Origin: an uncultured Dokdonia sp.
GTDB taxonomy: Bacteria; Bacteroidota; Bacteroidia; Flavobacteriales; Flavobacteriaceae
Assembly (NCBI RefSeq): GCF_947492535.1
Contig: NZ_CANLNH010000019.1
Coordinates: forward strand, 1-64,000
Direction of reading: 5' to 3'
Length of the DNA: 64,000 nt
The notes beneath the pieces were generated by a model, which did no database searches, had not been told where the DNA came from, and was given only the letters and a program-made list of their open reading frames with translations. Positions 1 to 64,000 of the stretch are shown here, piece after piece (position 1 is the first letter of the stretch; each line of letters begins with the position of its first letter). Position numbers and translations under genes: made by a program.

Positions 1-3000
1 ACATCAATATCAACTGGAGTATCCTCTGGAGTGGTAGCCGTATCATCCATCACATCCTCTACTGGGGTTACTGTTACGGTAACTTGAGCAATAGCAGTAT
101 CTCCATTACTATCTTCTATTTGATAGAAAAATACATCTTGGCCATGGAAATCAGGACTTGGTGTATAATCAATAGTATCATCAGTAGGATCATCTGGCGT
201 TCCATTATCATTTACAACAGCCATCCCATTAGAAGGTACTGAAGTAATAACAATTGTACCTATTGATGGTCCATCTGCTCCAAAATCATCATTATCTGTA
301 ACATCAATATTTACACCAATATCTTCTTGAGTTGTAGCAGTATCATCTTCCGGGTCAGGAATTTGATTTGTTGAATCTACAGTTACTGTTTCTTCGTAAA
401 TACATCCATTAGCATCTGTTACTGTGATTGTATAATCTCCAGCGTCTAAATCTGTAATTGTAGCCGTTGTTTCTCCATTACTCCAAGAGAAAGTATAAGG
501 AGGTGTTCCTCCGGAAGGAACAACAGTTGCTGTTCCGTCATTAGCAGTTACTCCATTTTCATTAGTAGTAGATACGTCTGCAGTAACAGCACTATCTGGC
601 TGACTAACAGTAGCATTTACAGTAATTGTACATCCATTGGTATCTGTAACGATTACGGAATAATCTCCTGCTACTAAATCTATAATATCTTCGGTAGTAG
701 CTCCATTACTCCATGCAAATGTGTATGGAAATGTACCACCACTTACTGTTAAGTTAAGCGAACCTGTATTTTCTGAAAAACACAATACGTTATTAACAGC
801 AATTCCAGCACTCAATATACTTGGCTCATTTACGGTTACTGTTGATTGAGACGTACAATTGGTAAAACCATCTGTTACTGTTACGGTATATGTTCCTGCA
901 ACTAAACCGCTGATATTTTCTGTTGTTGCTCCATTACTCCATAAGTATGTAAATGGACCTACACCCCCTGTTGTATTTGATGAAGCGGTTCCATCTGAAA
1001 AACCATTACAACTTACATTAGTAGCGCTCGTTGTTATTGCTAAATTTTGACAACTTCCTTCATTTACAATTACTGTATTGGTAGCATCACATCCATTGGC
1101 ATCAGTTACTGTAACTGTATATGTATCTGGTGTTAATCCTGTAATTGTTTGTGTCGTTTCTCCATTACTCCATAAATAAGTATATGGAGGAACTCCGCCT
1201 GTTGGATTGGCAGTTGCGGTTCCATTATTTAATCCAGGACCCGTCTCATCTGTAGATGATACCGTTACTCCTACTGGACTTGCTGGTTCTGTTATTGTTA
1301 CACTCTGCTCGACTGCTAAACATACAGTCCCATCTATCGTTACACTAACTGTATATACTCCTGCAGTTAAATTACTTAACGTACTAGAGGTAACTCCAGC
1401 ATCTACTTGACCTGTATTCCATGTAAACGTAAATAAGGCAGCTGGATTTGCATTAGAACTTGCACTTACTGTCGTACTTCCAGTATTCTCACCTGCACAA
1501 AGTACATCAGTAACATCTTGTATGGCAATAACAGCATCACACGTATCACTACAATTGATAATAACACTTTGTACTAATTCACATCCATTAGCATCAGTAA
1601 TTGTTACTGAATGAACACCTGCACTATTACCATTAAAGTTTCCTGGTAAATTAGTAGCAGTTGCTGTTGTTTGGTTTCCTGCGCTTGCGCTCCATTGATA
1701 TGTATATGGAGGTGTTCCGCCACTAGGTACAGCTGTAGCTTCCCCATCTAAACATCCTTGTGCAGTTGTAGCATCTACTCTTGTTATATTAACACTTAAA
1801 GCACTGTCTGGTTCTGTAATTGTATAGCTATCTGAAATAGTACAGCCATTCGCATCTGTTACTATAACTGTATAATTCCCAGCTAATACATTTGATATAT
1901 CTTCTGTAGTTTCACCGTTACTCCATGCATATGTATATGGAGGTGTCCCGCCAATTACTGTAATATCTACAGACCCTGTAGCTTCTCCATTACATAATAC
2001 ATCTATTGAAACTCCTGATAAATCAAGAGCTCTAGTAGGTTGACTAACAGTAGCATTTACAGTAATTGTACATCCGTTGGCATCTGTAACAATTACTGAA
2101 TAATCTCCTGCTACTAAATCTATAATATCTTCGGTTGTAGCTCCATTACTCCATGCAAATGTATATGGAAATGTTCCACCACTTACTGTCAAGTTAAGTG
2201 ATCCCGTATTATCTCCAAAACATAATACATTATTTACTGCAATTCCGCCACTTAATATACTTGGCTCATTTACTGTTATTGTAGATTGAGCTGTACACCC
2301 TGTTGTTTGATCACTTACTGTTACTGTATAAGAACCAGCAACTAATCCAGTAATATTCTCTGTAGTAGCTCCATTACTCCATAAGTATGTAAATGGACCT
2401 ACACCGCCTGTTGTATTTGATGAAGCGGTTCCATCTGAAAAACCATTACAACTTACATCTGTTGCACTGGTTGTAATTGCTAAATTTTGACAGCTACCTT
2501 CATTGATGATTACCGTATTATCAGCCTCACAACCATTTGTATCAGTCACTGTAACTGTATATGTATCTGGTGTTAATCCTGTAATTGTTTGTGTAGTCTC
2601 ACCATTACTCCATAAATAGGTATATGGAGGAACTCCTCCTGTTGGATTGGCTGTTGCGGTTCCATTATTTAATCCAGGACCCGTCTCATCTGTAGATGAT
2701 ACACTAACTTCTACTGAACTAGAAGGTTCTGTAATTGTCACACTTTGTTCAACAGCTAAACATACGGTTCCATCTATCGTTACACTAACTGTATATACTC
2801 CTGCTGTTAAACTACTCAAGGTACTAGAAGTAACTCCTGCATCTATTTGACCTGTATTCCATGTAAATGTAAATAAGGCTGCTGGATTTGCATTAGAAAT
2901 CGCACTTACTGTTGTACTTCCTGTATTTTCTCCAGCACAAAGTACATCAGTAACATCTTGTATTGCTATTACAGCATCACACGTATCACTACAATTGATA

Positions 3001-5510
3001 ATAACACTTTGTACTAATTCACATCCATTAGCATCCGTAATTGTTACTGAATGAACGCCAGCTCCATTACCATTAAAATTTCCTGGTAAATTAGTAGCTG
3101 TTGCTGTTGTTTGATTTCCTGCGCTTGCACTCCATTGAAATGTATATGGCGCTGTTCCTCCGCTTGGGGTTGCTGTAGCTTCTCCATTTAAACATCCTTG
3201 TGTTGTTGTAGCATCTATTCTAGTTATATTAACACTTAAAGCACTATCGGGTTCAGTAATCGTTACAACAATATCATCTGTTCTACCTAAAGCATCAGTT
3301 ACTGTAACTGTATAAGTTCCTGCTAATAAGTTATTAAATACACCACTAGCTTGCGTTGTTCCCCCATCAATACTAAACTGATATGGTGCAACACCTCCAG
3401 TAGCAGAAACCTCAAGAGAACCCGTAGCTTCACCATTACATAGTACATCAGTTTGTCCTTCTGCACTAATAATTAATTCAAAACCATCTACAAAATCATT
3501 ATCACAACTAGATTGTACATTTATGGTACGGCTAATCAAATTGTCATTAGCCCCATCTACATCAGATATTGAAATATAACCTGCTAAATCTGTCTCTCTA
3601 ATTTCATAATTTACAATAGCATTAATATCATCAATCTCTGTTGCTACTCTATAGTTTCCATCTGCATCAGTTTGTGTTGTAACAGATGTATTATCATCTC
3701 CTTCTACTACAATCTGAACATTAGCTAGTGGATTCCCTTCTTCATCACTAACATTACCACAAATAACTGGCGTTGTTATAAATATAGACACTGGATCTAC
3801 ATAGGTAGCATTGGTAAGGTTTAAAGAATAAAATCTATCAGAATCATCATCTAATTTTCCAATTCTATATTTAAGATTAGAATAATTTTCATAATAATTA
3901 CTAAATGTATACCTAGGGTCTTCAGAAATATCGCTTCCTGGAGCCGTTGTATCATCTTGTGCTTCTCCTCTTACAAATGTAGCATCATTACTTACATTTA
4001 TAAGTGTATTACTAGATACATAATAGGCATCAGGCAGTGATAATTCTGCATATTCTCTAGCACTATCCCCATTTCCATCTATATCTAAAGGTGTTCCAAA
4101 AAATGAAAGTAAAACTTGATCTGCGGCACTTCCGCCAGAAGTAACAAATTTAATATCAAACAGTACACTTTGATCTCCACTATTAGTACTATTAATTTGC
4201 GGTTGAAAAGCACTTCCTATCCCAACGTTAGCAACATCTATTTCTAATAAAGAAGCCCCATTTGCAAATTCTTCTATTTCTACAAGCGCATCTATATTAG
4301 GAAAAACATTAGAAAAACGGTATACGGCACCTATCTGTAAATTTGAACCAGATATTAAGGTAGGATTATTAAAATTTCCATTTTCTACAAAAGGGCTACA
4401 CGTACAATCCCTTATTGTCGTCATTATAACATCTACAGTAACGACTGCTTGATCACAAGCTCCCGTACCATCACATATTTCATATATAAATTGATATTCC
4501 CCCGTAGGCGTATTAGGCGCAACATCTACACTCCCATCTGGATTAAGTGTTAGAAAACCATTTGGATCTGGTTGTACTACAGATAAAGTAACATCATTAG
4601 AGTTAAGGAATTCTCCATTAAGCTGATCATTATCTAAAACGTTTATAACATTATCTTCCCCTGTATTACCATCAATAACTCCCGCATTATCAGGACCTGC
4701 AGAAATAGAACTTACAAAGAATAATAATTTTCCATCAGGCTCATTAACACTAATAACTCTAAAACCAAAAATCTGCTCATTCGTATTGAATAAAGCAGCA
4801 CTAAAAGCAACTATTGATTGTGTCTGGTTGGGAATATTTGTTTGATGATTTACCCCTGTATCCCATTCAAATCCTCTTACTTGAACTTGTGTAGCTCCTG
4901 CTATGACATTTCCATTAACATCTAGAGGAACAAAATCAATTCCTGAATTTCCATTACGTTCACTTACTAATAAATATCCATTTCTAGGAATTTGATTGGT
5001 ATATACCATATCAACAAATCGTTCTCCAGAAGGAATTGAATTAGACTCTATAGTCCAATAAGATCGTAAATCTGTACTTCCAACTACATTCCCTAATTCT
5101 GGTAAATAATTTGGACTTGTATGTGGTATAAGTTGTGTTTGATTAGCACGAACAACTCCTATACTATTGCCAGGAACAGAACTAGAACCTATTAATGGAT
5201 TAGGATTAGAAACCGAAGGCGTTGTATTCGTTACAAATATCTGCTCTCCATTTTCCAATCTAATGTTATCTATAGTCACTTCTGCATTAGGAGGCGTTGG
5301 ATTACTATTGCCAGAAGCATTATTCTGTACAATCGGACTTCCATTTACCTGTAATGTCACCTGATCTATAGCGGCATTATTTTGTGTTCCGGTTACTGTG
5401 ACTGTTTGGGCTTTTGTAGAAGCTACAAACAGGATCATAACACTTAGTGCTAAAACTTGGGATTTTAAGACGTTTAAGTAGTTATAATTCATATTACGTT
5501 TATTTTTCAT
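1..5510 (-). CDS. Giant SprB-repeat surface adhesin, 5' part (3' end beyond window)
   Basis: An uninterrupted minus-strand frame of at least 1836 codons opens at ATG 5510 and runs off the window at base 1. The first ~35 residues form a signal peptide ending STKAQ. A second in-frame ATG at 5492 would also give a usable signal. In order I see a cadherin-like/Big_9 segment (about residues 267-357), a SdrD-B-like segment (CGNVSDEEGNPLANVQI, about 580-650), a long array of SprB-type repeats (about 677-1697) with recurring 'SNGETT', 'AGTYTVTVTDANGC' and 'VLCNGEATGS' motifs, and then further Big_9 domains (from about 1715). SprB-family proteins are cell-surface adhesins moved by the gliding machinery and secreted by the type IX system. 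A C-terminal sorting domain is expected beyond the window. Family assignment is firm; the role in gliding or attachment is inferred. Confidence 0.9.
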   Translation of the reverse strand, partial: MKNKRNMNYNYLNVLKSQVLALSVMILFVASTKAQTVTVTGTQNNAAIDQVTLQVNGSPIVQNNASGNSNPTPPNAEVTIDNIRLENGEQIFVTNTTPSVSNPNPLIGSSSVPGNSIGVVRANQTQLIPHTSPNYLPELGNVVGSTDLRSYWTIESNSIPSGERFVDMVYTNQIPRNGYLLVSERNGNSGIDFVPLDVNGNVIAGATQVQVRGFEWDTGVNHQTNIPNQTQSIVAFSAALFNTNEQIFGFRVISVNEPDGKLLFFVSSISAGPDNAGVIDGNTGEDNVINVLDNDQLNGEFLNSNDVTLSVVQPDPNGFLTLNPDGSVDVAPNTPTGEYQFIYEICDGTGACDQAVVTVDVIMTTIRDCTCSPFVENGNFNNPTLISGSNLQIGAVYRFSNVFPNIDALVEIEEFANGASLLEIDVANVGIGSAFQPQINSTNSGDQSVLFDIKFVTSGGSAADQVLLSFFGTPLDIDGNGDSAREYAELSLPDAYYVSSNTLINVSNDATFVRGEAQDDTTAPGSDISEDPRYTFSNYYENYSNLKYRIGKLDDDSDRFYSLNLTNATYVDPVSIFITTPVICGNVSDEEGNPLANVQIVVEGDDNTSVTTQTDADGNYRVATEIDDINAIVNYEIRETDLAGYISISDVDGANDNLISRTINVQSSCDNDFVDGFELIISAEGQTDVLCNGEATGSLEVSATGGVAPYQFSIDGGTTQASGVFNNLLAGTYTVTVTDALGRTDDIVVTITEPDSALSVNITRIDATTTQGCLNGEATATPSGGTAPYTFQWSASAGNQTTATATNLPGNFNGNGAGVHSVTITDANGCELVQSVIINCSDTCDAVIAIQDVTDVLCAGENTGSTTVSAISNANPAALFTFTWNTGQIDAGVTSSTLSSLTAGVYTVSVTIDGTVCLAVEQSVTITEPSSSVEVSVSSTDETGPGLNNGTATANPTGGVPPYTYLWSNGETTQTITGLTPDTYTVTVTDTNGCEADNTVIINEGSCQNLAITTSATDVSCNGFSDGTASSNTTGGVGPFTYLWSNGATTENITGLVAGSYTVTVSDQTTGCTAQSTITVNEPSILSGGIAVNNVLCFGDNTGSLNLTVSGGTFPYTFAWSNGATTEDIIDLVAGDYSVIVTDANGCTITVNATVSQPTRALDLSGVSIDVLCNGEATGSVDITVIGGTPPYTYAWSNGETTEDISNVLAGNYTVIVTDANGCTISDSYTITEPDSALSVNITRVDATTAQGCLDGEATAVPSGGTPPYTYQWSASAGNQTTATATNLPGNFNGNSAGVHSVTITDANGCELVQSVIINCSDTCDAVIAIQDVTDVLCAGENTGSTTVSASSNANPAALFTFTWNTGQVDAGVTSSTLSNLTAGVYTVSVTIDGTVCLAVEQSVTITEPASPVGVTVSSTDETGPGLNNGTATANPTGGVPPYTYLWSNGETTQTITGLTPDTYTVTVTDANGCDATNTVIVNEGSCQNLAITTSATNVSCNGFSDGTASSNTTGGVGPFTYLWSNGATTENISGLVAGTYTVTVTDGFTNCTSQSTVTVNEPSILSAGIAVNNVLCFSENTGSLNLTVSGGTFPYTFAWSNGATTEDIIDLVAGDYSVIVTDTNGCTITVNATVSQPDSAVTADVSTTNENGVTANDGTATVVPSGGTPPYTFSWSNGETTATITDLDAGDYTITVTDANGCIYEETVTVDSTNQIPDPEDDTATTQEDIGVNIDVTDNDDFGADGPSIGTIVITSVPSNGMAVVNDNGTPDDPTDDTIDYTPSPDFHGQDVFFYQIEDSNGDTAIAQVTVTVTPVEDVMDDTATTPEDTPVDID
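601..2040. repeat. Direct repeat unit 1 inside the adhesin gene (1440 bp period)
   Basis: Bases 601-1820 match 2041-3260 at a constant offset of 1440 bp, so about 406 of 480 codons are duplicated in frame. Identity is uneven: 1201-1260 versus 2641-2700 differs at one base, whereas the next 60 bases differ at many. Bases 1821-2040 hold an extra SprB repeat that is not copied in unit 2. Confidence 0.9.
2041..3265. repeat. Direct repeat unit 2 inside the adhesin gene
   Basis: This is the second copy of the 1440-bp duplication, matching 601-1820. It ends near 3265, where the sequence diverges into a different SprB repeat. Confidence 0.9.
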
Positions 5511-6003
5511 TAATGAGTGTAATCAAATCAAAAATCATGACACAGGTCTCACGTTAGGATGATTGCTGTATCATTATTGTTGTATATCTTATATTATAAT
5601 TTGTTCAGAGGGTCTTATTATTCTTAATGTCTATTTTAAGATTTAAGAATAGTAACTACATAATTTGAATATGTAGTAGTTATTGAAGTTTCCCCATGAG
5701 CAAATAGATTTATATGTCTATTTATATACTCTACCATAATAATTACATTTATCTTATACAGATTATTTTTCTATTAATACTCAAGTTGGGTATCCAAATA
5801 TATTTGATTATAACTAACTTAAAATGTATTATTTTAGTTTTTAGACCTTTGTGACTAAATCATCGATGAACTACACAAATTACGGTAATCCCGTAAAATT
5901 TTGTACAGAATACATACACATGTAAAAACAGCCTCAAAAATAGTAACTCAAAACACCAACAACCTCTTTATATATCTATAATTACAGTCTTTTCAGTAAG
6001 TTA

Positions 6004-6027
6004 TATACGCTTTCGCGAAAGCGTATA
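6004..6027. repeat. Perfect 24-bp palindrome, CGCTTTCGCGAAAGCG family
   Basis: The core CGCTTTCGCGAAAGCG is extended by TATA on both sides. The same palindrome recurs at 9141, 12637, 20590, 27041, 34448, 44214, 51598 and 60562. There is no T-tract, so it is not a simple terminator. Confidence 0.9.
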
Positions 6028-6292
6028 CCTGAAAAAATCATAAAAATTAAAAATTAGGCTTATTTTACTATAGATACTTCAAAATCAAATCTAAAGGGGA
6101 TTAAATATCAGTTAAAAAATACATTTTAATGAGGCACGTATTGTAAATAATAACAATATAAAATTGTGAGAAGACCTTGTCATTAAACTGCTTCCCTTTT
6201 ATGAAAAAACTATAGTTTCACACTGAATTATTACTTATATTTTTTTCAATTTCCAGTTATATATACGTAGTTTTTTACTCCTAGGTTTCCTT

Positions 6293-6300
6293 TATATTTG
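6293..6300 (+). promoter_or_regulatory. Putative -7 promoter element of prfC
   Basis: TATATTTG matches the Bacteroidota housekeeping -7 consensus TAnnTTTG and lies 25 bp upstream of the prfC ATG. No clear -33 TTTG was found at the usual distance. Confidence 0.55.
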
Positions 6301-6325
6301 CATTTCTAAAATCGATCTATAATTC

Positions 6326-7921
6326 ATGAGTGTAAAAGAAGAAATTGCAAGAAGAAGGACCTTTGGTATTGTATCGCATCCAGATGCAGGTAAAACTACC
6401 TTAACAGAGAAATTATTACTGTTTGGTGGGGCAATTCAAGAAGCAGGAGCGGTAAAATCTAATAAGATAAAAAAGGGCGCTACCAGTGATTTTATGGAGA
6501 TAGAACGTCAACGTGGTATTTCTGTAGCAACCTCTGTATTAGCCTTTGAATATCAGGGAACTAAAATTAATATTCTAGACACACCTGGTCACAAAGATTT
6601 TGCAGAAGATACCTTTAGAACACTCACAGCTGTAGATAGTGTAATTGTTGTTATTGATGTTGCCAAAGGAGTAGAGGAACAAACCGAGAAACTTGTGGAA
6701 GTATGTAGAATGCGTAATATTCCCATGATTGTATTTGTCAATAAGTTAGATCGAGAAGGAAAAGACGCTTTCGAATTACTAGATGAAATAGAGCAAAAAT
6801 TACACTTATCAGTCACGCCATTAAGTTTTCCTATAGGGATGGGATATGACTTTAAAGGAATTTATAATATCTGGGAAAAAAATGTAAATCTTTTTAGTGG
6901 TGATAGTAGAAAAAACATAGAAGAAACTGTAGAAGTATCAGATATTCAAGATAGTATACTTGATGATCTCGTAGGAAGTGATGCTGCTGAAAACTTAAGA
7001 GAAGAACTAGAATTAGTACAAGGCGTATATCCCGATTTTGATAAAGAAGCCTATCTAAATGGATTACAACAACCTGTATTTTTCGGTTCCGCTTTAAATA
7101 GTTTTGGAGTACGTGAACTTCTAGATTGTTTTGTCGAAATTGCCCCTACCCCACGACCAAAACAAAGTGAAGAACGTTTAGTACATCCTGATGAAAAAGA
7201 CTTTTCTGGTTTTGTATTTAAGATTCATGCCAATATGGATCCAAAGCATAGAGATCGTCTGGCCTTCATAAAAATTGTCTCTGGTGTATTTGAACGTAAT
7301 ACTCCTTATTTACATGTACGCAATAAGAAAAAATTAAAATTCTCCAGTCCAAATGCATTTTTTGCAGAGCGAAAACAAATTGTAGATATTTCTTATCCAG
7401 GAGACATTGTAGGATTACATGACACTGGTAATTTTAAAATTGGTGATACACTTACCTCTGGAGAAGAGATTCATTATAAAGGGATTCCTTCGTTTTCGCC
7501 TGAGCATTTTAGATACATTAACAACGCTGACCCAATGAAATCCAAGCAGTTAGCCAAAGGTATTGATCAGCTTATGGATGAAGGTGTGGCACAGTTGTTC
7601 ACCTTAGAATTGAACGGACGTAAAGTTATTGGAACTGTAGGAGCCTTACAATATGAGGTAATTCAATATCGATTAGAACACGAATATGGCGCCAAATGTA
7701 CCTACGAACCACTCAATGTTCATAAAGCATGTTGGGTAGATCCTGAAGATCCAAAAAGTGAAGAGTTCAAAGAATTCTTACGCGTGAAACAACGCTTTAT
7801 GGCAAAAGATAAAAGAGATCAGTTGGTTTTCTTAGCAGATTCGGCATTTAGTCTTCAAATGACACAACAAAAATATCCATCTGTCAAGATGCATTTTGTA
7901 AGTGAATTTGATGTCGCTTAA
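6326..7921 (+). CDS. prfC: Peptide chain release factor 3 (RF3)
   Basis: This 531-residue translational GTPase recycles RF1/RF2 from the ribosome after peptide release. The G1 P-loop HPDAGKTT (residues 18-25), the switch region with RQRGISVATS (61-70), G3 DTPGH (85-89) and G4 NKLD (139-142) are all intact. They are followed by the EF-Tu-like domain II and the RF3 C-terminal domain. Length matches the family (E. coli 529 aa). The N-terminus RRRTFGIVSHPDAGKT is diagnostic of RF3 rather than EF-G. A TAnnTTTG element 25 bp upstream suggests it is transcribed alone. Nothing unusual. Confidence 0.97.
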   Translation: MSVKEEIARRRTFGIVSHPDAGKTTLTEKLLLFGGAIQEAGAVKSNKIKKGATSDFMEIERQRGISVATSVLAFEYQGTKINILDTPGHKDFAEDTFRTLTAVDSVIVVIDVAKGVEEQTEKLVEVCRMRNIPMIVFVNKLDREGKDAFELLDEIEQKLHLSVTPLSFPIGMGYDFKGIYNIWEKNVNLFSGDSRKNIEETVEVSDIQDSILDDLVGSDAAENLREELELVQGVYPDFDKEAYLNGLQQPVFFGSALNSFGVRELLDCFVEIAPTPRPKQSEERLVHPDEKDFSGFVFKIHANMDPKHRDRLAFIKIVSGVFERNTPYLHVRNKKKLKFSSPNAFFAERKQIVDISYPGDIVGLHDTGNFKIGDTLTSGEEIHYKGIPSFSPEHFRYINNADPMKSKQLAKGIDQLMDEGVAQLFTLELNGRKVIGTVGALQYEVIQYRLEHEYGAKCTYEPLNVHKACWVDPEDPKSEEFKEFLRVKQRFMAKDKRDQLVFLADSAFSLQMTQQKYPSVKMHFVSEFDVA

Positions 7922-8205
7922 AAAACGATTATTTATTTTAAAGCCCATAATTAACACTAAAAACAAAAAACAACTTCTTGTATTCAATATTTTTAAAAGT
8001 TGCTTACATCTATTTTAAAGAGGCGTGTTTTTTAGATCAAATAAGATTTAATTATTCAACATTGTAGATACTATAATTTTTAACTATAGTGCTTATTTTT
8101 TGCCACGTGGACATTTGTCGTTAAAAAGACGTCATTTTAAAATATTTCTTATATCAAAAAGTACGATCTTTCTCAATATATAGTTATCTATATAAATCAG
8201 CATCA

Positions 8206-9084
8206 ATGAAAGTATTCATAATTGGCATTCTATATAGTCTTTGTATATTCTTTTCTATAAATACCCTTTTTTCACAAGATACCATTCCTATCACCATAGG
8301 TACTGATAATAGAATTTATCTAAAAGTAACTGTAAATGGTTCTGAAGAATTAGATTTTATTTTTGATACGGGTGCTTCGGCAATGGTCGCAAATACTACA
8401 CAAACAGATAAAAAACTCAACTTAAATTATAATAATTCTGTTGAAAATACAGGAGCAAATGGCGTAAGTACACAAAAAGTAAGTGCAGGAAATACCATCC
8501 AAATTGGTTCTTTTAAACGTGAAAATGAAGAGCTTATAGGTATTGAATACCCCGAAAAACACTATTCTTTTGATGGCGTGATAGGCTATCCTTTCTTTGA
8601 AGATTTTCTTATGGAAATAGATTATGAATCACAAATCATTGTCGTGCATCGTTCTAAAAATACAATCGCAAATCGAACTTCTTATGAAAAGGTATCACTA
8701 GATTTTATGAATGCGCTGTTTTATATGGACATGACAGTATTTAAGAAAGAAAAACCTGTGCAATTCCCTGTGATGATTGATACAGGTTTTAATGGAGATC
8801 TTATTGTGTATCATAAAACAGTTTCTGAAAAAGGGCTTGCAAATCAGTTTGAAAAAATAAGAAACTCTCGATCTGAAGGTACCGATGGTACGGTTATAGA
8901 ATCTGATTTAGTTATCATTCCAAAAGTCATTTTAGCGAAAACCACCTTACAAAATACGGAAGCCAGTTTAAACTTGACTCCCACTTCTACTGCTTTTACA
9001 GCTATATTGGGAGGAAATATTATGAAGCATTTTCATTGGATCTTTGATTATAAAAAACGCCAATTGTATATACGACCCAATTAG
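8206..9084 (+). CDS. Secreted retropepsin-like aspartyl protease, two-lobed
   Basis: The product has 292 residues with a signal peptide (about 1-23, ending LFSQ). Two copies of the aspartyl protease motif are visible: FDTGAS at 53-58 and IDTGFNG at 191-197. This gives a two-lobed arrangement as in the bacterial Asp_protease_2/gag-asp families. It probably acts in the periplasm or at the surface on peptides; the substrate is unknown. It stands alone, 284 bp after prfC, with no partner gene. Catalytic Asp residues are present in both lobes, so activity is plausible but not shown. Confidence 0.85.
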   Translation: MKVFIIGILYSLCIFFSINTLFSQDTIPITIGTDNRIYLKVTVNGSEELDFIFDTGASAMVANTTQTDKKLNLNYNNSVENTGANGVSTQKVSAGNTIQIGSFKRENEELIGIEYPEKHYSFDGVIGYPFFEDFLMEIDYESQIIVVHRSKNTIANRTSYEKVSLDFMNALFYMDMTVFKKEKPVQFPVMIDTGFNGDLIVYHKTVSEKGLANQFEKIRNSRSEGTDGTVIESDLVIIPKVILAKTTLQNTEASLNLTPTSTAFTAILGGNIMKHFHWIFDYKKRQLYIRPN

Positions 9085-9140
9085 TTTAAGTCGATCATCC
9101 TTTCGTAAGCGATGCTGCTATTTCTATATTTTAATGCTTC

Positions 9141-9164
9141 TATACGCTTTCGCGAAAGCGTATA
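9141..9164. repeat. Perfect 24-bp palindrome, CGCTTTCGCGAAAGCG family
   Basis: Identical over all 24 bases to the copy at 6004-6027. It lies in the convergent spacer between the aspartyl protease and the serine hydrolase. The rest of this 286-bp spacer holds a 'GTCATACTGAGCTT' dispersed-repeat fragment near 9207. Confidence 0.9.
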
Positions 9165-9303
9165 AAATATAATGAATTAAAAGACTCAAGACGTAAACAT
9201 CTATGTCATACTGAGCTTACCGAAGCAATGATGCAAACTCAAGGTTGAAAAGAGAGAACTATGCTATTTTAGGAAATCTAGTAACATATAACACCTTTCT
9301 CGG

Positions 9304-9323
9304 TCCCTCCTTTCTAGGAGGGA
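9304..9323. terminator. GC-rich hairpin downstream of the serine hydrolase
   Basis: An 8-bp stem TCCCTCCT/AGGAGGGA with a 4-base loop lies 48 bp past the serine hydrolase stop. A near copy stands at 11310-11329. It may be a terminator or a dispersed hairpin repeat; there is no long T-tract. Confidence 0.4.
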
Positions 9324-9370
9324 AGTACTTATCTAATAAACTTATAAACTCAAAGACTCACCACACTCTC

Positions 9371-10738
9371 CTATTCTACCTTTACAAAATGATAGGTTCC
9401 ATCTTGTTCTACTGTATATCCGATAATTTCTTCTGCTTCATTTCTTGTAAATGTCACAGTAGCTTTCGCTTCTTTACAATCAAAATAATCATCAGAGATA
9501 GGACGCAGGACACCGGCATTTTCTCGTGCATCTAAAGGCACCATGACTAACATGGTATCAAATAGTTCTATTCCAAAACGTTTTTTCGGATCGTCGTTAA
9601 GGTGATACACTCCTATATACTCTTTATATACATCACGTTTAATTTCAGATTTCTTTTTAATAAGAATCGGTGTATCCATCATGACACTACCTATATAATC
9701 TGCTATTTCGGGGGTTCTATCAAATTTGGTGTTAGACAACACACAAACAAAAAGGTCTTCTTCAGGTAAATACAATCCATTGGTTGTAAAGCCAAATAAG
9801 TTTCCGCCGTGTTGTATCGTCGGACTTCCTTGTAATTCTTTAAGAAAAAAACCATAGCCATAGCCAGTTCCTTCTCCTGAGTTGATCTGTTTTTCGGTGG
9901 TTAATTGTGAGACGACATATTCAGATATGACTGTTTTATCATGCAAAGCACGATGCCATAAGAACAAATCATATACCGTAGATCTCACCCCACCCACACT
10001 CTTAGACATTGCGGGACCTTCCTTAAAAACACCTGGTACATCTTCGGCGTATCCTGTGACTAGTCGTCTCTTTTTTACGTTACCAGGATCCCCTATAGCA
10101 CTAGACGTCATCTCTAGAGGTCCAAAAATAAACTGCTCCATATAGATACGTTTTTTCATACCAGACGCTTTTTCAATTACTGCATTTAATAATGAATAGT
10201 TACTATTACTATAGGCCCATTTTGATCCTGGTTCAAAAAGTAAAGGTTCGTCTTTAAAATAGGCAATCATGTCTTTTGGGGTATACTCTTTAGCGAGCAA
10301 ATGATACTCATCTTCGTCAACATCAAAATAGTCTGGAATCCCCGACGTTTGTGATAACAAATGATGAATGGTAATAGGATATTGTTTTACAGGATAATAC
10401 GGTACATATTGCTGAATTGTATCGATAAGCGATACTTTCCCTTGTTCTACCAGTTGCAATACCGCTGCCGACGTAAATTGTTTGGTCATGGAGGCTATTC
10501 GGAAGACCATATCGGTTTTTAGTTTTCGTTTAGGCGCTAAGGAAGCGAGTCCGTAAGCTTTTTGAAATAGGATCTTATCTCCTTTTGAAATCAACACAAC
10601 TGCACCTGGTTCATTTTTTGGGTATTCATCTGTTAAGAATTGATCGATGGTTTCTAATTGTTGTGTTGTTTTTTGTTGTGCAAAAAGGGTTGTAGTCAGG
10701 AGGAAAATGAGTATTGTTAGTATGTGTTTCATGTTCAA
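9371..10738 (-). CDS. Secreted serine hydrolase, beta-lactamase (class C/PBP4-like) family
   Basis: This is a 455-residue protein with a signal peptide (about 1-20, LFAQ). The catalytic motifs of the serine beta-lactamase/DD-peptidase fold are complete: S83-M-T-K86, Y176-S-N178 and H310-G-G. A C-terminal domain of about 110 residues follows, typical of Bacteroidota 'serine hydrolase' proteins that act as esterases or D-amino peptidases rather than antibiotic-resistance enzymes. The next gene on this strand (11486-12613) is a membrane AraC regulator, and the same pairing recurs at 30921-34427. The true substrate is unknown. Confidence 0.88.
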   Translation of the reverse strand: MNMKHILTILIFLLTTTLFAQQKTTQQLETIDQFLTDEYPKNEPGAVVLISKGDKILFQKAYGLASLAPKRKLKTDMVFRIASMTKQFTSAAVLQLVEQGKVSLIDTIQQYVPYYPVKQYPITIHHLLSQTSGIPDYFDVDEDEYHLLAKEYTPKDMIAYFKDEPLLFEPGSKWAYSNSNYSLLNAVIEKASGMKKRIYMEQFIFGPLEMTSSAIGDPGNVKKRRLVTGYAEDVPGVFKEGPAMSKSVGGVRSTVYDLFLWHRALHDKTVISEYVVSQLTTEKQINSGEGTGYGYGFFLKELQGSPTIQHGGNLFGFTTNGLYLPEEDLFVCVLSNTKFDRTPEIADYIGSVMMDTPILIKKKSEIKRDVYKEYIGVYHLNDDPKKRFGIELFDTMLVMVPLDARENAGVLRPISDDYFDCKEAKATVTFTRNEAEEIIGYTVEQDGTYHFVKVE

Positions 10739-10788
10739 TGTTTCATGTTTTTAGTTTATTCATTTCTTTTTATTATTTGTCATTTTTT

Positions 10789-10885
10789 GTTTCTCCATCC
10801 CTAAAGGGAGCAAAAAATAAGATGTAGTTCCAATAATTGCAAGAATATGTCCACCCTTTAGAATTGAGGAAAAACATATTCGATG
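10789..10885. repeat. MITE-like imperfect palindromic repeat, copy 1
   Basis: It aligns with 11379-11472, sharing GTTTCTCC at the start, GCAAAAAATAAG, AATTGC and CACCCTTTAG in the same order and spacing. Ends are partly inverted (CCCTAAAGGG near the left, CCCTTTAG near the right). Confidence 0.75.
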
Positions 10886-11309
10886 TGAAGAACGACGTAG
10901 TTAGTTACAAGGTATTTTTCATAGTTTCTTTTCATTTGTAAGGGTGAGATTCCCGCCTTCGCGGGAATTAATTGTTACACAAAAGAAACCCAAAACCCTT
11001 ATAGAACCTACTCAAATCTAGATTTGAGTATAGGTTTTCATCATTCCGAACGAGTTTATGAAGAGGAATCGAATGCCGTCATCTCGACTTTAGGAGAGAT
11101 CAAACAAGAAACTAAAAAACTACGCACTGTTTTTTGATTTCCAATCTCATGCAACCAGAAATGATGCTCCTTTTCTCAAAATAGAGTATTGCTCTATTTT
11201 AGAGTGTTACTCTATTTTGATTTCAAACTAATAAACTACCTCGGGGCAAGCCTCGGAGTATTAAACCCTTTGGCGGCGCCAATAAAATGATAGTGAACAC
11301 CTCCCTCAA

Positions 11310-11329
11310 TCCCTCCTTTTTAGGAGGGA
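11310..11329. repeat. Hairpin repeat TCCCTCCT/AGGAGGGA, second copy
   Basis: Near copy of the hairpin at 9304-9323 with the same flanking GGGAAG. This supports a dispersed hairpin rather than a gene-specific terminator. Confidence 0.6.
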
Positions 11330-11378
11330 AGCTCAATGCAAAGACTTATTTGATGTAAAAAGTGTCCTCTATTTTCTG

Positions 11379-11472
11379 TTTCTCCTTCCCAAAAGAGAGC
11401 AAAAAATAAGGTGTACTTTCCCTAATTGCGAGCATATGTACACCCTTTAGGGTTGGGAAAAGACATTTTCGG
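11379..11472. repeat. MITE-like imperfect palindromic repeat, copy 2
   Basis: Partner of 10789-10885. Here the internal inversion is clearer: AAGGTGTAC on the left pairs with GTACACCCTT on the right. It lies just downstream of the AraC gene stop. Confidence 0.75.
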
Positions 11473-11485
11473 TTTAAAAACTATA

Positions 11486-12613
11486 TTAATTCTTTACCTG
11501 TGATTCTTTAAATTCTTTGGGAGACTGTTGGGTCATTTTTTTAAAAACACGTTGAAAGGTGGCTTGGGAATTAAAACCACAATCATAGGCAATACCCGTA
11601 ATAGTGAGGTGTGCATTTTCAGGATCCAAAATTCGTTGTTTAAATTCCGCAACCCGATAGGTATTGACATACTCATTAAAACTCTTGCCTACATGCTGAT
11701 TTAAGACGCTAGAAATGGTTTTCTGCGGAATACCTGTGTGTTGTACGACATCTTGTAATTTAAGCGTAGCATTGAGATACCATTGTTCTTCATTCATTAA
11801 TTGTTCCAGTCGCTGTACCGTATGTGTGATATCTTCAGACGAAATCACCAAGGCTGTTGACTTCTTTGAGATCGCTTTATATCCAATGATATACCCATTA
11901 ATCCCCAACCAATACACCAAAATCACTAGCGGGATATATACAGGATACCAACCCACAGTGGTTAATACATACCCAGACAGTGTCGGAATACTGTACGGAA
12001 TCAAATGCAATGCCCAGATGCTTGCAAATAGGGTAAATCCGATAAAGAATCGTTTCGCCCATTTCGCGGAAGCGGTTTCCTTTTCCTGTAAAGATTGTTT
12101 TTTCCATAGTGCATATGAAAACCATAAATACACCACCAGAGATACCCACCTCGGAATATCAACATAGGTCGTATAATCATCTACCCAATCACTAAACGTA
12201 TTTAAAGCTGTCCCATCTAATATTCCGAAAAAACCACCAAGAATAAGTATAAAAAACACGATATGTGGCATCACATCCAGAATGACCGTATAAAAATGAC
12301 GTTTATCTTTCTTAGAGAGTGTATCCTCAGGATGCAGTAAGGCACGAATATAAAAATAGAGTAACGGACCTACGGGCATAATCACCACCAAAGGCACAAT
12401 CGCTTGTATCAGATCTAAGACAAGATGAGACGTTGTCACCGCATTTAACAAATACAAATTGAGACATACCAAAGAGATCAATAGTATAATCCATGCGAGG
12501 CGTCTATTGGCATTTTTATTTACCCGAAGTCTATACAAAACCACTACCGTAATAAGCCCTTGTATGGTTCCGAGTAATACTAAAATAGCTAATAAGGTAC
12601 TTCCGTCTTGCAT
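11486..12613 (-). CDS. Membrane-anchored AraC-family transcriptional regulator
   Basis: The 375-residue protein has about seven hydrophobic segments in its first ~255 residues. A C-terminal AraC/XylS double helix-turn-helix follows in the last ~100 residues, ending in 'GIAYDCGFNSQATFQRVFKKM' style signature residues. Such proteins probably sense an envelope signal and bind DNA from the membrane. I chose ATG 12613, not the GTG at 12619, because a TAnnTTTG promoter element overlaps the GTG. The serine hydrolase downstream on the same strand is a likely target, but a 747-bp repeat-filled gap separates them. Signal and regulon are unknown. Confidence 0.85.
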   Translation of the reverse strand: MQDGSTLLAILVLLGTIQGLITVVVLYRLRVNKNANRRLAWIILLISLVCLNLYLLNAVTTSHLVLDLIQAIVPLVVIMPVGPLLYFYIRALLHPEDTLSKKDKRHFYTVILDVMPHIVFFILILGGFFGILDGTALNTFSDWVDDYTTYVDIPRWVSLVVYLWFSYALWKKQSLQEKETASAKWAKRFFIGFTLFASIWALHLIPYSIPTLSGYVLTTVGWYPVYIPLVILVYWLGINGYIIGYKAISKKSTALVISSEDITHTVQRLEQLMNEEQWYLNATLKLQDVVQHTGIPQKTISSVLNQHVGKSFNEYVNTYRVAEFKQRILDPENAHLTITGIAYDCGFNSQATFQRVFKKMTQQSPKEFKESQVKN

Positions 12614-12618
12614 GTACA

Positions 12619-12626
12619 CAAAGGTA
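12619..12626 (-). promoter_or_regulatory. Putative -7 element of the AraC gene, leaderless arrangement
   Basis: On the minus strand TACCTTTG fits TAnnTTTG and ends only 5 bases before ATG 12613. The transcript would start at or next to the start codon. Confidence 0.5.
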
Positions 12627-12636
12627 TCTTTTTATA

Positions 12637-12652
12637 CGCTTTCGCGAAAGCG
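12637..12652. repeat. Palindrome CGCTTTCGCGAAAGCG
   Basis: 16-bp core of the dispersed palindrome family, located about where the -33 region of the AraC promoter would be. Confidence 0.9.
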
Positions 12653-13044
12653 CACTCAGAAGCAAATGAAGTGAGAATTTTGGTATGCGAACGTATGAAG
12701 ATAAGATTGACAAAAATAAGGGCGTAGGACAAACTCATCTCTCACCAACCATCAACTAACGATTCAAAACATAAACACTTAAACTTCTAACCTTTTTAAA
12801 CTCATCACTTAAGACTCAAAGACTATCCATATTGTCACAGGGAGCTTGTCGAAGTGCTTTACATATCAAATCCAAAAACTTGAAACTTGTAACAATGAAT
12901 ACGGTTTTCCGTAAGAGGAATGCTTACTAGAAAAGTATCTTTATAAATTAAATCCATATTACTTGTAAATACGCTTTGTTATCTATCAAAGATGTCTATT
13001 TTTAAAGAACCAATTATTTATAACTAGTAACCAGCACTTATTTA

Positions 13045-14616
13045 ATGTCTGAAGATCAAAAACAGCAGCAACTCAAACAAACCCTCTGGAATATTGCAAA
13101 TGACCTCCGTGGTAATATGGACGCAGATGATTTTAGAGATTATATATTAGGTTTTATTTTTTATAAGTATTTAAGCCGAAAAATGAAAGGCTATGCAAAC
13201 ATTATTCTGCAACCTGATGGTTTACGTTACGATACGGTAGAAGCGCATCCTGAAGCCGAAGCTTTGCTAGAAGCTATTAGATTTGAGGCTTTAGATAAAT
13301 TAGGATACTTTTTAAAACCCAGCGAACTCTTTAGCGAACTGGCGAAACGTGGAAACTCAGGCGGAAAAAACAACTTCATTCTTGGCGATCTTGCAAATGT
13401 GCTCACGAGCATTGAGCAAAGTACCATGGGAAGTGAGAGCGAAGACGATTTTGGCAATCTCTTTGAAGACCTTGATTTAACCAGTAGTAAATTAGGAAAG
13501 ACAGAAGATGCTAAAAACGAACTCATTGTAAAAGTACTGAGTCACCTTGAAATGATAGATTTTGACTTAGAGAATACCGAAAGTGATATTCTTGGAGATG
13601 CCTATGAGTATTTAATAGGTCAATTTGCAAGTGGCGCGGGAAAAAAAGCAGGGGAGTTTTATACTCCCCAACAAGTATCTAAGATACTAGCACAGCTAGT
13701 GACTACCAATAAAACAACCCTAAAAAGTGTCTATGATCCTACCTGTGGATCTGGTTCTTTACTATTGCGTGTGGCAAAAGAAGTTAAAGAAGTAGGTTCT
13801 TTTTATGGGCAAGAAAGTAACCCGACTACCTACAACCTGTGTCGTATGAATATGATCATGCACAATGTACATTACAAGCAGTTTGATATTTATAATGAAG
13901 ACACGCTTGTCAATCCAAGCCCAAATCATAGAGACAAACGCTTTGAAGCCATTGTAGCAAATCCACCCTTTTCAGCAAAATGGACAGCTAGTCCTTTATT
14001 TATGAGTGACGATCGGTTTTCTGCCTATGGGAAATTAGCTCCAAAATCTAAGGCCGATTTTGCCTTTGTACAACATATGATACACCAACTAGAGGACACA
14101 GGTACGATGGCATGTGTATTACCACATGGAGTGTTGTTTAGAGGGGCTGCAGAAGGACATATTCGTAAATTTCTAATAGCAGATAAAAACTATCTGGATG
14201 CTGTGATAGGCTTACCCGCAAACATATTTTACGGCACCAGTATTCCTACTTGTATTTTGGTGTTAAAAAAGCAACGTGCAAACGCTCAAGATATTTTGTT
14301 TATAGACGCCAGCCAACATTTTGAAAAAGTAAAAACCCAAAATGTATTGCAAGAAACGCATATCAATGAAATTATAAACACCTATCGAGAACGTACTACA
14401 AAAGATAAATACAGTTATGTCGCTACGCTAGATGAGGTGAAGGAAAATGATTATAATCTAAACATTCCTCGCTATGTAGACACCTTTGAAGAAGAAGAGC
14501 CTATAGATTTAGGGCAAGTCTCAAAAGACCTAAAAGCCTTAGATAAAGACATTTCAAAAACGGATGCAACGATTGCAGATTTTTGTAAACAACTTGATAT
14601 AGACACTCCTTTTTAA
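13045..14616 (+). CDS. hsdM: Type I restriction-modification system, DNA methyltransferase subunit M
   Basis: This 523-residue N6-adenine methyltransferase methylates the host recognition site using SAM, in complex with HsdS. The N-terminal HsdM helical domain (KQTLWNIANDLRGNMDADDF, residues 11-30) is followed by the methylase core: SAM motif DPTCGSG at 231-237 and catalytic NPPF at 306-309. Length matches EcoKI HsdM (529). The TAA stop overlaps the hsdS ATG as TAATG, which implies translational coupling. It is the first gene of the island running to 22843. Confidence 0.96.
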   Translation: MSEDQKQQQLKQTLWNIANDLRGNMDADDFRDYILGFIFYKYLSRKMKGYANIILQPDGLRYDTVEAHPEAEALLEAIRFEALDKLGYFLKPSELFSELAKRGNSGGKNNFILGDLANVLTSIEQSTMGSESEDDFGNLFEDLDLTSSKLGKTEDAKNELIVKVLSHLEMIDFDLENTESDILGDAYEYLIGQFASGAGKKAGEFYTPQQVSKILAQLVTTNKTTLKSVYDPTCGSGSLLLRVAKEVKEVGSFYGQESNPTTYNLCRMNMIMHNVHYKQFDIYNEDTLVNPSPNHRDKRFEAIVANPPFSAKWTASPLFMSDDRFSAYGKLAPKSKADFAFVQHMIHQLEDTGTMACVLPHGVLFRGAAEGHIRKFLIADKNYLDAVIGLPANIFYGTSIPTCILVLKKQRANAQDILFIDASQHFEKVKTQNVLQETHINEIINTYRERTTKDKYSYVATLDEVKENDYNLNIPRYVDTFEEEEPIDLGQVSKDLKALDKDISKTDATIADFCKQLDIDTPF

Positions 14617-15944
14617 TGACAGCACAAAACAACAAAAAGAACGTCATTGCGAGCGCCAATTCCGAGTCAGTCATTGCGAGCGAGGAACGAGCGAAGCAAT
14701 CTCTCACTTCGGAGCACAAATCCCAAAAGCCATCTCACGATGCAACTGCTAATAACAAACAGATTGCTTCAAAATCGTCATTGCGAGGCACGAAGCAAAC
14801 TACGACGAAGAAATCTCTCTCTCTAAAACCCAAACTACGCTTTAAAGAGTTTGATGAGGAGTGGATAATAGCTAAAGTTATTGATTTTGCACCATTACAG
14901 AGGGGGTTTGATTTACCAGTGATTGAAATCAAAGAAGGTAAATACCCTGTAGTTTTTTCAAATGGCATTTTAAAAACTCATAATGAATTTAAAGCGTATT
15001 CCCCTGGAGTTGTGACGGGTAGATCTGGTACTATTGGTAAAGTCACATATGTTGAAAATGATTATTGGCCTCATAATACTGCATTATGGGTTACAGATTT
15101 CAAAGGAAATGACCCTAAATATGTCTATTATTTTTACTCAAACTTTAAATTAGAAAGGTTAGGGACAGGTTCAGGTGTACCTACTCTTAATCGAAATGAT
15201 GTACATGCCCAAAGGAGATGTATTCCCAAACTCCCAGAACAACAAAAAATAGCCAATTTCCTCACCGCAGTAGATACTAAAATACAACAACTCAATACAA
15301 AAAAAGAGTTATTAGAACAGTACAAAAAAGGCGTGATGCAACAACTGTTTAGTCAAGTATTGCGGTTTAAAGATGATGATGGGAATGATTTCCCAGATTG
15401 GAAAGAAGTTAAGGGTAATATGCTTTTTAAAAGTGTTTCAGATAAAAATCATAGCTCAGATTTACCAATACTTGCTATAACTCAAGATCAAGGAGCTATA
15501 CCAAGAGAAATGATTAATTATAAAATGATTGTTACAGAAAAAAGCGTTGCTAGTTATAAAGTTGTCCAAGTTGGTGATTTTATAATTAGTTTAAGATCAT
15601 TTCAAGGTGGAATAGAGTATTCAAATTATAAAGGAATCTGTAGCCCTGCTTATAATATTCTTCGTCCTGTTTCGGAAGAGATAAACAAAGATTTTTACAA
15701 ACGTTATTTGAAAACAGATAAATATATTAGGCAATTACAAAGTAAACTCGAAGGCATAAGAGATGGTAAAATGATAAGTTTTAAATATTTTTCAGAAATT
15801 AAATTGCCTTTTCCCTCCCTAAAAGAACAACAAAAAATAGCTACCTATTTAAGTGCGATAGACACAAAAATAGAAAGTGTCGCTACACAAATAAGCAAGA
15901 CGGAGACGTTTAAAAAAGGGTTGTTGCAGCAGCTGTTTGTATAA
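14616..15944 (+). CDS. hsdS: Type I restriction-modification system, specificity subunit S, with repeat-derived N-terminus
   Basis: This 442-residue subunit sets the DNA target. Two target-recognition domains are each followed by the conserved spacer helix (PEQQKIANFLTAVDTKI near 208-224 and KEQQKIATYLSAIDTKI near 404-420). The family normally begins near residue 70 (KPKLRFKEF). The ~70 extra residues are encoded by the dispersed GTCATTGCGAG...GAAGCAATCTC repeat, giving VIASEERAKQS and SLRGTKQ. No other Met occurs before about residue 240 and the ATG overlaps the hsdM stop, so this extension should be translated. Confidence 0.93.
   Translation: MTAQNNKKNVIASANSESVIASEERAKQSLTSEHKSQKPSHDATANNKQIASKSSLRGTKQTTTKKSLSLKPKLRFKEFDEEWIIAKVIDFAPLQRGFDLPVIEIKEGKYPVVFSNGILKTHNEFKAYSPGVVTGRSGTIGKVTYVENDYWPHNTALWVTDFKGNDPKYVYYFYSNFKLERLGTGSGVPTLNRNDVHAQRRCIPKLPEQQKIANFLTAVDTKIQQLNTKKELLEQYKKGVMQQLFSQVLRFKDDDGNDFPDWKEVKGNMLFKSVSDKNHSSDLPILAITQDQGAIPREMINYKMIVTEKSVASYKVVQVGDFIISLRSFQGGIEYSNYKGICSPAYNILRPVSEEINKDFYKRYLKTDKYIRQLQSKLEGIRDGKMISFKYFSEIKLPFPSLKEQQKIATYLSAIDTKIESVATQISKTETFKKGLLQQLFV
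14643..14818. repeat. Dispersed GTCATTGCGAG repeat copies inside hsdS
   Basis: Copies start at 14643, 14670 and 14779 (GTCATTGCGAG...). The pieces AGCGAAGCAATCTC and CACGAAGCAAAC are also visible. The same family occurs in the opposite orientation at 19594-19622 and 19934-19963. In hsdS the repeats keep an open frame. Confidence 0.85.
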
Positions 15945-15962
15945 GCGATCTATAAAGAAAAA

Positions 15963-17165
15963 ATGATAGAAAGAGAACGTATACCAGATGATGAAGAAAA
16001 AACATTTAAAAAACTGTTTCGTGATGGTTTAGCGATGTTTTATGATAAAATTATAGATCATAGACTGGTATTTCCTTTTAATGATCATTATGATACAGGA
16101 ACAGTCGTCCCGCTTATGCTTGGTGAATTCTTTTTTAGAGATTGTCATTTTAACCACGAAATAGTCATTACAGATATACCTGAAAACTATAATTTAACCT
16201 TTAAAAATTGCATTTTTAAAGAGAACCTTAGATTAGAAAATGCCATCATTAAAAGTAATGTCAGGTTTAGAGACTGTCGGTTTTTAGGAGAAACAGATTT
16301 CCACCATACACGCTTTGAAAAACGAGCAGATTTTTGGAAATCTACTTTTTATCAAAACACTAAGTTCTATAAAACGGAGTTCTTGGATATTGCAGATTTT
16401 TCAGCAGTTTGTTTTAAAGAAAATGTGCTTTTTACCCATGCGCTTATTCATAAACTACTCGTCTTACGAAATACAAATCCTGAAAAAGGGTTTGATCTCT
16501 CTACAGCGGTCTTAGTAGGTGACCTTAGTATTTTCAACTTCAAATTTGATGATTACACGACATATACTCAAATTTATAAAGATCTAGATAATGCATTAAC
16601 AAAAGAAGATACCTTTAGCTATGATGAGGCGTATACCGCGATATATGAAACTATTATAGCAGAAAGCTATCAGATCCCTATTGAAAATAAGAGAGAAACG
16701 TATCGTATTATAAAACATCAGTTAGAAAATCAAAAAAACTATATTGATGCCATTCCCTATAAAGTAAAAGAAAGCAGAACGCATTTTAAAGAATCTTGGT
16801 TACAGATAAGATATGGTGTTCACCTGTTTAATCCAATATCCAATATCATTGTTTTATCGCTTAATGGGCTTTCCAATTGGTTTGGTTCTTCCTATATACA
16901 AGGGATACTATTCACACTTTCTGTTGGTACTATTTTCTTCCATTGGGCTTTGTCACATATAGGTAATTTTGAATTTACAATGGATTATACACAATGGCAA
17001 TGGGACTATTTTGTTCAATTCTTAAATCCAACGCATCGGTTTGACTATATGAAAGCCATTGATGCGCATCCAAGAACATGGTTTTTTATATGGGATTTTA
17101 TAGGTAGGATTTTCGTGGGCTACGGGATTTATCAAACCATCCAGGCATTTAGAAAGTATAGATAA
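15963..17165 (+). CDS. Pentapeptide-repeat-like protein with C-terminal membrane segments
   Basis: This is a 400-residue protein of unknown role. Residues ~45-190 show a degenerate pentapeptide-repeat pattern with Phe or Leu every fifth position (NCIFKENLRLENAIIKSNV, CRFLGETDFHHTRFEKRADF). This predicts a right-handed beta-helix. A helical stretch (~190-285) leads to two or three C-terminal hydrophobic segments (about 293-332 and 372-392). The gene starts 18 bp after hsdS and ends 2 bp before the next gene, so it belongs to the restriction island operon. A membrane effector in defence is possible but is inference from position only. Confidence 0.75.
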   Translation: MIERERIPDDEEKTFKKLFRDGLAMFYDKIIDHRLVFPFNDHYDTGTVVPLMLGEFFFRDCHFNHEIVITDIPENYNLTFKNCIFKENLRLENAIIKSNVRFRDCRFLGETDFHHTRFEKRADFWKSTFYQNTKFYKTEFLDIADFSAVCFKENVLFTHALIHKLLVLRNTNPEKGFDLSTAVLVGDLSIFNFKFDDYTTYTQIYKDLDNALTKEDTFSYDEAYTAIYETIIAESYQIPIENKRETYRIIKHQLENQKNYIDAIPYKVKESRTHFKESWLQIRYGVHLFNPISNIIVLSLNGLSNWFGSSYIQGILFTLSVGTIFFHWALSHIGNFEFTMDYTQWQWDYFVQFLNPTHRFDYMKAIDAHPRTWFFIWDFIGRIFVGYGIYQTIQAFRKYR

Positions 17166-17167
17166 TT

Positions 17168-18259
17168 ATGTACAAAATAAACAAAGTATCAAACGATATA
17201 GAAAAGCTAGAAGAACGCTTATTTAAAGATTTAGGTTTTAGAGAACGTGACCATTTGCAAGAATGGATAGCCAAAAATCCAGAAATTTTAGGTGAAGATC
17301 TACTTATCATCCAAAAAGAGTTTAGTGGCTTTAATGATACTAATGAACGCTTAGATTTATTAGCCTTAGATAAAGAAGGAAATCTAGTAATTATAGAAAA
17401 TAAATTAGACGATTCTGGTAAAAATGTAACTTGGCAAGCTTTAAAATATGCATCCTATTGTTCTACATTAACAACAAAACAAATTCTTCATCTCTTTCAA
17501 CAATATTTACTACAATCACAAAGTGAAGAAATTGCAGAAGATTTAGTTAAAACCTACTTGGAGCATACAGAAGGTGAATTGTATTTAAATTCAGGTGATC
17601 AACGTATTATTTTTGTTGCTAATCATTACAGAAAAGAAGTTACCTCTACAGTATTGTGGTTAATCACGCATGGTATAAATGTTCAATGCTTTAGGGCAAC
17701 TCCTTTTAGTGAAAATGAAAACATATTCCTACAGATAGAACAAATCATACCGCTTCCAGAAACGGAAGAGTTTATGATTGACGTACAAGAAAAGAAACGT
17801 GAAGATTTAGAAAAAGGAAAAGGATTAAGTGAGACTAGAAAAACGCAACTAGAATTTTGGAAAAGATTTAAAGACAGATTACTTCAGTTTGACGAAATAC
17901 ACAAGTTGCAAACACCTAGACCTCAATATTGGTTTGATGTGGTATTAGGAAAATCAGGTATTCATCTTTCAAATACTTTTAATACAGATAGAAACGAAAT
18001 AGGAATTAGAATTTATATATCAAGTAAAAATGTAGAGGAGTGGTTACCATATTTTGAAAAAGAAAAATTTCATATTGAATCTGTAATTGGAGATGAATTA
18101 TTGTGGAATCCGAATCCAAAAAATAAAGACAAGATTATTGCTTTATACAAACAATTCAATCTTAATGACAAAGATAATTGGGATGAAGCTATAGATTGGA
18201 TGGCTGATAAAACTATTATTTTGAGAAAAGTATTTATGGATTTAATTAAAGATAAATAA
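17168..18259 (+). CDS. DUF4268 protein with PD-(D/E)XK nuclease domain
   Basis: The 363-residue product has an N-terminal PD-(D/E)XK fold of the NucS/DUF91-like type: RLDLLALD (Asp63), then VIIENKL with Glu77-Asn-Lys79, and the QALKYASY helix. Its C-terminal ~150 residues fit DUF4268 (TRKTQLEFWKRFKDRLLQF... and a WYxK-less 'RIYISS' strand). Proteins of this type often sit in restriction-modification loci. It starts 2 bp after the preceding gene. It is probably a DNA-binding nuclease or accessory factor; its real substrate is not known. Confidence 0.82.
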   Translation: MYKINKVSNDIEKLEERLFKDLGFRERDHLQEWIAKNPEILGEDLLIIQKEFSGFNDTNERLDLLALDKEGNLVIIENKLDDSGKNVTWQALKYASYCSTLTTKQILHLFQQYLLQSQSEEIAEDLVKTYLEHTEGELYLNSGDQRIIFVANHYRKEVTSTVLWLITHGINVQCFRATPFSENENIFLQIEQIIPLPETEEFMIDVQEKKREDLEKGKGLSETRKTQLEFWKRFKDRLLQFDEIHKLQTPRPQYWFDVVLGKSGIHLSNTFNTDRNEIGIRIYISSKNVEEWLPYFEKEKFHIESVIGDELLWNPNPKNKDKIIALYKQFNLNDKDNWDEAIDWMADKTIILRKVFMDLIKDK

Positions 18260-18276
18260 GGTAAGAATACTAACAA

Positions 18277-19563
18277 ATGATAGAAATAAAAGATGTAAGA
18301 AGGCTTCTCAAAGGCACTAAAAAAATTATAGATCATCATGAAGAATTAACCATAGCAAAAGGGGAACATTTTAATCTGTTTTCGGTATTGAATATAGAAA
18401 CAAAAGAAAATAAGACGCACTCTGCTTTTTTAGCTGAGTTATTAAACCCGAAAGGTTCTCATAAAATGGGAGATGTGTTTTTAAGGTTGTTTATTGATGT
18501 TATTGATCACAATGAAAATCACGAAATTAAAACTTCCGAAAAAAGTAATTTTAAAACAGATAAAGCTTCTGTTAAAGTAGAATATACAATTCCAGGTAAA
18601 ATAAAATTATATAATAAAGAAGGCGAAGATAAAAGTAAAGCTACAGGAGGAAGAATAGATATTTATTTAAAAGATAGTTTAGGTAATCGTATTAGTATTG
18701 AAAATAAAATTCATGCATCAGATCAAGAAGCACAGATACAACGGTATTGTAATCATGAACCAGAAAAAAATACGGTGTATTACTTAACGTTAAAAGGAGA
18801 AGATCCAGATAAATCAAGTAGTATAAACTTAAAATCTAATAAAGATTTTTTTAATATTAGTTATAGAACAACTATTATCAATTGGTTAGAACTTTGTCTA
18901 AAAGAAGTATCAAATTTCACAAGCTTACGCGAAGCCATCAATCAATATATAGTTTTAATTAAAAAGCTAACAAACACTATGAATAGTAAACACGATAAAG
19001 AATTGTTAGACCTTATGATGGCAAATATTGAAGAGTCAAGTTTTATCGCTACTAATTATGATAAAGCACTAAATAGGTTAAAACAAAATTTTAGAAAAAA
19101 TATAATTGAAGTTTTAAAACAAAAACTTAATCCAGATTTTTACAATATAGAAGAAGGCAATTCAATAGAAAAAAAGAATTCTCAAATTTGGATTCATTTT
19201 AAAAGTAAACCGCAACCATATTTTTTGTTTGGAGTAGAATCATTTAGTGGATCTGGCTTTCAAAATGGAAACTTGTTTGTAGGCCTAATAAACATGCATA
19301 ATTCCTCAATAATTTCAAAACTACCAGATGAGAATAAATTAAATTATGGCTGGAGACAGGTTCGTTTTTTAAAAACAAAAGATTTAAATCACATAAATTT
19401 AAGTCATAAATATACTATCAAAATATTAAATAATAAAACATCTACATCTTATGAAAATTTATTGAATAGATGTTGTGATCAAATAGTTTGCTTTGTAGAA
19501 GATTACGAAAAGAAATTACCAAAAGAGGTTTTTATTAATAATTTGACAGAGAATGATATTTAA
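18277..19563 (+). CDS. PD-(D/E)XK nuclease superfamily protein (PDDEXK_4 type)
   Basis: This 428-residue protein carries a PD-(D/E)XK core: GGRIDIYL (Asp128), ISIENKI with Glu142-Asn-Lys144, and a following Gln/Tyr helix (QEAQIQRYCNH). The N-terminal motif ETKENKTHSAFLAELLNPKG (41-60) is typical of PDDEXK_4 proteins. The C-terminal half is unassigned. It lies 17 bp after the DUF4268 gene in the same operon, so two predicted nucleases with the same fold are adjacent. A defence role is inferred from the locus. Confidence 0.85.
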   Translation: MIEIKDVRRLLKGTKKIIDHHEELTIAKGEHFNLFSVLNIETKENKTHSAFLAELLNPKGSHKMGDVFLRLFIDVIDHNENHEIKTSEKSNFKTDKASVKVEYTIPGKIKLYNKEGEDKSKATGGRIDIYLKDSLGNRISIENKIHASDQEAQIQRYCNHEPEKNTVYYLTLKGEDPDKSSSINLKSNKDFFNISYRTTIINWLELCLKEVSNFTSLREAINQYIVLIKKLTNTMNSKHDKELLDLMMANIEESSFIATNYDKALNRLKQNFRKNIIEVLKQKLNPDFYNIEEGNSIEKKNSQIWIHFKSKPQPYFLFGVESFSGSGFQNGNLFVGLINMHNSSIISKLPDENKLNYGWRQVRFLKTKDLNHINLSHKYTIKILNNKTSTSYENLLNRCCDQIVCFVEDYEKKLPKEVFINNLTENDI

Positions 19564-19593
19564 TGATTAGGTAATAAAAGAATAAGCAAGAGG

Positions 19594-19622
19594 CAGATTG
19601 CCACGCTACGCTCGCAATGACG
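19594..19622. repeat. Dispersed GTCATTGCGAG repeat, reverse orientation
   Basis: It reads CAGATTGCC...CTCGCAATGACG, the reverse complement of the family found in hsdS. It fills the gap between the PDDEXK_4 and GIY-YIG genes. Confidence 0.8.
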
Positions 19623-19647
19623 GTACAGAAGACAATTACAAAATAAA

Positions 19648-19962
19648 ATGAAACCAGGATTTGTATACATACTCACTAATAAGAATAATACAACCTTGTA
19701 TGTAGGTGTAACATCTAACTTACTGACTAGAATACAGCAACATAAAGAAAAAAAACACCCTAAATCATTTACTGCCAGATACAATTTAAGTAAATTAGTC
19801 TATTATGAAGCATTTCAAGAAATTGGAGATGCTATAGCAAGAGAAAAACAATTAAAGGCAGGTAACAGAGCCAAGAAAATAGCACTTATAGAAACGAGTA
19901 ACTTGACTTGGGAAGATCTAATTGAACAAGCAACAGATTGCTTCGGTTACACCTCGCAATGA
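19648..19962 (+). CDS. GIY-YIG nuclease family protein (UvrC N-terminal-like)
   Basis: The 104-residue single-domain protein has the GIY-YIG signature: GFVYIL (4-9), LYVGVTS (17-23), Arg28, His32 and the catalytic Glu66 in AREKQLK. The family usually ends soon after the tryptophan motif (here TWEDLIEQ). The last ten residues, ATDCFGYTSQ, are encoded by the dispersed GCAATGAC-type repeat, so the native C-terminus has probably been replaced or extended. The gene sits between the nuclease cluster and hsdR. Small GIY-YIG proteins are common in flavobacteria outside defence loci, so its role here is uncertain. Confidence 0.85.
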   Translation: MKPGFVYILTNKNNTTLYVGVTSNLLTRIQQHKEKKHPKSFTARYNLSKLVYYEAFQEIGDAIAREKQLKAGNRAKKIALIETSNLTWEDLIEQATDCFGYTSQ

Positions 19963-19963
19963 C
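19934..19963. repeat. Dispersed GTCATTGCGAG repeat, reverse orientation, at the hsdR 5' side
   Basis: It reads CAGATTGCTTCGG...CTCGCAATGAC. It overlaps the 3' end of the GIY-YIG gene and ends 10 bases before the hsdR ATG at 19973. Confidence 0.8.
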
Positions 19964-19972
19964 AATATTATT

Positions 19973-22843
19973 ATGACCAAACAATCTGAAACGCAATTAG
20001 AACATCATTTAATACAACAGTTGGTTGGTTTAGGCTATCAAAAGGTGGTCATTACAGATGGTGACGCATTGTTAGTCAATTTAAAATCACAGTTAGAGGT
20101 CTTTAATGCAACTGTATTTTCTACAAAAGAATTTGACACTATTGTAAATCATCTAGCAAAAGGGAATGTATTTGAAAAAGCAAAAACCTTACGAGATCGT
20201 TTCAATATTACCAGAGAAAACGGAGATCATTTTTATGTGCGTTTTTATAATAGTGAAGATTGGATCACAAATCTGTTTCAGGTCACCCATCAAATTACGC
20301 AAGAAGGCACTTATAAAAACCGCTACGATGTTACCTTATTAGTAAATGGTTTGCCCTTAGTACAAATAGAGTTAAAGCGTAGAGGTCTTGAAATTAAAGA
20401 AGCCTTTAACCAGATTAATCGATATCAACGTCATTCATTTTGGTCCAATCATGGATTATTCCAGTATGTACAGTTGTTTGTGATTAGTAATGGTACAAAT
20501 ACTAAATATTTAGCCAATAACAAGCTGCAATCTGTCAAACAGACTTTTTTCTGGGCAGATCAAAATAATAAAAATATTACTGATCTAACCGCTTTCGCGA
20601 AAGCGTTCTTACACCCAAACCATTTGGGTAAAATGATTGCTAAATATATCGTGCATAATCAAACACATAAAATACTAATGGTTTTACGACCATATCAATT
20701 TTATGCTTCAGAACATATCGTACATCAAGTAATCACGAGTAATGACAACGGGTACATTTGGCATACGACAGGTTCGGGTAAAACCTTAACCTCTTTTAAA
20801 GCAAGTCAGTTGATCATGAACTTGCCAGACGTATACAAAGTAGTATTTGTAGTAGACAGAAAGGATTTAGATTACCAAACCATGCTAGAGTTTAACAGCT
20901 TTAAAAAAGGGAGTGTAGATGTTACTGACAACACGCAATCTTTAGTTAACCAATTGACGGACGATTCTAAACTGGTTTTAACGACTATTCAAAAGCTGAA
21001 TAATGCGATTTCTAAAACCAATTACGAAAAGAGTTTAACGTATTTACAAGATAAAAAAGTGGTCTTCATTTTTGATGAGTGCCATAGAAGTCAGTTTGGA
21101 GATACACATAAAAAAATTACCGAGTATTTTAAAAGTAGTCAGCTATTTGGTTTTACAGGAACACCCATTTTTAAAGATAATGCAGCTAAGAATGATTTAG
21201 GAAAACGCACTACCAAAGATTTGTTTGGAAGCTGTTTACATAAATATGTAATAACAGATGCCATAAAAGATCAAAATGTCTTGCGTTTTGGAGTAGAGTA
21301 TATTGGTAAATACAAGCAAAAGGGACGAACTCTTATAGATATTGAAGTAGAAGCTATTGATACTACTGAAGTTTTTGCAGATGAAAAACGTTTAGAAAAA
21401 ATCGCAGATTATATGATTGCCTATCACAATCAGAAAACCTTTAGTAAGGAATATTCAGCGCTTTTTGCAGTAAGTAATATTGATACGCTCATCAAGTATT
21501 ATGATATCTTTAAACGTAAAAAAGAAGCTGGAGAGCACGATTTACGTATTGCTACTATCTTTTCTTACGGAACTAATGAAGATGATGAAGATGCAAAAGA
21601 TTTTATGCCTGACGATGATTATTATGTAGCGGGTGAACCAGATCCAAACTACAAAACAAGCCATACAAGAGATAAATTAGATAGTTATATCGCTGACTAT
21701 AACAGTATGTATAATACAAGCTTTTCAACGAAAGATAGTCAGCAGTTTGAAAACTACTTTAAAGATATTAGTAAGCGTTTAAAAGAACGAGAAAAAACAA
21801 CATTTCAAGATAAAGATCGCCTAGATATTGTTATTGTAGTAAACATGATGCTCACAGGTTTTGATGCTAAAAAAGTTAATACTTTATACGTCGATAAGAA
21901 TTTAAAGTATCACGGCCTAATACAAGCGTATTCTAGAACCAATAGGATTTTAGGAGAACAAAAGTCACAAGGAAATATTCTTTGTTTTAGAAACTTAAAA
22001 AAAGCAACAGATGAGGCAATCACATTGTTTTCTAATAAAGATGCCATTGAAGAAATCATACTACCACCTTATGAAACAATTGCTGAAAAGTTTGATGAAG
22101 CTTTAAAAAACTTATTAGAGATTGTTCCCACTTTTGAGAGCGTAGATGCATTGCCAAGTGAAACAGAAGAATTAAAGTTTGTACAAGCATTTAGACGTTT
22201 GTTACGTGCTAAAAATGTATTAGAATCATATACAGATTTTGAATGGGAAGATCTAGGAATAGATGAACAAACTTTTGAAAACTATAAAAGCAAGTATTTA
22301 GATTTATACGATAAAGTTAAAAATGATAATAAAAAACATAAAACATCCATTCTTGATGATATTGATTTTGAGTTAGAACTCATACATCGAGACCAAATTA
22401 ACGTCGCTTATATTTTACAACTCTTAGCAAAGTTAAAAGAATCTACTACTGAAGAGGCTAAAGCACAGAAAAAAGCAATTATAGAAATGCTATCTGGAGA
22501 TGTTGAGTTGCGAAGTAAGCGCGAGCTTATTGAAAAATTTATTGAAGAAAACCTTCCACTCATTAATGATGTAGATAACATACAAGATGAGTTTGAACGT
22601 TTCTGGTACGAAGAAAAAATTCTATCCTTGTCTAAAATATGTGAAGAAGAAAATCTAGACCAAAAACAATTTAAAGCATTAATAGAAAGCTATACTAACT
22701 ATGGTAGAGAGCCATTGCGTGATGATATTTTCAAATGTCTAGATAACAGGCCAAGTATATTGAAAGCGCGTGAAGTAGGTGAACGCATTTTAGATAAAAT
22801 GAAAGCCTTTGTACAGGTATTTGTAGAAGGAATGACTGGGTAG
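19973..22843 (+). CDS. hsdR: Type I restriction-modification system, restriction/translocation subunit R
   Basis: The product has 956 residues and is the ATP-dependent translocase and endonuclease of the complex. The N-terminal PD-(D/E)XK nuclease has Asp119 and E133-L-K135. The SF2 helicase motor follows with TGSGKT (266-271), DECH (368-371) and FTGTP. A C-terminal helical region for binding MTase follows. A frame is open from TTG 19922, but those 17 codons are repeat-derived; ATG 19973 (MTKQSETQLEHHL) is the better start. A CGCTTTCGCGAAAGCG palindrome lies in frame at 20590-20605 (encodes AFAKA). All catalytic motifs look intact. Confidence 0.95.
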   Translation: MTKQSETQLEHHLIQQLVGLGYQKVVITDGDALLVNLKSQLEVFNATVFSTKEFDTIVNHLAKGNVFEKAKTLRDRFNITRENGDHFYVRFYNSEDWITNLFQVTHQITQEGTYKNRYDVTLLVNGLPLVQIELKRRGLEIKEAFNQINRYQRHSFWSNHGLFQYVQLFVISNGTNTKYLANNKLQSVKQTFFWADQNNKNITDLTAFAKAFLHPNHLGKMIAKYIVHNQTHKILMVLRPYQFYASEHIVHQVITSNDNGYIWHTTGSGKTLTSFKASQLIMNLPDVYKVVFVVDRKDLDYQTMLEFNSFKKGSVDVTDNTQSLVNQLTDDSKLVLTTIQKLNNAISKTNYEKSLTYLQDKKVVFIFDECHRSQFGDTHKKITEYFKSSQLFGFTGTPIFKDNAAKNDLGKRTTKDLFGSCLHKYVITDAIKDQNVLRFGVEYIGKYKQKGRTLIDIEVEAIDTTEVFADEKRLEKIADYMIAYHNQKTFSKEYSALFAVSNIDTLIKYYDIFKRKKEAGEHDLRIATIFSYGTNEDDEDAKDFMPDDDYYVAGEPDPNYKTSHTRDKLDSYIADYNSMYNTSFSTKDSQQFENYFKDISKRLKEREKTTFQDKDRLDIVIVVNMMLTGFDAKKVNTLYVDKNLKYHGLIQAYSRTNRILGEQKSQGNILCFRNLKKATDEAITLFSNKDAIEEIILPPYETIAEKFDEALKNLLEIVPTFESVDALPSETEELKFVQAFRRLLRAKNVLESYTDFEWEDLGIDEQTFENYKSKYLDLYDKVKNDNKKHKTSILDDIDFELELIHRDQINVAYILQLLAKLKESTTEEAKAQKKAIIEMLSGDVELRSKRELIEKFIEENLPLINDVDNIQDEFERFWYEEKILSLSKICEEENLDQKQFKALIESYTNYGREPLRDDIFKCLDNRPSILKAREVGERILDKMKAFVQVFVEGMTG
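20590..20605. repeat. Palindrome CGCTTTCGCGAAAGCG inside hsdR
   Basis: Perfect 16-bp core, read as A-F-A-K-A at about residues 207-211, in the linker between the nuclease and helicase domains. Confidence 0.9.
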
Positions 22844-22857
22844 AAAACTATACCTTA

Positions 22858-23343
22858 TCAATCCTCTCCTTGAGGTATTCCTTTACTGGGCTTTATAACA
22901 TCATTTGTTTCTATCAATACAGTCTGTTCTTCATCCGTTTGAACTTCAAATTTAGATAGTCTCTTTAAACCAATAACAGGAAAATCATTGTTATTGAGTC
23001 CTAAATCAGATCGCATTGTTTTCAATAAAGTTGTAAAATAAAGGTTATGTGTTTCTAAGGGATGACCAGTTCCTTTTTTTTCATAGGTAATCATTGCATT
23101 AATAACTTTTTCATTGGCAATCAATAACATATTATTTCTAAGTGATAACAATTCTTTAAATGCATCTTCACTTTGCAAATTACCATACGTATTTAAAGCT
23201 TGTATATATCCTAAATAATGACTTTCTTTTAATTTCCTAAGTTCTAACTTGATATTGTTATTACGAGCCATATACGCTCCTACTACAGCTACAATTATAG
23301 CTGTAAAAACACCCAGTAAGGATATAATAAGTTCTATTGACAT
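22858..23343 (-). CDS. Small protein with N-terminal membrane anchor, unknown function
   Basis: This 161-residue protein has one hydrophobic segment (about residues 4-25, IISLLGVFTAIIVAVVGAYM) and a soluble ~135-residue helical remainder (KLELRKLKESHYLGYIQAL...). I recognise no family with certainty. It is convergent with hsdR, the stops being 14 bp apart, so it is at the edge of the restriction island and could be a passenger or part of it. Composition and codon use look like a real gene. Confidence 0.7.
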   Translation of the reverse strand: MSIELIISLLGVFTAIIVAVVGAYMARNNNIKLELRKLKESHYLGYIQALNTYGNLQSEDAFKELLSLRNNMLLIANEKVINAMITYEKKGTGHPLETHNLYFTTLLKTMRSDLGLNNNDFPVIGLKRLSKFEVQTDEEQTVLIETNDVIKPSKGIPQGED

Positions 23344-23374
23344 TTTTTTAATATGATTTAAAATAATTTATATC

Positions 23375-23404
23375 CTTTCGCGAACTTGCCTGCCGGCAGG
23401 CAGG
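23375..23404. repeat. Composite palindrome fragment with CCTGCCGGCAGG core
   Basis: CTTTCGCGAA is followed by CTTGCCTGCCGGCAGGCAGG. The same combination is seen at 35768-35874 and partly at 34448-34530. Confidence 0.7.
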
Positions 23405-23426
23405 AGCAAAAAAATAAAAAACAACT

Positions 23427-24434
23427 CTACCCATTCTTCAACACCACTCGAAACCTTGCTTTCCCTTCCTCTAAATGCGTCAGTGCTTCATTCACCTGAT
23501 TCATAGGGAACTCTTCTACGGTAGGATAAATATCGTGACGTACGCAAAAATCTAACATCGTCTTTGTAGTTGAAGGACTTCCTATGGGACTTCCACCAAT
23601 GGATTTTTCGCCGCCTATCAGGCTAAATGCTGGAATTGCTAGCGGTTCTAATCCTGCACCCACCGTATGGAATTTTCCTTTGGGTGCTAATGTCGTTAGA
23701 TACGAATTCCAATCTAGGGTGACATTGGTGGTATTCAATATAAAATTAAGACTTCCTGCGATACTCTCAAGCGCTTCGGGTGATCTGGAATTAATCACTT
23801 TGGTAGCTCCCATTTCTAAAATTTGTGCTTCTTTATCAGGATTAGAACTAAAGGCAATCACTTCACATCCCCAATGTTTTAAAAACTTAAGCGCCATATG
23901 CCCGAGTCCGCCGATACCGATCACTCCTACGCGATCTGTCGGGAGTACGCCCGAAATAATAATAGGATTAAAGACCGTAATCCCGCCACACAATAAAGGA
24001 CCTGCTTTACTTAGATCAATCCCATCTGGCAACGGAATCGCCCAAGACCAATGACCGCGTACGTGATCTGCAAATCCTCCATGTCTTCCTACAATCGTCG
24101 TTTCACTGGCGCCACACAAATGATGCTCCCCACTCATACACTGCTGACAACTCATACAGGATGCAGACGTCCATCCAAGGCCAACTTTATCACCTACCGT
24201 GACATTTTTTACATGATCCCCAGCAGCAATCACCTCCCCTATTACTTCATGACCTGGTACTAATGGATATGTAGACATCCCCCAATCATTATTGATCATA
24301 CTCATATCCGAGTGGCAAAGTCCGCAATAATGCACTTTAATATCTACTTCTTCACTTCCTAACGTTCCTAATTCATACGTAAATGGTGTCAGTTTCCCTT
24401 TGGCTTCCGTAGCGGCATATGCATGTACTTTCAT
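23427..24434 (-). CDS. Zinc-dependent NADP alcohol dehydrogenase (cinnamyl-alcohol dehydrogenase/YahK type)
   Basis: This 335-residue medium-chain dehydrogenase/reductase likely reduces aldehydes or oxidises alcohols in the cytoplasm. Catalytic-zinc residues are visible in YCGLCHSD (Cys, His) and GHEVIGEV (His-Glu). The structural zinc loop has four cysteines (CMSCQQCMSGEHHLC). The cofactor loop GIGGLGHMALKFLK is followed by a Ser-rich beta-2 end that favours NADP(H). It stands alone; 276 bp upstream hold only a degenerate palindrome and short 'GAAACTTG' repeats. Confidence 0.92.
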   Translation of the reverse strand: MKVHAYAATEAKGKLTPFTYELGTLGSEEVDIKVHYCGLCHSDMSMINNDWGMSTYPLVPGHEVIGEVIAAGDHVKNVTVGDKVGLGWTSASCMSCQQCMSGEHHLCGASETTIVGRHGGFADHVRGHWSWAIPLPDGIDLSKAGPLLCGGITVFNPIIISGVLPTDRVGVIGIGGLGHMALKFLKHWGCEVIAFSSNPDKEAQILEMGATKVINSRSPEALESIAGSLNFILNTTNVTLDWNSYLTTLAPKGKFHTVGAGLEPLAIPAFSLIGGEKSIGGSPIGSPSTTKTMLDFCVRHDIYPTVEEFPMNQVNEALTHLEEGKARFRVVLKNG

Positions 24435-24710
24435 GGTCTTTTGTTTTGAGTTTGTGATCTATCAAATAAGGTACTCATTTTAGATAGGTATCTCATTTCG
24501 CGAAAGCAAAATAAAAAATTTCAAATCCCAAATCCCAAAACCAGAAACCAGAAACCTGAAACTTGAAACTTGACAAAGAATAATGTTACTCAAAAAAAGA
24601 AACCATTCACTATACAAATAGTTCCATACACTCATTTTTATTTATAACACACTTATAATCAGCCATATTTGAAGTGAAAATTAATTTTATAAACGTTAAA
24701 AACAAAAAGT

Positions 24711-25136
24711 ATGGAGTATTCAACATTTAAATTAAAAGGCAGTGAAAACGAACAAGGGGAAGTAACCGATTTATTTGGTTTTGTGACTGTTCTAAATAAC
24801 TGGGGAGTTTCTCTAAAAGAACTCACGATAAGACACCGACGAGGAAATGATCCGAATGAACAAGAAGAAATGACCTATGAAAATATCCCTGTAGGAGGAA
24901 AAACCGAACCATTACGTATTAAATACGAAACAGGTATTGGAAGTGCTAATGATTATTGGTGGGTGAAATTTGTGACAATAGGAAATGAAACTTTTCAATG
25001 TAAGGATAATTTTTATTGTTCTATTTCTAGTGATGATGATGGAGAGGTCCTATTAACTTTAGAAGGAGACAGAATTGATATGGATGTTACTTTTAACGAA
25101 TCTATTGGATGTTCTGTAGATCTTTATAATCCATAA
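24711..25136 (+). CDS. Hypothetical beta-rich protein, 141 aa
   Basis: I do not recognise a family. The protein has no signal peptide. It is acidic, with alternating hydrophobic strands (LFGFVTVLNNWGVSLKELTI, WWVKFVTIGNETFQC) and the aromatic cluster YWWVKF, suggesting an Ig-like or aegerolysin-like beta sandwich. Three cysteines are present. It is monocistronic, convergent with the WYL regulator downstream. The AAAGT just before the ATG is typical of AT-rich Bacteroidota starts. Existence as a gene is likely from composition; function is open. Confidence 0.65.
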   Translation: MEYSTFKLKGSENEQGEVTDLFGFVTVLNNWGVSLKELTIRHRRGNDPNEQEEMTYENIPVGGKTEPLRIKYETGIGSANDYWWVKFVTIGNETFQCKDNFYCSISSDDDGEVLLTLEGDRIDMDVTFNESIGCSVDLYNP

Positions 25137-25227
25137 AGAACGTGTGGTTTAAGGCCAAATATGTTTTAAAATTCATTATTGAAATCTTAGTTACTATTTC
25201 TAAGACTTTGTTAGAATGTATTTGGTC

Positions 25228-25920
25228 TTACTTCTCATCAAACGGACAGGTCGCAAAATAGTCTTGAATACTAAACTTTCGATCGTCAAAGGTGTCTGCT
25301 AAGATTTTGTAGTGTTTAATACGATCTATACGAAAAGCACGCATGTCTTGACGTAAGTGACACCAAGCAATAAGAATCCATTTATGATAGGCGGAATACA
25401 TCGCACACGGCTCTATCTTTCGAAAGGTAATCGTAGGGTCGTCTGCTTTTTGATAATTGATTTCGATATACTTAAAATGCGTAATGGCCAACTGAATCTC
25501 TGACAAGGCATTGCTCGAAAACTCTTCTCGCTCCCAATTAAACACCAATATTTTATCATTTAGTAATTCGCTTTTCTCTTGAATAGAGGTGCGAAATACT
25601 GATTTAATCTTGGTCAAAGCTTCATTAAATTCATTAACAAAAGAAGCATCCTTCGATTGACTTACTAGATGCTGTGCAGTAATCAGTGCGTTGGCTTGTT
25701 GTTCTGTAAACTGTACCGGAGCTACCGAATAGGTATCTACTAAACTATATCCTCTACCTTCAATTGTATACACAGGAATCCCCGCTTCTTCCAGTTTACG
25801 AATATCTCTATAAATGGTACGAACACTTACGCCATATTTATCGGCGAGTTCTGTCGCTGTAAGTAAACGTTTGGAACGTAACAGCGTTAAAATTGATATG
25901 AGTCTAGATAGTTGTGACAT
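25228..25920 (-). CDS. YafY/DeoR-type HTH regulator with WYL domain
   Basis: The 230-residue product has an N-terminal winged HTH (about 1-55: LRSKRLLTATELADKYGVSV) and a WYL sensor domain (about 130-205; here 'AYHKWILIAWCHLRQDMRAFRIDRI'). WYL regulators bind nucleotides or DNA ends and often control stress or defence genes; this one sits 2.4 kb from the restriction island with no obvious target next to it. The frame is open from TTG 25938, but a TAnnTTTG promoter element covers that stretch, so I place the start at ATG 25920. Confidence 0.88.
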   Translation of the reverse strand: MSQLSRLISILTLLRSKRLLTATELADKYGVSVRTIYRDIRKLEEAGIPVYTIEGRGYSLVDTYSVAPVQFTEQQANALITAQHLVSQSKDASFVNEFNEALTKIKSVFRTSIQEKSELLNDKILVFNWEREEFSSNALSEIQLAITHFKYIEINYQKADDPTITFRKIEPCAMYSAYHKWILIAWCHLRQDMRAFRIDRIKHYKILADTFDDRKFSIQDYFATCPFDEK

Positions 25921-25926
25921 ATAAAA

Positions 25927-25934
25927 CAAAGATA
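25927..25934 (-). promoter_or_regulatory. Putative -7 element of the WYL regulator, leaderless arrangement
   Basis: Minus-strand TATCTTTG (TAnnTTTG) ends 6 bases before ATG 25920, so transcription should begin at or next to the start codon. Confidence 0.5.
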
Positions 25935-26341
25935 GCAAACGCTTGATCAGGGCGTTTGCTATAGTAGTATCATATATGCTATATAAAGAACTAATTAGTT
26001 TTTTTGTCTAATCTTATTAAGACTTAAACATATTAGTTTAAAATCATATTTCTTGTTCATTTTCTTTGCTTGTCCAAAGAAAACGAACCAAAAGAAAAGA
26101 CACTTTTTATTCGCGTGATTTCTATTTTAAATTTTTGAACTCATGAATCTTCGATTTCTAAGGTATTTTTTCGCTTGAAGCGAAAAACCATAAATTCTTT
26201 TCTAAATTTTTTCCAAGGCTTCAAAAATTTTTAACGAAAACTGTCATCGCTTCACCTCGCCCAGAATTTACAGTCTGTCGTATACTGGAGAAAAAGAAAT
26301 ACACAAAAAGTATATCTATAGCATCTATGATGCATTGCTCA
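25935..26341. other. Intergenic spacer with dispersed-repeat-like sequence
   Basis: No gene is seen. Around 26055-26100 a purine/pyrimidine-rich stretch (TTTGCTTGTCCAAAG, GAACCAAAAGAAAAGACAC) resembles a non-coding sequence that recurs in flavobacterial spacers. A hairpin TTTTTCGCTTGAAGCGAAAAA lies near 26167-26187. Confidence 0.5.
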
Positions 26342-26719
26342 TTATCCCATAGAATGGAGGGCGACGCGGTTTCCCTCTGTATCGGTAAACTGAGCGATAA
26401 ATCCATTTTCTTGAATATCGGTTTTAGGCATCAATACCTTTCCGCCAGCACCTTCCACTCTACTTAAAGGTACGCTTAAATCTTCGCCCCCATTTAAGTA
26501 AATTGTAGATCCATCGGCAGATGGATTCATGCCTTCCATTTGAAGAATAGCGCCACCTACTTTGTTATTTTCCATATCATATGGAAAAATACCATACTTC
26601 ATATTCTTATCACCCATGTCGTGATCAATAATGTCAGCACCGATTACTTCTGAATAGAATTTTTTTGCTCTTTCATAATTGCTTACTGGTATTTCAAACC
26701 AATTCACTGCGTTTTTCAT
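26342..26719 (-). CDS. VOC (glyoxalase/bleomycin-resistance) family protein
   Basis: This 125-residue protein of the vicinal-oxygen-chelate superfamily has paired beta-alpha-beta-beta-beta modules: WFEIPVSNYERAKKFYSEVI (8-27) and the second module ending GNRVALHSMG. Metal-ligand candidates include His34 and Glu115 (DTEGN), though the first module lacks a clear His ligand. Relatives in flavobacteria are annotated as glyoxalase-like; the substrate is unknown. A TATTTTTG promoter element lies 31 bp upstream, and it is transcribed alone. Confidence 0.88.
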   Translation of the reverse strand: MKNAVNWFEIPVSNYERAKKFYSEVIGADIIDHDMGDKNMKYGIFPYDMENNKVGGAILQMEGMNPSADGSTIYLNGGEDLSVPLSRVEGAGGKVLMPKTDIQENGFIAQFTDTEGNRVALHSMG

Positions 26720-26750
26720 GATGTAGTTGTTTTTTAAAAGTTTACTACTG

Positions 26751-26758
26751 CAAAAATA
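26751..26758 (-). promoter_or_regulatory. Putative -7 element of the VOC gene
   Basis: Minus-strand TATTTTTG (TAnnTTTG), 31 bases before ATG 26719. Confidence 0.5.
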
Positions 26759-27040
26759 ATTGCGACATTGACAGAAGATGTCAGGGGTATATAAAAAGTT
26801 GAAATTAGAATCACGAAACTTGAAAATCAGGACTCAGGACTCTAATCTCTTTTCCTTTGAAACCTAAAACCTGAAACCTGAAACTTGATAATGGATAAAG
26901 TTGAAATTATAAAAACGAAATCTGGAAACTTAAAGCTAAACACCTAGAAGAGATTAAGGGGTTGATTTTATGATTTTAAAATAAGAGGATTACTATATAC
27001 GTTTATCGTTTCGCTATATATATAGTGAATCTCATAAGTT

Positions 27041-27056
27041 CGCTTTCGCGAAAGCG
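27041..27056. repeat. Palindrome CGCTTTCGCGAAAGCG
   Basis: Perfect 16-bp core in the spacer downstream of the DUF2892 gene. Confidence 0.9.
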
Positions 27057-27096
27057 TATAAAACAAGCATTCCAAAGTATAGAAGTGTAAAATTGA

Positions 27097-27321
27097 TTAC
27101 TTAAAATACTCATCAGATTTAGTAAAATCGACATTTATAGATTTATAAAAAGGGCAAAAACCAGTTATACCAGCGATTAGAAAAAGAACCGATAGTAGTA
27201 CTATAAAGAAGCCTAAAAGATTCCAGAGCGGTCCAAAAATTACAATTCCTAGAAGAACTAATGATATCACAAACCGTGTTACTCGATCCATTATGTTCAT
27301 ATTTCTTTTTTGTCTAATCAT
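27097..27321 (-). CDS. DUF2892 (YgaP transmembrane-like) small membrane protein
   Basis: This 74-residue protein has two hydrophobic segments (about 14-31 and 32-52) separated by GPLW, ending in the GFCPFY motif characteristic of DUF2892. The family resembles the membrane anchor of YgaP, a rhodanese, but no rhodanese domain is fused here. Function is unknown. It has its own TATTTTTG element 25 bp upstream. Confidence 0.85.
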   Translation of the reverse strand: MIRQKRNMNIMDRVTRFVISLVLLGIVIFGPLWNLLGFFIVLLSVLFLIAGITGFCPFYKSINVDFTKSDEYFK

Positions 27322-27345
27322 AAGGGGTTGAAATAATTAACACTG

Positions 27346-27353
27346 CAAAAATA
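27346..27353 (-). promoter_or_regulatory. Putative -7 element of the DUF2892 gene
   Basis: Minus-strand TATTTTTG (TAnnTTTG), 25 bases before ATG 27321. Confidence 0.5.
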
Positions 27354-28038
27354 CTGTTTTCATACATACATGATAAAGAAATATCCTACAAATTTAAAAT
27401 TTAACATTTTTTTTAAAAACTTCCTATATTATATCTAAATAGTATTCACAATGATACTATTCAAATTTCTATTTAATATACAATGGTTCAAGACAAATAT
27501 CTAAACTTATAAATACACTTTTAACAGAACATACTGCGTCTAATTTACACTCATAATATGGCTAACCGAGAGATACGTAAATCTATCTATAGTATAATAA
27601 GATTTTGAAATCTTTCAATGAGAACTTCTAAAACGTTTGCTTACACCTAACGATATACTACAAACAATATAGTAATCTTCATTAGTATTATTGAACTTAT
27701 CAGATAAATTCATCCTACACAAGCAATGAAAGGAAACAATCTATACAAAAACTACGTATATTCAAACACTGAATAGAGTCATATATAACCTTGAATAATT
27801 GATAATCAATACTCATATATTCAAAAGTAGAGCGTATAATTATGAATTATACATCTAAAAATTCTAGAAAGGTATTTCCTAGAAAAAAGATTGGACTCGT
27901 AATATATTTCTATTTAACTAAAACTATTTAGTAATTGATATTATAAAGTTAAACACGTACTTTAATATACTATTATTAAAAAAATTTACAGAAATTTGAT
28001 TAAATATATTACGAGCCCAATTATTTTTATCTTACTTA
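27354..28038. other. AT-rich spacer, nothing recognised
   Basis: Very AT-rich with no long frame, RNA gene or clear hairpin. It separates the DUF2892 promoter from the end of the BNR-repeat gene. Confidence 0.6.
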
Positions 28039-30582
28039 TTACTTTCTAAGTATTTTTTTAGTTACTGAACCAGAAGTTGTATTAATTCTTAAAAAATAAG
28101 TACCACTCTCTAATCGAGAAAGATCAATTCTATAATTAGAATCTAATAATACATCTTTCTGGAAAACAACTAATTTTCCTGTAATATCATATAGTCTTAT
28201 ATCTCCTTCTGAAGCAGTATCTACAGTAACGAAAATTTCGGTAGTTGCTGGATTTGGAAATACCGTCACATTATCTTCTGAGATAAAATCTTCTGTGCTT
28301 AATAAAGGATCTACAGTTGGAGACACCCAAAGTCCACGACCAAAAGTTGCTGCGTATATCATATCTGTTTCATTATTAATTTCCAATTCAGAAATGATAA
28401 CATTGGGTAAATTATTATTGAATATTTCCCATTCGTCCAATGTATTATCTATATAATAAATACCAAAATCCATCCCTAGATATAATCCATCTTCTGTATT
28501 ATCATCCCAAACCAAAGCCATGGCAGCAAAGTCTGGTAAATTCTTTTTACAAGATTCCCAAGTAGCTCCTCCATCATTGGAGATCAAAACTCTATTGTTA
28601 CTTGTGGTTGCAACTGCCACAAGATCTGGATTTGTAGGATGAACCGCAATAGAATTAATAAAACCGCCAGGAGTAGTCATTTGTACCCAATCTGTAGCCC
28701 CACCATCTTCTGTACGATAAAAATTAGCATTACCTGAACTAAAATTATTTACTGAGGCATATAAGACCTCATTATTCGAAGGGGCAATCTTAAAATGCTC
28801 AATAGCAATATTAAATCCATTAATAGTTGTAGAAATATCCTGAGATACGGGTGTCCAAGTCCCGCCTCCATTATTAGATCGATATACCTCATTATATCCT
28901 ATATATATTCTATCCTGAACTACAGGATCTTGTTCAAAAGGGGTCACAAAATTTCCTTGACTAAATTCATTATTAGGATGATTTGGATTAAATACAGTAA
29001 TTCCATTGTCATTGCTTATCCACATATTACCAAACTGCGTAGTTCCATAAATACGATCATTATTATTTTTATCAACAAAGCTTTCGCCTCCATCTGCACC
29101 TAACCAATCAGTCCATCCACTACCATCCTGAAATAAAGAAGTTCCATTATCCTGTGAGCCTCCAGATATTTTTTGATCTATGGTTTGTGCAATACCTAGT
29201 TTATAAAACTCTCTAATTCCAAGACCTGCAGTCAGGTCTTCCCAAAAATCTGTAGTAATTGGTCCTCCTGGATCATTTGCTTTAAAGATACCTCCATCTG
29301 TTCCTGTTAATAATGTATTTCCATCAAAAAGCAGCATATCAATATCAGCATGATTATAACCTACGTTTAAGTTTGCAACTTCAGGAATAAACCAAAAGGA
29401 ATTAAGTTCAAAAGTTATTCCTCCATCTAGAGAACGCCAAGTATTACCTCCACCAATATGCACCTCATCTATATTACTAGGGCTAACTGCAATATCCATA
29501 TCTCGAGGTGCTTGTCCTCCAGTACCAACTCCATTTTGATCTAGATTGAGATAGTTTCTACCTGTATGATCTAATTCAGTAAATGAATCACCGATATCTT
29601 CAGACTTAAAAAGACCTTCAAAACCACCTGATCCTTGAAGTAGGTATACAACATTTGCATCATCAGGGGAAACAGCCATCATTTTAGGGACATTAGAAAA
29701 TCCTGCTGAGTTTATAGTAGTAAATGTCTGTCCTCCATCTGTTGATTTATGATATAAAAATCCTGACGCATATACTACAGAAGGATTTCCTGGCATAAAC
29801 TCTATATCATAACTTCTTCCTTCACTTGTTACATTATTCCATGTTACTCCACCGTCTGTTGATCTAAAGGTTCCTGCATTTTCACTAGAAACAAAAATAA
29901 TATCAGTATTGGTCGGGTGTATTAATATTTTTATAATGCGAGATTGACTTAAGTCTGCTAATAGGGAGAAAGTCGCTCCTGCATCTGTTGATCTAAAAAT
30001 CATTCCACTAGAAGATCCATAATAATATATATTAGGATTGAGAGGGTCTATAGCAACAGAATATACGCTTAGATTTACAAAATTATCATTAAGCGGTGTC
30101 CAGTTCTGACCCCCATCTGTTGTCTTCCAAACGCCTCCTCTGTGTCCTCCTATAATCATAATATCACTATCTGTAGGATCAATAGCAATACCAGTAATTC
30201 TACCAACACCAGGATTCCAACCAGAAGTAACCGTCCAGTCCATCGGTCCTAATTCCTCCCAGTTATCTTGCAATATCACTTGATTTTGTGCAGTTTCATT
30301 CAAATAACTATTATAAGATGCTAATGTTTCTAATTTTTGTTGTGTTGTTGGTAAAAAGCCCTCTTCATTCATTAAACGAAGTGCCATATATTCCCAACGT
30401 TTAAATTGTTTATAGCCGGAGCCTCTTCCTTTGTCTCTATTTTCAAAATAGGTCTCTCCAGACTCAATAATTTCCTGAACACTAAAGGTTTCTGCTTCAA
30501 TCATATCTAGGTAATCTTGAGATTTCATAGTTGATACAAAACCACAGATAAATAATGTAAGTACTAGTAATTTAGTTTTCAT
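28039..30582 (-). CDS. Secreted BNR/sortilin-like beta-propeller protein with T9SS type A sorting domain
   Basis: This 847-residue protein has a signal peptide (about 1-21). Numerous Asp-box (BNR) repeats S/T-x-D-G-G-x-T/N-W are seen, such as TTDGGQNW, STDGGVTW and SNDGGATW. This predicts one or two beta-propellers of the Vps10/sortilin or exo-alpha-sialidase type. The last ~75 residues (VFPNPATTEIFVTV ... TGKLV ... GTYFLRI) are a type IX C-terminal sorting domain, so the protein is exported and attached at the surface. Catalytic residues of a sialidase are not evident; binding or structural use is more likely. It is monocistronic. Confidence 0.9.
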   Translation of the reverse strand: MKTKLLVLTLFICGFVSTMKSQDYLDMIEAETFSVQEIIESGETYFENRDKGRGSGYKQFKRWEYMALRLMNEEGFLPTTQQKLETLASYNSYLNETAQNQVILQDNWEELGPMDWTVTSGWNPGVGRITGIAIDPTDSDIMIIGGHRGGVWKTTDGGQNWTPLNDNFVNLSVYSVAIDPLNPNIYYYGSSSGMIFRSTDAGATFSLLADLSQSRIIKILIHPTNTDIIFVSSENAGTFRSTDGGVTWNNVTSEGRSYDIEFMPGNPSVVYASGFLYHKSTDGGQTFTTINSAGFSNVPKMMAVSPDDANVVYLLQGSGGFEGLFKSEDIGDSFTELDHTGRNYLNLDQNGVGTGGQAPRDMDIAVSPSNIDEVHIGGGNTWRSLDGGITFELNSFWFIPEVANLNVGYNHADIDMLLFDGNTLLTGTDGGIFKANDPGGPITTDFWEDLTAGLGIREFYKLGIAQTIDQKISGGSQDNGTSLFQDGSGWTDWLGADGGESFVDKNNNDRIYGTTQFGNMWISNDNGITVFNPNHPNNEFSQGNFVTPFEQDPVVQDRIYIGYNEVYRSNNGGGTWTPVSQDISTTINGFNIAIEHFKIAPSNNEVLYASVNNFSSGNANFYRTEDGGATDWVQMTTPGGFINSIAVHPTNPDLVAVATTSNNRVLISNDGGATWESCKKNLPDFAAMALVWDDNTEDGLYLGMDFGIYYIDNTLDEWEIFNNNLPNVIISELEINNETDMIYAATFGRGLWVSPTVDPLLSTEDFISEDNVTVFPNPATTEIFVTVDTASEGDIRLYDITGKLVVFQKDVLLDSNYRIDLSRLESGTYFLRINTTSGSVTKKILRK

Positions 30583-30920
30583 ATAGATTTTTTTTAAAAA
30601 GATAATATAAGTTTTGTCAATTTTATAGAAATATCTTTAGGTAATCTGTTATATAAGTTAATCCCGATAGATAATTACTTATACACTGATACTACGTTCT
30701 AATAATTATAAAATAATCATAAAACACTCTAAGTAGTTAATGATTAATATACTACAACGAGATTTATAGTCATGTTTTATTTATTTGAAAATTTAGACAA
30801 ACGTATTTGCTTCAAAAACTTGATTGGACACCTAATTAAATTCAATACTTCTAAAATTATATCGTAATTTGTATTATAGTTATATATATTTCTATCATCA
30901 ATCAATCATAAGAAGAACCT
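30583..30920. other. Divergent spacer, no gene seen
   Basis: 338 bp, AT-rich, between the BNR gene and the AraC gene. It must hold both promoters; no clean TAnnTTTG was found. Confidence 0.55.
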
Positions 30921-32084
30921 ATGTTTTTTGGCTTTGGACCTAAGAGTTCTATTTTACTTATTTTCTTTTTTCACGGCATTGTGTTTTCTTTTTTACTTTT
31001 AAAAAAAGGAATACAAAGCGATATTAAGTCTAGTAAATGGTTAAGCCTTTTTGTATTCTTATGTACCTTATACATTACTCCGTTTATGTTAGGGTATGCC
31101 AATTGGTACTCTGAACCACCTTATAGGCAAATCTTGTTTTTTATACCATTTCAACAGCTGTTTCTTATGGGACCTGTACTCTATTTTTATTCACAGATCC
31201 TATTAAATGCATCCTTTAAAATTTCTAAAAAAGATTATATCCATTTCGTTCCTGCTTTTGTATATATGATTTATAATCTTATCGTTTTTATTACAGATGT
31301 ATTTATCGTAGACGAACCCTATTTTTATGCAGACGGTAGAGATAAAGATTTTGACTTATGGTATCAAATCGTAGGATTAGCATCTATGGTGTTTTACTTA
31401 GTTTTAAGTTTGCGCTTTTATATAAATTATAAAAAGATAGCTTTTGAAACCGTAAGTTTTGCTGATTCAATTTTGTTTAAATGGTTACAACATTTCTTTA
31501 TTGCCTTTTTAGTGATTCTATTGCTAAGAGTTTTATACTTTATTCTCAATCCTGAATGGGGCCAATTTGGACGAAAATTCTGGTATTATCTGTGTTTTTC
31601 AGCATTATATTATTATATCGCATTAAGTGGGTATTCTAATACGGTAAAAGCAATGATTCCTATAGACACCCCGGTAGATGAAGCGGATCCAGACATACCT
31701 ATTCGACATACAGAAAAGAAAAGATTAGAAATCACTATTCCGAATACAGATGCATGGAAACAAAAGCTATTAGACCTAATGCTCGAAAAAAAACTATATG
31801 AAAACCCTTCTTTAACTGTCTCTGATGTGGCTTCTCAATTAGAAACCAATACCAAATTCATTTCTTCTATAGTAAATAGTGGTTTCAATATGAATTTTAA
31901 TGACTTTATAAATTATTACCGGGTTGAAGCTGTGAAAGAGCAACTAAAAAACAATGCTCAAAAAACGAAGACCTTACTAGGGATTGCGTTAGAATGTGGT
32001 TTTAATTCTAAAGCTACGTTTAATAGAGCTTTCAAAAAGCACACCTCACTTTCGCCTAAAGAATTTCTTGCCACATTAAGGTAA
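30921..32084 (+). CDS. Membrane-anchored AraC-family transcriptional regulator
   Basis: This 387-residue protein has about seven hydrophobic segments (residues ~8-240) and a C-terminal AraC-type HTH pair (about 285-387, with LGIALECGFNSKATFNRAFKKH). Domain plan and length match the gene at 11486-12613. It lies 177 bp upstream of, and on the same strand as, a serine hydrolase, repeating the pairing seen there. It probably senses an envelope signal; the target is inferred to be the neighbour. Confidence 0.87.
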   Translation: MFFGFGPKSSILLIFFFHGIVFSFLLLKKGIQSDIKSSKWLSLFVFLCTLYITPFMLGYANWYSEPPYRQILFFIPFQQLFLMGPVLYFYSQILLNASFKISKKDYIHFVPAFVYMIYNLIVFITDVFIVDEPYFYADGRDKDFDLWYQIVGLASMVFYLVLSLRFYINYKKIAFETVSFADSILFKWLQHFFIAFLVILLLRVLYFILNPEWGQFGRKFWYYLCFSALYYYIALSGYSNTVKAMIPIDTPVDEADPDIPIRHTEKKRLEITIPNTDAWKQKLLDLMLEKKLYENPSLTVSDVASQLETNTKFISSIVNSGFNMNFNDFINYYRVEAVKEQLKNNAQKTKTLLGIALECGFNSKATFNRAFKKHTSLSPKEFLATLR

Positions 32085-32104
32085 ATTTTACAAACTGATT
32101 AGTA

Positions 32105-32124
32105 TCCCGCTTTGCAGCGGGATT
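32105..32124. terminator. Hairpin after the AraC gene
   Basis: Perfect 8-bp stem ATCCCGCT/AGCGGGAT with a 4-base loop, 20 bp after the stop. It has no T-tract and resembles the hairpin at 10951; it could be a terminator or a dispersed repeat. Confidence 0.4.
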
Positions 32125-32261
32125 AATTCAACTAACTATCTTGAATGCGTCTTTTGGACTTTTCAACAAAGAGTTTCATTAAAAATAGGTCTCAAATCCA
32201 GATTTGAAGCGCGTAGAACCTATAAACAAAGGATATTTGTGTGTCAATTTAAAAACACGTC

Positions 32262-34427
32262 ATGAAAAAAATAATCACAACTATTCTTCTTCTATTATCT
32301 TATATGAGTTTTGCTCAAACTATTGCTATAGATAAAATAGAAGCTATTGTATCTTCAAAAATAGCGGCAAATGATCCTGGTTTATTTGTAGGAGTTGTTA
32401 AAGATGGAGCTATTGTATATGAATATTATAATGGTCTTACAAGTCTACAACATCAAGTAAAAGCAGATGAAACCTCTCGTTCTAATATTGCATCGGTAGC
32501 TAAACAATTTACTGCTTTATGCGTTCTAAAATTAAATCTAGAAGGATCGCTAAATTTAGAAGATGACATACGTACCTATCTTCCAAATCTCTATAAAAAT
32601 ATAAAGGAGCCTATTAAAGTGAGGCATCTCATTAACCATACGAGTGGTATTAGGGACTATTCAGATTTAATGAGTTTACAAACGGATCCATGGTGGAGTC
32701 GTAGAGGTCTAGATAATGATGATGTTATAGAGTTATTAGAAAAGCAAGAAGATCTCAATTTCATACCTGGATCTGAGTATACCTACAGTAATTCTAACTA
32801 TACAATATTGACAAAAATTGTTGAGAAAGTATCAGGCGTATCATTTCATGACTATTCAAAACAATTATTTGAAAGTTTAGGAATGAAAAATACCACATTC
32901 TTAAAAAATTATATGGTCGTGATTCCTAATCAAGCTTTACCTTACTCTGATTGGGGAGATGGAAACTGGCAACAGTTCCCCATGCTTACCAATCTATACG
33001 GGGATGGTTTTTTATTTACCACTCTAAAAGATCAATTAATATATGAGCAGGCAGTTCAAAATGCACAAAAAACAACTAATCAATTATTAATACAAAGTCA
33101 GCTTCCTATTCCTAATAGTGAGATTACCACTTATGGTTTTGGACTAGAACTTGAAGATAGATTGAATTACAAAGCTGTTCACCATGCAGGAGGCACGGGC
33201 TCTTATAATGCACAAATGGCTCGTTATCCTGAAGAAGGGCTTTCCATTTTTGTGATGAGTTCTAATAATAAGGTTTGGAGTAGTGGTATTGCAGATCAAA
33301 TAGCAAACGTGATATTACCAAAAAAAGAAAGCAACATTGCTAAAACAGATTTTGAAAGTCTTGCCCTTGGTACTCCCCTATCATTAAAAGCATTTACAGG
33401 AACATATACCACTACCGATGGAGGTATTATTATCAAGATTTTTGAAGAAGATGGAAAAGTAAAGTACAAACGAGGTAACAACAATTCATTTACACTCGTT
33501 AAAGAAAAAGATAATCTGTATGCATTTGAAGAGTCTGCAGATGCCAAAATTGCACTTACACAAACCTCTGGACAACCTATAAGCCTTACGTTATATCTAC
33601 CAGAAGCAGCACCTAGATTTCATACAAAAATCCCTAACACTCGTTTAAATAATTACGAACTAGATGCCTACACAGGTCATTATGAAAACTCAGAACTGGA
33701 TGTTGCTTTTGAAATTTTAAAGAAAGAAAACACATTATACATCCAGCAACAGGGTGAAGAAGATGTAAATCTATTAACGATATTGACACCCACCAACTTA
33801 CTAGTCTCTAATTATAAACTAAAGGTAGAAAGAGATGCTTTTAATAGAGTACGTGAAATTTTAATTTCTTTAAATCGTATCAAAAACGTCAAGTTTATAA
33901 AGAAAACATCTTTAGAATTTCAGCCCGTTATCCCTACAGATAATGGTTCTATACAAGTCACAACCATTGCCTCTAAAGGAGATGGCTCTAACATACTATT
34001 GACCAAAAACTATGAAAATGGTAATGAAATCTGGTCACAGCAATTTGGTGGAAAAAGTTACGATAAAGCCAACTCTATTATTGATACCAAAGATGGAGGA
34101 TATCTTCTAGTTGGGTCTACAAGTTCATTTGGTAATGGAAATTATGATGTCTATGTTATTAAAGTAGATGATACAGGAAAGGAACAATGGACTGCTACGT
34201 ATGGTGATTTTTATAATGAATATGGAAATATTGCTGAAGAAACTGAGAATGGATATATCATTAAAGGAACTAAACAAGAATGCAAATCAAATAATCTAGC
34301 CTTAGAAGACAATTGTAAAACCAATGTATGGGTGATTACTATTGATAAAAAAGGAAATCAGCTTTCGGATACGATACAGGAAGAAATCATAGAAAATCCA
34401 GACTATCAAAAAGAATGGCATAAGTAA
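32262..34427 (+). CDS. Secreted serine hydrolase with long C-terminal extension
   Basis: This 721-residue protein has a signal peptide (1-19, MSFAQ) and a beta-lactamase/PBP-like domain (about 25-340): S78-V-A-K81, Y175-S-N177 and HHAGGTGSY near 310. Then come a beta-barrel lipocalin-like segment (~360-560) and a C-terminal ~150 residues with a WSQQFGGKSYDKANSI...DGGYLLVGSTSSFG pattern. The latter matches repeated blades in 'T9SS' propellers but only about two blades are present. The chimeric layout is unusual. A substrate cannot be named. It is probably controlled by the AraC gene upstream. Confidence 0.87.
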   Translation: MKKIITTILLLLSYMSFAQTIAIDKIEAIVSSKIAANDPGLFVGVVKDGAIVYEYYNGLTSLQHQVKADETSRSNIASVAKQFTALCVLKLNLEGSLNLEDDIRTYLPNLYKNIKEPIKVRHLINHTSGIRDYSDLMSLQTDPWWSRRGLDNDDVIELLEKQEDLNFIPGSEYTYSNSNYTILTKIVEKVSGVSFHDYSKQLFESLGMKNTTFLKNYMVVIPNQALPYSDWGDGNWQQFPMLTNLYGDGFLFTTLKDQLIYEQAVQNAQKTTNQLLIQSQLPIPNSEITTYGFGLELEDRLNYKAVHHAGGTGSYNAQMARYPEEGLSIFVMSSNNKVWSSGIADQIANVILPKKESNIAKTDFESLALGTPLSLKAFTGTYTTTDGGIIIKIFEEDGKVKYKRGNNNSFTLVKEKDNLYAFEESADAKIALTQTSGQPISLTLYLPEAAPRFHTKIPNTRLNNYELDAYTGHYENSELDVAFEILKKENTLYIQQQGEEDVNLLTILTPTNLLVSNYKLKVERDAFNRVREILISLNRIKNVKFIKKTSLEFQPVIPTDNGSIQVTTIASKGDGSNILLTKNYENGNEIWSQQFGGKSYDKANSIIDTKDGGYLLVGSTSSFGNGNYDVYVIKVDDTGKEQWTATYGDFYNEYGNIAEETENGYIIKGTKQECKSNNLALEDNCKTNVWVITIDKKGNQLSDTIQEEIIENPDYQKEWHK

Positions 34428-34447
34428 AACTATAATAATGCTATATA

Positions 34448-34530
34448 CGCTTTCGCGAAAGCGAACTTGTGAGAACTACCAGTTGGCAGGCAGGTTCGTA
34501 ACCACAGGGAAAGCAAAGCGATAAAGCATA
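34448..34530. repeat. Composite palindromic element (palindrome, GGCAGGCAGG, GCGATAAAGC)
   Basis: It starts with CGCTTTCGCGAAAGCG, continues AACTTGTGAGA, GGCAGGCAGGTTCG and ends GCGATAAAGCATA. Longer relatives stand at 35768-35874 and 44211-44280. Confidence 0.75.
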
Positions 34531-34722
34531 TCATTATAGATAAAAACTAGTTGGTTGCTTATATACAAACAATTAGTAAGCCAATTATAAACCACTATAA
34601 AACCAATAGTTACACCCCTATTTATAGATAGCATAATTATTTTTTATTATAATAAATTATTAGGAATCATTTAATTTGTTTAATTTCCATACCTAAAGAA
34701 TAAACAAAACAACCAAATCATT

Positions 34723-35619
34723 ATGCTTAAAAAAATAACCCTAATGGCTTTTCTAATTTTTGGAACAGCTATATATGCACAAGACTATTTAGATGTCGTA
34801 AAAGCGACCTATCATACTACTACATTAGGGAATGTAGACAACGATGTAGAAACAGATGTTGGTAATGCTAATGTTGAGGTATATTTCCCAGTACCTTTGA
34901 CTAGTGATATTACTATGATTTCTGGATTTACATATGAAAACACACGATTAAGTTTAAATAATTCTATCAGTAGGACCAACCTAATTATGACCCGATTGAA
35001 TCTAGGAGTTAAACTCGATCATGGAAAAAAATGGAGCGGTACGTATGTATTACTTCCTAAGTTTGCTTCCGATTTTAATGATTTAGGAGATAATGATTTC
35101 CAGATGGGAGGACTTGCTTTACTGGAAAAAAGATATTCAAGTAAGTATAGCTTAAAGTTTGGCACCTATATCTCATCAGAAAATTTTGGAACAACGGTGA
35201 CACCGCTTATTGGGTTATGGTATAAGTCAAAAAACAAGAAATTTTACATCAACGCAACGTTACCTATACGAGCTGACGCAAATTATTCAGTAACCGATCA
35301 CTTTAGTGTAGGAGGAAATCTTCTTACCTCTGTAAAATCATATAATATAGCATCACAATTAGGTGATGGGTTTTATGTACAGGAAGAGTCTATACGCTTT
35401 TCTGCATTTGCGGCCTATGGGTTATTGGATGACACTATTATTGTACGTGCGAGAGTTGGTTTTGACACCACAGATTATGGCTTATATGCACAAGGTGACG
35501 ATGTAGGTGTTCAAGTACTAACGTTTCAAGTAGGTGGAGATGATAGAACGAGACTTAATTCTGAATTTGAAGCAGCGCCTTTTGTTGGTGTAGATCTTAT
35601 TTTTAGAACAGGTCTTTAA
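34723..35619 (+). CDS. Outer-membrane beta-barrel protein, DUF6268-like
   Basis: The 298-residue protein has a signal peptide (about 1-20, IYAQ). Alternating amphipathic strands run through to a C-terminal aromatic/Leu strand (VDLIFRTGL), as in outer-membrane barrels. The spacing of strands and the motif 'KKWSGTYVLLPKFASDF' suggest the DUF6268 family. Function is unknown. It is monocistronic, with a strong terminator hairpin just downstream. Confidence 0.72.
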   Translation: MLKKITLMAFLIFGTAIYAQDYLDVVKATYHTTTLGNVDNDVETDVGNANVEVYFPVPLTSDITMISGFTYENTRLSLNNSISRTNLIMTRLNLGVKLDHGKKWSGTYVLLPKFASDFNDLGDNDFQMGGLALLEKRYSSKYSLKFGTYISSENFGTTVTPLIGLWYKSKNKKFYINATLPIRADANYSVTDHFSVGGNLLTSVKSYNIASQLGDGFYVQEESIRFSAFAAYGLLDDTIIVRARVGFDTTDYGLYAQGDDVGVQVLTFQVGGDDRTRLNSEFEAAPFVGVDLIFRTGL

Positions 35620-35638
35620 AAATTTATAATCATTCTAT

Positions 35639-35675
35639 AAAAATCACTGGTATCTATATGATATCAGTGATTTTT
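35639..35675 (+). terminator. Intrinsic terminator of the beta-barrel gene
   Basis: Stem AAAATCACTGGTATC/GATATCAGTGATTTT with a short loop, followed by T-rich sequence, 20 bp after the stop. The symmetric A and T runs could make it work in both directions. Confidence 0.8.
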
Positions 35676-35767
35676 ATTTTAAACCGCATCATTTTAAATC
35701 TTTTACGCATAAGATATCACATTAGGAGTAACATACTCCTAACTAAATCTATATGACTTTTTATGTA

Positions 35768-35874
35768 TTCGCTCCTGTCTGCCGGCAGGCAGGTTCGCGA
35801 AATCGAACTTGTGAGACCTGCCTACCGGCAGGCAAGTTCACAATCAGAGAGAGAGTGAAACGATAAAGTTTACG
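35768..35874. repeat. Composite palindromic element, longest copy
   Basis: Two CCTGCC(T/G)(A/G)CCGGCAGG-type palindromes flank TTCGCGAAATCGAACTTGTGAGA. The element ends GAGAGAGTGAAACGATAAAG, which recurs at 44254-44274. Confidence 0.75.
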
Positions 35875-36052
35875 TTAAAAGCATACAAAAATGCAACTAG
35901 CATTTACGCACGTACTACCTATCTCAAAGGCTTTGAAGCGTACACATGGAATACATTGTACAGGTCACAGGAAACGAACATTCATAAAAAAAACACGAAG
36001 ACCTAATGACTTTTAAATTAATTTTTATAAATTCGAACCATAACAGAACAGA

Positions 36053-37054
36053 ATGGATGTAAACGAAACGATATTACGAATTAATCATGCTAGTGATATT
36101 CCTAAATATCAACAAATTGTAACGGCTATTGTAGATGCTGTTGCTGAAAGCTCCATAAAAAAAGGAAGTGTTTTACCATCGGTAAATGCTATTTGTAAGA
36201 CCCATAAACTTTCTAGAGACACTGTATTTAAGGCCTACTCTATTTTAAAAGACAATGGTGTTGTAGATGCGGTGCCTAATAAAGGATACTTTGTCGCTCA
36301 TGATACAAAAAAAGTATTATTAGTATTAGATACTTTTAAAGCGTATAAAGAAGTGTTATACCATTCATTTATAAATAATTTACCTGATAATATTATTGCT
36401 GATGTTCAATTTCATCATTATAATATTGATAATTTTAAAACAATCATAAACAATAGTGTTGGTAAATACTATAAGTATATCGTGATGAATTTTGATCACA
36501 AAGACGTCACAGATGCGGTGTCTAAAATTAATAGTGATAAGTTATTACAAATAGATTGGAATATTCATACAGATTCAGATAGTAACTACGTCTTTCAAGA
36601 CTTTGGAACCTCTTTTTACAAATCCATAAAACAAGCAGAAGTGGCATTAAGGAAATATAAAAGAATCGATTTTTTATATCCGTCTTTTACGTATCACCCA
36701 ACAGAGACATTGGTCTATTTTGAAAAATTCTGCAAAGACTTCAATTTCGATTATCAAATAATTACAGATCCTAACGACTTTCAAGTAGAAAAAGGAGTTG
36801 CATATGTAAGTGTAAGTGACCGTATGTTAGGAAGGTTTTTAGAGCAGAGTAAAGACCATGATTTTGAACCTGGAACAGATGTAGGTTTTCTTTCATACAA
36901 TGAAACTCCGATGAAAAAATTTATTTACAAAGGTATTTCGGTGATTTCAACAGATTTTAAAGAACTAGGAACAAAAGCTGCTGAGTTTATTACATCAGAT
37001 AATCCAATGCAATACTATGTTCCTACTACACTAACGCTTAGAGAATCTTTATAA
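36053..37054 (+). CDS. GntR-type transcriptional regulator with periplasmic-binding-like sensor (xylose operon)
   Basis: This 333-residue protein has an N-terminal GntR winged HTH (about 15-80: GSVLPSVNAICKTHKLSRDTVFKAYSIL) and a C-terminal LacI/GalR-like ligand-binding domain (about 85-330). This hybrid is the standard sugar-responsive regulator ahead of xylose operons in flavobacteria. The gene ends 2 bp before xylB and is the first of five co-directional genes, so it probably regulates its own operon with xylose or a metabolite as effector. The effector is inferred from context. Confidence 0.88.
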   Translation: MDVNETILRINHASDIPKYQQIVTAIVDAVAESSIKKGSVLPSVNAICKTHKLSRDTVFKAYSILKDNGVVDAVPNKGYFVAHDTKKVLLVLDTFKAYKEVLYHSFINNLPDNIIADVQFHHYNIDNFKTIINNSVGKYYKYIVMNFDHKDVTDAVSKINSDKLLQIDWNIHTDSDSNYVFQDFGTSFYKSIKQAEVALRKYKRIDFLYPSFTYHPTETLVYFEKFCKDFNFDYQIITDPNDFQVEKGVAYVSVSDRMLGRFLEQSKDHDFEPGTDVGFLSYNETPMKKFIYKGISVISTDFKELGTKAAEFITSDNPMQYYVPTTLTLRESL

Positions 37055-37056
37055 AC

Positions 37057-38541
37057 ATGTATAGCATAGGGTTAGATATAGGAAGTTCATCTGTTAAAGT
37101 GGCTATTGTAAAAATTGCTACAGGTGAATGCATGATTACACTACACGAACCCGATACAGAAATGGAAATTCATGCACCAGAAAAAGGCTGGGCAGAACAA
37201 GATCCAACACTATGGTGGGAATATACATGTAAAGCTATTCAACGAGCTTTAAAAGAAACACAGATAGATGCTACAGACATTCAATCTATAGGTATTGCCT
37301 ATCAAATGCACGGATTAGTTCTTGTAGATCACAAAGGAGCAGTTTTACGAAATTCAATTATATGGTGCGATAGTCGCGCTGTAGCTATTGGTCATGAAGC
37401 CTATGAGCAGTTGGGTGTTCAAAAATGTACTAACCAACTTCTTAATACGCCTGGTAATTTTACAGCATCCAAGTTAAAATGGGTGAAAGACAATGAACCA
37501 AATGTCTATAATGCTATTTATAAATACATGCTACCTGGTGATTATATTGCTTATAAACTAAGTGGTATCATTCATACGACTAAAAACGGACTTTCAGAAG
37601 GTATTTTATGGGATTATAAAAATCATGCGCTTGCTGATGTGTTATTAGAGCATTATGACATTGATAAACACCTCACTCCTACGCTTACTGAAAATTTCAC
37701 GTTACAAAGTAAGGTTAACACAAAAGCTTCTGAAGAAACAGGATTAAACGTTGGGACTGTCATAAGATACAGAGCAGGTGATCAACCTAATAATGCACTA
37801 TCATTAGGTGTTTTTGAATCAGGACAGGCAGCACTCACAGGAGGAACTTCTGGGGTGATCTATGCAGTCACCGAGCAATCCACATTTAAAGAGATTCAAC
37901 GTGTAAATCAATTTGCACATGCCAATTATTCATCTGAAACCCCTACTGTAGGGAGATTGTTGAATATAAACGGTGCTGGCATACAATATCGTTGGTTACT
38001 CAATAATACAAAAGCATCATCTTATGAAGAAATGAATACAAAAGCAGCTACCATTGCTATTGGAGCTGATGGTTTGGTTCTCTTACCCTTTGGAAATGGT
38101 GCCGAACGAATGTTTCATAATCGCATCATAGGAACACATATTAAAAACCTTGATTTAAATCGTCATCAGGATGCCCATCTTTATAGAGCTGCATTAGAGG
38201 GTATTGCTTTCTCCTTTGTTTATGGCATGGAATTATTAAAAGAAGATCACACAGAGATACATACACTACGCGCGGGTAATGATAACTTATTTAGATCAGA
38301 AATTTTTGGAATAACCATCGCAACATTAATTGGACAACCTATTGAAATATACAATACAACGGGTGCTGTAGGCGCTGCTAGAGCTGCAAGTCTTAAAGAT
38401 CATGACTTTACATCTTTCAGTAAACAAATCGTTTCCAATGATCATATCACCACCTATACACCTTCTCAAAATACTTCTTTATATAAAGAAGCCTATCAAC
38501 ACTGGAAAAAAGAAGTAGAACATACACTAAAAAACAATTAA
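37057..38541 (+). CDS. xylB: Xylulokinase
   Basis: The 494-residue FGGY-family sugar kinase phosphorylates D-xylulose to xylulose 5-phosphate. The N-terminal ATPase phosphate-1 motif [10 protein letters not shown] (5-14) is intact. So are the QMHG element near residue 86, the WCDSR segment, and the phosphate-2/adenosine motif [12 protein letters not shown]. Length fits E. coli XylB (484). It starts 2 bp after the regulator and 4 bp before xylA, so the three are co-translated. Confidence 0.96.
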
Positions 38542-38545
38542 AATT

Positions 38546-39862
38546 ATGGCTAGCCACGAGTATTTTAAAGGCATCCCTAAGATCTCTTACGAAGGACCAC
38601 AATCAGATAATCCTTTAGCATATAAATATTACGACTCAGAAAAAGTGATTGCAGGAAAAACAATGAGAGAACATTTTAAGTTTGCTATTGCCTATTGGCA
38701 TACCTTCTGTGGTCAAGGATCTGATCCTTTTGGGCCTGGAACTCAAAACTTTGCTTGGGATCGAGCCACAGATCCTATACAAGCGGCAAAAGATAAAGCC
38801 GATGCTGCTTTTGAATTCATTTCAAAATTGGGGTTTGACTATTTCTGTTTTCATGATTTTGATCTTGTTCAGGAAGCAGCCACATTTACTGCATCTGAAA
38901 AACGTCTAGATACGATTGTAGACTATATCCAACAAAAGAAAAACGAAACAGATATAAAACTCCTTTGGGGAACTGCCAATTGTTTTTCTAATCCACGATA
39001 TATGAATGGTGCAGCTACTAATCCTCAGTTTGATGTTGTGGCTAGAGCAGGTGCACAAATAAAACTAGCATTAGATGCAACTATTAAGTTAAACGGTGAA
39101 AACTATGTCTTTTGGGGTGGTCGAGAAGGCTATATGTCTTTACTCAATACGGATATGCATAGAGAGTTGGATCACATGGGACAGTTTTTAACCATGGCTA
39201 GAGATTATGCACGATCACAAGGTTTTAAAGGTACTTTCTTTATAGAACCAAAACCGATGGAACCTATGAAACATCAATACGACTTTGATGCTGCAACAGC
39301 CATTGGTTTTCTAAAAGAGTATGGACTTGATAAAGATTTTAAATTAAATATAGAAGTGAATCATGCGACACTAGCACAACATACGTTCCAACACGAACTA
39401 GAAGTAGCAGCAAAGGCTAATATGTTGGGTAGTGTAGATGCTAATAGAGGGGATTATCAAAATGGATGGGATACAGATCAGTTTCCAAATAACATTCAAG
39501 AAACCACCGAAGCCATGTTGGTATTCTTAAAAGCTGGCGGATTGCAAGGGGGTGGTATTAATTTTGACGCTAAAATAAGACGTAATTCTACCGATATGGA
39601 AGACGTATTCTATGCGCATATTGGTGGCGCAGATACATTTGCGAGAGCACTTATTACTGCTGATAAGATCATGACGTCATCATCCTATCTAAAACTAAGG
39701 CAAGAACGCTATAGTTCCTTTGACACTGGTAAAGGAAAGGAATTTGAGTCTGGAAATATGAAGCTACAAGACTTGTATGAGATCGCAAAAGAAAATGGCG
39801 AACTTCCGTTACAAAGCGGGAAACAAGAGCTCTTTGAAAACATCATCAATCAATATATCTAA
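38546..39862 (+). CDS. xylA: Xylose isomerase
   Basis: This 438-residue class II xylose isomerase converts D-xylose to D-xylulose with two divalent metals. Visible active-site segments are FCFHDFDL (His/Asp pair), [25 protein letters not shown] (metal Glu and catalytic Lys), the EVNHATLA strand and [17 protein letters not shown] (metal Asp residues). Length matches the ~440-residue class II enzymes. It sits directly between xylB and the sugar transporter. Confidence 0.98.
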
Positions 39863-39873
39863 ACACCTAGTTT

Positions 39874-41292
39874 ATGGCTTCTTCTAAAAATTCTTCATAC
39901 CTGCTTAAATTAGCCATGGTCGCTACGTTAGGAGGGCTCCTTTTTGGTTATGATACGGGTGTTATCTCAGGAACAGTGGGTTCTTTAGAAAGTTTCTTTG
40001 TCACACCCAAAAATCTAAGCGAAAATGCAGCAAGTGCTTTTAAAGGATTTATTGTTTCTAGTGCTTTAATTGGATGTATTATAGGAGGTGTATTGAGTGG
40101 TTTTGTAAGTACTGCCGTAGGCAGAAAAAAAGGACTTGTCATAGCGGGTATTTTATTTCTCATTTCTGCTTTAGGATCGGCGATGCCTGAGCTATTACTA
40201 AAACCTATAGGAGATGCAGATCACACATTTTCTACTATTTTTATTATTTACAGAGTTATTGGAGGTATTGGTGTAGGGCTAGCTTCTATGTTATCCCCCT
40301 TATATATTGCAGAAATAGCGCCTGCAAAAAAAAGAGGCCAATTAGTATCCTATAATCAATTAGCCATTATTGCTGGGTTTATGGTGGTGTATTTTGTCAA
40401 CTATTCTATCTCTAAGTTCGGCGGTTCAGACGAATGGCTTAATACTGTAGGCTGGCGATGGATGTTTGCATCAGAAATCATACCGGCAGGACTTTTCTTA
40501 TTATTCTTATTCTTTGTGCCTGACACTCCTCGATCGTTAATGCTTAAAGGTAAATCTGAACAAGCGCTGAAAGTACTCATCAAAGTGAATGGTGAGTCTG
40601 AAGCTCATAAAATACAACATGAAATTAAAACTTCTATAGATAAACCTGATTCAAAAAAACTACTTTCATTTGGTTGGGGCATCATTATCATTGGCGTGAT
40701 GCTTTCTGTTTTCCAACAGTTTGTTGGGATCAATGTCGTGTTATATTATGCGCCAGAAATCTTTAAAAATATAAACCCAGATACCGATGGCGCTCTTTTA
40801 CAGACAATCATTGTGGGGGTCGTCAATTTCTTATTTACCATTATCGCTATCAAAACAGTAGATAGTTACGGAAGAAAGCCTTTAATGATGATAGGTGCTT
40901 TAGGAATGGCCATCGCCATGCTATCATTAGGTTTTGTTTTTTATTCGGAAGCTACAGGCTATCTCGCACTCGTATGTATGATGATATATGTTGCTAGTTT
41001 TGCCCTTAGCTGGGGACCTGTCACCTGGGTATTATTATCAGAAATATTTCCAAATAAAATTCGTGGTCGCGCCATGGCCATTGCTGTCGCTGCACAATGG
41101 ATCGCAAATTATGCCGTATCCTTCACCTTCCCTATGATGGATGATAACCGTTATCTCACCGAACAATTTCACAATGGATTTGCTTATTGGGTATACGGTA
41201 TCATGGGCTTTTTAGCCTTCTTATTTGTCAGGAAATTTATTCCTGAAACAAAAGGAAAAACACTAGAAGAGATGGAAGAATTATGGAAATAA
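39874..41292 (+). CDS. xylE: D-xylose:H+ symporter, MFS sugar porter family
   Basis: This 472-residue protein has 12 predicted membrane segments. Sugar-porter signatures are present: GYDTGVISGT in helix 1, GRKKG between helices 2 and 3, PLYIAEIAPAKKRGQ, PDTPRSLMLKG after helix 6, QQFVGINVVLYYAPEIF in helix 7 and PETKGKTLEEMEELW at the C-terminus. Closest in plan to E. coli XylE. Position in the operon after xylA supports xylose as substrate, though arabinose or other pentoses cannot be ruled out. Confidence 0.93.
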   Translation: MASSKNSSYLLKLAMVATLGGLLFGYDTGVISGTVGSLESFFVTPKNLSENAASAFKGFIVSSALIGCIIGGVLSGFVSTAVGRKKGLVIAGILFLISALGSAMPELLLKPIGDADHTFSTIFIIYRVIGGIGVGLASMLSPLYIAEIAPAKKRGQLVSYNQLAIIAGFMVVYFVNYSISKFGGSDEWLNTVGWRWMFASEIIPAGLFLLFLFFVPDTPRSLMLKGKSEQALKVLIKVNGESEAHKIQHEIKTSIDKPDSKKLLSFGWGIIIIGVMLSVFQQFVGINVVLYYAPEIFKNINPDTDGALLQTIIVGVVNFLFTIIAIKTVDSYGRKPLMMIGALGMAIAMLSLGFVFYSEATGYLALVCMMIYVASFALSWGPVTWVLLSEIFPNKIRGRAMAIAVAAQWIANYAVSFTFPMMDDNRYLTEQFHNGFAYWVYGIMGFLAFLFVRKFIPETKGKTLEEMEELWK

Positions 41293-41305
41293 AAAATAAC
41301 TGTCT

Positions 41306-43975
41306 ATGCATACAAATATCATGAAAAATCATTTTTGTTTGAAAATAATCAACAAGTCTGCATTCTGTATCGTTTTTAGTATACTATTATATTCGTGTAC
41401 AGAAAGTACTCAAAAAGAATATGAGTACACCTATCAAAACCCAACAATATCATTTGAAGAAAGAGCTACAGATTTAGTGAGTCAAATGACCTTAGGAGAA
41501 AAAGTATCCCAAATGCGATATGATGCTCCAGAAATTGAACGATTAGGAGTTCCTGCTTATAACTGGTGGAATGAATGCCTTCATGGCGTAGCTCGAGCTG
41601 GAGAAGCCACAGTATTTCCTCAAGGAATTGGTATGGGATCTACGTGGAATCCTGCATTAATCCATGATATGGGAACTGCTGTTTCTGATGAAGCTCGTGC
41701 CAAACATCATAGATTTGCTAAAGAAGGAAAACGAGGTATTTATCAAGGGTTGACTTTCTGGACACCTAACATTAACATTTTTAGAGACCCAAGATGGGGA
41801 CGCGGTCAAGAAACCTATGGAGAAGATCCCTATTTAACCAGTAGAATTGGCGTTCATTATATCAAAGGACTACAAGGAGACGATCCTAAGTATTTAAAAC
41901 TCGTAGCTACTGCCAAACACTTTGCCGTACATAGTGGTCCCGAAAAATCAAGACATGAAGATAATTACCAAGTCTCTAATAGAGACTTATATGAAACCTA
42001 TCTTCCTGCATTTGAAGCTGCTGTTAAAGAAGCCAACGTACACTCCGTCATGTGTGCCTATAATAGATTTAGAGATGAAGCCTGTTGCGGTAGTAATTTA
42101 TTACTGCAAAAAATCTTACGAGACGACTGGGGTTTTCAAGGCTATGTAGTATCCGACTGTTGGGCTATTAATGACTTTTGGGAGCCAAACAGACATGGCT
42201 TAACCGAAACTGCCGCAGAAGCAGGTGCATTGGCTGTAGACAGAGGTACCGATCTCAATTGTGGAAATGTATATGATCCCAATTTAAAAGAAGCCGTACT
42301 CAAAGAACTTATTGATGAATCCAAATTAGATATCGCATTACATCGCCTATTTACTGCCCGTTTTAAACTCGGAATGTTTGATGATGCTAAAGATGTAAAA
42401 TGGGCGAAAATTCCGTATGATGTGGTCGCAAGTGATAAACACTACCAACTTTCTGAAAAAGTAGCTAGAGAGTCTATGGTATTACTTAAAAACGATAATA
42501 ACGTATTACCGCTGAGTAAAGACATTGCATCCATTGCAGTCATAGGACCAAATGCCAACTCAAAACAAGCATTATTAGGAAATTATCATGGTACACCTCA
42601 TCAATTTATCACTCCGCTAAAAGCTATCAAAAACAAACTCCCCAATGCACAAGTCAATTATGCATTAGGAAGTGATGTAGCAGAAGGGTGGCCTATTTTA
42701 GAACCTATTCCTACTTCTGTGCTTAAAAATGGAAATGAAAAAGGCTTAAAAGGAACCTATTATGCTAATAGATCTTGGGAAGGCGAACCTTCACTGGTAA
42801 GAAATGATGAATCAGTTCACTTTATTTGGATGCCAGAAAAACCTGTGAAAGCTATTCAGAATGATGAATTTTCGGTTAGATGGACAGGGCAAATTATTCC
42901 TGAAGAAAGTGGCGTCTATCGAATAGGATTAAAAGCAAGTAGTGGTGGAAAAATCTATTTTAATGAAGAATTACAATTTGAGTTTAGTGATGATCATGAA
43001 CCCAAAACTAGATATTTTGATACTGAGCTTACCAAAGGAGTTGTGTACGATATTAAAATAGACTACTTCAATTATCACACAGATCCTCAAGCACATTTGG
43101 TATGGGCAAAAAAGGATCAAGATTTATTAAGCCCAGCGATTGAAGCAGCTAAAAAATCGGATGTGGTGGTACTTTGTTTAGGTTTATCTCCTAATATCGA
43201 AGGAGAAGAAATGCCTGTATTACTAGAAGGATTTGATAAAGGAGATCGTTCAGAGATCACCCTTCCTAAAACACAAATAACATTACTAAAAGAAATACAA
43301 GCATTAGGAAAACCAACCGTATTAGTACTTATGAACGGAAGTGCCTTAGCAGTCAATTGGGCAGATGAAAACATTCCTGCTATTCTTGAGGCATGGTATC
43401 CTGGTGAATTTGGTGGAAAGGCTATAGCAGATGTATTATTTGGTGATTACAACCCGGCTGGTAGATTGCCAGTTACTTTTTATAAATCTGTAAATGACTT
43501 GCCTGATTTTAAGTCCTACGGTATGGAAAATAGAACCTACAAATATTTTAAAGGAGATCCATTATATGCGTTTGGCCATGGATTAAGTTATACTAATTTC
43601 ACTTATGATCATTTAGAGTTGCCAGAGATAATAGAAGCCCAAAAAGAGATTTCATTAAAGGTATCTGTGACCAACTCAGGTGACCTAGATGGCGACGAAG
43701 TAGTACAAGTGTATATCTCACATATCAATAGTGCATATGATGCTCCGATACGATCGCTCGTTGGTTTTAAACGTATTCATCTAAAAGCAAATGAAACAAA
43801 AACGGTTGATTTTACAATAACACCCAAATTATATGCTCAATTAGACGAAGATGGCAATAAGATATATCCAGAAGGAAAAATGTCTATCAGTATTGGTGGG
43901 AGACAACCTACAGCCGGTGAACTTCGCACATCATCTTCAGATAACCTAGTGTCTAAAGTTGTTACTATAAAATAG
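41306..43975 (+). CDS. GH3 beta-xylosidase/beta-glucosidase lipoprotein with PA14 insert
   Basis: The 889-residue glycoside hydrolase probably releases xylose from xylo-oligosaccharides for the operon. ATG 41306 and ATG 41321 both precede a lipoprotein signal (FSILLYSC). The GH3 TIM barrel (~45-385) includes WWNECLHG, KHFAVHSG and the nucleophile motif YVVSDCW (Asp near 283). The alpha/beta sandwich is interrupted by a PA14 domain (~480-615), and a FnIII-like domain closes the protein (~795-880). The domain order matches plant-type beta-xylosidases from Bacteroidota. It lies 13 bp after the transporter gene. Periplasmic or outer-membrane location is inferred from the lipobox. Confidence 0.93.
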   Translation: MHTNIMKNHFCLKIINKSAFCIVFSILLYSCTESTQKEYEYTYQNPTISFEERATDLVSQMTLGEKVSQMRYDAPEIERLGVPAYNWWNECLHGVARAGEATVFPQGIGMGSTWNPALIHDMGTAVSDEARAKHHRFAKEGKRGIYQGLTFWTPNINIFRDPRWGRGQETYGEDPYLTSRIGVHYIKGLQGDDPKYLKLVATAKHFAVHSGPEKSRHEDNYQVSNRDLYETYLPAFEAAVKEANVHSVMCAYNRFRDEACCGSNLLLQKILRDDWGFQGYVVSDCWAINDFWEPNRHGLTETAAEAGALAVDRGTDLNCGNVYDPNLKEAVLKELIDESKLDIALHRLFTARFKLGMFDDAKDVKWAKIPYDVVASDKHYQLSEKVARESMVLLKNDNNVLPLSKDIASIAVIGPNANSKQALLGNYHGTPHQFITPLKAIKNKLPNAQVNYALGSDVAEGWPILEPIPTSVLKNGNEKGLKGTYYANRSWEGEPSLVRNDESVHFIWMPEKPVKAIQNDEFSVRWTGQIIPEESGVYRIGLKASSGGKIYFNEELQFEFSDDHEPKTRYFDTELTKGVVYDIKIDYFNYHTDPQAHLVWAKKDQDLLSPAIEAAKKSDVVVLCLGLSPNIEGEEMPVLLEGFDKGDRSEITLPKTQITLLKEIQALGKPTVLVLMNGSALAVNWADENIPAILEAWYPGEFGGKAIADVLFGDYNPAGRLPVTFYKSVNDLPDFKSYGMENRTYKYFKGDPLYAFGHGLSYTNFTYDHLELPEIIEAQKEISLKVSVTNSGDLDGDEVVQVYISHINSAYDAPIRSLVGFKRIHLKANETKTVDFTITPKLYAQLDEDGNKIYPEGKMSISIGGRQPTAGELRTSSSDNLVSKVVTIK

Positions 43976-44437
43976 TGTATTCAAAAAATTAAAATAATCC
44001 GTTATAAGAAGAGGTAAAACGGGTATGATATTTAAATGTCACCTCGAGTTCAGTCAAAAGTTTCGTTAGTACTTATAATCTTTCAGATAGATCCCGACTG
44101 CGCTGGATCAGGCAATATATATACCAATTATTACCTGTTTAAAAAACGACTACTCTCCTATTTAAAGTCAATAAGATTATGAAATATAATCTATTTATGA
44201 AAATGTGTCTGGGTACGCTTTCGCGAAAGCGTATACGTGAGATTTACAATCAGAGGGAGAGTGAAACGATAAAGCGTATAAAGAATTCTTTAGATATAAT
44301 GCTAAATTCATTTTTAGATACTACTCCAAAAAATCATTTTTTAGCTAATTTTTGAATTGTTTATATAAATACATTTTAAAATTTAAAAAAACTTTTAAAA
44401 AAGCTTTCAAAAGGTTTTTTAAAAAGAAAAAGCGTCA
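43976..44437. other. Spacer between the xylose operon and tRNA-Ser, no gene seen
   Basis: It holds a degenerate dispersed repeat around 44040-44110, a composite palindromic element (44211-44280) and a homopolymer-rich run of A and T (44375-44430) just upstream of the tRNA promoter. Confidence 0.6.
44211..44280. repeat. Composite palindromic element with 20-bp perfect palindrome
   Basis: TACGCTTTCGCGAAAGCGTA (44214-44233) is followed by CGTGAGATTTACAATCAGAG, GAGTGAAACGAT and AAAGCGTATA. The right end inversely repeats the left TATACGCTTT motif, so the whole has terminal inverted repeats. Confidence 0.8.
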
Positions 44438-44445
44438 TATATTTG
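44438..44445 (+). promoter_or_regulatory. Putative -7 element of the tRNA-Ser transcript
   Basis: TATATTTG (TAnnTTTG), 37 bases before the mature tRNA 5' end. Confidence 0.6.
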
Positions 44446-44482
44446 CACCCGCATTCAAGGAAATACCTTGATGAGGCACTCA

Positions 44483-44567
44483 GGAGAAATGGCAGAGTGG
44501 TCGAATGCGGCAGTCTTGAAAACTGTTGAGGGTCACACCTCCGGGGGTTCGAATCCCTCTTTCTCCG
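44483..44567 (+). tRNA. tRNA-Ser (anticodon TGA)
   Basis: Class II tRNA of 85 nt. Acceptor GGAGAAA (44483-44489) pairs with TTTCTCC (44560-44566). The anticodon loop CTTGAAA carries TGA at 44517-44519. A long variable arm (GTTGAGGGTCACACCTCC region) and T-loop TTCGAAT follow. The 3' CCA is not encoded. It starts an array of structured repeats that copy its 3' end. Confidence 0.95.
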
Positions 44568-44568
44568 C

Positions 44569-44744
44569 TTAGAGCAAAGCTCGATTTCTGAATAGAAATC
44601 GGGCTTTTTCTTTTTATGTGAACATTAAAAGCATCGCTTTTAAAAGAGAACAGGAAAAGAAAAAGCCCAGAGATCGCCTAAGCGAGATCGAGCTTTATTG
44701 TCACCAGCGTGTGATTGAGGGATCTGTAATCCCTCTTTCTCCGC
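44569..44744 (+). repeat. tRNA-Ser-associated structured repeat, unit 1
   Basis: Unit of 176 bp ending in AATCCCTCTTTCTCCGC (44728-44744), the same 17 bases that end the tRNA (44552-44568). It opens with a 14-bp terminator-like stem (44576-44607, loop GAAT, then T-rich). An outer inverted repeat GGGCTTTTTCTTTT/AAAAGAAAAAGCCC encloses a small hairpin AAAAGC-ATC-GCTTTT, and a GATCGC-CTAA-GCGA stem lies before GGGAT...ATCCC. Confidence 0.8.
44576..44616 (+). terminator. Strong hairpin with T-tract after tRNA-Ser
   Basis: Stem AAAGCTCGATTTCT/AGAAATCGGGCTTT has one G-U pair and a GAAT loop, followed by TTCTTTTT. It is the probable terminator of a tRNA-only transcript. Confidence 0.7.
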
Positions 44745-44910
44745 ATCAAAAGCTTCACACATTAGGTGGAGCTTTTTCTTTTTCTGTAGACAGAAAGCAT
44801 AGTTTTCTCAGTCGGAGGAAAACGAAAAAAGCTTCAAGGCGTAGCCTGGAGCGTTTTGATGTATTGGATTCCCTATCTGGGATCAACATAGTTAATCCCT
44901 CTTTCTCCGC
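44745..44910 (+). repeat. tRNA-Ser-associated structured repeat, unit 2
   Basis: Unit of 166 bp ending in an exact copy of AATCCCTCTTTCTCCGC (44894-44910). It opens with stem AAAAGCTTCAC/GTGGAGCTTTT (44748-44776) and T-rich sequence. The outer inverted repeat is AGCTTTTTC.../...GAAAAAAGCT. Primary sequence differs from unit 1 outside the tRNA-derived end, while the order of structures is kept. Confidence 0.8.
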
Positions 44911-45082
44911 AAAAGAAACCTATAACGGAAACGTTATGGGTTTTGTATTTTCAGGAGCATCGAAAGTGTACTTTCGTAAGTAACTGGAAATACAAAACTG
45001 ACAAAGCATCGCTTTGTGTGGGTTTTATGCTTGTTCAGGAATTCCTTTTAGGGATCATTGTAAATAATCCCTCTTCCTACGC
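44911..45082 (+). repeat. tRNA-Ser-associated structured repeat, unit 3
   Basis: Unit of 172 bp ending in AATCCCTCTTCCTACGC (45066-45082), two changes from the tRNA end. It opens with AAACCTATAACG-GAAA-CGTTATGGGTTT (44916-44943). Its outer inverted repeat is GTTTTGTATTT/AAATACAAAAC, and it contains ACAAAGC-ATC-GCTTTGT, the same loop as in unit 1. Confidence 0.78.
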
Positions 45083-45393
45083 TATTACTTAGTAATATCC
45101 CAAACTATATAGAAACTCTTTACTAACGCTATCTAACAATTAGTACTAATTATATTTCTTTAAGAATTAATTAAGTTTTTTTAACATAATTCAAGAAAAC
45201 TGACAGACTGCTTACTTCGTAAGTATGTTAAATATCTAGAATTAAATTTATAGAGATTCAACAAAAAAAGGACATACATGACATCGTATTTTAATGTTTT
45301 TGTCAAAAAGAATGATTTTAATTAAATATCACTATTAGATGTAATGATATAATAAAGAGTATCAATAAGGTAACTATTTTAAATTCAAAGGGC
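45083..45393. other. Spacer after the repeat array, nothing recognised
   Basis: 311 bp, AT-rich, between repeat unit 3 and the LytTR gene. There is no further copy of the tRNA end. Confidence 0.6.
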
Positions 45394-45759
45394 ATGGCTA
45401 TAACATCAAACAAAGAAACTTTTAGTAAAGACCGTATTCTTACGTATTATGGAAATGAATTTTTTATAATTCCCACTACAAATATTGCATTTATATATAT
45501 TGAAAATTCAATTATATATGTAATAAATTCAGATGGTAAAAAAAGTATTTCAAATGAAAGTCTTAATACTATTTTTTTAAAATTGAATAGACATCAATTT
45601 TTTAGAATTAATAGACAAATAATTATAAATATTTCTGCAATATCTAAAATAATAAAAATGGGATTGATTTTGAAGGTCCAGACTTCCCCATCCTGTCAAA
45701 GTCCAATATTTGTTAGAAAAAACAAGATAGCTTCATTTAAAAACTGGATTAATGGATAG
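45394..45759 (+). CDS. Stand-alone LytTR DNA-binding domain protein
   Basis: This 121-residue protein consists almost only of a LytTR domain (about 20-115): ILTYYGNEFFIIPTTNIAFIYIE, a central LNRHQFFRINRQIIINISAI motif and an RKNKIASFKNWI end. It lacks a receiver domain, so it acts without a phosphorelay or is controlled by expression. It precedes another regulatory gene (45886) by 126 bp on the same strand. Targets are unknown. Confidence 0.85.
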   Translation: MAITSNKETFSKDRILTYYGNEFFIIPTTNIAFIYIENSIIYVINSDGKKSISNESLNTIFLKLNRHQFFRINRQIIINISAISKIIKMGLILKVQTSPSCQSPIFVRKNKIASFKNWING

Positions 45760-45856
45760 GTTTAAAAAGCTATAGAATTCGTTAATTAGTCATGCTATAC
45801 AGCAAATGACACCTACATGACATCTAAATGTCGCTATAAAAACAAGGGGGTATCCA

Positions 45857-45864
45857 TACCTTTG
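45857..45864 (+). promoter_or_regulatory. Putative -7 element of the HTH-serine hydrolase gene
   Basis: TACCTTTG (TAnnTTTG) ends 21 bases before ATG 45886. It lies inside the longer open frame that begins at 45817, which argues against that upstream ATG. Confidence 0.6.
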
Positions 45865-45885
45865 CGATATCAAAAAACGAAAAGT

Positions 45886-47643
45886 ATGGAAACCAGTTCA
45901 ATTGGAAAAAATCTAATCTATCAAAGAAAACGGAAAGGATATACGCAAGAACAATTATCAGAAGAAACTAAGGTAACAGTACGAACTATTCAGCGTATAG
46001 AAAAAGGAGATGTTACGCCGCATCTCAAAACCATCAAGCTTTTAGCAAATGCGTTAGACATAGAAGTCGATGACCTTTTGGTTTTAGAAAATCCTAAAGA
46101 AGAAGATATTCAAAAGAAATGGCTTATTCTTTTACACAGCACGCCTTTTTTAGGATTCATCATTCCATTATCAAATATATTGTTTCCGTTATTCCTATGG
46201 ATTCATAAGAGAGAAGATAATAGCATCTATGATACGCATGGCAGAAAAATCATCAACTTTCAAATTAGCATGAGTATCCTTTATCTTTTAAGTTTCATTT
46301 CTTTAGTGACTATCGAAAAATGGGGCTTTTTCTTTTTTATAACAGTGATTCCATTTAGTATTATAGTGATGCTTATTAATATCGTAAAAGTGATAAATAC
46401 TCATACCTGTTTTTACCCATTGGCATTTCCTTTTATTAGGAAAAAGAAGAAATCTAAATCTTTTACAGCGCCTAGTTTGATCATTATTGGACTATTCCTT
46501 TTTACGAGTTGTAATCATACTAATATAGCTACGATTGAGCGTTTAGACGGAACTCATATTTCTAAAGATTCACTAACCCATAAGATCAATAAACTCATAA
46601 GAGATGCTGAAGTACATGGAATGGCTGTTACAGTTTTTAATGATAAAAGCCCTATATATCAGCAGACGTTTGGATATAAAAACGTTCCTAAACAAGGTGT
46701 ATTAACCGATTCTACAAATATCTATGGTGCCTCTTTAAGTAAAGCTGTATTTGGTGTTCTTGTAATGAAATTAGTAGAAGAGAATGTCATTGATTTAGAC
46801 ACCCCGCTTGAATCGTATTTACCAAAGAAAATTTATGAATACAAACCACTTACTCGTTGGCATGATAACTATTCGGATTTAAAGACAGATTCTTTGTATC
46901 ATAAGATCACAGCACGAATGTGTCTGGCACATACTACAGGGTTTAATAACTGGCGATTTTTTGAGGCTGATAGAAAATTACGAGTACATTTTGAACCAGG
47001 TACCAAATATTTCTACAGTGGAGAAGGTCTGGTATATCTTCAGGTGGTATTAGAAAAACTCACAAACAAGTCTCTTGAAGAACTAGCGCAACAGTTTATT
47101 TTTAAACCTTTGGAGATGCACAATACATCATACCAATGGCAACCTAGATTTGAGAAAGATTTTGCACATGGACATACTACAAAAGGAGAAACCTATGGCA
47201 AGGATATCGATAACGAACCTAGATCTGCCAGTACGCTAGAAACAACAGCAAGTGATTATACAAAATTTTTAACTGCTGTCTTAAACGAACAGCTTTTAAG
47301 TAAAGTTTCTTACAACGAAATGTTTAGTCCTCAGATTAGAATTAAAACCTTAGCTCATTTTGGTCCTAATTCAAGCACACTCACTAATAAGTACGATCCT
47401 ATTAATTTAAGTTGTGGGTTTGCGTGGTTATATTTTGATACACCACATGGGAAAGCAGTTACAAAAGGTGGTCATGGCGATGGATTTCAACATTATTCTA
47501 TTTTATTTCCTGAAATAGGTAAAGGAATGTTAATCATGACGAATAGTGATAATGGGGAAAGCATTTATAAGGAATTATTAGAGATTGCTTTAGCTGATGT
47601 ATACACACCTTCTGAATGGTCTAACTATATTCCTTATAATTAA
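45886..47643 (+). CDS. XRE-type HTH, membrane domain and serine hydrolase in one protein
   Basis: The 585-residue fusion begins with a cytoplasmic XRE/HTH_3 domain (about 5-62: IYQRKRKGYTQEQLSEETKV). A DUF4870-like region of about three membrane segments (~80-185) follows. KKKKSKSF then leads to a hydrophobic stretch with a lipobox-like FLFTSC (Cys209). A beta-lactamase/PBP-like domain (~225-575) carries S283-L-S-K286, YSGEG in place of Y-x-N, and GGHGDG. Each half has free-standing relatives, so this is either a true one-component sensor or two genes joined by loss of a stop. I start at ATG 45886 because of the promoter at 45857. Confidence 0.82.
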   Translation: METSSIGKNLIYQRKRKGYTQEQLSEETKVTVRTIQRIEKGDVTPHLKTIKLLANALDIEVDDLLVLENPKEEDIQKKWLILLHSTPFLGFIIPLSNILFPLFLWIHKREDNSIYDTHGRKIINFQISMSILYLLSFISLVTIEKWGFFFFITVIPFSIIVMLINIVKVINTHTCFYPLAFPFIRKKKKSKSFTAPSLIIIGLFLFTSCNHTNIATIERLDGTHISKDSLTHKINKLIRDAEVHGMAVTVFNDKSPIYQQTFGYKNVPKQGVLTDSTNIYGASLSKAVFGVLVMKLVEENVIDLDTPLESYLPKKIYEYKPLTRWHDNYSDLKTDSLYHKITARMCLAHTTGFNNWRFFEADRKLRVHFEPGTKYFYSGEGLVYLQVVLEKLTNKSLEELAQQFIFKPLEMHNTSYQWQPRFEKDFAHGHTTKGETYGKDIDNEPRSASTLETTASDYTKFLTAVLNEQLLSKVSYNEMFSPQIRIKTLAHFGPNSSTLTNKYDPINLSCGFAWLYFDTPHGKAVTKGGHGDGFQHYSILFPEIGKGMLIMTNSDNGESIYKELLEIALADVYTPSEWSNYIPYN

Positions 47644-47854
47644 AAAAGAATAGATTTAATACCCCTCGATAATGCTCGTTTATTAGGAGTTTCATTAATA
47701 GCAAAAGCACACCTTATAAAACAGAAAGTTGTACGTAAATATCTTATCAATCTCTGTTTTTCAAATAGTCGCTGTATATGATGTTTTCGCACCTGCCTGT
47801 CGGCACACAGGAAAGCGTAAAAAGTATATGTAACACCATAGGAATTAATCAGAT

Positions 47855-48547
47855 CTATTTATAAAGCTTACTCACCAAATTACGATAGGTTTGTCCTATA
47901 GGGATTTTATGATCAGAAATAATAATTTTATTACCTTCTATTTGGTCTATTTTATCTAAAGCGACCACAAAAGATTTATGGACTCGCAAAAAGTTGATCG
48001 TTGGTAATATGGTTTCGTAATGAGAGATACCTTCATGACTCAAGATCATACCTTTCTCAAAAAAGAGTTTTGTATAGTTTCCATAGGCTTCTATATACAG
48101 TATATCTTGTGTATTGATTTGATGGTATTTTTTATCTCCTTTTACATAAAACCGTAGATTTTCTTTTGTGTCTGTATTTGTGTGAGTGGGTTGTGATTTT
48201 GAACCCACAGCCTTATTAATCGCTTTGATGAAGCGTTCAAAACTAAACGGTTTTAATAAATAGTCAGATATATTCAACTCGTAGCCTTCTAGTGCAAACT
48301 CCTGATATGCAGTGGTGACAATTACTTTTGGGGGATTTGATAATGTTTTTAAAAACTCAAAGCCTGTTAGTTTTGGCATGTTCAAATCCAAGAACATGAG
48401 ATCAACAGTATTGGTACTTAGAAACTGCATGGCTTCTAACGCATTGTCACAATTTTTCTTACGTTCGAGATGTGGTAACATGCCACAAAACTCTTCAATA
48501 AGTTCATGTGCCAAAGGTTCGTCATCTACTATAATATATGTGATCAT
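47855..48547 (-). CDS. LytTR-family response regulator
   Basis: This 230-residue protein has a receiver domain (about 1-118) with acidic pocket DDEP, phospho-acceptor Asp in LMFLDLNMP (near 55) and conserved Lys in LLKPF (near 100). A LytTR DNA-binding domain (~130-230) ends it. Its start overlaps the kinase stop by 4 bp (48544-48547), the normal layout of a LytS/LytT pair. The regulator is intact, although the kinase 5' end looks damaged. Confidence 0.93.
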   Translation of the reverse strand: MITYIIVDDEPLAHELIEEFCGMLPHLERKKNCDNALEAMQFLSTNTVDLMFLDLNMPKLTGFEFLKTLSNPPKVIVTTAYQEFALEGYELNISDYLLKPFSFERFIKAINKAVGSKSQPTHTNTDTKENLRFYVKGDKKYHQINTQDILYIEAYGNYTKLFFEKGMILSHEGISHYETILPTINFLRVHKSFVVALDKIDQIEGNKIIISDHKIPIGQTYRNLVSKLYK

Positions 48548-49428
48548 TTTTTATTTAAGATTAGATGTACTGCATACACGTTTCCTTTCTCCTTTACTAT
48601 GAGTTGATGCATATTTGGATATATGAGTTTTAATCTGCGTTTTAAATTTTCTAATCCGATACCATTATCTCCTGGCTCTTCTGAAGTCTCAAAGTTATTT
48701 TCTATAGTAAACTCAATACGCTTCTCATCACTTCGTAATTGAATATGAAGATACGCACCTTCTGTGAGTCTTTCAACACCATGTTTAAATGCATTTTCTA
48801 ATAGGATAATATACAATAATGGCGCTATTTGATCATCAGGCTGTATGGCATGCTCAAAGTGTATATCTACATTCTTACGATGTCTTATTTCATGCAATGC
48901 AATATAATTTTTCAAATAGGTAATTTCTTCAGATAGAAGTACTCGGTCTTTCTTTCCTTCATAGATAGTGTAGCGCATCATATCTGATAGTTTTAGTATG
49001 ACGTCTGGTGCTTTCTCCGAGTTCTTTACCGTTAGGGCATAGAGATTATTCAGAGTATTAAAGAAGAAATGAGGATTTACTTGACTTTTTAATAATTCTA
49101 ACTCGCCTTTTGCTTTTTCAGATTTTAGAGTTTCAAACCATCTCCATTGTTCATATAGCCATATTATAAAAAGAATAGGTACTGGAAGTAACAAAAGGTT
49201 TAATGCATCTCGATGATATATTTCTAGATAGTTTTCATCTAATCGTATGTATAATAAATAACCGAGTATAGAACTGTATGAAGCTAATATCAACAAACGA
49301 TATTTTAAAAAGAATTTTGGGAAAAACAGATAGAACACACCGAGCCAAAAAAGGACGATTAATAGTATAATAATAGGATGATCTGGGGCTTCAAAATAAT
49401 GATCAGCACCAAATGTTATAAGTAACAC
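48544..49428 (-). CDS. LytS-type sensor histidine kinase, probably 5'-truncated
   Basis: Read from GTG 49428 it has 294 residues: membrane segments (~1-95), the His_kinase domain with LLKSQVNPHFFFNTLNNLYAL (phospho-His) and N-box LLENAFKHG. The frame stays open upstream to 49623 and encodes plausible kinase N-terminus (ESIGFIRIQKNEPFETTF then FWWLAISFFLHYVHSIKRKA), yet holds no ATG, GTG or TTG there. The native start thus seems lost, and the GTG would remove a membrane helix. A rearrangement near 49607-49626 is likely. It might still be made from a non-standard start. Confidence 0.82.
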   Translation of the reverse strand: MLLITFGADHYFEAPDHPIIILLIVLFWLGVFYLFFPKFFLKYRLLILASYSSILGYLLYIRLDENYLEIYHRDALNLLLLPVPILFIIWLYEQWRWFETLKSEKAKGELELLKSQVNPHFFFNTLNNLYALTVKNSEKAPDVILKLSDMMRYTIYEGKKDRVLLSEEITYLKNYIALHEIRHRKNVDIHFEHAIQPDDQIAPLLYIILLENAFKHGVERLTEGAYLHIQLRSDEKRIEFTIENNFETSEEPGDNGIGLENLKRRLKLIYPNMHQLIVKEKGNVYAVHLILNKK

Positions 49429-49606
49429 GAGGATAAGTACTGCTAATTTAAGTAAGACCCGTGCTTTTCTTTTAATGCTATGTACATAATGTAAAAAAAA
49501 CGATATGGCTAACCACCAAAATGTAAAAATAAAGGTCGTTTCAAAGGGTTCGTTTTTTTGTATTCGTATAAATCCTATAGATTCTAAATACCAGACAACA
49601 ACCCCT

Positions 49607-49924
49607 AATGCATCTATCTTTCCTCATTATTATCTATATATTCATGATGACCAAAGAAATCCGTTGCTTTCTAATACAAACCTTAAGGATATTATTGCCT
49701 TTATCCCTGAATTGAGACAAGAAATGAATCAATTTTATATTTTCTTTTCTGAGAATAACAGAATTCAGGTAAACGAACCTGGAGGACCACCAGACGAGTG
49801 GTTTAGTGAATATCAATTTAATGAATATGACTTACCTACTGAAAGGTATTCAAGTTATTTTTACAATGATCAACAGCAAGGTGAAACAAGTCTATCTGCC
49901 ATCTATTACTATCAAGAAGAATAA
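49607..49924 (+). pseudogene. C-terminal fragment of an unrecognised protein
   Basis: A plus-strand frame (open from ATG 49505 to 49924) has good coding character only from about 49607: IFPHYYLYIHDDQRNPLLS, LKDIIAFIPELRQEMNQF, NEPGGPPDEWFSEYQF. The first ~34 codons are antisense to the kinase N-terminal coding region, so they cannot be native. I read it as the remaining ~105 residues of a gene that once faced away from the kinase. An internal ATG at 49727 could make a 66-residue product. No family recognised. Confidence 0.5.
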
Positions 49925-49926
49925 TA

Positions 49927-51627
49927 TTACCTGCGCAGCGCAAAATGTCCCACCAAGAAACGATTACTCAATGTAGATGCTTTATACCAAAACCCAGCAT
50001 CTAATAGACGTCTTCCATTAAAGGTTCCATCCCATCCCATACTCCGCGGACTAAAACTCGTAATACGTTTACCGTAACGGTCATAGATTTCTATAAACGT
50101 AATGGTTTCTCCATCTACAACAGTACCACGTACTTGCCAGTAATCATTAATCCCATCACCATTCGGGGTAAAGTATTTTGGGAAGCCTAAATCAATATCA
50201 ACATCAAGTCGTTCACTAGCGGTGCCACAACCATTTTTATCACGTACAAACACTTCAATGTTTGATGTACCTAAATTGGTAAATACGGGACTATCTTGAT
50301 AAGGACCTTCGGCAGAAAAAACAGCATATTCATAATCCCCTATTCCGCTTACCTGCACATTGATACTTACGTTTAGGTTTTGTAGTGTTGGATTTAAATC
50401 TTCAATCACAGGCGCTTCTGAAATAGTTACAGTAAACATATGCGAGCTATCACACATAATAACGCCTTCTTCTATAGGAACTTCAGAAATCACATCCAAA
50501 CGATAGGTACCACTCTCTGTAATGGTTACATTACGTGTAGAAGAAATTTCTAATTCGGTATCATTTACAAATTGCACCCACGAAAACACCTCTCCTATCC
50601 CATCATAATTTAATTGTAATGGATCTTCATTAGAGCAAAAACTATAATCATCTAGTAAATTGATTTGAGGGTTTAAATCGACTGTTTCTCCTGTCGTAGG
50701 ATCAAAATAAGGTCCACAACCTAAGGTAGTCGTAAAGCACGTTTGTGTGCAATCTATAGCATCACCAGCACTATTATAAGGTGTAATCGTGACATAGTAT
50801 TTTATCCCTTCCTCAAAATCTATTACAAAGGTGGAAGTTACATTACCAAAGTCTAAATTATCAACTACATCAGAGTTTGTTGGGCTGCTTCCTATGGTAA
50901 GTCTGTATCCATCTGCATTTTCAACAGGAAACCATGTAAGTAATGGCGTTAATGCGACATTGTCTTCTCCATTAGAAGGAGAACTAAGCATGGTACAGTC
51001 AGGCACTTCTGATGCATTAATTAAGGTGGTAAACGAACTATCATTAGCACATCCCACAGCATCTCCAATAGCATTACGAGGTGTTATACTTGCGTAATAC
51101 GTAGTCCCTTCTGCTAATGGCGTTACGATCTGAAATGACAGTTCACCATTTGGAATTAATTGGTTTGCGATCACATCATTCCCTCCTAATACGGTACCTA
51201 CATTCAATATATATTCTGTAGCTCTAGGTGCATAACTCCAGGTAATCAAAGGTGTTAGAGACACATCTATAGCGCCATCTAGCGGACTTGTAATCATATT
51301 ACATCCCGGTAAGGTCGTAATACTACCCGTACTAAATGTTTGTGAATTACAAATGGTTGTGGGGTCTGGATCTGCGGGATCTTCTCTAAGACCTATAACA
51401 ATCGTATAGGTTTCATTTTCTGGCCATCCCATGGCGGGTCTATATGAAGTCTGAGAAGGTGTGCGTTGAATCGTTGACATCACTCCACCGGAATCTGTAA
51501 TGGTAAGTATATATCCTCCTGCTACGCCTTCGTCTGTCCAGGTGACAGGATCTTCAACAGGAAGCACATTAGGACTTGTCAGTATGGCACAGTTTTGCGC
51601 TTTCGCGAAAGCGGAAACAACACACAA
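49927..51627 (-). CDS. Secreted FnIII-type protein with T9SS type B (gliding, CHU_C) C-terminal domain
   Basis: The protein has about 566 residues from TTG 51627. Three or four fibronectin III-like repeats are present (C-x-M/I-x-SP-x-DGA/NGE-x-V-x-LTPL-x-TW). A long beta-rich segment follows, then a C-terminal gliding-motility domain (PKYFTPNGDGINDYWQV ... RYGKRI ... WDGTFNGRRLLDAGFWY), the type B T9SS signal. The signal peptide KKISWFVVLCVVSAFAKAQ extends upstream to an ATA codon at 51657 with no standard start, so the start is unclear. The signal-peptidase site AFAKA-Q is encoded by the CGCTTTCGCGAAAGCG palindrome. Confidence 0.85.
   Translation of the reverse strand: MCVVSAFAKAQNCAILTSPNVLPVEDPVTWTDEGVAGGYILTITDSGGVMSTIQRTPSQTSYRPAMGWPENETYTIVIGLREDPADPDPTTICNSQTFSTGSITTLPGCNMITSPLDGAIDVSLTPLITWSYAPRATEYILNVGTVLGGNDVIANQLIPNGELSFQIVTPLAEGTTYYASITPRNAIGDAVGCANDSSFTTLINASEVPDCTMLSSPSNGEDNVALTPLLTWFPVENADGYRLTIGSSPTNSDVVDNLDFGNVTSTFVIDFEEGIKYYVTITPYNSAGDAIDCTQTCFTTTLGCGPYFDPTTGETVDLNPQINLLDDYSFCSNEDPLQLNYDGIGEVFSWVQFVNDTELEISSTRNVTITESGTYRLDVISEVPIEEGVIMCDSSHMFTVTISEAPVIEDLNPTLQNLNVSINVQVSGIGDYEYAVFSAEGPYQDSPVFTNLGTSNIEVFVRDKNGCGTASERLDVDIDLGFPKYFTPNGDGINDYWQVRGTVVDGETITFIEIYDRYGKRITSFSPRSMGWDGTFNGRRLLDAGFWYKASTLSNRFLVGHFALRR
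51598..51613. repeat. Palindrome CGCTTTCGCGAAAGCG at a signal-peptide cleavage site
   Basis: Perfect core, in frame as A-F-A-K-A followed by Q in the gene at 49927-51627. Confidence 0.9.
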
Positions 51628-51802
51628 TACAACAAACCAACTTATCTTTTTTGCTATGTAATCTGTCTTAAAAATACCTAGATTTTTAGTTAAATATAAC
51701 CCAAAACAAGCACAAAGACTACAACTTTAACAGCCCATTTCGAAAAATCACTACCAAAGAACAACGTAAACGTTATCGTACGTATTATGACAAACAGTTT
51801 TT

Positions 51803-51914
51803 ATTTATTAAAACAACGTAATCTGTCCTTCATTATCCAATTCTTCCCCATTTTCGTTTTCAGAAATATTATTTTCTAATGTTGAAGTCTCTTTTTGAGG
51901 TGTGGGTGTTGTTT
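51803..51914 (-). pseudogene. Duplicated copy of the parC 3' end
   Basis: 112 bp match 52430-52541 at an offset of 627 with five mismatches. The copy encodes a decayed version of the ParC tail ending EGQITLF and its stop. It flanks the small membrane-protein gene at 51913-52404 on the far side from parC. Confidence 0.88.
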
Positions 51915-52404
51915 ATAAAATTTCACTAACAGTTAGCACCACTATAAAAAGAATAATGAGAGACCAAATATTTCTAGTAGTAGGTTGATACTTTTTAATA
52001 AACGATTTATGTAATAATATCATTCCTATAGTTATAAAAAAAGCACTAGATAAACATAAAAAAAATGCGTTTGAAGTATCCTTCTCTACATATTCATTTC
52101 CATCATAATAAAGTTTAAATAATTGTATAACTAAAAGTATTGCACTAGAAAATGACATCACAATACTCCCCATCCATCCAATCCGTTTACTCACTATGAG
52201 AAAAATTCCAGAAATTATAACTAACATTGAAGTTATAAGGTTATAATTATGAAATACTTTTAAAAGAGATATTTCTTCCCAAGAGAAACCAGCTCTTTCA
52301 TATATATACAAAAAAGCAGTATATCCCGAATAAAAACTAATACAACCAATTGCAAAAAGAAGGATTCCTATTATTATTTCTGTTACTCTTCTTTTAGAAT
52401 ACAT
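51913..52404 (-). CDS. Small multi-pass membrane protein, unknown function
   Basis: This 163-residue protein has five predicted membrane segments (near 9-31, 55-70, 75-95, 108-128 and 145-162). I recognise no family. It lies exactly between two copies of the parC 3' end, its stop falling at the edge of the left copy, which suggests that it arrived with the duplication. It starts 30 bp after the parC stop and may be co-transcribed with parE-parC. Confidence 0.75.
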   Translation of the reverse strand: MYSKRRVTEIIIGILLFAIGCISFYSGYTAFLYIYERAGFSWEEISLLKVFHNYNLITSMLVIISGIFLIVSKRIGWMGSIVMSFSSAILLVIQLFKLYYDGNEYVEKDTSNAFFLCLSSAFFITIGMILLHKSFIKKYQPTTRNIWSLIILFIVVLTVSEIL

Positions 52405-52434
52405 TTTTCAACCTATTAGAACAAAAACCATTTA

Positions 52435-55137
52435 TTAAAACAACGTAATCTGTCCTTCATCATCCAATTCTTCCCCATTTTCGCTTTCAGAAGTATTATT
52501 TTCTGATGTTGAAGTCTCTTTTTGAGTTGTGGGTGTTGTTTCTGAAGGTACCGTCTCCTCTCCTACTACTTCTAGCTCTTCTGTAGGAATTTCTACAGGA
52601 GCTTCATAGGGTAAGGATTCTAACCAATTAAGCTGTTTTAATTTCTGAGGATACAATTGATTTCCAAGTGCATTAATTCCTTTTACAGCAATAAAGTCTT
52701 CCATACTCACAGACTCATTCTCTTTTTGATCTTTCCCTCGTTCTTTATAGAATACCAATTCTGCAACGGGTCTATGATCTGTTGAGACAAGTTCCAACTG
52801 ACTATTATCATGATCTGATATAAAGGTTTCTGGTTTATCTGGATTTTCTATTAAAAAGCGTTTACCGTAATAACGTTCTTTTTCGCCATCCCAATAAATA
52901 GCCGTTATTGGTTTTTCTGGCTCCCATTTTTCCAAAACAATCATATCGCTATCAAAATGTGCTGTAACATCAGGAACAATAGTACGGGCATTTCCGTGCT
53001 GGTTAATGATCAGTAATCGATCTTCAGATCGAAACTCTCCTAGCAACTCTCCGCGTTCGTCTACATTAAGGCGCTGTACGGTTTCATCAAACCAAATCTT
53101 ACGTGGTTTAAGCGTTGAAAGTCCTTTCTCTTTAAGCTCAACAGATTTTACAGAATGTTTCGTAACAATATTCCCTCTTGAGGCACGCCCTTTAATTAAG
53201 ATGTCTGCTAAGTCAACTTCCAATCGTAATTTTTTCACACTTGCCACCGCTCGTAAATATACAGTGAGTAGTTCGGCTTCTCCATTTGGGTTTGCCGTGA
53301 AATAATACATGATAGAGCCTTTCTTACCATTGGTAAGATCGTATTCTTTATCACGTGTAATCGACGTAACATTAAATCGTTTTACATAGGTAGCACCACC
53401 TGTGCCATCTTTATAGATCATATTATAGGTAGTACGTTTGTCTTTTTTCTTAAAGACAGCGACATGAATAATATCTTTTCCAATAAAGGTTTTGGTGCCT
53501 ACTCGTGTCACCATCATCTTCCCTTCTTTGGTAAAGACAATGATATCATCTATATCAGAACAATCGGTTACATATTCATCTCGTTTAAGAGACGTTCCTA
53601 TAAAACCTTCTGCTCTATTTACATAAAGTTTTGTATTACGTAGCACCACTTTTGTTGCTTGGATATCGTCAAAGATTCGAATCTCTGTCTTACGCTCTTT
53701 TCCTTTTCCATAGTCTTTTTTAAGTCTTGTAAAATAAGCTATGGCATAATCAGTAAGATGCTCTAAGTGATGTGTTACTTCTGCAATTTGCGCTTCTAAG
53801 GCATCAATTTTTTGTTGTGCTTTATCGATATCAAATTTAGAAATACGCTTGATTCGTATTTCTGTAAGACGTGTAATATCTTCTTCGGTAACAGGGCGTT
53901 TTAGATGTCCAATATGTGGTTTTAATCCTTTGTCAATCGCTTTAATAACACCTTCCCACGTTTCTTCTTCTTCAATATCGCGATAGATTCTATTCTCAAT
54001 AAAAATACGCTCTAAAGAGGCATAATGCCATTGATTTTCAAACTCATTGCGTTGTATTTCTAATTCTTGACGGAGTAATTCCTTAGTACGATCTGTACTT
54101 CGCTTCAACATTTCTGTCACGCCTACAAACAACGGACTATTATCTTCAATAACACATCCTAATGGAGAAATAGAAGTCTCACAATTTGTAAATGCATACA
54201 AGGCATCTATGGTTCTATCTGGTGAGATTCCTGAAGGGAGATGTACCAAAATCTCTACGTTTGCAGAGGTATTGTCTTCTATCTTTTTAATTTTAATCTT
54301 CCCTTTCTCATTGGCTTTTAAAATAGAGTCAATGAGAGATCCTGTGGTCTGTCCAAAAGGAACTTCAGTAATGACCAGTGTATTTTTATCTTGTTGAGAG
54401 ATACGTGCTCGAACACGTACTTTCCCTCCTCGAAGGCCATCATTATAATTTGTAAAATCAGCAATTCCTGCGGTTGCAAAATCAGGAAGTATCGTAAAAC
54501 GTTTTTCTTTAAGATGCTTTATTGAAGCATCTATAAGTTCTATAAAGTTATGCGGTAATACTTTAGTACTTAATCCTACTGCAATTCCTTCTGCTCCTTG
54601 TGCTAACAATAATGGAAACATTACTGGTAAATTGATAGGCTCTTTTTTACGTCCATCATAGGACGCTTGCCAATCAGTAATTTTTGGGTTATACACCACA
54701 TCCAGTGCAAACTTAGAAAGTCTGGCTTCTATATATCTGGAAGCTGCAGCGCGATCACCTGTTAAGATATTCCCCCAGTTTCCTTGAGTATCTATTAATA
54801 GATCTTTTTGGCCTATCCCTACCATTGCATCACCAATACTTGCATCTCCATGCGGGTGGTACTGCATGGTATGTCCAACGACATTAGCTACTTTATTATA
54901 ACGGCCGTCATCTAATTCTTTAAGTGCATGCATAATACGTCTTTGCACAGGCTTAAATCCATCTTCTATAGCGGGTACTGCACGTTCTAGAATTACATAC
55001 GAAGCATAATCTAGAAACCAATCTTGAAACATTCCCGAAACTCGAGTAATTGTTTCTCCTGTAGCTTCTCCTCCTTCCAAAGGCTCCATCTCTTCGTTTA
55101 GTTCTTCTTCGTTATGCTCGTTTATTTCTTCACTCAT
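52435..55137 (-). CDS. parC: DNA topoisomerase IV subunit A
   Basis: The 900-residue GyrA/ParC-type subunit cuts and rejoins DNA during decatenation. QRRIMHAL (66-73), YHPHGDAS (93-100) and catalytic Tyr135 in AAASRYIEARLS are intact, followed by the coiled-coil and C-terminal beta-pinwheel region. Residues ~860-900 are a Thr/Ser/Glu-rich tail ending DDEGQITLF. Its partner subunit parE is 485 bp upstream on the same strand, separated only by a small lipoprotein gene, which supports topoisomerase IV over gyrase. The last ~110 bp are duplicated at 51803-51914. Confidence 0.95.
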   Translation of the reverse strand: MSEEINEHNEEELNEEMEPLEGGEATGETITRVSGMFQDWFLDYASYVILERAVPAIEDGFKPVQRRIMHALKELDDGRYNKVANVVGHTMQYHPHGDASIGDAMVGIGQKDLLIDTQGNWGNILTGDRAAASRYIEARLSKFALDVVYNPKITDWQASYDGRKKEPINLPVMFPLLLAQGAEGIAVGLSTKVLPHNFIELIDASIKHLKEKRFTILPDFATAGIADFTNYNDGLRGGKVRVRARISQQDKNTLVITEVPFGQTTGSLIDSILKANEKGKIKIKKIEDNTSANVEILVHLPSGISPDRTIDALYAFTNCETSISPLGCVIEDNSPLFVGVTEMLKRSTDRTKELLRQELEIQRNEFENQWHYASLERIFIENRIYRDIEEEETWEGVIKAIDKGLKPHIGHLKRPVTEEDITRLTEIRIKRISKFDIDKAQQKIDALEAQIAEVTHHLEHLTDYAIAYFTRLKKDYGKGKERKTEIRIFDDIQATKVVLRNTKLYVNRAEGFIGTSLKRDEYVTDCSDIDDIIVFTKEGKMMVTRVGTKTFIGKDIIHVAVFKKKDKRTTYNMIYKDGTGGATYVKRFNVTSITRDKEYDLTNGKKGSIMYYFTANPNGEAELLTVYLRAVASVKKLRLEVDLADILIKGRASRGNIVTKHSVKSVELKEKGLSTLKPRKIWFDETVQRLNVDERGELLGEFRSEDRLLIINQHGNARTIVPDVTAHFDSDMIVLEKWEPEKPITAIYWDGEKERYYGKRFLIENPDKPETFISDHDNSQLELVSTDHRPVAELVFYKERGKDQKENESVSMEDFIAVKGINALGNQLYPQKLKQLNWLESLPYEAPVEIPTEELEVVGEETVPSETTPTTQKETSTSENNTSESENGEELDDEGQITLF

Positions 55138-55163
55138 CTAATTGAATCTTCGTATAAATACAC

Positions 55164-55619
55164 TTAAAATTTGTTAGAACTCTTTAATATGTCACTCCAT
55201 TCATTTCTAACAATGATAGTTTCATATTCTCCAGTAAATTTTTCACTAACGCGAACTTCAGATATTTTATCTATATTTTCAAATTTGACTTTAAATCTAT
55301 AAATTAAATACGAATGTCCATCCCCACGTAATTCCTCAAAATTAATAGTTACTATTTTACCGTTTCTATTATTAATTCCTTTACACAATATCTCACCATA
55401 CTTTTCATTGTATGTTACAAATCTATTTGTAAATGTTGCTTCACTATTTTCAATACTACAAGTCTCTAGATACATTTTTATAAAGCTTTCTGCATTTTCG
55501 ATTTTATCTTTAGAAACATTTGTTTGAGGTATCTTCTTAAAATATGTATTGATGTCTACTGTACTTTTACAAGACATAACAATAAATCCTAGAGCTATAA
55601 ATATTGTAAAAACCCTCAT
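55164..55619 (-). CDS. Small lipoprotein inserted between parE and parC
   Basis: The 151-residue protein has a lipoprotein signal (IALGFIVMSC, Cys17) and a beta-rich body of unknown family. It starts 3 bp after the parE stop and ends 26 bp before the parC start. In most relatives I know of, parE and parC are adjacent, so this looks like an insertion that keeps the operon open. Its function and any link to DNA topology are unknown. Confidence 0.75.
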   Translation of the reverse strand: MRVFTIFIALGFIVMSCKSTVDINTYFKKIPQTNVSKDKIENAESFIKMYLETCSIENSEATFTNRFVTYNEKYGEILCKGINNRNGKIVTINFEELRGDGHSYLIYRFKVKFENIDKISEVRVSEKFTGEYETIIVRNEWSDILKSSNKF

Positions 55620-55622
55620 AAA

Positions 55623-57479
55623 TTAAATCTCATCTACTCTATCTAATTCTACTTTCAGGTTTTCGATGATAAATTTTTGACGATCTGGCGTGTTCTTACC
55701 CATATAGAATGATAATAATTCTTCGATCATTAACGCTTTATCTAGCATCACTGGAGCCAGACGAATATCTTCTCCTATAAAGTGTTTAAACTCATCTGGA
55801 GAGATTTCTCCAAGTCCTTTAAATCGGGTAATCTCAGGTTTTGCTCCTAACTTTGCCATGGCATCCTGTCGTTCTTGTTCACTATAGCAGTAAATCGTTT
55901 CTTTCTTATTACGAACTCTAAATAATGGAGTTTCTAAGATATATAAGTGTCCTTCTTTAATAAGCTCAGGGAAGAACTGCAGGAAGAACGTGATTAATAA
56001 CAATCGAATATGCATTCCATCAACATCGGCATCGGTAGCAATAACGATATTATTATAGCGTAAATCTTCAATAGACTCTTCTATATTTAATGCAGCCTGT
56101 AAGAGGTTAAACTCTTCGTTTTCGTACACAATTTTCTTAGTCAAACCGTAACTATTTAAAGGTTTTCCTTTTAAACTAAAAACGGCTTGTGTATTTACGT
56201 CTCTCGATTTTGTAATCGATCCACTCGCCGAGTCTCCCTCGGTTATAAATAAGGTGGTTTCTAGATTACGTTCCTTCTTACTATCTGTTAAATGAATACG
56301 ACAATCACGTAATTTCTTATTATGCAAACTTGCTTTCTTAGCGCGTTCTTTAGCCAGTTTACGTATTCCTGAGAGGTCTTTACGTTCACGTTCTGCTTGT
56401 AGAATTTTTCGCTGTAAAGCATATGCAACATCCGTATTCTTGTGAAGGAAATTATCTAATGATCGTTTTAAGAAGTCATTGATATATGTACGTACGGTAG
56501 GCAAATCTCCTCCCATATCGGTACTTCCCAACTTGGTTTTTGTTTGAGATTCAAAGACAGGTTCCATTACCTTAATACTAATAGCAGACACAATAGACTT
56601 ACGTATATCTGAAGCATCATAATTCTTATTGTAAAACTCACGTATGGTTCTCACGATGCTTTCGCGAAAAGCTGCTTGGTGTGTTCCCCCTTGTGTAGTA
56701 TTCTGACCGTTTACAAAGGAATGGTATTCTTCAGAATATTGCGAGCGACTATGTGTGATCGCTACTTCTATATCATCTCCTTTCAAATGAATGATTGGAT
56801 ACAAACGATCTCCCTCTGCAATACTTTCTGATAAAAGATCTTTTAATCCATTTTCAGAAAAATATTTTTCTCCATTAAAAACAATCGTTAATCCTGGATT
56901 CAGATATACATAATTTTTAATAAGGCGTTCTACATACTCACTACGGAATTTATAATTCTTAAAAATACTTTCATCTGGAATAAAAGAAACTTTGGTTCCT
57001 CTTCTACGGGAAGTTTCATCTAATAAATCTTGATTGGTTAATTCACCACGTTCAAACTCTGCCGAAGCCGACTTGCCATCACGCGTAGATTCTACTCTGA
57101 AGTAATTTGACAAGGCATTCACTGCTTTGGTACCCACTCCATTTAGTCCGACAGATTTCTTAAATGCACGAGAATCATATTTACCTCCCGTGTTCATTTT
57201 TGAAACTACGTCCACTACTTTTCCGAGTGGAATTCCTCGTCCATAATCTCGTACGATTACCTTATCACCATGAATGGAAATCTCTATGGTTTTTCCAGCT
57301 CCCATAACAAACTCATCGATACAGTTATCTAGTACTTCTTTTACTAGAATATAAATACCGTCATCTGCACTAGAACCGTCACCTAGTTTTCCAATATACA
57401 TTCCTGGTCGCATACGAATATGCTCCTTCCAATCAAGCGATCGTATATTATCCTCGTTGTATTGTGTTTCTTTCGTCAT
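55623..57479 (-). CDS. parE: DNA topoisomerase IV subunit B
   Basis: The 618-residue ATPase subunit has a GHKL ATP-binding domain with Glu48...Asn52 ([12 protein letters not shown]), DYGRGIPLG and [14 protein letters not shown]. The transducer domain ([11 protein letters not shown]) follows, then a TOPRIM domain with EGDSASG near 411 and DADVDGMHI near 482. Length fits ParE (630) rather than GyrB (800), which has an insert. First gene of the parE-lipoprotein-parC-membrane protein run. Confidence 0.96.
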
Positions 57480-57973
57480 AATTGTAGGTAGAATGGCTAA
57501 TATAAGACATCATAAGCGCTTATAAAACCTGACAAAAGAGAAGTAATCAACAATTTTATGCTCATAACTGTTGATTGCTTTTTAAATAGGACTTATCGTT
57601 ATTTTTAGAAATTAGAAATCATAAAAAAATCTCGTCATACAACGAGATTTTTTAAATTACAATTTAATATAACTAAATAAAATTCCCCAAGAAGTTAGTT
57701 AGTTACAAATCATTAACACACTTAAACCCCAAATTCAAGTGTTCCACTTTTAATAAACTTCCCCAAATCTTTTTATGGCCCTACTTGTAATTAAACAACC
57801 ATATGGTGATTATATAAGTTTACATGAATTCTTGAGGAATTATCATACTATTAAAAACCCCTATAGTAATGATGGTATAAATATAGTGATCAATTAACCA
57901 CAGACCTAAAAAACGATATATACAATGTATATACAAGCACTTAAAAAGCATCTATACATTCTATATACAGGTT
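57480..57973. other. Spacer upstream of parE, with terminator
   Basis: 494 bp, AT-rich, without a gene. A strong hairpin lies at 57623-57653; GATATATACAATGTATATACAAG-type weak inverted repeats occur near 57910-57970. Confidence 0.6.
57623..57653. terminator. Bidirectional hairpin terminator
   Basis: Stem AAAAAATCTCGT/ACGAGATTTTTT with a 6-base loop and flanking A and T runs. It is 321 bp past the TPR-LuxR gene stop on the minus strand, so it may end that transcript. Confidence 0.75.
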
Positions 57974-59794
57974 TTAAAAGGAATTAATATATTTTGTCAA
58001 ACTTTGCTCTTTAGAGAGTCCTAACTTTTTACGTAGTCTTGATCTGGCAATCAATATACTATGTGGTGTTTGATTTGTAATCGCCGAAATATCTTTTGTA
58101 GATAATCCTAACCTTAAAAAGGCACTTATCTTCTTTTCGTTAGGTGTAATATTTGGAAATCTCTTTAATAGATTATGATAAAAATCAACATGAACTTTTT
58201 CAAAAACATATTGAAACTCTTCCCAATTGTAACTTACTAAAGAGGCTTTCGTCTCATTGATAACGGATGCTATTTTAGAACTAGCATCAATATCATCGCT
58301 AGAAAGACGAATATCTTTTAGTTTTTCTATAAGAGATTCATAATGTTTTTTATGTTGCAACAGTGACATCGCATTTGTCGTAAGTTCTTTTTCTTTTAAT
58401 TTTAACTCAAGCGCAATGATTTCTTTTTCTTGTTGCTGTTGCCTTGAAAAGATTTTCTCATTCTTAAGGCGTAATGCAATAAGATCATTTCTATCTTTTT
58501 CTGCTTTAATTTCTAATTCTTTTTGTTTTAATAAAAATGTATTCTTCTTTCTGTTGTAAAATCTATTATAAAACAGAAATAAAATAACAAAAAGTCCCAA
58601 CAAGGACCATATCACAGTATTTCGCTTCCTTATAATACTTTCAGACAGTAATTGTTGAATGGCTTGTTCTTTTTTACTTGTCTGATATTTAGCATCAAGC
58701 TCGAGCATAAGGCTATTCTTATCTTGATCAAAAATATTGTTAATAATCGCTATGTATTCATTCTTTAATCGAACGCTATTTTCAAAATCCCCAGAAAGTT
58801 CATAGGCCTCTGCTAAGTTACGAGTAGCATCTTCTAGATGATACTGAATCTCAAGTTGACACGCAAGATCATAGGTTTGCTCTCCAAAAATAACAGCTTC
58901 ATCAAAACGATTTATCGCTGTATATAGTGTTGTTAATTCTTTTAAAGATGCTAATTTTCGTCTAGGAACAGTTGCCCACGCATCTATATTTAATGCTTTA
59001 TTTAAATATGTTTCAGCGGCTTCATACTTTCCATTGATGATATACGACCTACCTAAATTATGATAGATGAGTGCCTCGCTAAATGGCTTATCTTTAATAG
59101 CCATAGGAATAGTAGCCTCAAGAAGCGCTACTGATTCTTTTCGTTGATCATTAACATCATAAGCTAGTGCTAGATTTAACGACATTCCTACTTTTGTATT
59201 TAAATAACTATCATCAAGTAAAGTTGCTGCCTTTGAAGCAAATTCCATATATTCCACAGCTTTCTTACCATTACCTTGTAATCTATATACATCAGCAATA
59301 CCAGAAAAAGCATATGCTTTTTTCTTAGCGTCTTTTAGATTATCTGCAATAGGAATGTTTCGTAAATGGAACCCAATTGCTTCTGCAAACTTACCTTCGC
59401 CTTCTAGCACATATGCATTAAGTGCATTAAGACTATACATGCTACTTTTAACCTGAAGACGTTCGTTTATTTTATGTCCTATTGACATATAATATAATGT
59501 AGAATCTTTATTTGATACTTCATGGTAATATTTTTTCGCTAAACTTACAGAAGATAAAAGGTGTATAGAATCTAGCGTATTATAAGCTGCAATTTGATAT
59601 GCTTTTTTAAGATGGAAAAGTGAAGAATCTATCTCTTCTGATGAAAAAGTAGCACTTATAGCATAGTGAGCACTAGCAAGGTCACTAGGAGTTTTATTCT
59701 TTTTTAGAACGTGTTGTAAACTATCGTACGTTGCTTCTTGTGCAGAGCTAGACAGCACAAAAAAGCAACATAGCCATGTGATGATTTTTAACAT
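57974..59794 (-). CDS. TPR-containing membrane regulator with LuxR-type HTH
   Basis: This 606-residue protein has a signal peptide (1-18), then about six to eight TPR-like helical repeats (30-360). A single membrane segment follows (about 391-412, VIWSLLGLFVILFLFYNRFY), then a coiled coil (~415-500) and a C-terminal LuxR HTH (ITPNEKKISAFLRLGLSTKDI ... LRKKLGLSKEQSL, ~545-606). This topology puts the TPR part in the periplasm and the DNA-binding part in the cytoplasm. Such proteins act as one-component envelope sensors in flavobacteria. Targets are unknown; it is divergent from the gene at 59908. Confidence 0.88.
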   Translation of the reverse strand: MLKIITWLCCFFVLSSSAQEATYDSLQHVLKKNKTPSDLASAHYAISATFSSEEIDSSLFHLKKAYQIAAYNTLDSIHLLSSVSLAKKYYHEVSNKDSTLYYMSIGHKINERLQVKSSMYSLNALNAYVLEGEGKFAEAIGFHLRNIPIADNLKDAKKKAYAFSGIADVYRLQGNGKKAVEYMEFASKAATLLDDSYLNTKVGMSLNLALAYDVNDQRKESVALLEATIPMAIKDKPFSEALIYHNLGRSYIINGKYEAAETYLNKALNIDAWATVPRRKLASLKELTTLYTAINRFDEAVIFGEQTYDLACQLEIQYHLEDATRNLAEAYELSGDFENSVRLKNEYIAIINNIFDQDKNSLMLELDAKYQTSKKEQAIQQLLSESIIRKRNTVIWSLLGLFVILFLFYNRFYNRKKNTFLLKQKELEIKAEKDRNDLIALRLKNEKIFSRQQQQEKEIIALELKLKEKELTTNAMSLLQHKKHYESLIEKLKDIRLSSDDIDASSKIASVINETKASLVSYNWEEFQYVFEKVHVDFYHNLLKRFPNITPNEKKISAFLRLGLSTKDISAITNQTPHSILIARSRLRKKLGLSKEQSLTKYINSF

Positions 59795-59907
59795 TTTAGT
59801 TGGGTATTATAGAACCATAGTGGTAAAATCTATAACTTATATACCATACAATTTATAAAAAAACAGATAGAAATAGCAATTATAGTATATTTAACCTAAA
59901 AAGAATC

Positions 59908-60663
59908 ATGGCAGAAAAAAACAAATCTGATATCCTTGTATACCTTATTGGGATTGCAATTATAGGATTTATTGCTTTTAAAATTATAGGGTATATTTTA
60001 CCTGATGAAGAGCCAAATTACACGGGAACATCTTTGCTACAAGCTGTTATGGATAAAAGTGGAGGTGAAGACGCTTGGAATACCATAGAAAAGATGTCGT
60101 ACAAAAAGTCTTTTCAATTATATCGTGAAGATGGATCTATAGAGATAAATCGGAAAGAAAATCATATATATGATTTTGTAAATGGGGTTAATCGTGAAGT
60201 AACTTGGGTTCAAAAAGACACCTTATATGAAATACATCGTTCAGATAGTGCGATTTATCAAATCAAAAACGGTGTATCAGATACGCTAGTGACCTCAAAT
60301 CAATTACAATCAAAACTAAATGCAGCTACTTTTGTTGTTGGTCTTCCGTATACACTAGATGATCCTTCAGCTACGCTTACGTATGAAGGTATTACAGAGT
60401 TTCAAAAAGAACCTTGTCATGTATTAAAAGTTACTTTTAAAGGTTCTGAGGATATCTGGAGACACTATTACACTAAAGACCTTTCTTGGAAAGGATATTG
60501 GGTACACACGTCAGATCACTATAGTCTTATCATTAATGAAGAAATGATTGAAGTGGGCGGGTTTACGCTTTCGCGAAAGCGTAAAAGTTACAGAACCGAT
60601 GCGCAACAAAACCCAACATATCTAAGAGCATCTTACCTGTATGAGGACTATGTTATAGAATAA
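59908..60663 (+). CDS. Membrane-anchored protein, outer-membrane lipoprotein-sorting-like (uncertain)
   Basis: The 251-residue protein has one membrane segment (about 9-30) and a periplasmic domain of beta strands. The pattern 'AVMDKSGGEDAWNTIEKMSYKKSFQLY' followed by 'EPCHVLKVTF' and 'DLSWKGYWVHT' recalls LolA/LolB-like or DUF6503-type proteins. I cannot name it. A perfect 24-bp palindrome lies inside the coding region (60562-60585) and is read as TLSRKRK, a local basic patch. It is divergent from the TPR-LuxR gene and could be its target. Confidence 0.72.
   Translation: MAEKNKSDILVYLIGIAIIGFIAFKIIGYILPDEEPNYTGTSLLQAVMDKSGGEDAWNTIEKMSYKKSFQLYREDGSIEINRKENHIYDFVNGVNREVTWVQKDTLYEIHRSDSAIYQIKNGVSDTLVTSNQLQSKLNAATFVVGLPYTLDDPSATLTYEGITEFQKEPCHVLKVTFKGSEDIWRHYYTKDLSWKGYWVHTSDHYSLIINEEMIEVGGFTLSRKRKSYRTDAQQNPTYLRASYLYEDYVIE
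60562..60585. repeat. Perfect 24-bp palindrome inside a coding sequence
   Basis: CGCTTTCGCGAAAGCG core extended by TTTA/TAAA, in frame as T-L-S-R-K-R-K in the gene 59908-60663. Confidence 0.9.
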
Positions 60664-60844
60664 ATCACTCACTAAATGTGTAGAGATTTTGGTATACTAA
60701 AATTACTTCTTGTTATTTATTAAAAGTTATTGGGTAAATAATAGGAAGGAACTATAACAGATAACAAATAACCATTAACTATTAACTATTAACTATTATA
60801 CAGTATTGAAAACAGATTTTTTATTAAGGTGTTTAATAAAATCA

Positions 60845-60861
60845 TAGGGTTTTAAACCCTA
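60845..60861 (-). terminator. Hairpin after the AraC gene
   Basis: TAGGGTTTTAAACCCTA, a compact inverted repeat 21 bp past the stop on the minus strand, followed by weakly T-rich sequence. Confidence 0.5.
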
Positions 60862-60881
60862 ACCAGAGACTAACAAATTAG

Positions 60882-62324
60882 TTAAGCAACACCACGTTCC
60901 AATTTCATGAATTGAGACGGCGTAAGGTTACTAAATCTTTTAAATGATTTATTAAATGTCACTTTATTATTATAACCTACTTCATATGCTATATCTATAA
61001 TATTGAGATTTTCTTCATTAGATCGAAGTAATTCCATAGCTTCTTCTACTCTATATTTATTTATAAGCTCAAAGAAATTAAGGCTAAAATGTTCATTAAT
61101 TACTTGAGAAGCATTATGACGAGTTGTCCCTAATCGCTCTGCGATAGTTTCAAGCTTAATCGAATTTTGGCGATATACTTTCTCAACTTCAAGTAAGCGT
61201 ACTAATTCTTCTTTAAGCTCTGTAGAGAAGCTAGTCGTTAATCCAGAATTTTTATATTTTACAACTTGTTTTTTAACTGCCTGAACTGTTCCTACAAGTA
61301 CTTGAGGGTTTGCATACGCAATATATCCCACATATAGTACTAAGAACGACATGGCAACAAATTGAAAACTCGATGCTGCTCCTTTAAAATTATAATTATC
61401 AATAAATATGTATGCATATAATATGTATGAAGCTGCATACACTGCATGGATAATCATGATAGTACGTTGAAGTTTTACTTTTTTAGGAGATGTCTTTGCT
61501 GATTTCTTAGCATTCTTACGATATAGTTTAAATGTAAAGAAGCCATATACTAAAAGAGAAATAATTTTTATTGCCGTAATATATTCCAAATAAGGGTGTG
61601 GCTCATATTTTCCAACGCCTAGCATTACATCTAATTTCTCTCCAGCTGATAATGAATAGATGGGTATAAAGACAATAATGAATCCAAGTGTAGGTAATAA
61701 ATGAATTAAATCTACTTTTTTAAACGTATAGTTTTCGGTAATACGCTTATAATAGAAATATAAAACAGGCCCGTACATAAATGATAGGAATGTTGACATA
61801 CCTAATGTATGTGGGTAATTATATGTAAAATTACTTACATAAAGGGTAGTATGAATTAAGAAGAAGGAATGCATTAAAACAAATAAGCCTATAAGTCCAT
61901 TAGCTACTCGATCTGTTTTTTTTCTAAGATTTAATACAAATGCAATAAAAAATCCAATTAACCCAACATATAAGTAAAAGAATGAGCTCAATCCAAAACT
62001 TACTTCGTACTTATTTTTTAATTCAATAAAACCAGGGTTATCATATATATAGTCATATGCACCATTATTTAGAATAGAAAAGTCGCCTGTTTCTAAAATA
62101 TAATTTCTAAGATTTTCTACAGCTAACTCTACCTCTCCATCCTCTAAATATTCTAAAGACTTATTTTTATATATAAGTCCTTGTTCGATTTGAGTACCAT
62201 TAGGGTTTGCAATTTGTGTGTCATCAATACTTTCATCATTTAAAGATGTATTACTAAAGCTTGAAAAACCAATGAATAGAAACAGTAAAAAAACGGTTCT
62301 AAGAATATTTTTAAGGACTTGCAT
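60882..62324 (-). CDS. Membrane-anchored AraC-family transcriptional regulator with N-terminal extension
   Basis: The 480-residue protein has a signal-anchor (about 8-25), a ~85-residue extracytoplasmic segment and about seven membrane segments (~110-345). An AraC HTH pair ends it (~375-478, IIDIAYEVGYNNKVTFNKSFKRF). The N-terminal segment is longer than in the two other AraC proteins of this window and could bind a ligand. It lies downstream of the ACP/ketoacyl synthase operon on the same strand but is separated by 303 bp and a terminator-like hairpin. Confidence 0.87.
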   Translation of the reverse strand: MQVLKNILRTVFLLFLFIGFSSFSNTSLNDESIDDTQIANPNGTQIEQGLIYKNKSLEYLEDGEVELAVENLRNYILETGDFSILNNGAYDYIYDNPGFIELKNKYEVSFGLSSFFYLYVGLIGFFIAFVLNLRKKTDRVANGLIGLFVLMHSFFLIHTTLYVSNFTYNYPHTLGMSTFLSFMYGPVLYFYYKRITENYTFKKVDLIHLLPTLGFIIVFIPIYSLSAGEKLDVMLGVGKYEPHPYLEYITAIKIISLLVYGFFTFKLYRKNAKKSAKTSPKKVKLQRTIMIIHAVYAASYILYAYIFIDNYNFKGAASSFQFVAMSFLVLYVGYIAYANPQVLVGTVQAVKKQVVKYKNSGLTTSFSTELKEELVRLLEVEKVYRQNSIKLETIAERLGTTRHNASQVINEHFSLNFFELINKYRVEEAMELLRSNEENLNIIDIAYEVGYNNKVTFNKSFKRFSNLTPSQFMKLERGVA

Positions 62325-62627
62325 AATCGGATGGTATTAATTGTATAATCAACTTAAAGGTACAAAAATGTCGTACATAACCAAGTTACACAGTATATAC
62401 CGATAAAAGTTTACATTAAGATTCATGAATTCTAATGTTACCTTTTTTCTTTAAATAAATCACAATTAATTGAAATACAAATATTTAAAAAGTAAACTTT
62501 TGTCGGAACATCAAAAAAATAGAAGTAAATTCTAGTCGGAATAAATTATTGTTAAATTTGCAGTAGTTACAATATAACAGTAGAAATTACCCTAAAAAAC
62601 CAACCAAAATAGAAGGTTAGTTACTAC
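62325..62627. other. Spacer with terminator and an orphan promoter-like element
   Basis: 303 bp. It holds the hairpin of the ACP operon (62593-62622) and a plus-strand TAAATTTG (62553-62560) that faces the ACP gene with no plus-strand gene after it. TAGTCGGAATAAAT and TTGTCGGAACATC repeat GTCGGAA near 62503 and 62535. Confidence 0.55.
62593..62622 (-). terminator. Terminator of the ACP operon
   Basis: On the minus strand AACTAACC and GGTTGGTT pair around a 9-base loop and are followed by six T. It lies just after the ACP stop. Confidence 0.7.
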
Positions 62628-62882
62628 TTATTTAGCTACTTTTTGGCTTATAATATCCAAAGCGCTTGTTACAGTATCCATTTTTTCGATTTCATCATCT
62701 TCGATTGTAATATCAAAATGATCTTCTACATCAAGGACTACATCTACTAAGTTTGCAGAGTTAATATTTAGCTCATTTATTAAATGACTATTAGGTGTAA
62801 TATCATCTACAGAAACATCTTCAGGTAAATAAATTTTTATAATCTTTTTTAATGCATCATAGTTAGCTGTATTCATAGTCAT
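62628..62882 (-). CDS. Acyl carrier protein
   Basis: The 84-residue acidic four-helix protein carries acyl intermediates on a phosphopantetheine arm. The attachment site is atypical: NELNINSANLVDVVLDVEDHF has a Ser followed by Ala-Asn rather than the usual DSL triplet. The rest (VVLDVEDHFDITIEDDEIEKM) is standard ACP helix II-III sequence. It starts 9 bp after the ketoacyl synthase stop, so the two are co-expressed. A specialised ACP (aryl-polyene, flexirubin or other secondary pathway) is likelier than the fatty-acid housekeeping ACP; this is inference. Confidence 0.9.
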   Translation of the reverse strand: MTMNTANYDALKKIIKIYLPEDVSVDDITPNSHLINELNINSANLVDVVLDVEDHFDITIEDDEIEKMDTVTSALDIISQKVAK

Positions 62883-62891
62883 CTATTTTAT

Positions 62892-64000
62892 TTACGAATT
62901 ATATTTTTTAAATAGCATACAGCAATTTACATCACCAAATCCAAAACTGGCTTTTGCTGCTATATGTAACTCTTTTTTAATTGTTTTATTCGGTATTCTA
63001 TTTTCAGGTACAATAGCAGTAATATCTTCATGGATATCATCACAATTACTATTACCAAAAACCATTCCTTCATGTAATTCTAAGATAGTAGCTACCGTTT
63101 CTATACTACCAGCTGCTGCTAGGCAATGCCCTGTCATGCTTTTAAGAGAATTAATATAGGGGAATGATTCTCCTGATCTTCCTAACGCTTCGCTCCAATT
63201 TTTTATTTCCGTAGGACACATTCCTGTCGCGGTAAGGTGTCCATTTATAGTATCAATTTCATTAGGATCTACAGAAGTATTTTCTAAAGCATCTTTGATA
63301 CAACGTTGTACAGCTATGCTATTAGGAGCCGTCATACTGCCTGATTGTCGTTGACCGCCACTATTTACAGCACCACCTAATACTTCTGCATATATAGTAG
63401 CTTTTCTTTCTAAAGCACTTTCTAAACTCTCAAGTACTAATGCTCCTGCCCCACTTCCTGGCACAAAACCACTTGCATCGCTTTGCATGGGTCTACTTCC
63501 TTCTTCCGGACGATCATTATGTTTTTTATTAAGTACACGCATCGCATCAAATCCGCCCCATATATAAGGTCCTGCGTCATTACACCCTCCTACAAGCATA
63601 CGTTTTGCATAGCCATTGGCTATACGATCATATCCCATTAAGATACTTTCTGTTCCAGTAGTACAGGCACTAGAATTAGTAGTTACTTGGTTTCCACAAC
63701 CTAAATACCCTCCTAAATACGCACTAATCCCACTTGCCATGGTTTGAATTACGGTTGTACTTCCCAATCGTTTTACTTTTCCTTCATCGGTGAGGTAAAT
63801 GGCTTTTCTAAACTTTTCTACACCAAGAAGTGAAGTTCCAAAAACAATTCCGCTGTCATAGTCTACAGTATCTTTATCTGTACTAGAAAGTCCTGCATCA
63901 TTCCATGCGTCTACGCCTGCAATCATTCCATAGGTAATTCCTGTTGCTTCAAGATCTCTTAGTTGTAATGGTGTAAAATAATTTTCTAGTAATCCATCTG
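62892..64000 (-). CDS. Beta-ketoacyl-ACP synthase (FabF-like), 5' end beyond window
   Basis: The frame is open to the window edge (369 codons seen; an internal ATG lies at 63926 but coding sequence continues upstream). The thiolase-fold active site is complete: Cys in NSSACTTGTES (codon 63663-63665), His in NGHLTATG and His in MTGHCLAAAG. It condenses acyl-ACP with malonyl-ACP. The pairing with a stand-alone ACP suggests a type II polyketide-like or aryl-polyene/flexirubin operon continuing beyond 64000. The product cannot be told from this end. Confidence 0.92.
   Translation of the reverse strand, partial: DGLLENYFTPLQLRDLEATGITYGMIAGVDAWNDAGLSSTDKDTVDYDSGIVFGTSLLGVEKFRKAIYLTDEGKVKRLGSTTVIQTMASGISAYLGGYLGCGNQVTTNSSACTTGTESILMGYDRIANGYAKRMLVGGCNDAGPYIWGGFDAMRVLNKKHNDRPEEGSRPMQSDASGFVPGSGAGALVLESLESALERKATIYAEVLGGAVNSGGQRQSGSMTAPNSIAVQRCIKDALENTSVDPNEIDTINGHLTATGMCPTEIKNWSEALGRSGESFPYINSLKSMTGHCLAAAGSIETVATILELHEGMVFGNSNCDDIHEDITAIVPENRIPNKTIKKELHIAAKASFGFGDVNCCMLFKKYNS

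Follow-up and report, generated by a model that had tools for sequence, protein, structure and literature searches.

The closest described system is RtT (RF00391), which is encoded behind tRNA-Tyr in the tyrT operon of Escherichia coli. RtT is released from tyrT when the 3' end of the tRNA is cut. To our knowledge, it is known from this one operon, and its role is unclear. The structure of RtT is discussed in the available text of PMC7657543 and PMC8250186, and that of PMC2965389 is a partial source on its function. In tyrT, repeats of ~178 bp follow the tRNA and each ends in the tRNA 3' end. Two other kinds of elements should be considered. Cis-mobilizable elements and integron cassettes are DNA segments flanked by recombination sites, and they accumulate one behind another; the integron attC site is a folded single strand. 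The Flavo-1 RNA motif (RF01705) is described as structured and widespread in Flavobacteriaceae in the available parts of PMC9723704 and PMC2864571.

The window, that is, the whole 64,000-nucleotide stretch of Dokdonia sp. DNA analysed here, contains an array with a similar plan. Three tandem units stand behind tRNA-Ser(UGA), and each closes with the 3' end of the tRNA, as an earlier note on this DNA had recognized by comparison with rtT. The units share a common fold, which consists of a four-way junction (P0–P3), a linker, and a last hairpin, P4. P0 closes the junction of the hairpin P1, the long helix P2, and the hairpin P3; the two strands of P2 are U-rich (5') and A-rich (3'), and the helix encloses an inner hairpin. 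Two covariance models were used to describe the family. R1 was built from ten tRNA-Ser units of the unit 3 type, window unit 3 included, and R2 from 66 units (alignment A3), all of which lie outside the window genome. The parts of the array are as follows (window positions, strand, feature, and evidence).

44483..44568, +, tRNA-Ser(UGA) gene, the anchor of the array (ARAGORN; Rfam RF00005, whose end is 44567)
44552..44568, +, recurring tRNA-Ser 3' end, tRNA positions 58–74 (repeat comparison)
44569..44744, +, unit 1, 176 bp, of the type opening with TTAGAGCAAAGCTC (R2 68.4 bits, R1 35.2 bits, fold z −6.9)
44576..44600, +, unit 1 P0 5' strand AAAGCTC (44576–44582), then P1 (fold, terminator scan)
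44576–44607, +, unit 1 terminator-like hairpin, made of the P0 5' strand, P1, and the T tail (terminator scan)
44601..44668, +, unit 1 long helix P2 enclosing the inner hairpin AAAGCATCGCTTT (inverted repeat, fold)
44690..44696, +, unit 1 P0 3' strand GAGCTTT (fold)
44717..44735, +, unit 1 P4 hairpin, GAGGGAT/ATCCCTC (fold)
44728..44744, +, tRNA 3' end copy 1, 17/17 (repeat comparison)
44745..44910, +, unit 2, 166 bp, of the type opening with ATCAAAAGCTTC (R1 65.6 bits, R2 85.4 bits, fold z −3.1)
44748..44776, +, unit 2 opening hairpin, terminator-like (fold, terminator scan)
44879..44899, +, unit 2 P4, GGGATC-AAC-ATA-GTT-AATCCC (R1 alignment)
44894..44910, +, tRNA 3' end copy 2, 17/17 (repeat comparison)
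44911..45082, +, unit 3, 172 bp, type AAAAGAAACC (R2 130.7 bits, relatives, fold z −6.2; in the R1 training set)
44915..44952, +, unit 3 P0 5' strand GAAACC (44915–44920), P1, and U-rich P2 5' strand (R1 alignment)
44915–44944, +, unit 3 terminator-like hairpin (terminator scan)
45001..45017, +, unit 3 P3 hairpin (R1 alignment, terminator scan)
45021..45026, +, unit 3 P0 3' strand GGTTTT (R1 alignment)
45051..45071, +, unit 3 P4, GGGATC-ATT-GTA-AAT-AATCCC (R1 alignment)
45066..45082, +, tRNA 3' end copy 3, the outermost, 15/17 (repeat comparison)

The likeness to RtT extends to the pairing. The outer stem of RtT (GGGGAAGGAU/AUCCUUCCCC) joins an anti-tRNA strand to the copied tRNA-Tyr end, as P4 does with its own tRNA, and the pattern GGAU-N-A...U-A-AUCC is common to both. 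In contrast to the units, the Rfam model of RtT lacks the P0–P3 junction, and the units involve many tRNA isotypes. At the gathering threshold, RF00391 had no match in the window or in any of 20 relative loci, where tRNA was the only family found, while the positive control, E. coli tyrT, gave three RtT matches of 112–138 bits. Conversely, R1 and R2 had no match in E. coli tyrT. Judged by sequence and predicted fold, the units work like RtT in plan and are not members of RtT. Like Flavo-1, they are structured and widespread in Flavobacteriaceae; RF01705 had no match at threshold in the 20 loci and none at E ≤ 1 in the window array. At family thresholds, only tRNA was reached in the Rfam scans of the window and the relative loci, and at E ≤ 1 the window array gave, besides tRNA, only matches far below threshold, in line with the proposal that this structure family has no Rfam entry. 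The accretion in a row resembles that of cis-mobilizable elements and integron cassettes, and the folded single strand resembles attC. The units differ from these elements in that they are gene-less, carry a tRNA-specific hairpin, and have no recombinase tied to them.

The tRNA end recurs behind tRNA-Ser at spacings of 176, 166, and 172 bp. The earlier note had the positions and spacings right; its statement that all 17 bases recur three times is exact for two copies only, as the third matches at 15 of 17 positions. Each unit folds beyond dinucleotide shuffles, with the z scores listed above, and the complete 601-nt stretch reaches z −12.5. Chance repeats can be ruled out by the tRNA-end copies together with the fold scores. 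Between 44300 and 45300 there are six terminator-like sites (four on the plus strand and two on the minus strand) against a shuffle mean of 0.6. The described opening stem with a T-rich tail was also found: a terminator-like hairpin with such a tail heads units 1, 2, and 3, and each contains at least one G-U pair. This stem appears because the P0 5' strand can extend P1 into a terminator form. The small hairpin AAAGC-ATC-GCTTT, which had been taken as common to units 1 and 3, does occur in both; it lies inside the long helix P2 in unit 1 (44628) and corresponds to P3 in unit 3 (45003), the latter assignment following the model alignment, while the single-sequence minimum-energy fold draws that part otherwise. 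A 121-aa reading frame (44618–44983) without a Pfam match spans units 1 to 3 and is probably spurious. According to Pfam, the array is preceded by a glycoside hydrolase family 3 gene and followed by a LytTR-domain gene and a gene with HTH, DUF4870, and beta-lactamase domains. The latter, at 45817–47643, is a single frame joining a Cro/C1-type HTH, DUF4870, and a beta-lactamase-family domain, its domains being assigned by Pfam alone.

The three units are members of a widespread and apparently undescribed structured family that stands behind many tRNAs in Bacteroidota. A covariance model of tRNA-Ser units, as foreseen in the earlier note, recognizes relatives beyond its own type: R1 detects window units 2 and 1, neither of which was used to train it. 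All three window units are matched by R2, which was built without them. Both models also yield antisense matches. R1 has matches at E ≤ 0.01 in 131 of 299 family genomes, representing 111 of 236 genera, and the presence is patchy, with 168 of the 299 genomes lacking a match. In the phylum sample of 392 genomes, matches were obtained in 27 with R1 and, at E ≤ 0.001, in 39 with R2, some of them outside the class of the window. At most nine candidates per genome were scored in the R1 family scan and at most seven in both phylum scans, so the numbers of units per genome are lower bounds. In the window's own genome, two further units, one behind tRNA-Pro(GGG) and one behind tRNA-Ala(GGC), score above 60 bits. 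The exact pattern of a tRNA-Ser end joined to a unit start is found in at least 119 stretches of named genomes; among the 80 matches listed, the genera include Gelidibacter, Winogradskyella, Maribacter, Arenibacter, Aquimarina, Dokdonia, Flavobacterium, and others. R1 matches 59 of these 80 stretches at E ≤ 1e-4, some of these matches being clipped by a contig end, and has no match in 21. In a literature search, mostly at the level of listings, nothing was recognized as such elements in Bacteroidota. The available text of the transcriptome map of F. psychrophilum (PMC9723704) does not mention such tRNA trailers, and the available parts of the candidate structured RNA lists in PMC2864571 and PMC8040213 describe none behind tRNA genes.

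The fold is kept while its sequence changes. In the 66 units of A3, which contains none of the sequences used to train R1, 94.0% of the pair cells are standard and 44 of 45 pairs have changed on both sides, which agrees with the compensatory change suspected from the three window units. The covariation is 0.673 against 0.159 when shuffled and at most 0.101 when slid by 1–3 columns; since A3 was fitted to the model, absolute values lean upward, and covariance alignments are biased to the model structure and to G-U. Independently of that alignment, 186 of 223 cells from the three apical pairs that come first in P4 (77 units) are Watson–Crick, with several pair types. The loops of the hairpins show which strand folds. 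In 112 units (66 + 46), loops of the sense type prevail over those of the antisense type by 56:3 for P1 and by 51:1 for P3, which indicates that the tRNA-sense strand folds. G-U exceeds A-C 103:44 in A3 (66 units) and 73:27 in 47 of 134 rows of A2, but this excess lies mostly in P2 and P1, where the U tract also explains it. Elsewhere, the ratio is 6:7 in P0 of A3, the hairpin inside P2 shows the reverse preference (10:16 and 2:16), and the ratio of 7:3 in the apical pairs of P4 is not significant. An alignment-free comparison of strand energies gives a mixed picture: the sense strand folds better in 93 of 125 cases with one tie (126 of the 131 hit loci used). The difference is −3.9 kcal/mol in the real units and −2.9 kcal/mol in shuffled ones (p 0.04), so that the shuffles carry much of the bias. 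The last 78 nt lean to the antisense strand (50 vs 75, p 0.02). Loop preferences also differ between the hairpins, as P1 favours GNRA loops (43) and P3 favours GNA/GNYA loops (47 vs 4 GNRA; p 1.6e-13). GNRA loops suit RNA, and GNA loops suit DNA hairpins. The P3 loops may therefore point to single-stranded DNA instead of RNA; the energy set used gives GNA loops no DNA bonus and treats triloops alike.

The position of the units is closely tied to tRNA genes. Of 131 hit loci (100 genomes), 91 have a unit whose start lies within −4 to +6 bases of where a tRNA gene ends, and these cover 19 anticodons. Among the remaining 40, 33 stand behind a bare tRNA 3' end with no more than two mismatches in 13, as does 1 of 131 control positions. 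These 131 loci are not a random sample, as they combine the best R1 family hits with picked lower ones and hits from the phylum sample, and they include weak and probably chance ones (L118, L120, and L121, the last being the source of the Gly anticodon). Among 20 further R2 loci, 14 have an adjacent tRNA gene, four have a bare end by eye (L356, L357, L358, L368), and two, both at ~39–40 bits, have neither (L363, L364). In one genome (G245), a unit is present at 14 of the 27 tRNAs that are not followed by another tRNA, one of them scoring only 18 bits, and is absent from the other 13 of these 27, in a tally of 32 of the 38 tRNA genes into which 19 of the 42 rows of one underlying listing were entered. 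Tandem full units with complete tRNA ends occur behind tRNA-Arg in G558, G200, and G222 (L104, L141, L159), and outside the class of the window, units stand directly behind tRNA-Ser in G617, G648, and G566. Units cluster only in part by amino acid (21 changes vs 27.7 shuffled), on a weak tree of the 43 of 66 A3 units that have an adjacent tRNA gene.

Other arrangements were seen at some of these sites. At L162, L176, L154, L164, and L171, units stand behind copies of ends like CCGGCTCCAC or CCGACTCCAC, which we take to resemble the 3' end of tmRNA, and tmRNA may be a further anchor. By eye, another palindromic repeat of the type GCGC..CTGGC...CGGTCC is present in G245 behind tRNA-Met, tRNA-Asn, and tRNA-Gln (L193, L195, L207). 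It has the tRNA on one side and a copy of the T arm and 3' end on the other, and is a second kind of insertion that duplicates the tRNA end. Seven loci (L009, L011, L013, L015, L048, L054, L059) carry tandem partial units behind a full unit; the partial units extend from the inner P2 hairpin or later up to P4.

The last hairpin connects each unit to its tRNA. The 3' strand of P4 equals the tRNA from position 58 onward, with a sharp copy boundary at 57/58. Among 90 of the 91 units, 15 retain 85% or more of the tRNA tail, and in these the identity is 3–4 of 15 at positions 54–57 and 10–15 of 15 from position 58. The 5' strand of P4 is complementary to positions 59–64 of the T arm of the local tRNA. 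The match between a unit and its own tRNA scores 6.33 of 8, against 5.51 when the tRNAs are shuffled and a maximum of 5.80 in 2000 shuffles; isotypes are unequal in this sample (Ser-TGA accounts for 32 of 91), and the score still includes any effect of common descent among the units. At position 63, the 3' strand of the unit differs from the tRNA in 25 of 83 units, and in these the 5' strand fits the tRNA in 22 cases and its own strand in three. The corresponding numbers are 19 and 9 at position 64 (41 drifted) and 3 and 17 at position 65 (50 drifted). Taken over all 83 units, the 5' strand fits the tRNA in 65 at position 63 and in 35 at position 64, and its own strand in 58 and 42, respectively. 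This comparison covers 83 of 91 units (eight were skipped) and includes some visibly misplaced 5' strands, e.g., in L098, L105, L109, L124, L151, and L169. Both strands of P4 lose the tRNA match at about equal rates, which means that P4 was made to fit its tRNA and does not imply continued selection for pairing with the tRNA. The range of isotypes, the match of the last hairpin to the local tRNA, and the occurrence in several classes of the phylum all go beyond the earlier note.

Within the genus, the same tRNA-Ser is followed by different units, so the array is conserved beside it in the sense that units of the family are present there. A unit of the unit 3 type stands directly behind tRNA-Ser in G003, G004, G006, G008, and G009. 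At this place, G011 and G012 have a unit of the unit 1 type, whereas in G015 only the head of unit 1 is present. In G005, unit 2 comes ahead of unit 1 behind a bare tRNA end, opposite to the window order, and G010 and G017 have a plain terminator. Window units 1 and 2 occupy the spot where relatives join the tRNA to unit 3. The presence of these two units there, together with the differences in order, indicates that unit combinations turn over within the genus. In G016 and G014 (L023, L032), a tyrosine integrase gene adjoins tRNA-Ser, and a unit array begins from a bare tRNA end ~12 kb away in G016 and a unit head from a bare end ~24 kb away in G014. Neither locus search gave a match in G001, G002, G007, and G013. 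At L022, L023, and L032, the tyrosine integrase genes directly behind tRNA-Ser(UGA) contain Arm-DNA-bind_5, SAM-like, and Phage_integrase domains, and the first feature behind the tRNA is, by eye, a simple terminator-like hairpin.

We interpret the array as a tRNA-anchored terminator with a folded trailer that has grown at the tRNA 3' end, one unit after another, a reading to which we give about an even chance. A few bases past the mature tRNA, each unit opens with a hairpin and a U-rich tail, which resemble the terminator of the tRNA and may terminate transcription in vivo. RNA that reads through P1 would fold into the four-way junction, with P0 closing P1, P2, and P3, and then into P4, in which the copied tRNA 3' strand would pair with a complement of the same tRNA's T-arm 3' strand. 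By analogy with RtT and tyrT, the trailer would probably be released as a ~160-nt RNA when the tRNA 3' end is cut. A new unit would be placed directly at the tRNA 3' end by an inserting machinery, leaving a ~17-base copy of the tRNA end behind; since such a copy is left at each insertion, different units would accrete in a row. The older copies would decay, apart from the stretch that belongs to P4. The state of the copies agrees with this direction of accretion: the inner two are exact, and the outermost differs at two positions. If P1 terminates well, however, most of the unit would not be transcribed, which counts against a trailer.

The most serious rival, possible but on the doubtful side, is a gene-less mobile cassette. 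Here, the folded single-stranded DNA would integrate at the tRNA 3' end in trans, through a recombinase encoded elsewhere, and restore the tRNA end; the fold would be kept for mobility and P1 so that the tRNA still terminates. The direct repeats of the tRNA end that flank each full unit are consistent with this, as are the unit types in a row in an order that differs among relatives, the tandem full units behind tRNA-Arg, and the GNA/GNYA loops of P3, although the energy set gives no DNA bonus by which such loops could be weighed. The integrases behind tRNA-Ser in relatives could act on such repeats, and the duplicated tRNA end itself looks like repeated insertion, an alternative already raised in the earlier note. 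None of the six PF00589 matches in the genome, however, lies on the window contig (C19), and the island ends inspected at tRNA-Ser in relatives lack P4. A Y1 transposase of the REP type was rejected as the mover: PF01797 is found in 58 of 131 carriers and 58 of 168 others (p 0.09, both 299-genome samples being taken as identical), and in four of 14 genomes with at least seven model matches. No blastn match of the window units was found in plasmid and phage collections, a search that would miss diverged units, and the occurrence of units at tRNA-Ser in further classes suggests long retention. Another history, in which the units are remnants, either of tandem tRNA copies that decayed or of integrative elements that left scars, is very improbable. 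In relatives, the tRNA-Ser(UGA) gene is indeed an island target with adjoining integrase genes, and the distant bare tRNA ends in G014 and G016 would suit such scars. But neither ARAGORN nor Rfam detects a second tRNA in the array or a 5' tRNA half in the window units, which disposes of the decayed copies proposed earlier; the island ends inspected in relatives differ from the units, and the stems kept by two-sided changes in 66 aligned units already contradict remnants.

It is also improbable that the units are nothing more than bidirectional terminators or insulators, in which P1 would end transcripts of the tRNA, P3 with the A-rich strand would end opposing ones, and the pairing of P2 would be a by-product of facing T tracts. 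This would account for the terminator-like hairpins at the heads of the three units, the two sites on the minus strand, and the antisense matches from both models. An antisense terminator was rejected as the whole story, given the 51:1 preponderance of sense-type loops in P3; moreover, P2, P0, and P4 covary too, which termination does not need, and the match between P4 and the tRNA is left unexplained. The accretion of trailers is the most economical account, at the even chance already given, and the mobile cassette, at less than that, is its serious rival. A broader view, which we hold tentatively, is that these are phylum-wide gene-less elements that insert at tRNA 3' ends and fold single-stranded, with a short guide strand matched to the T arm of the tRNA in front, and that are either selfish or domesticated for the maturation of that tRNA. 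On this view, each tRNA would acquire its own chain of structured trailers.

The plan of RtT thus recurs, with another fold, at tRNAs for a dozen amino acids in a phylum other than that of E. coli, which suggests that structured trailers of tRNAs are widespread among bacterial tRNA genes and have been overlooked. Through its match, P4 links the trailer to the identity of the tRNA, and it becomes testable whether the trailers act on tRNA maturation or are mobile units that land at tRNA ends.
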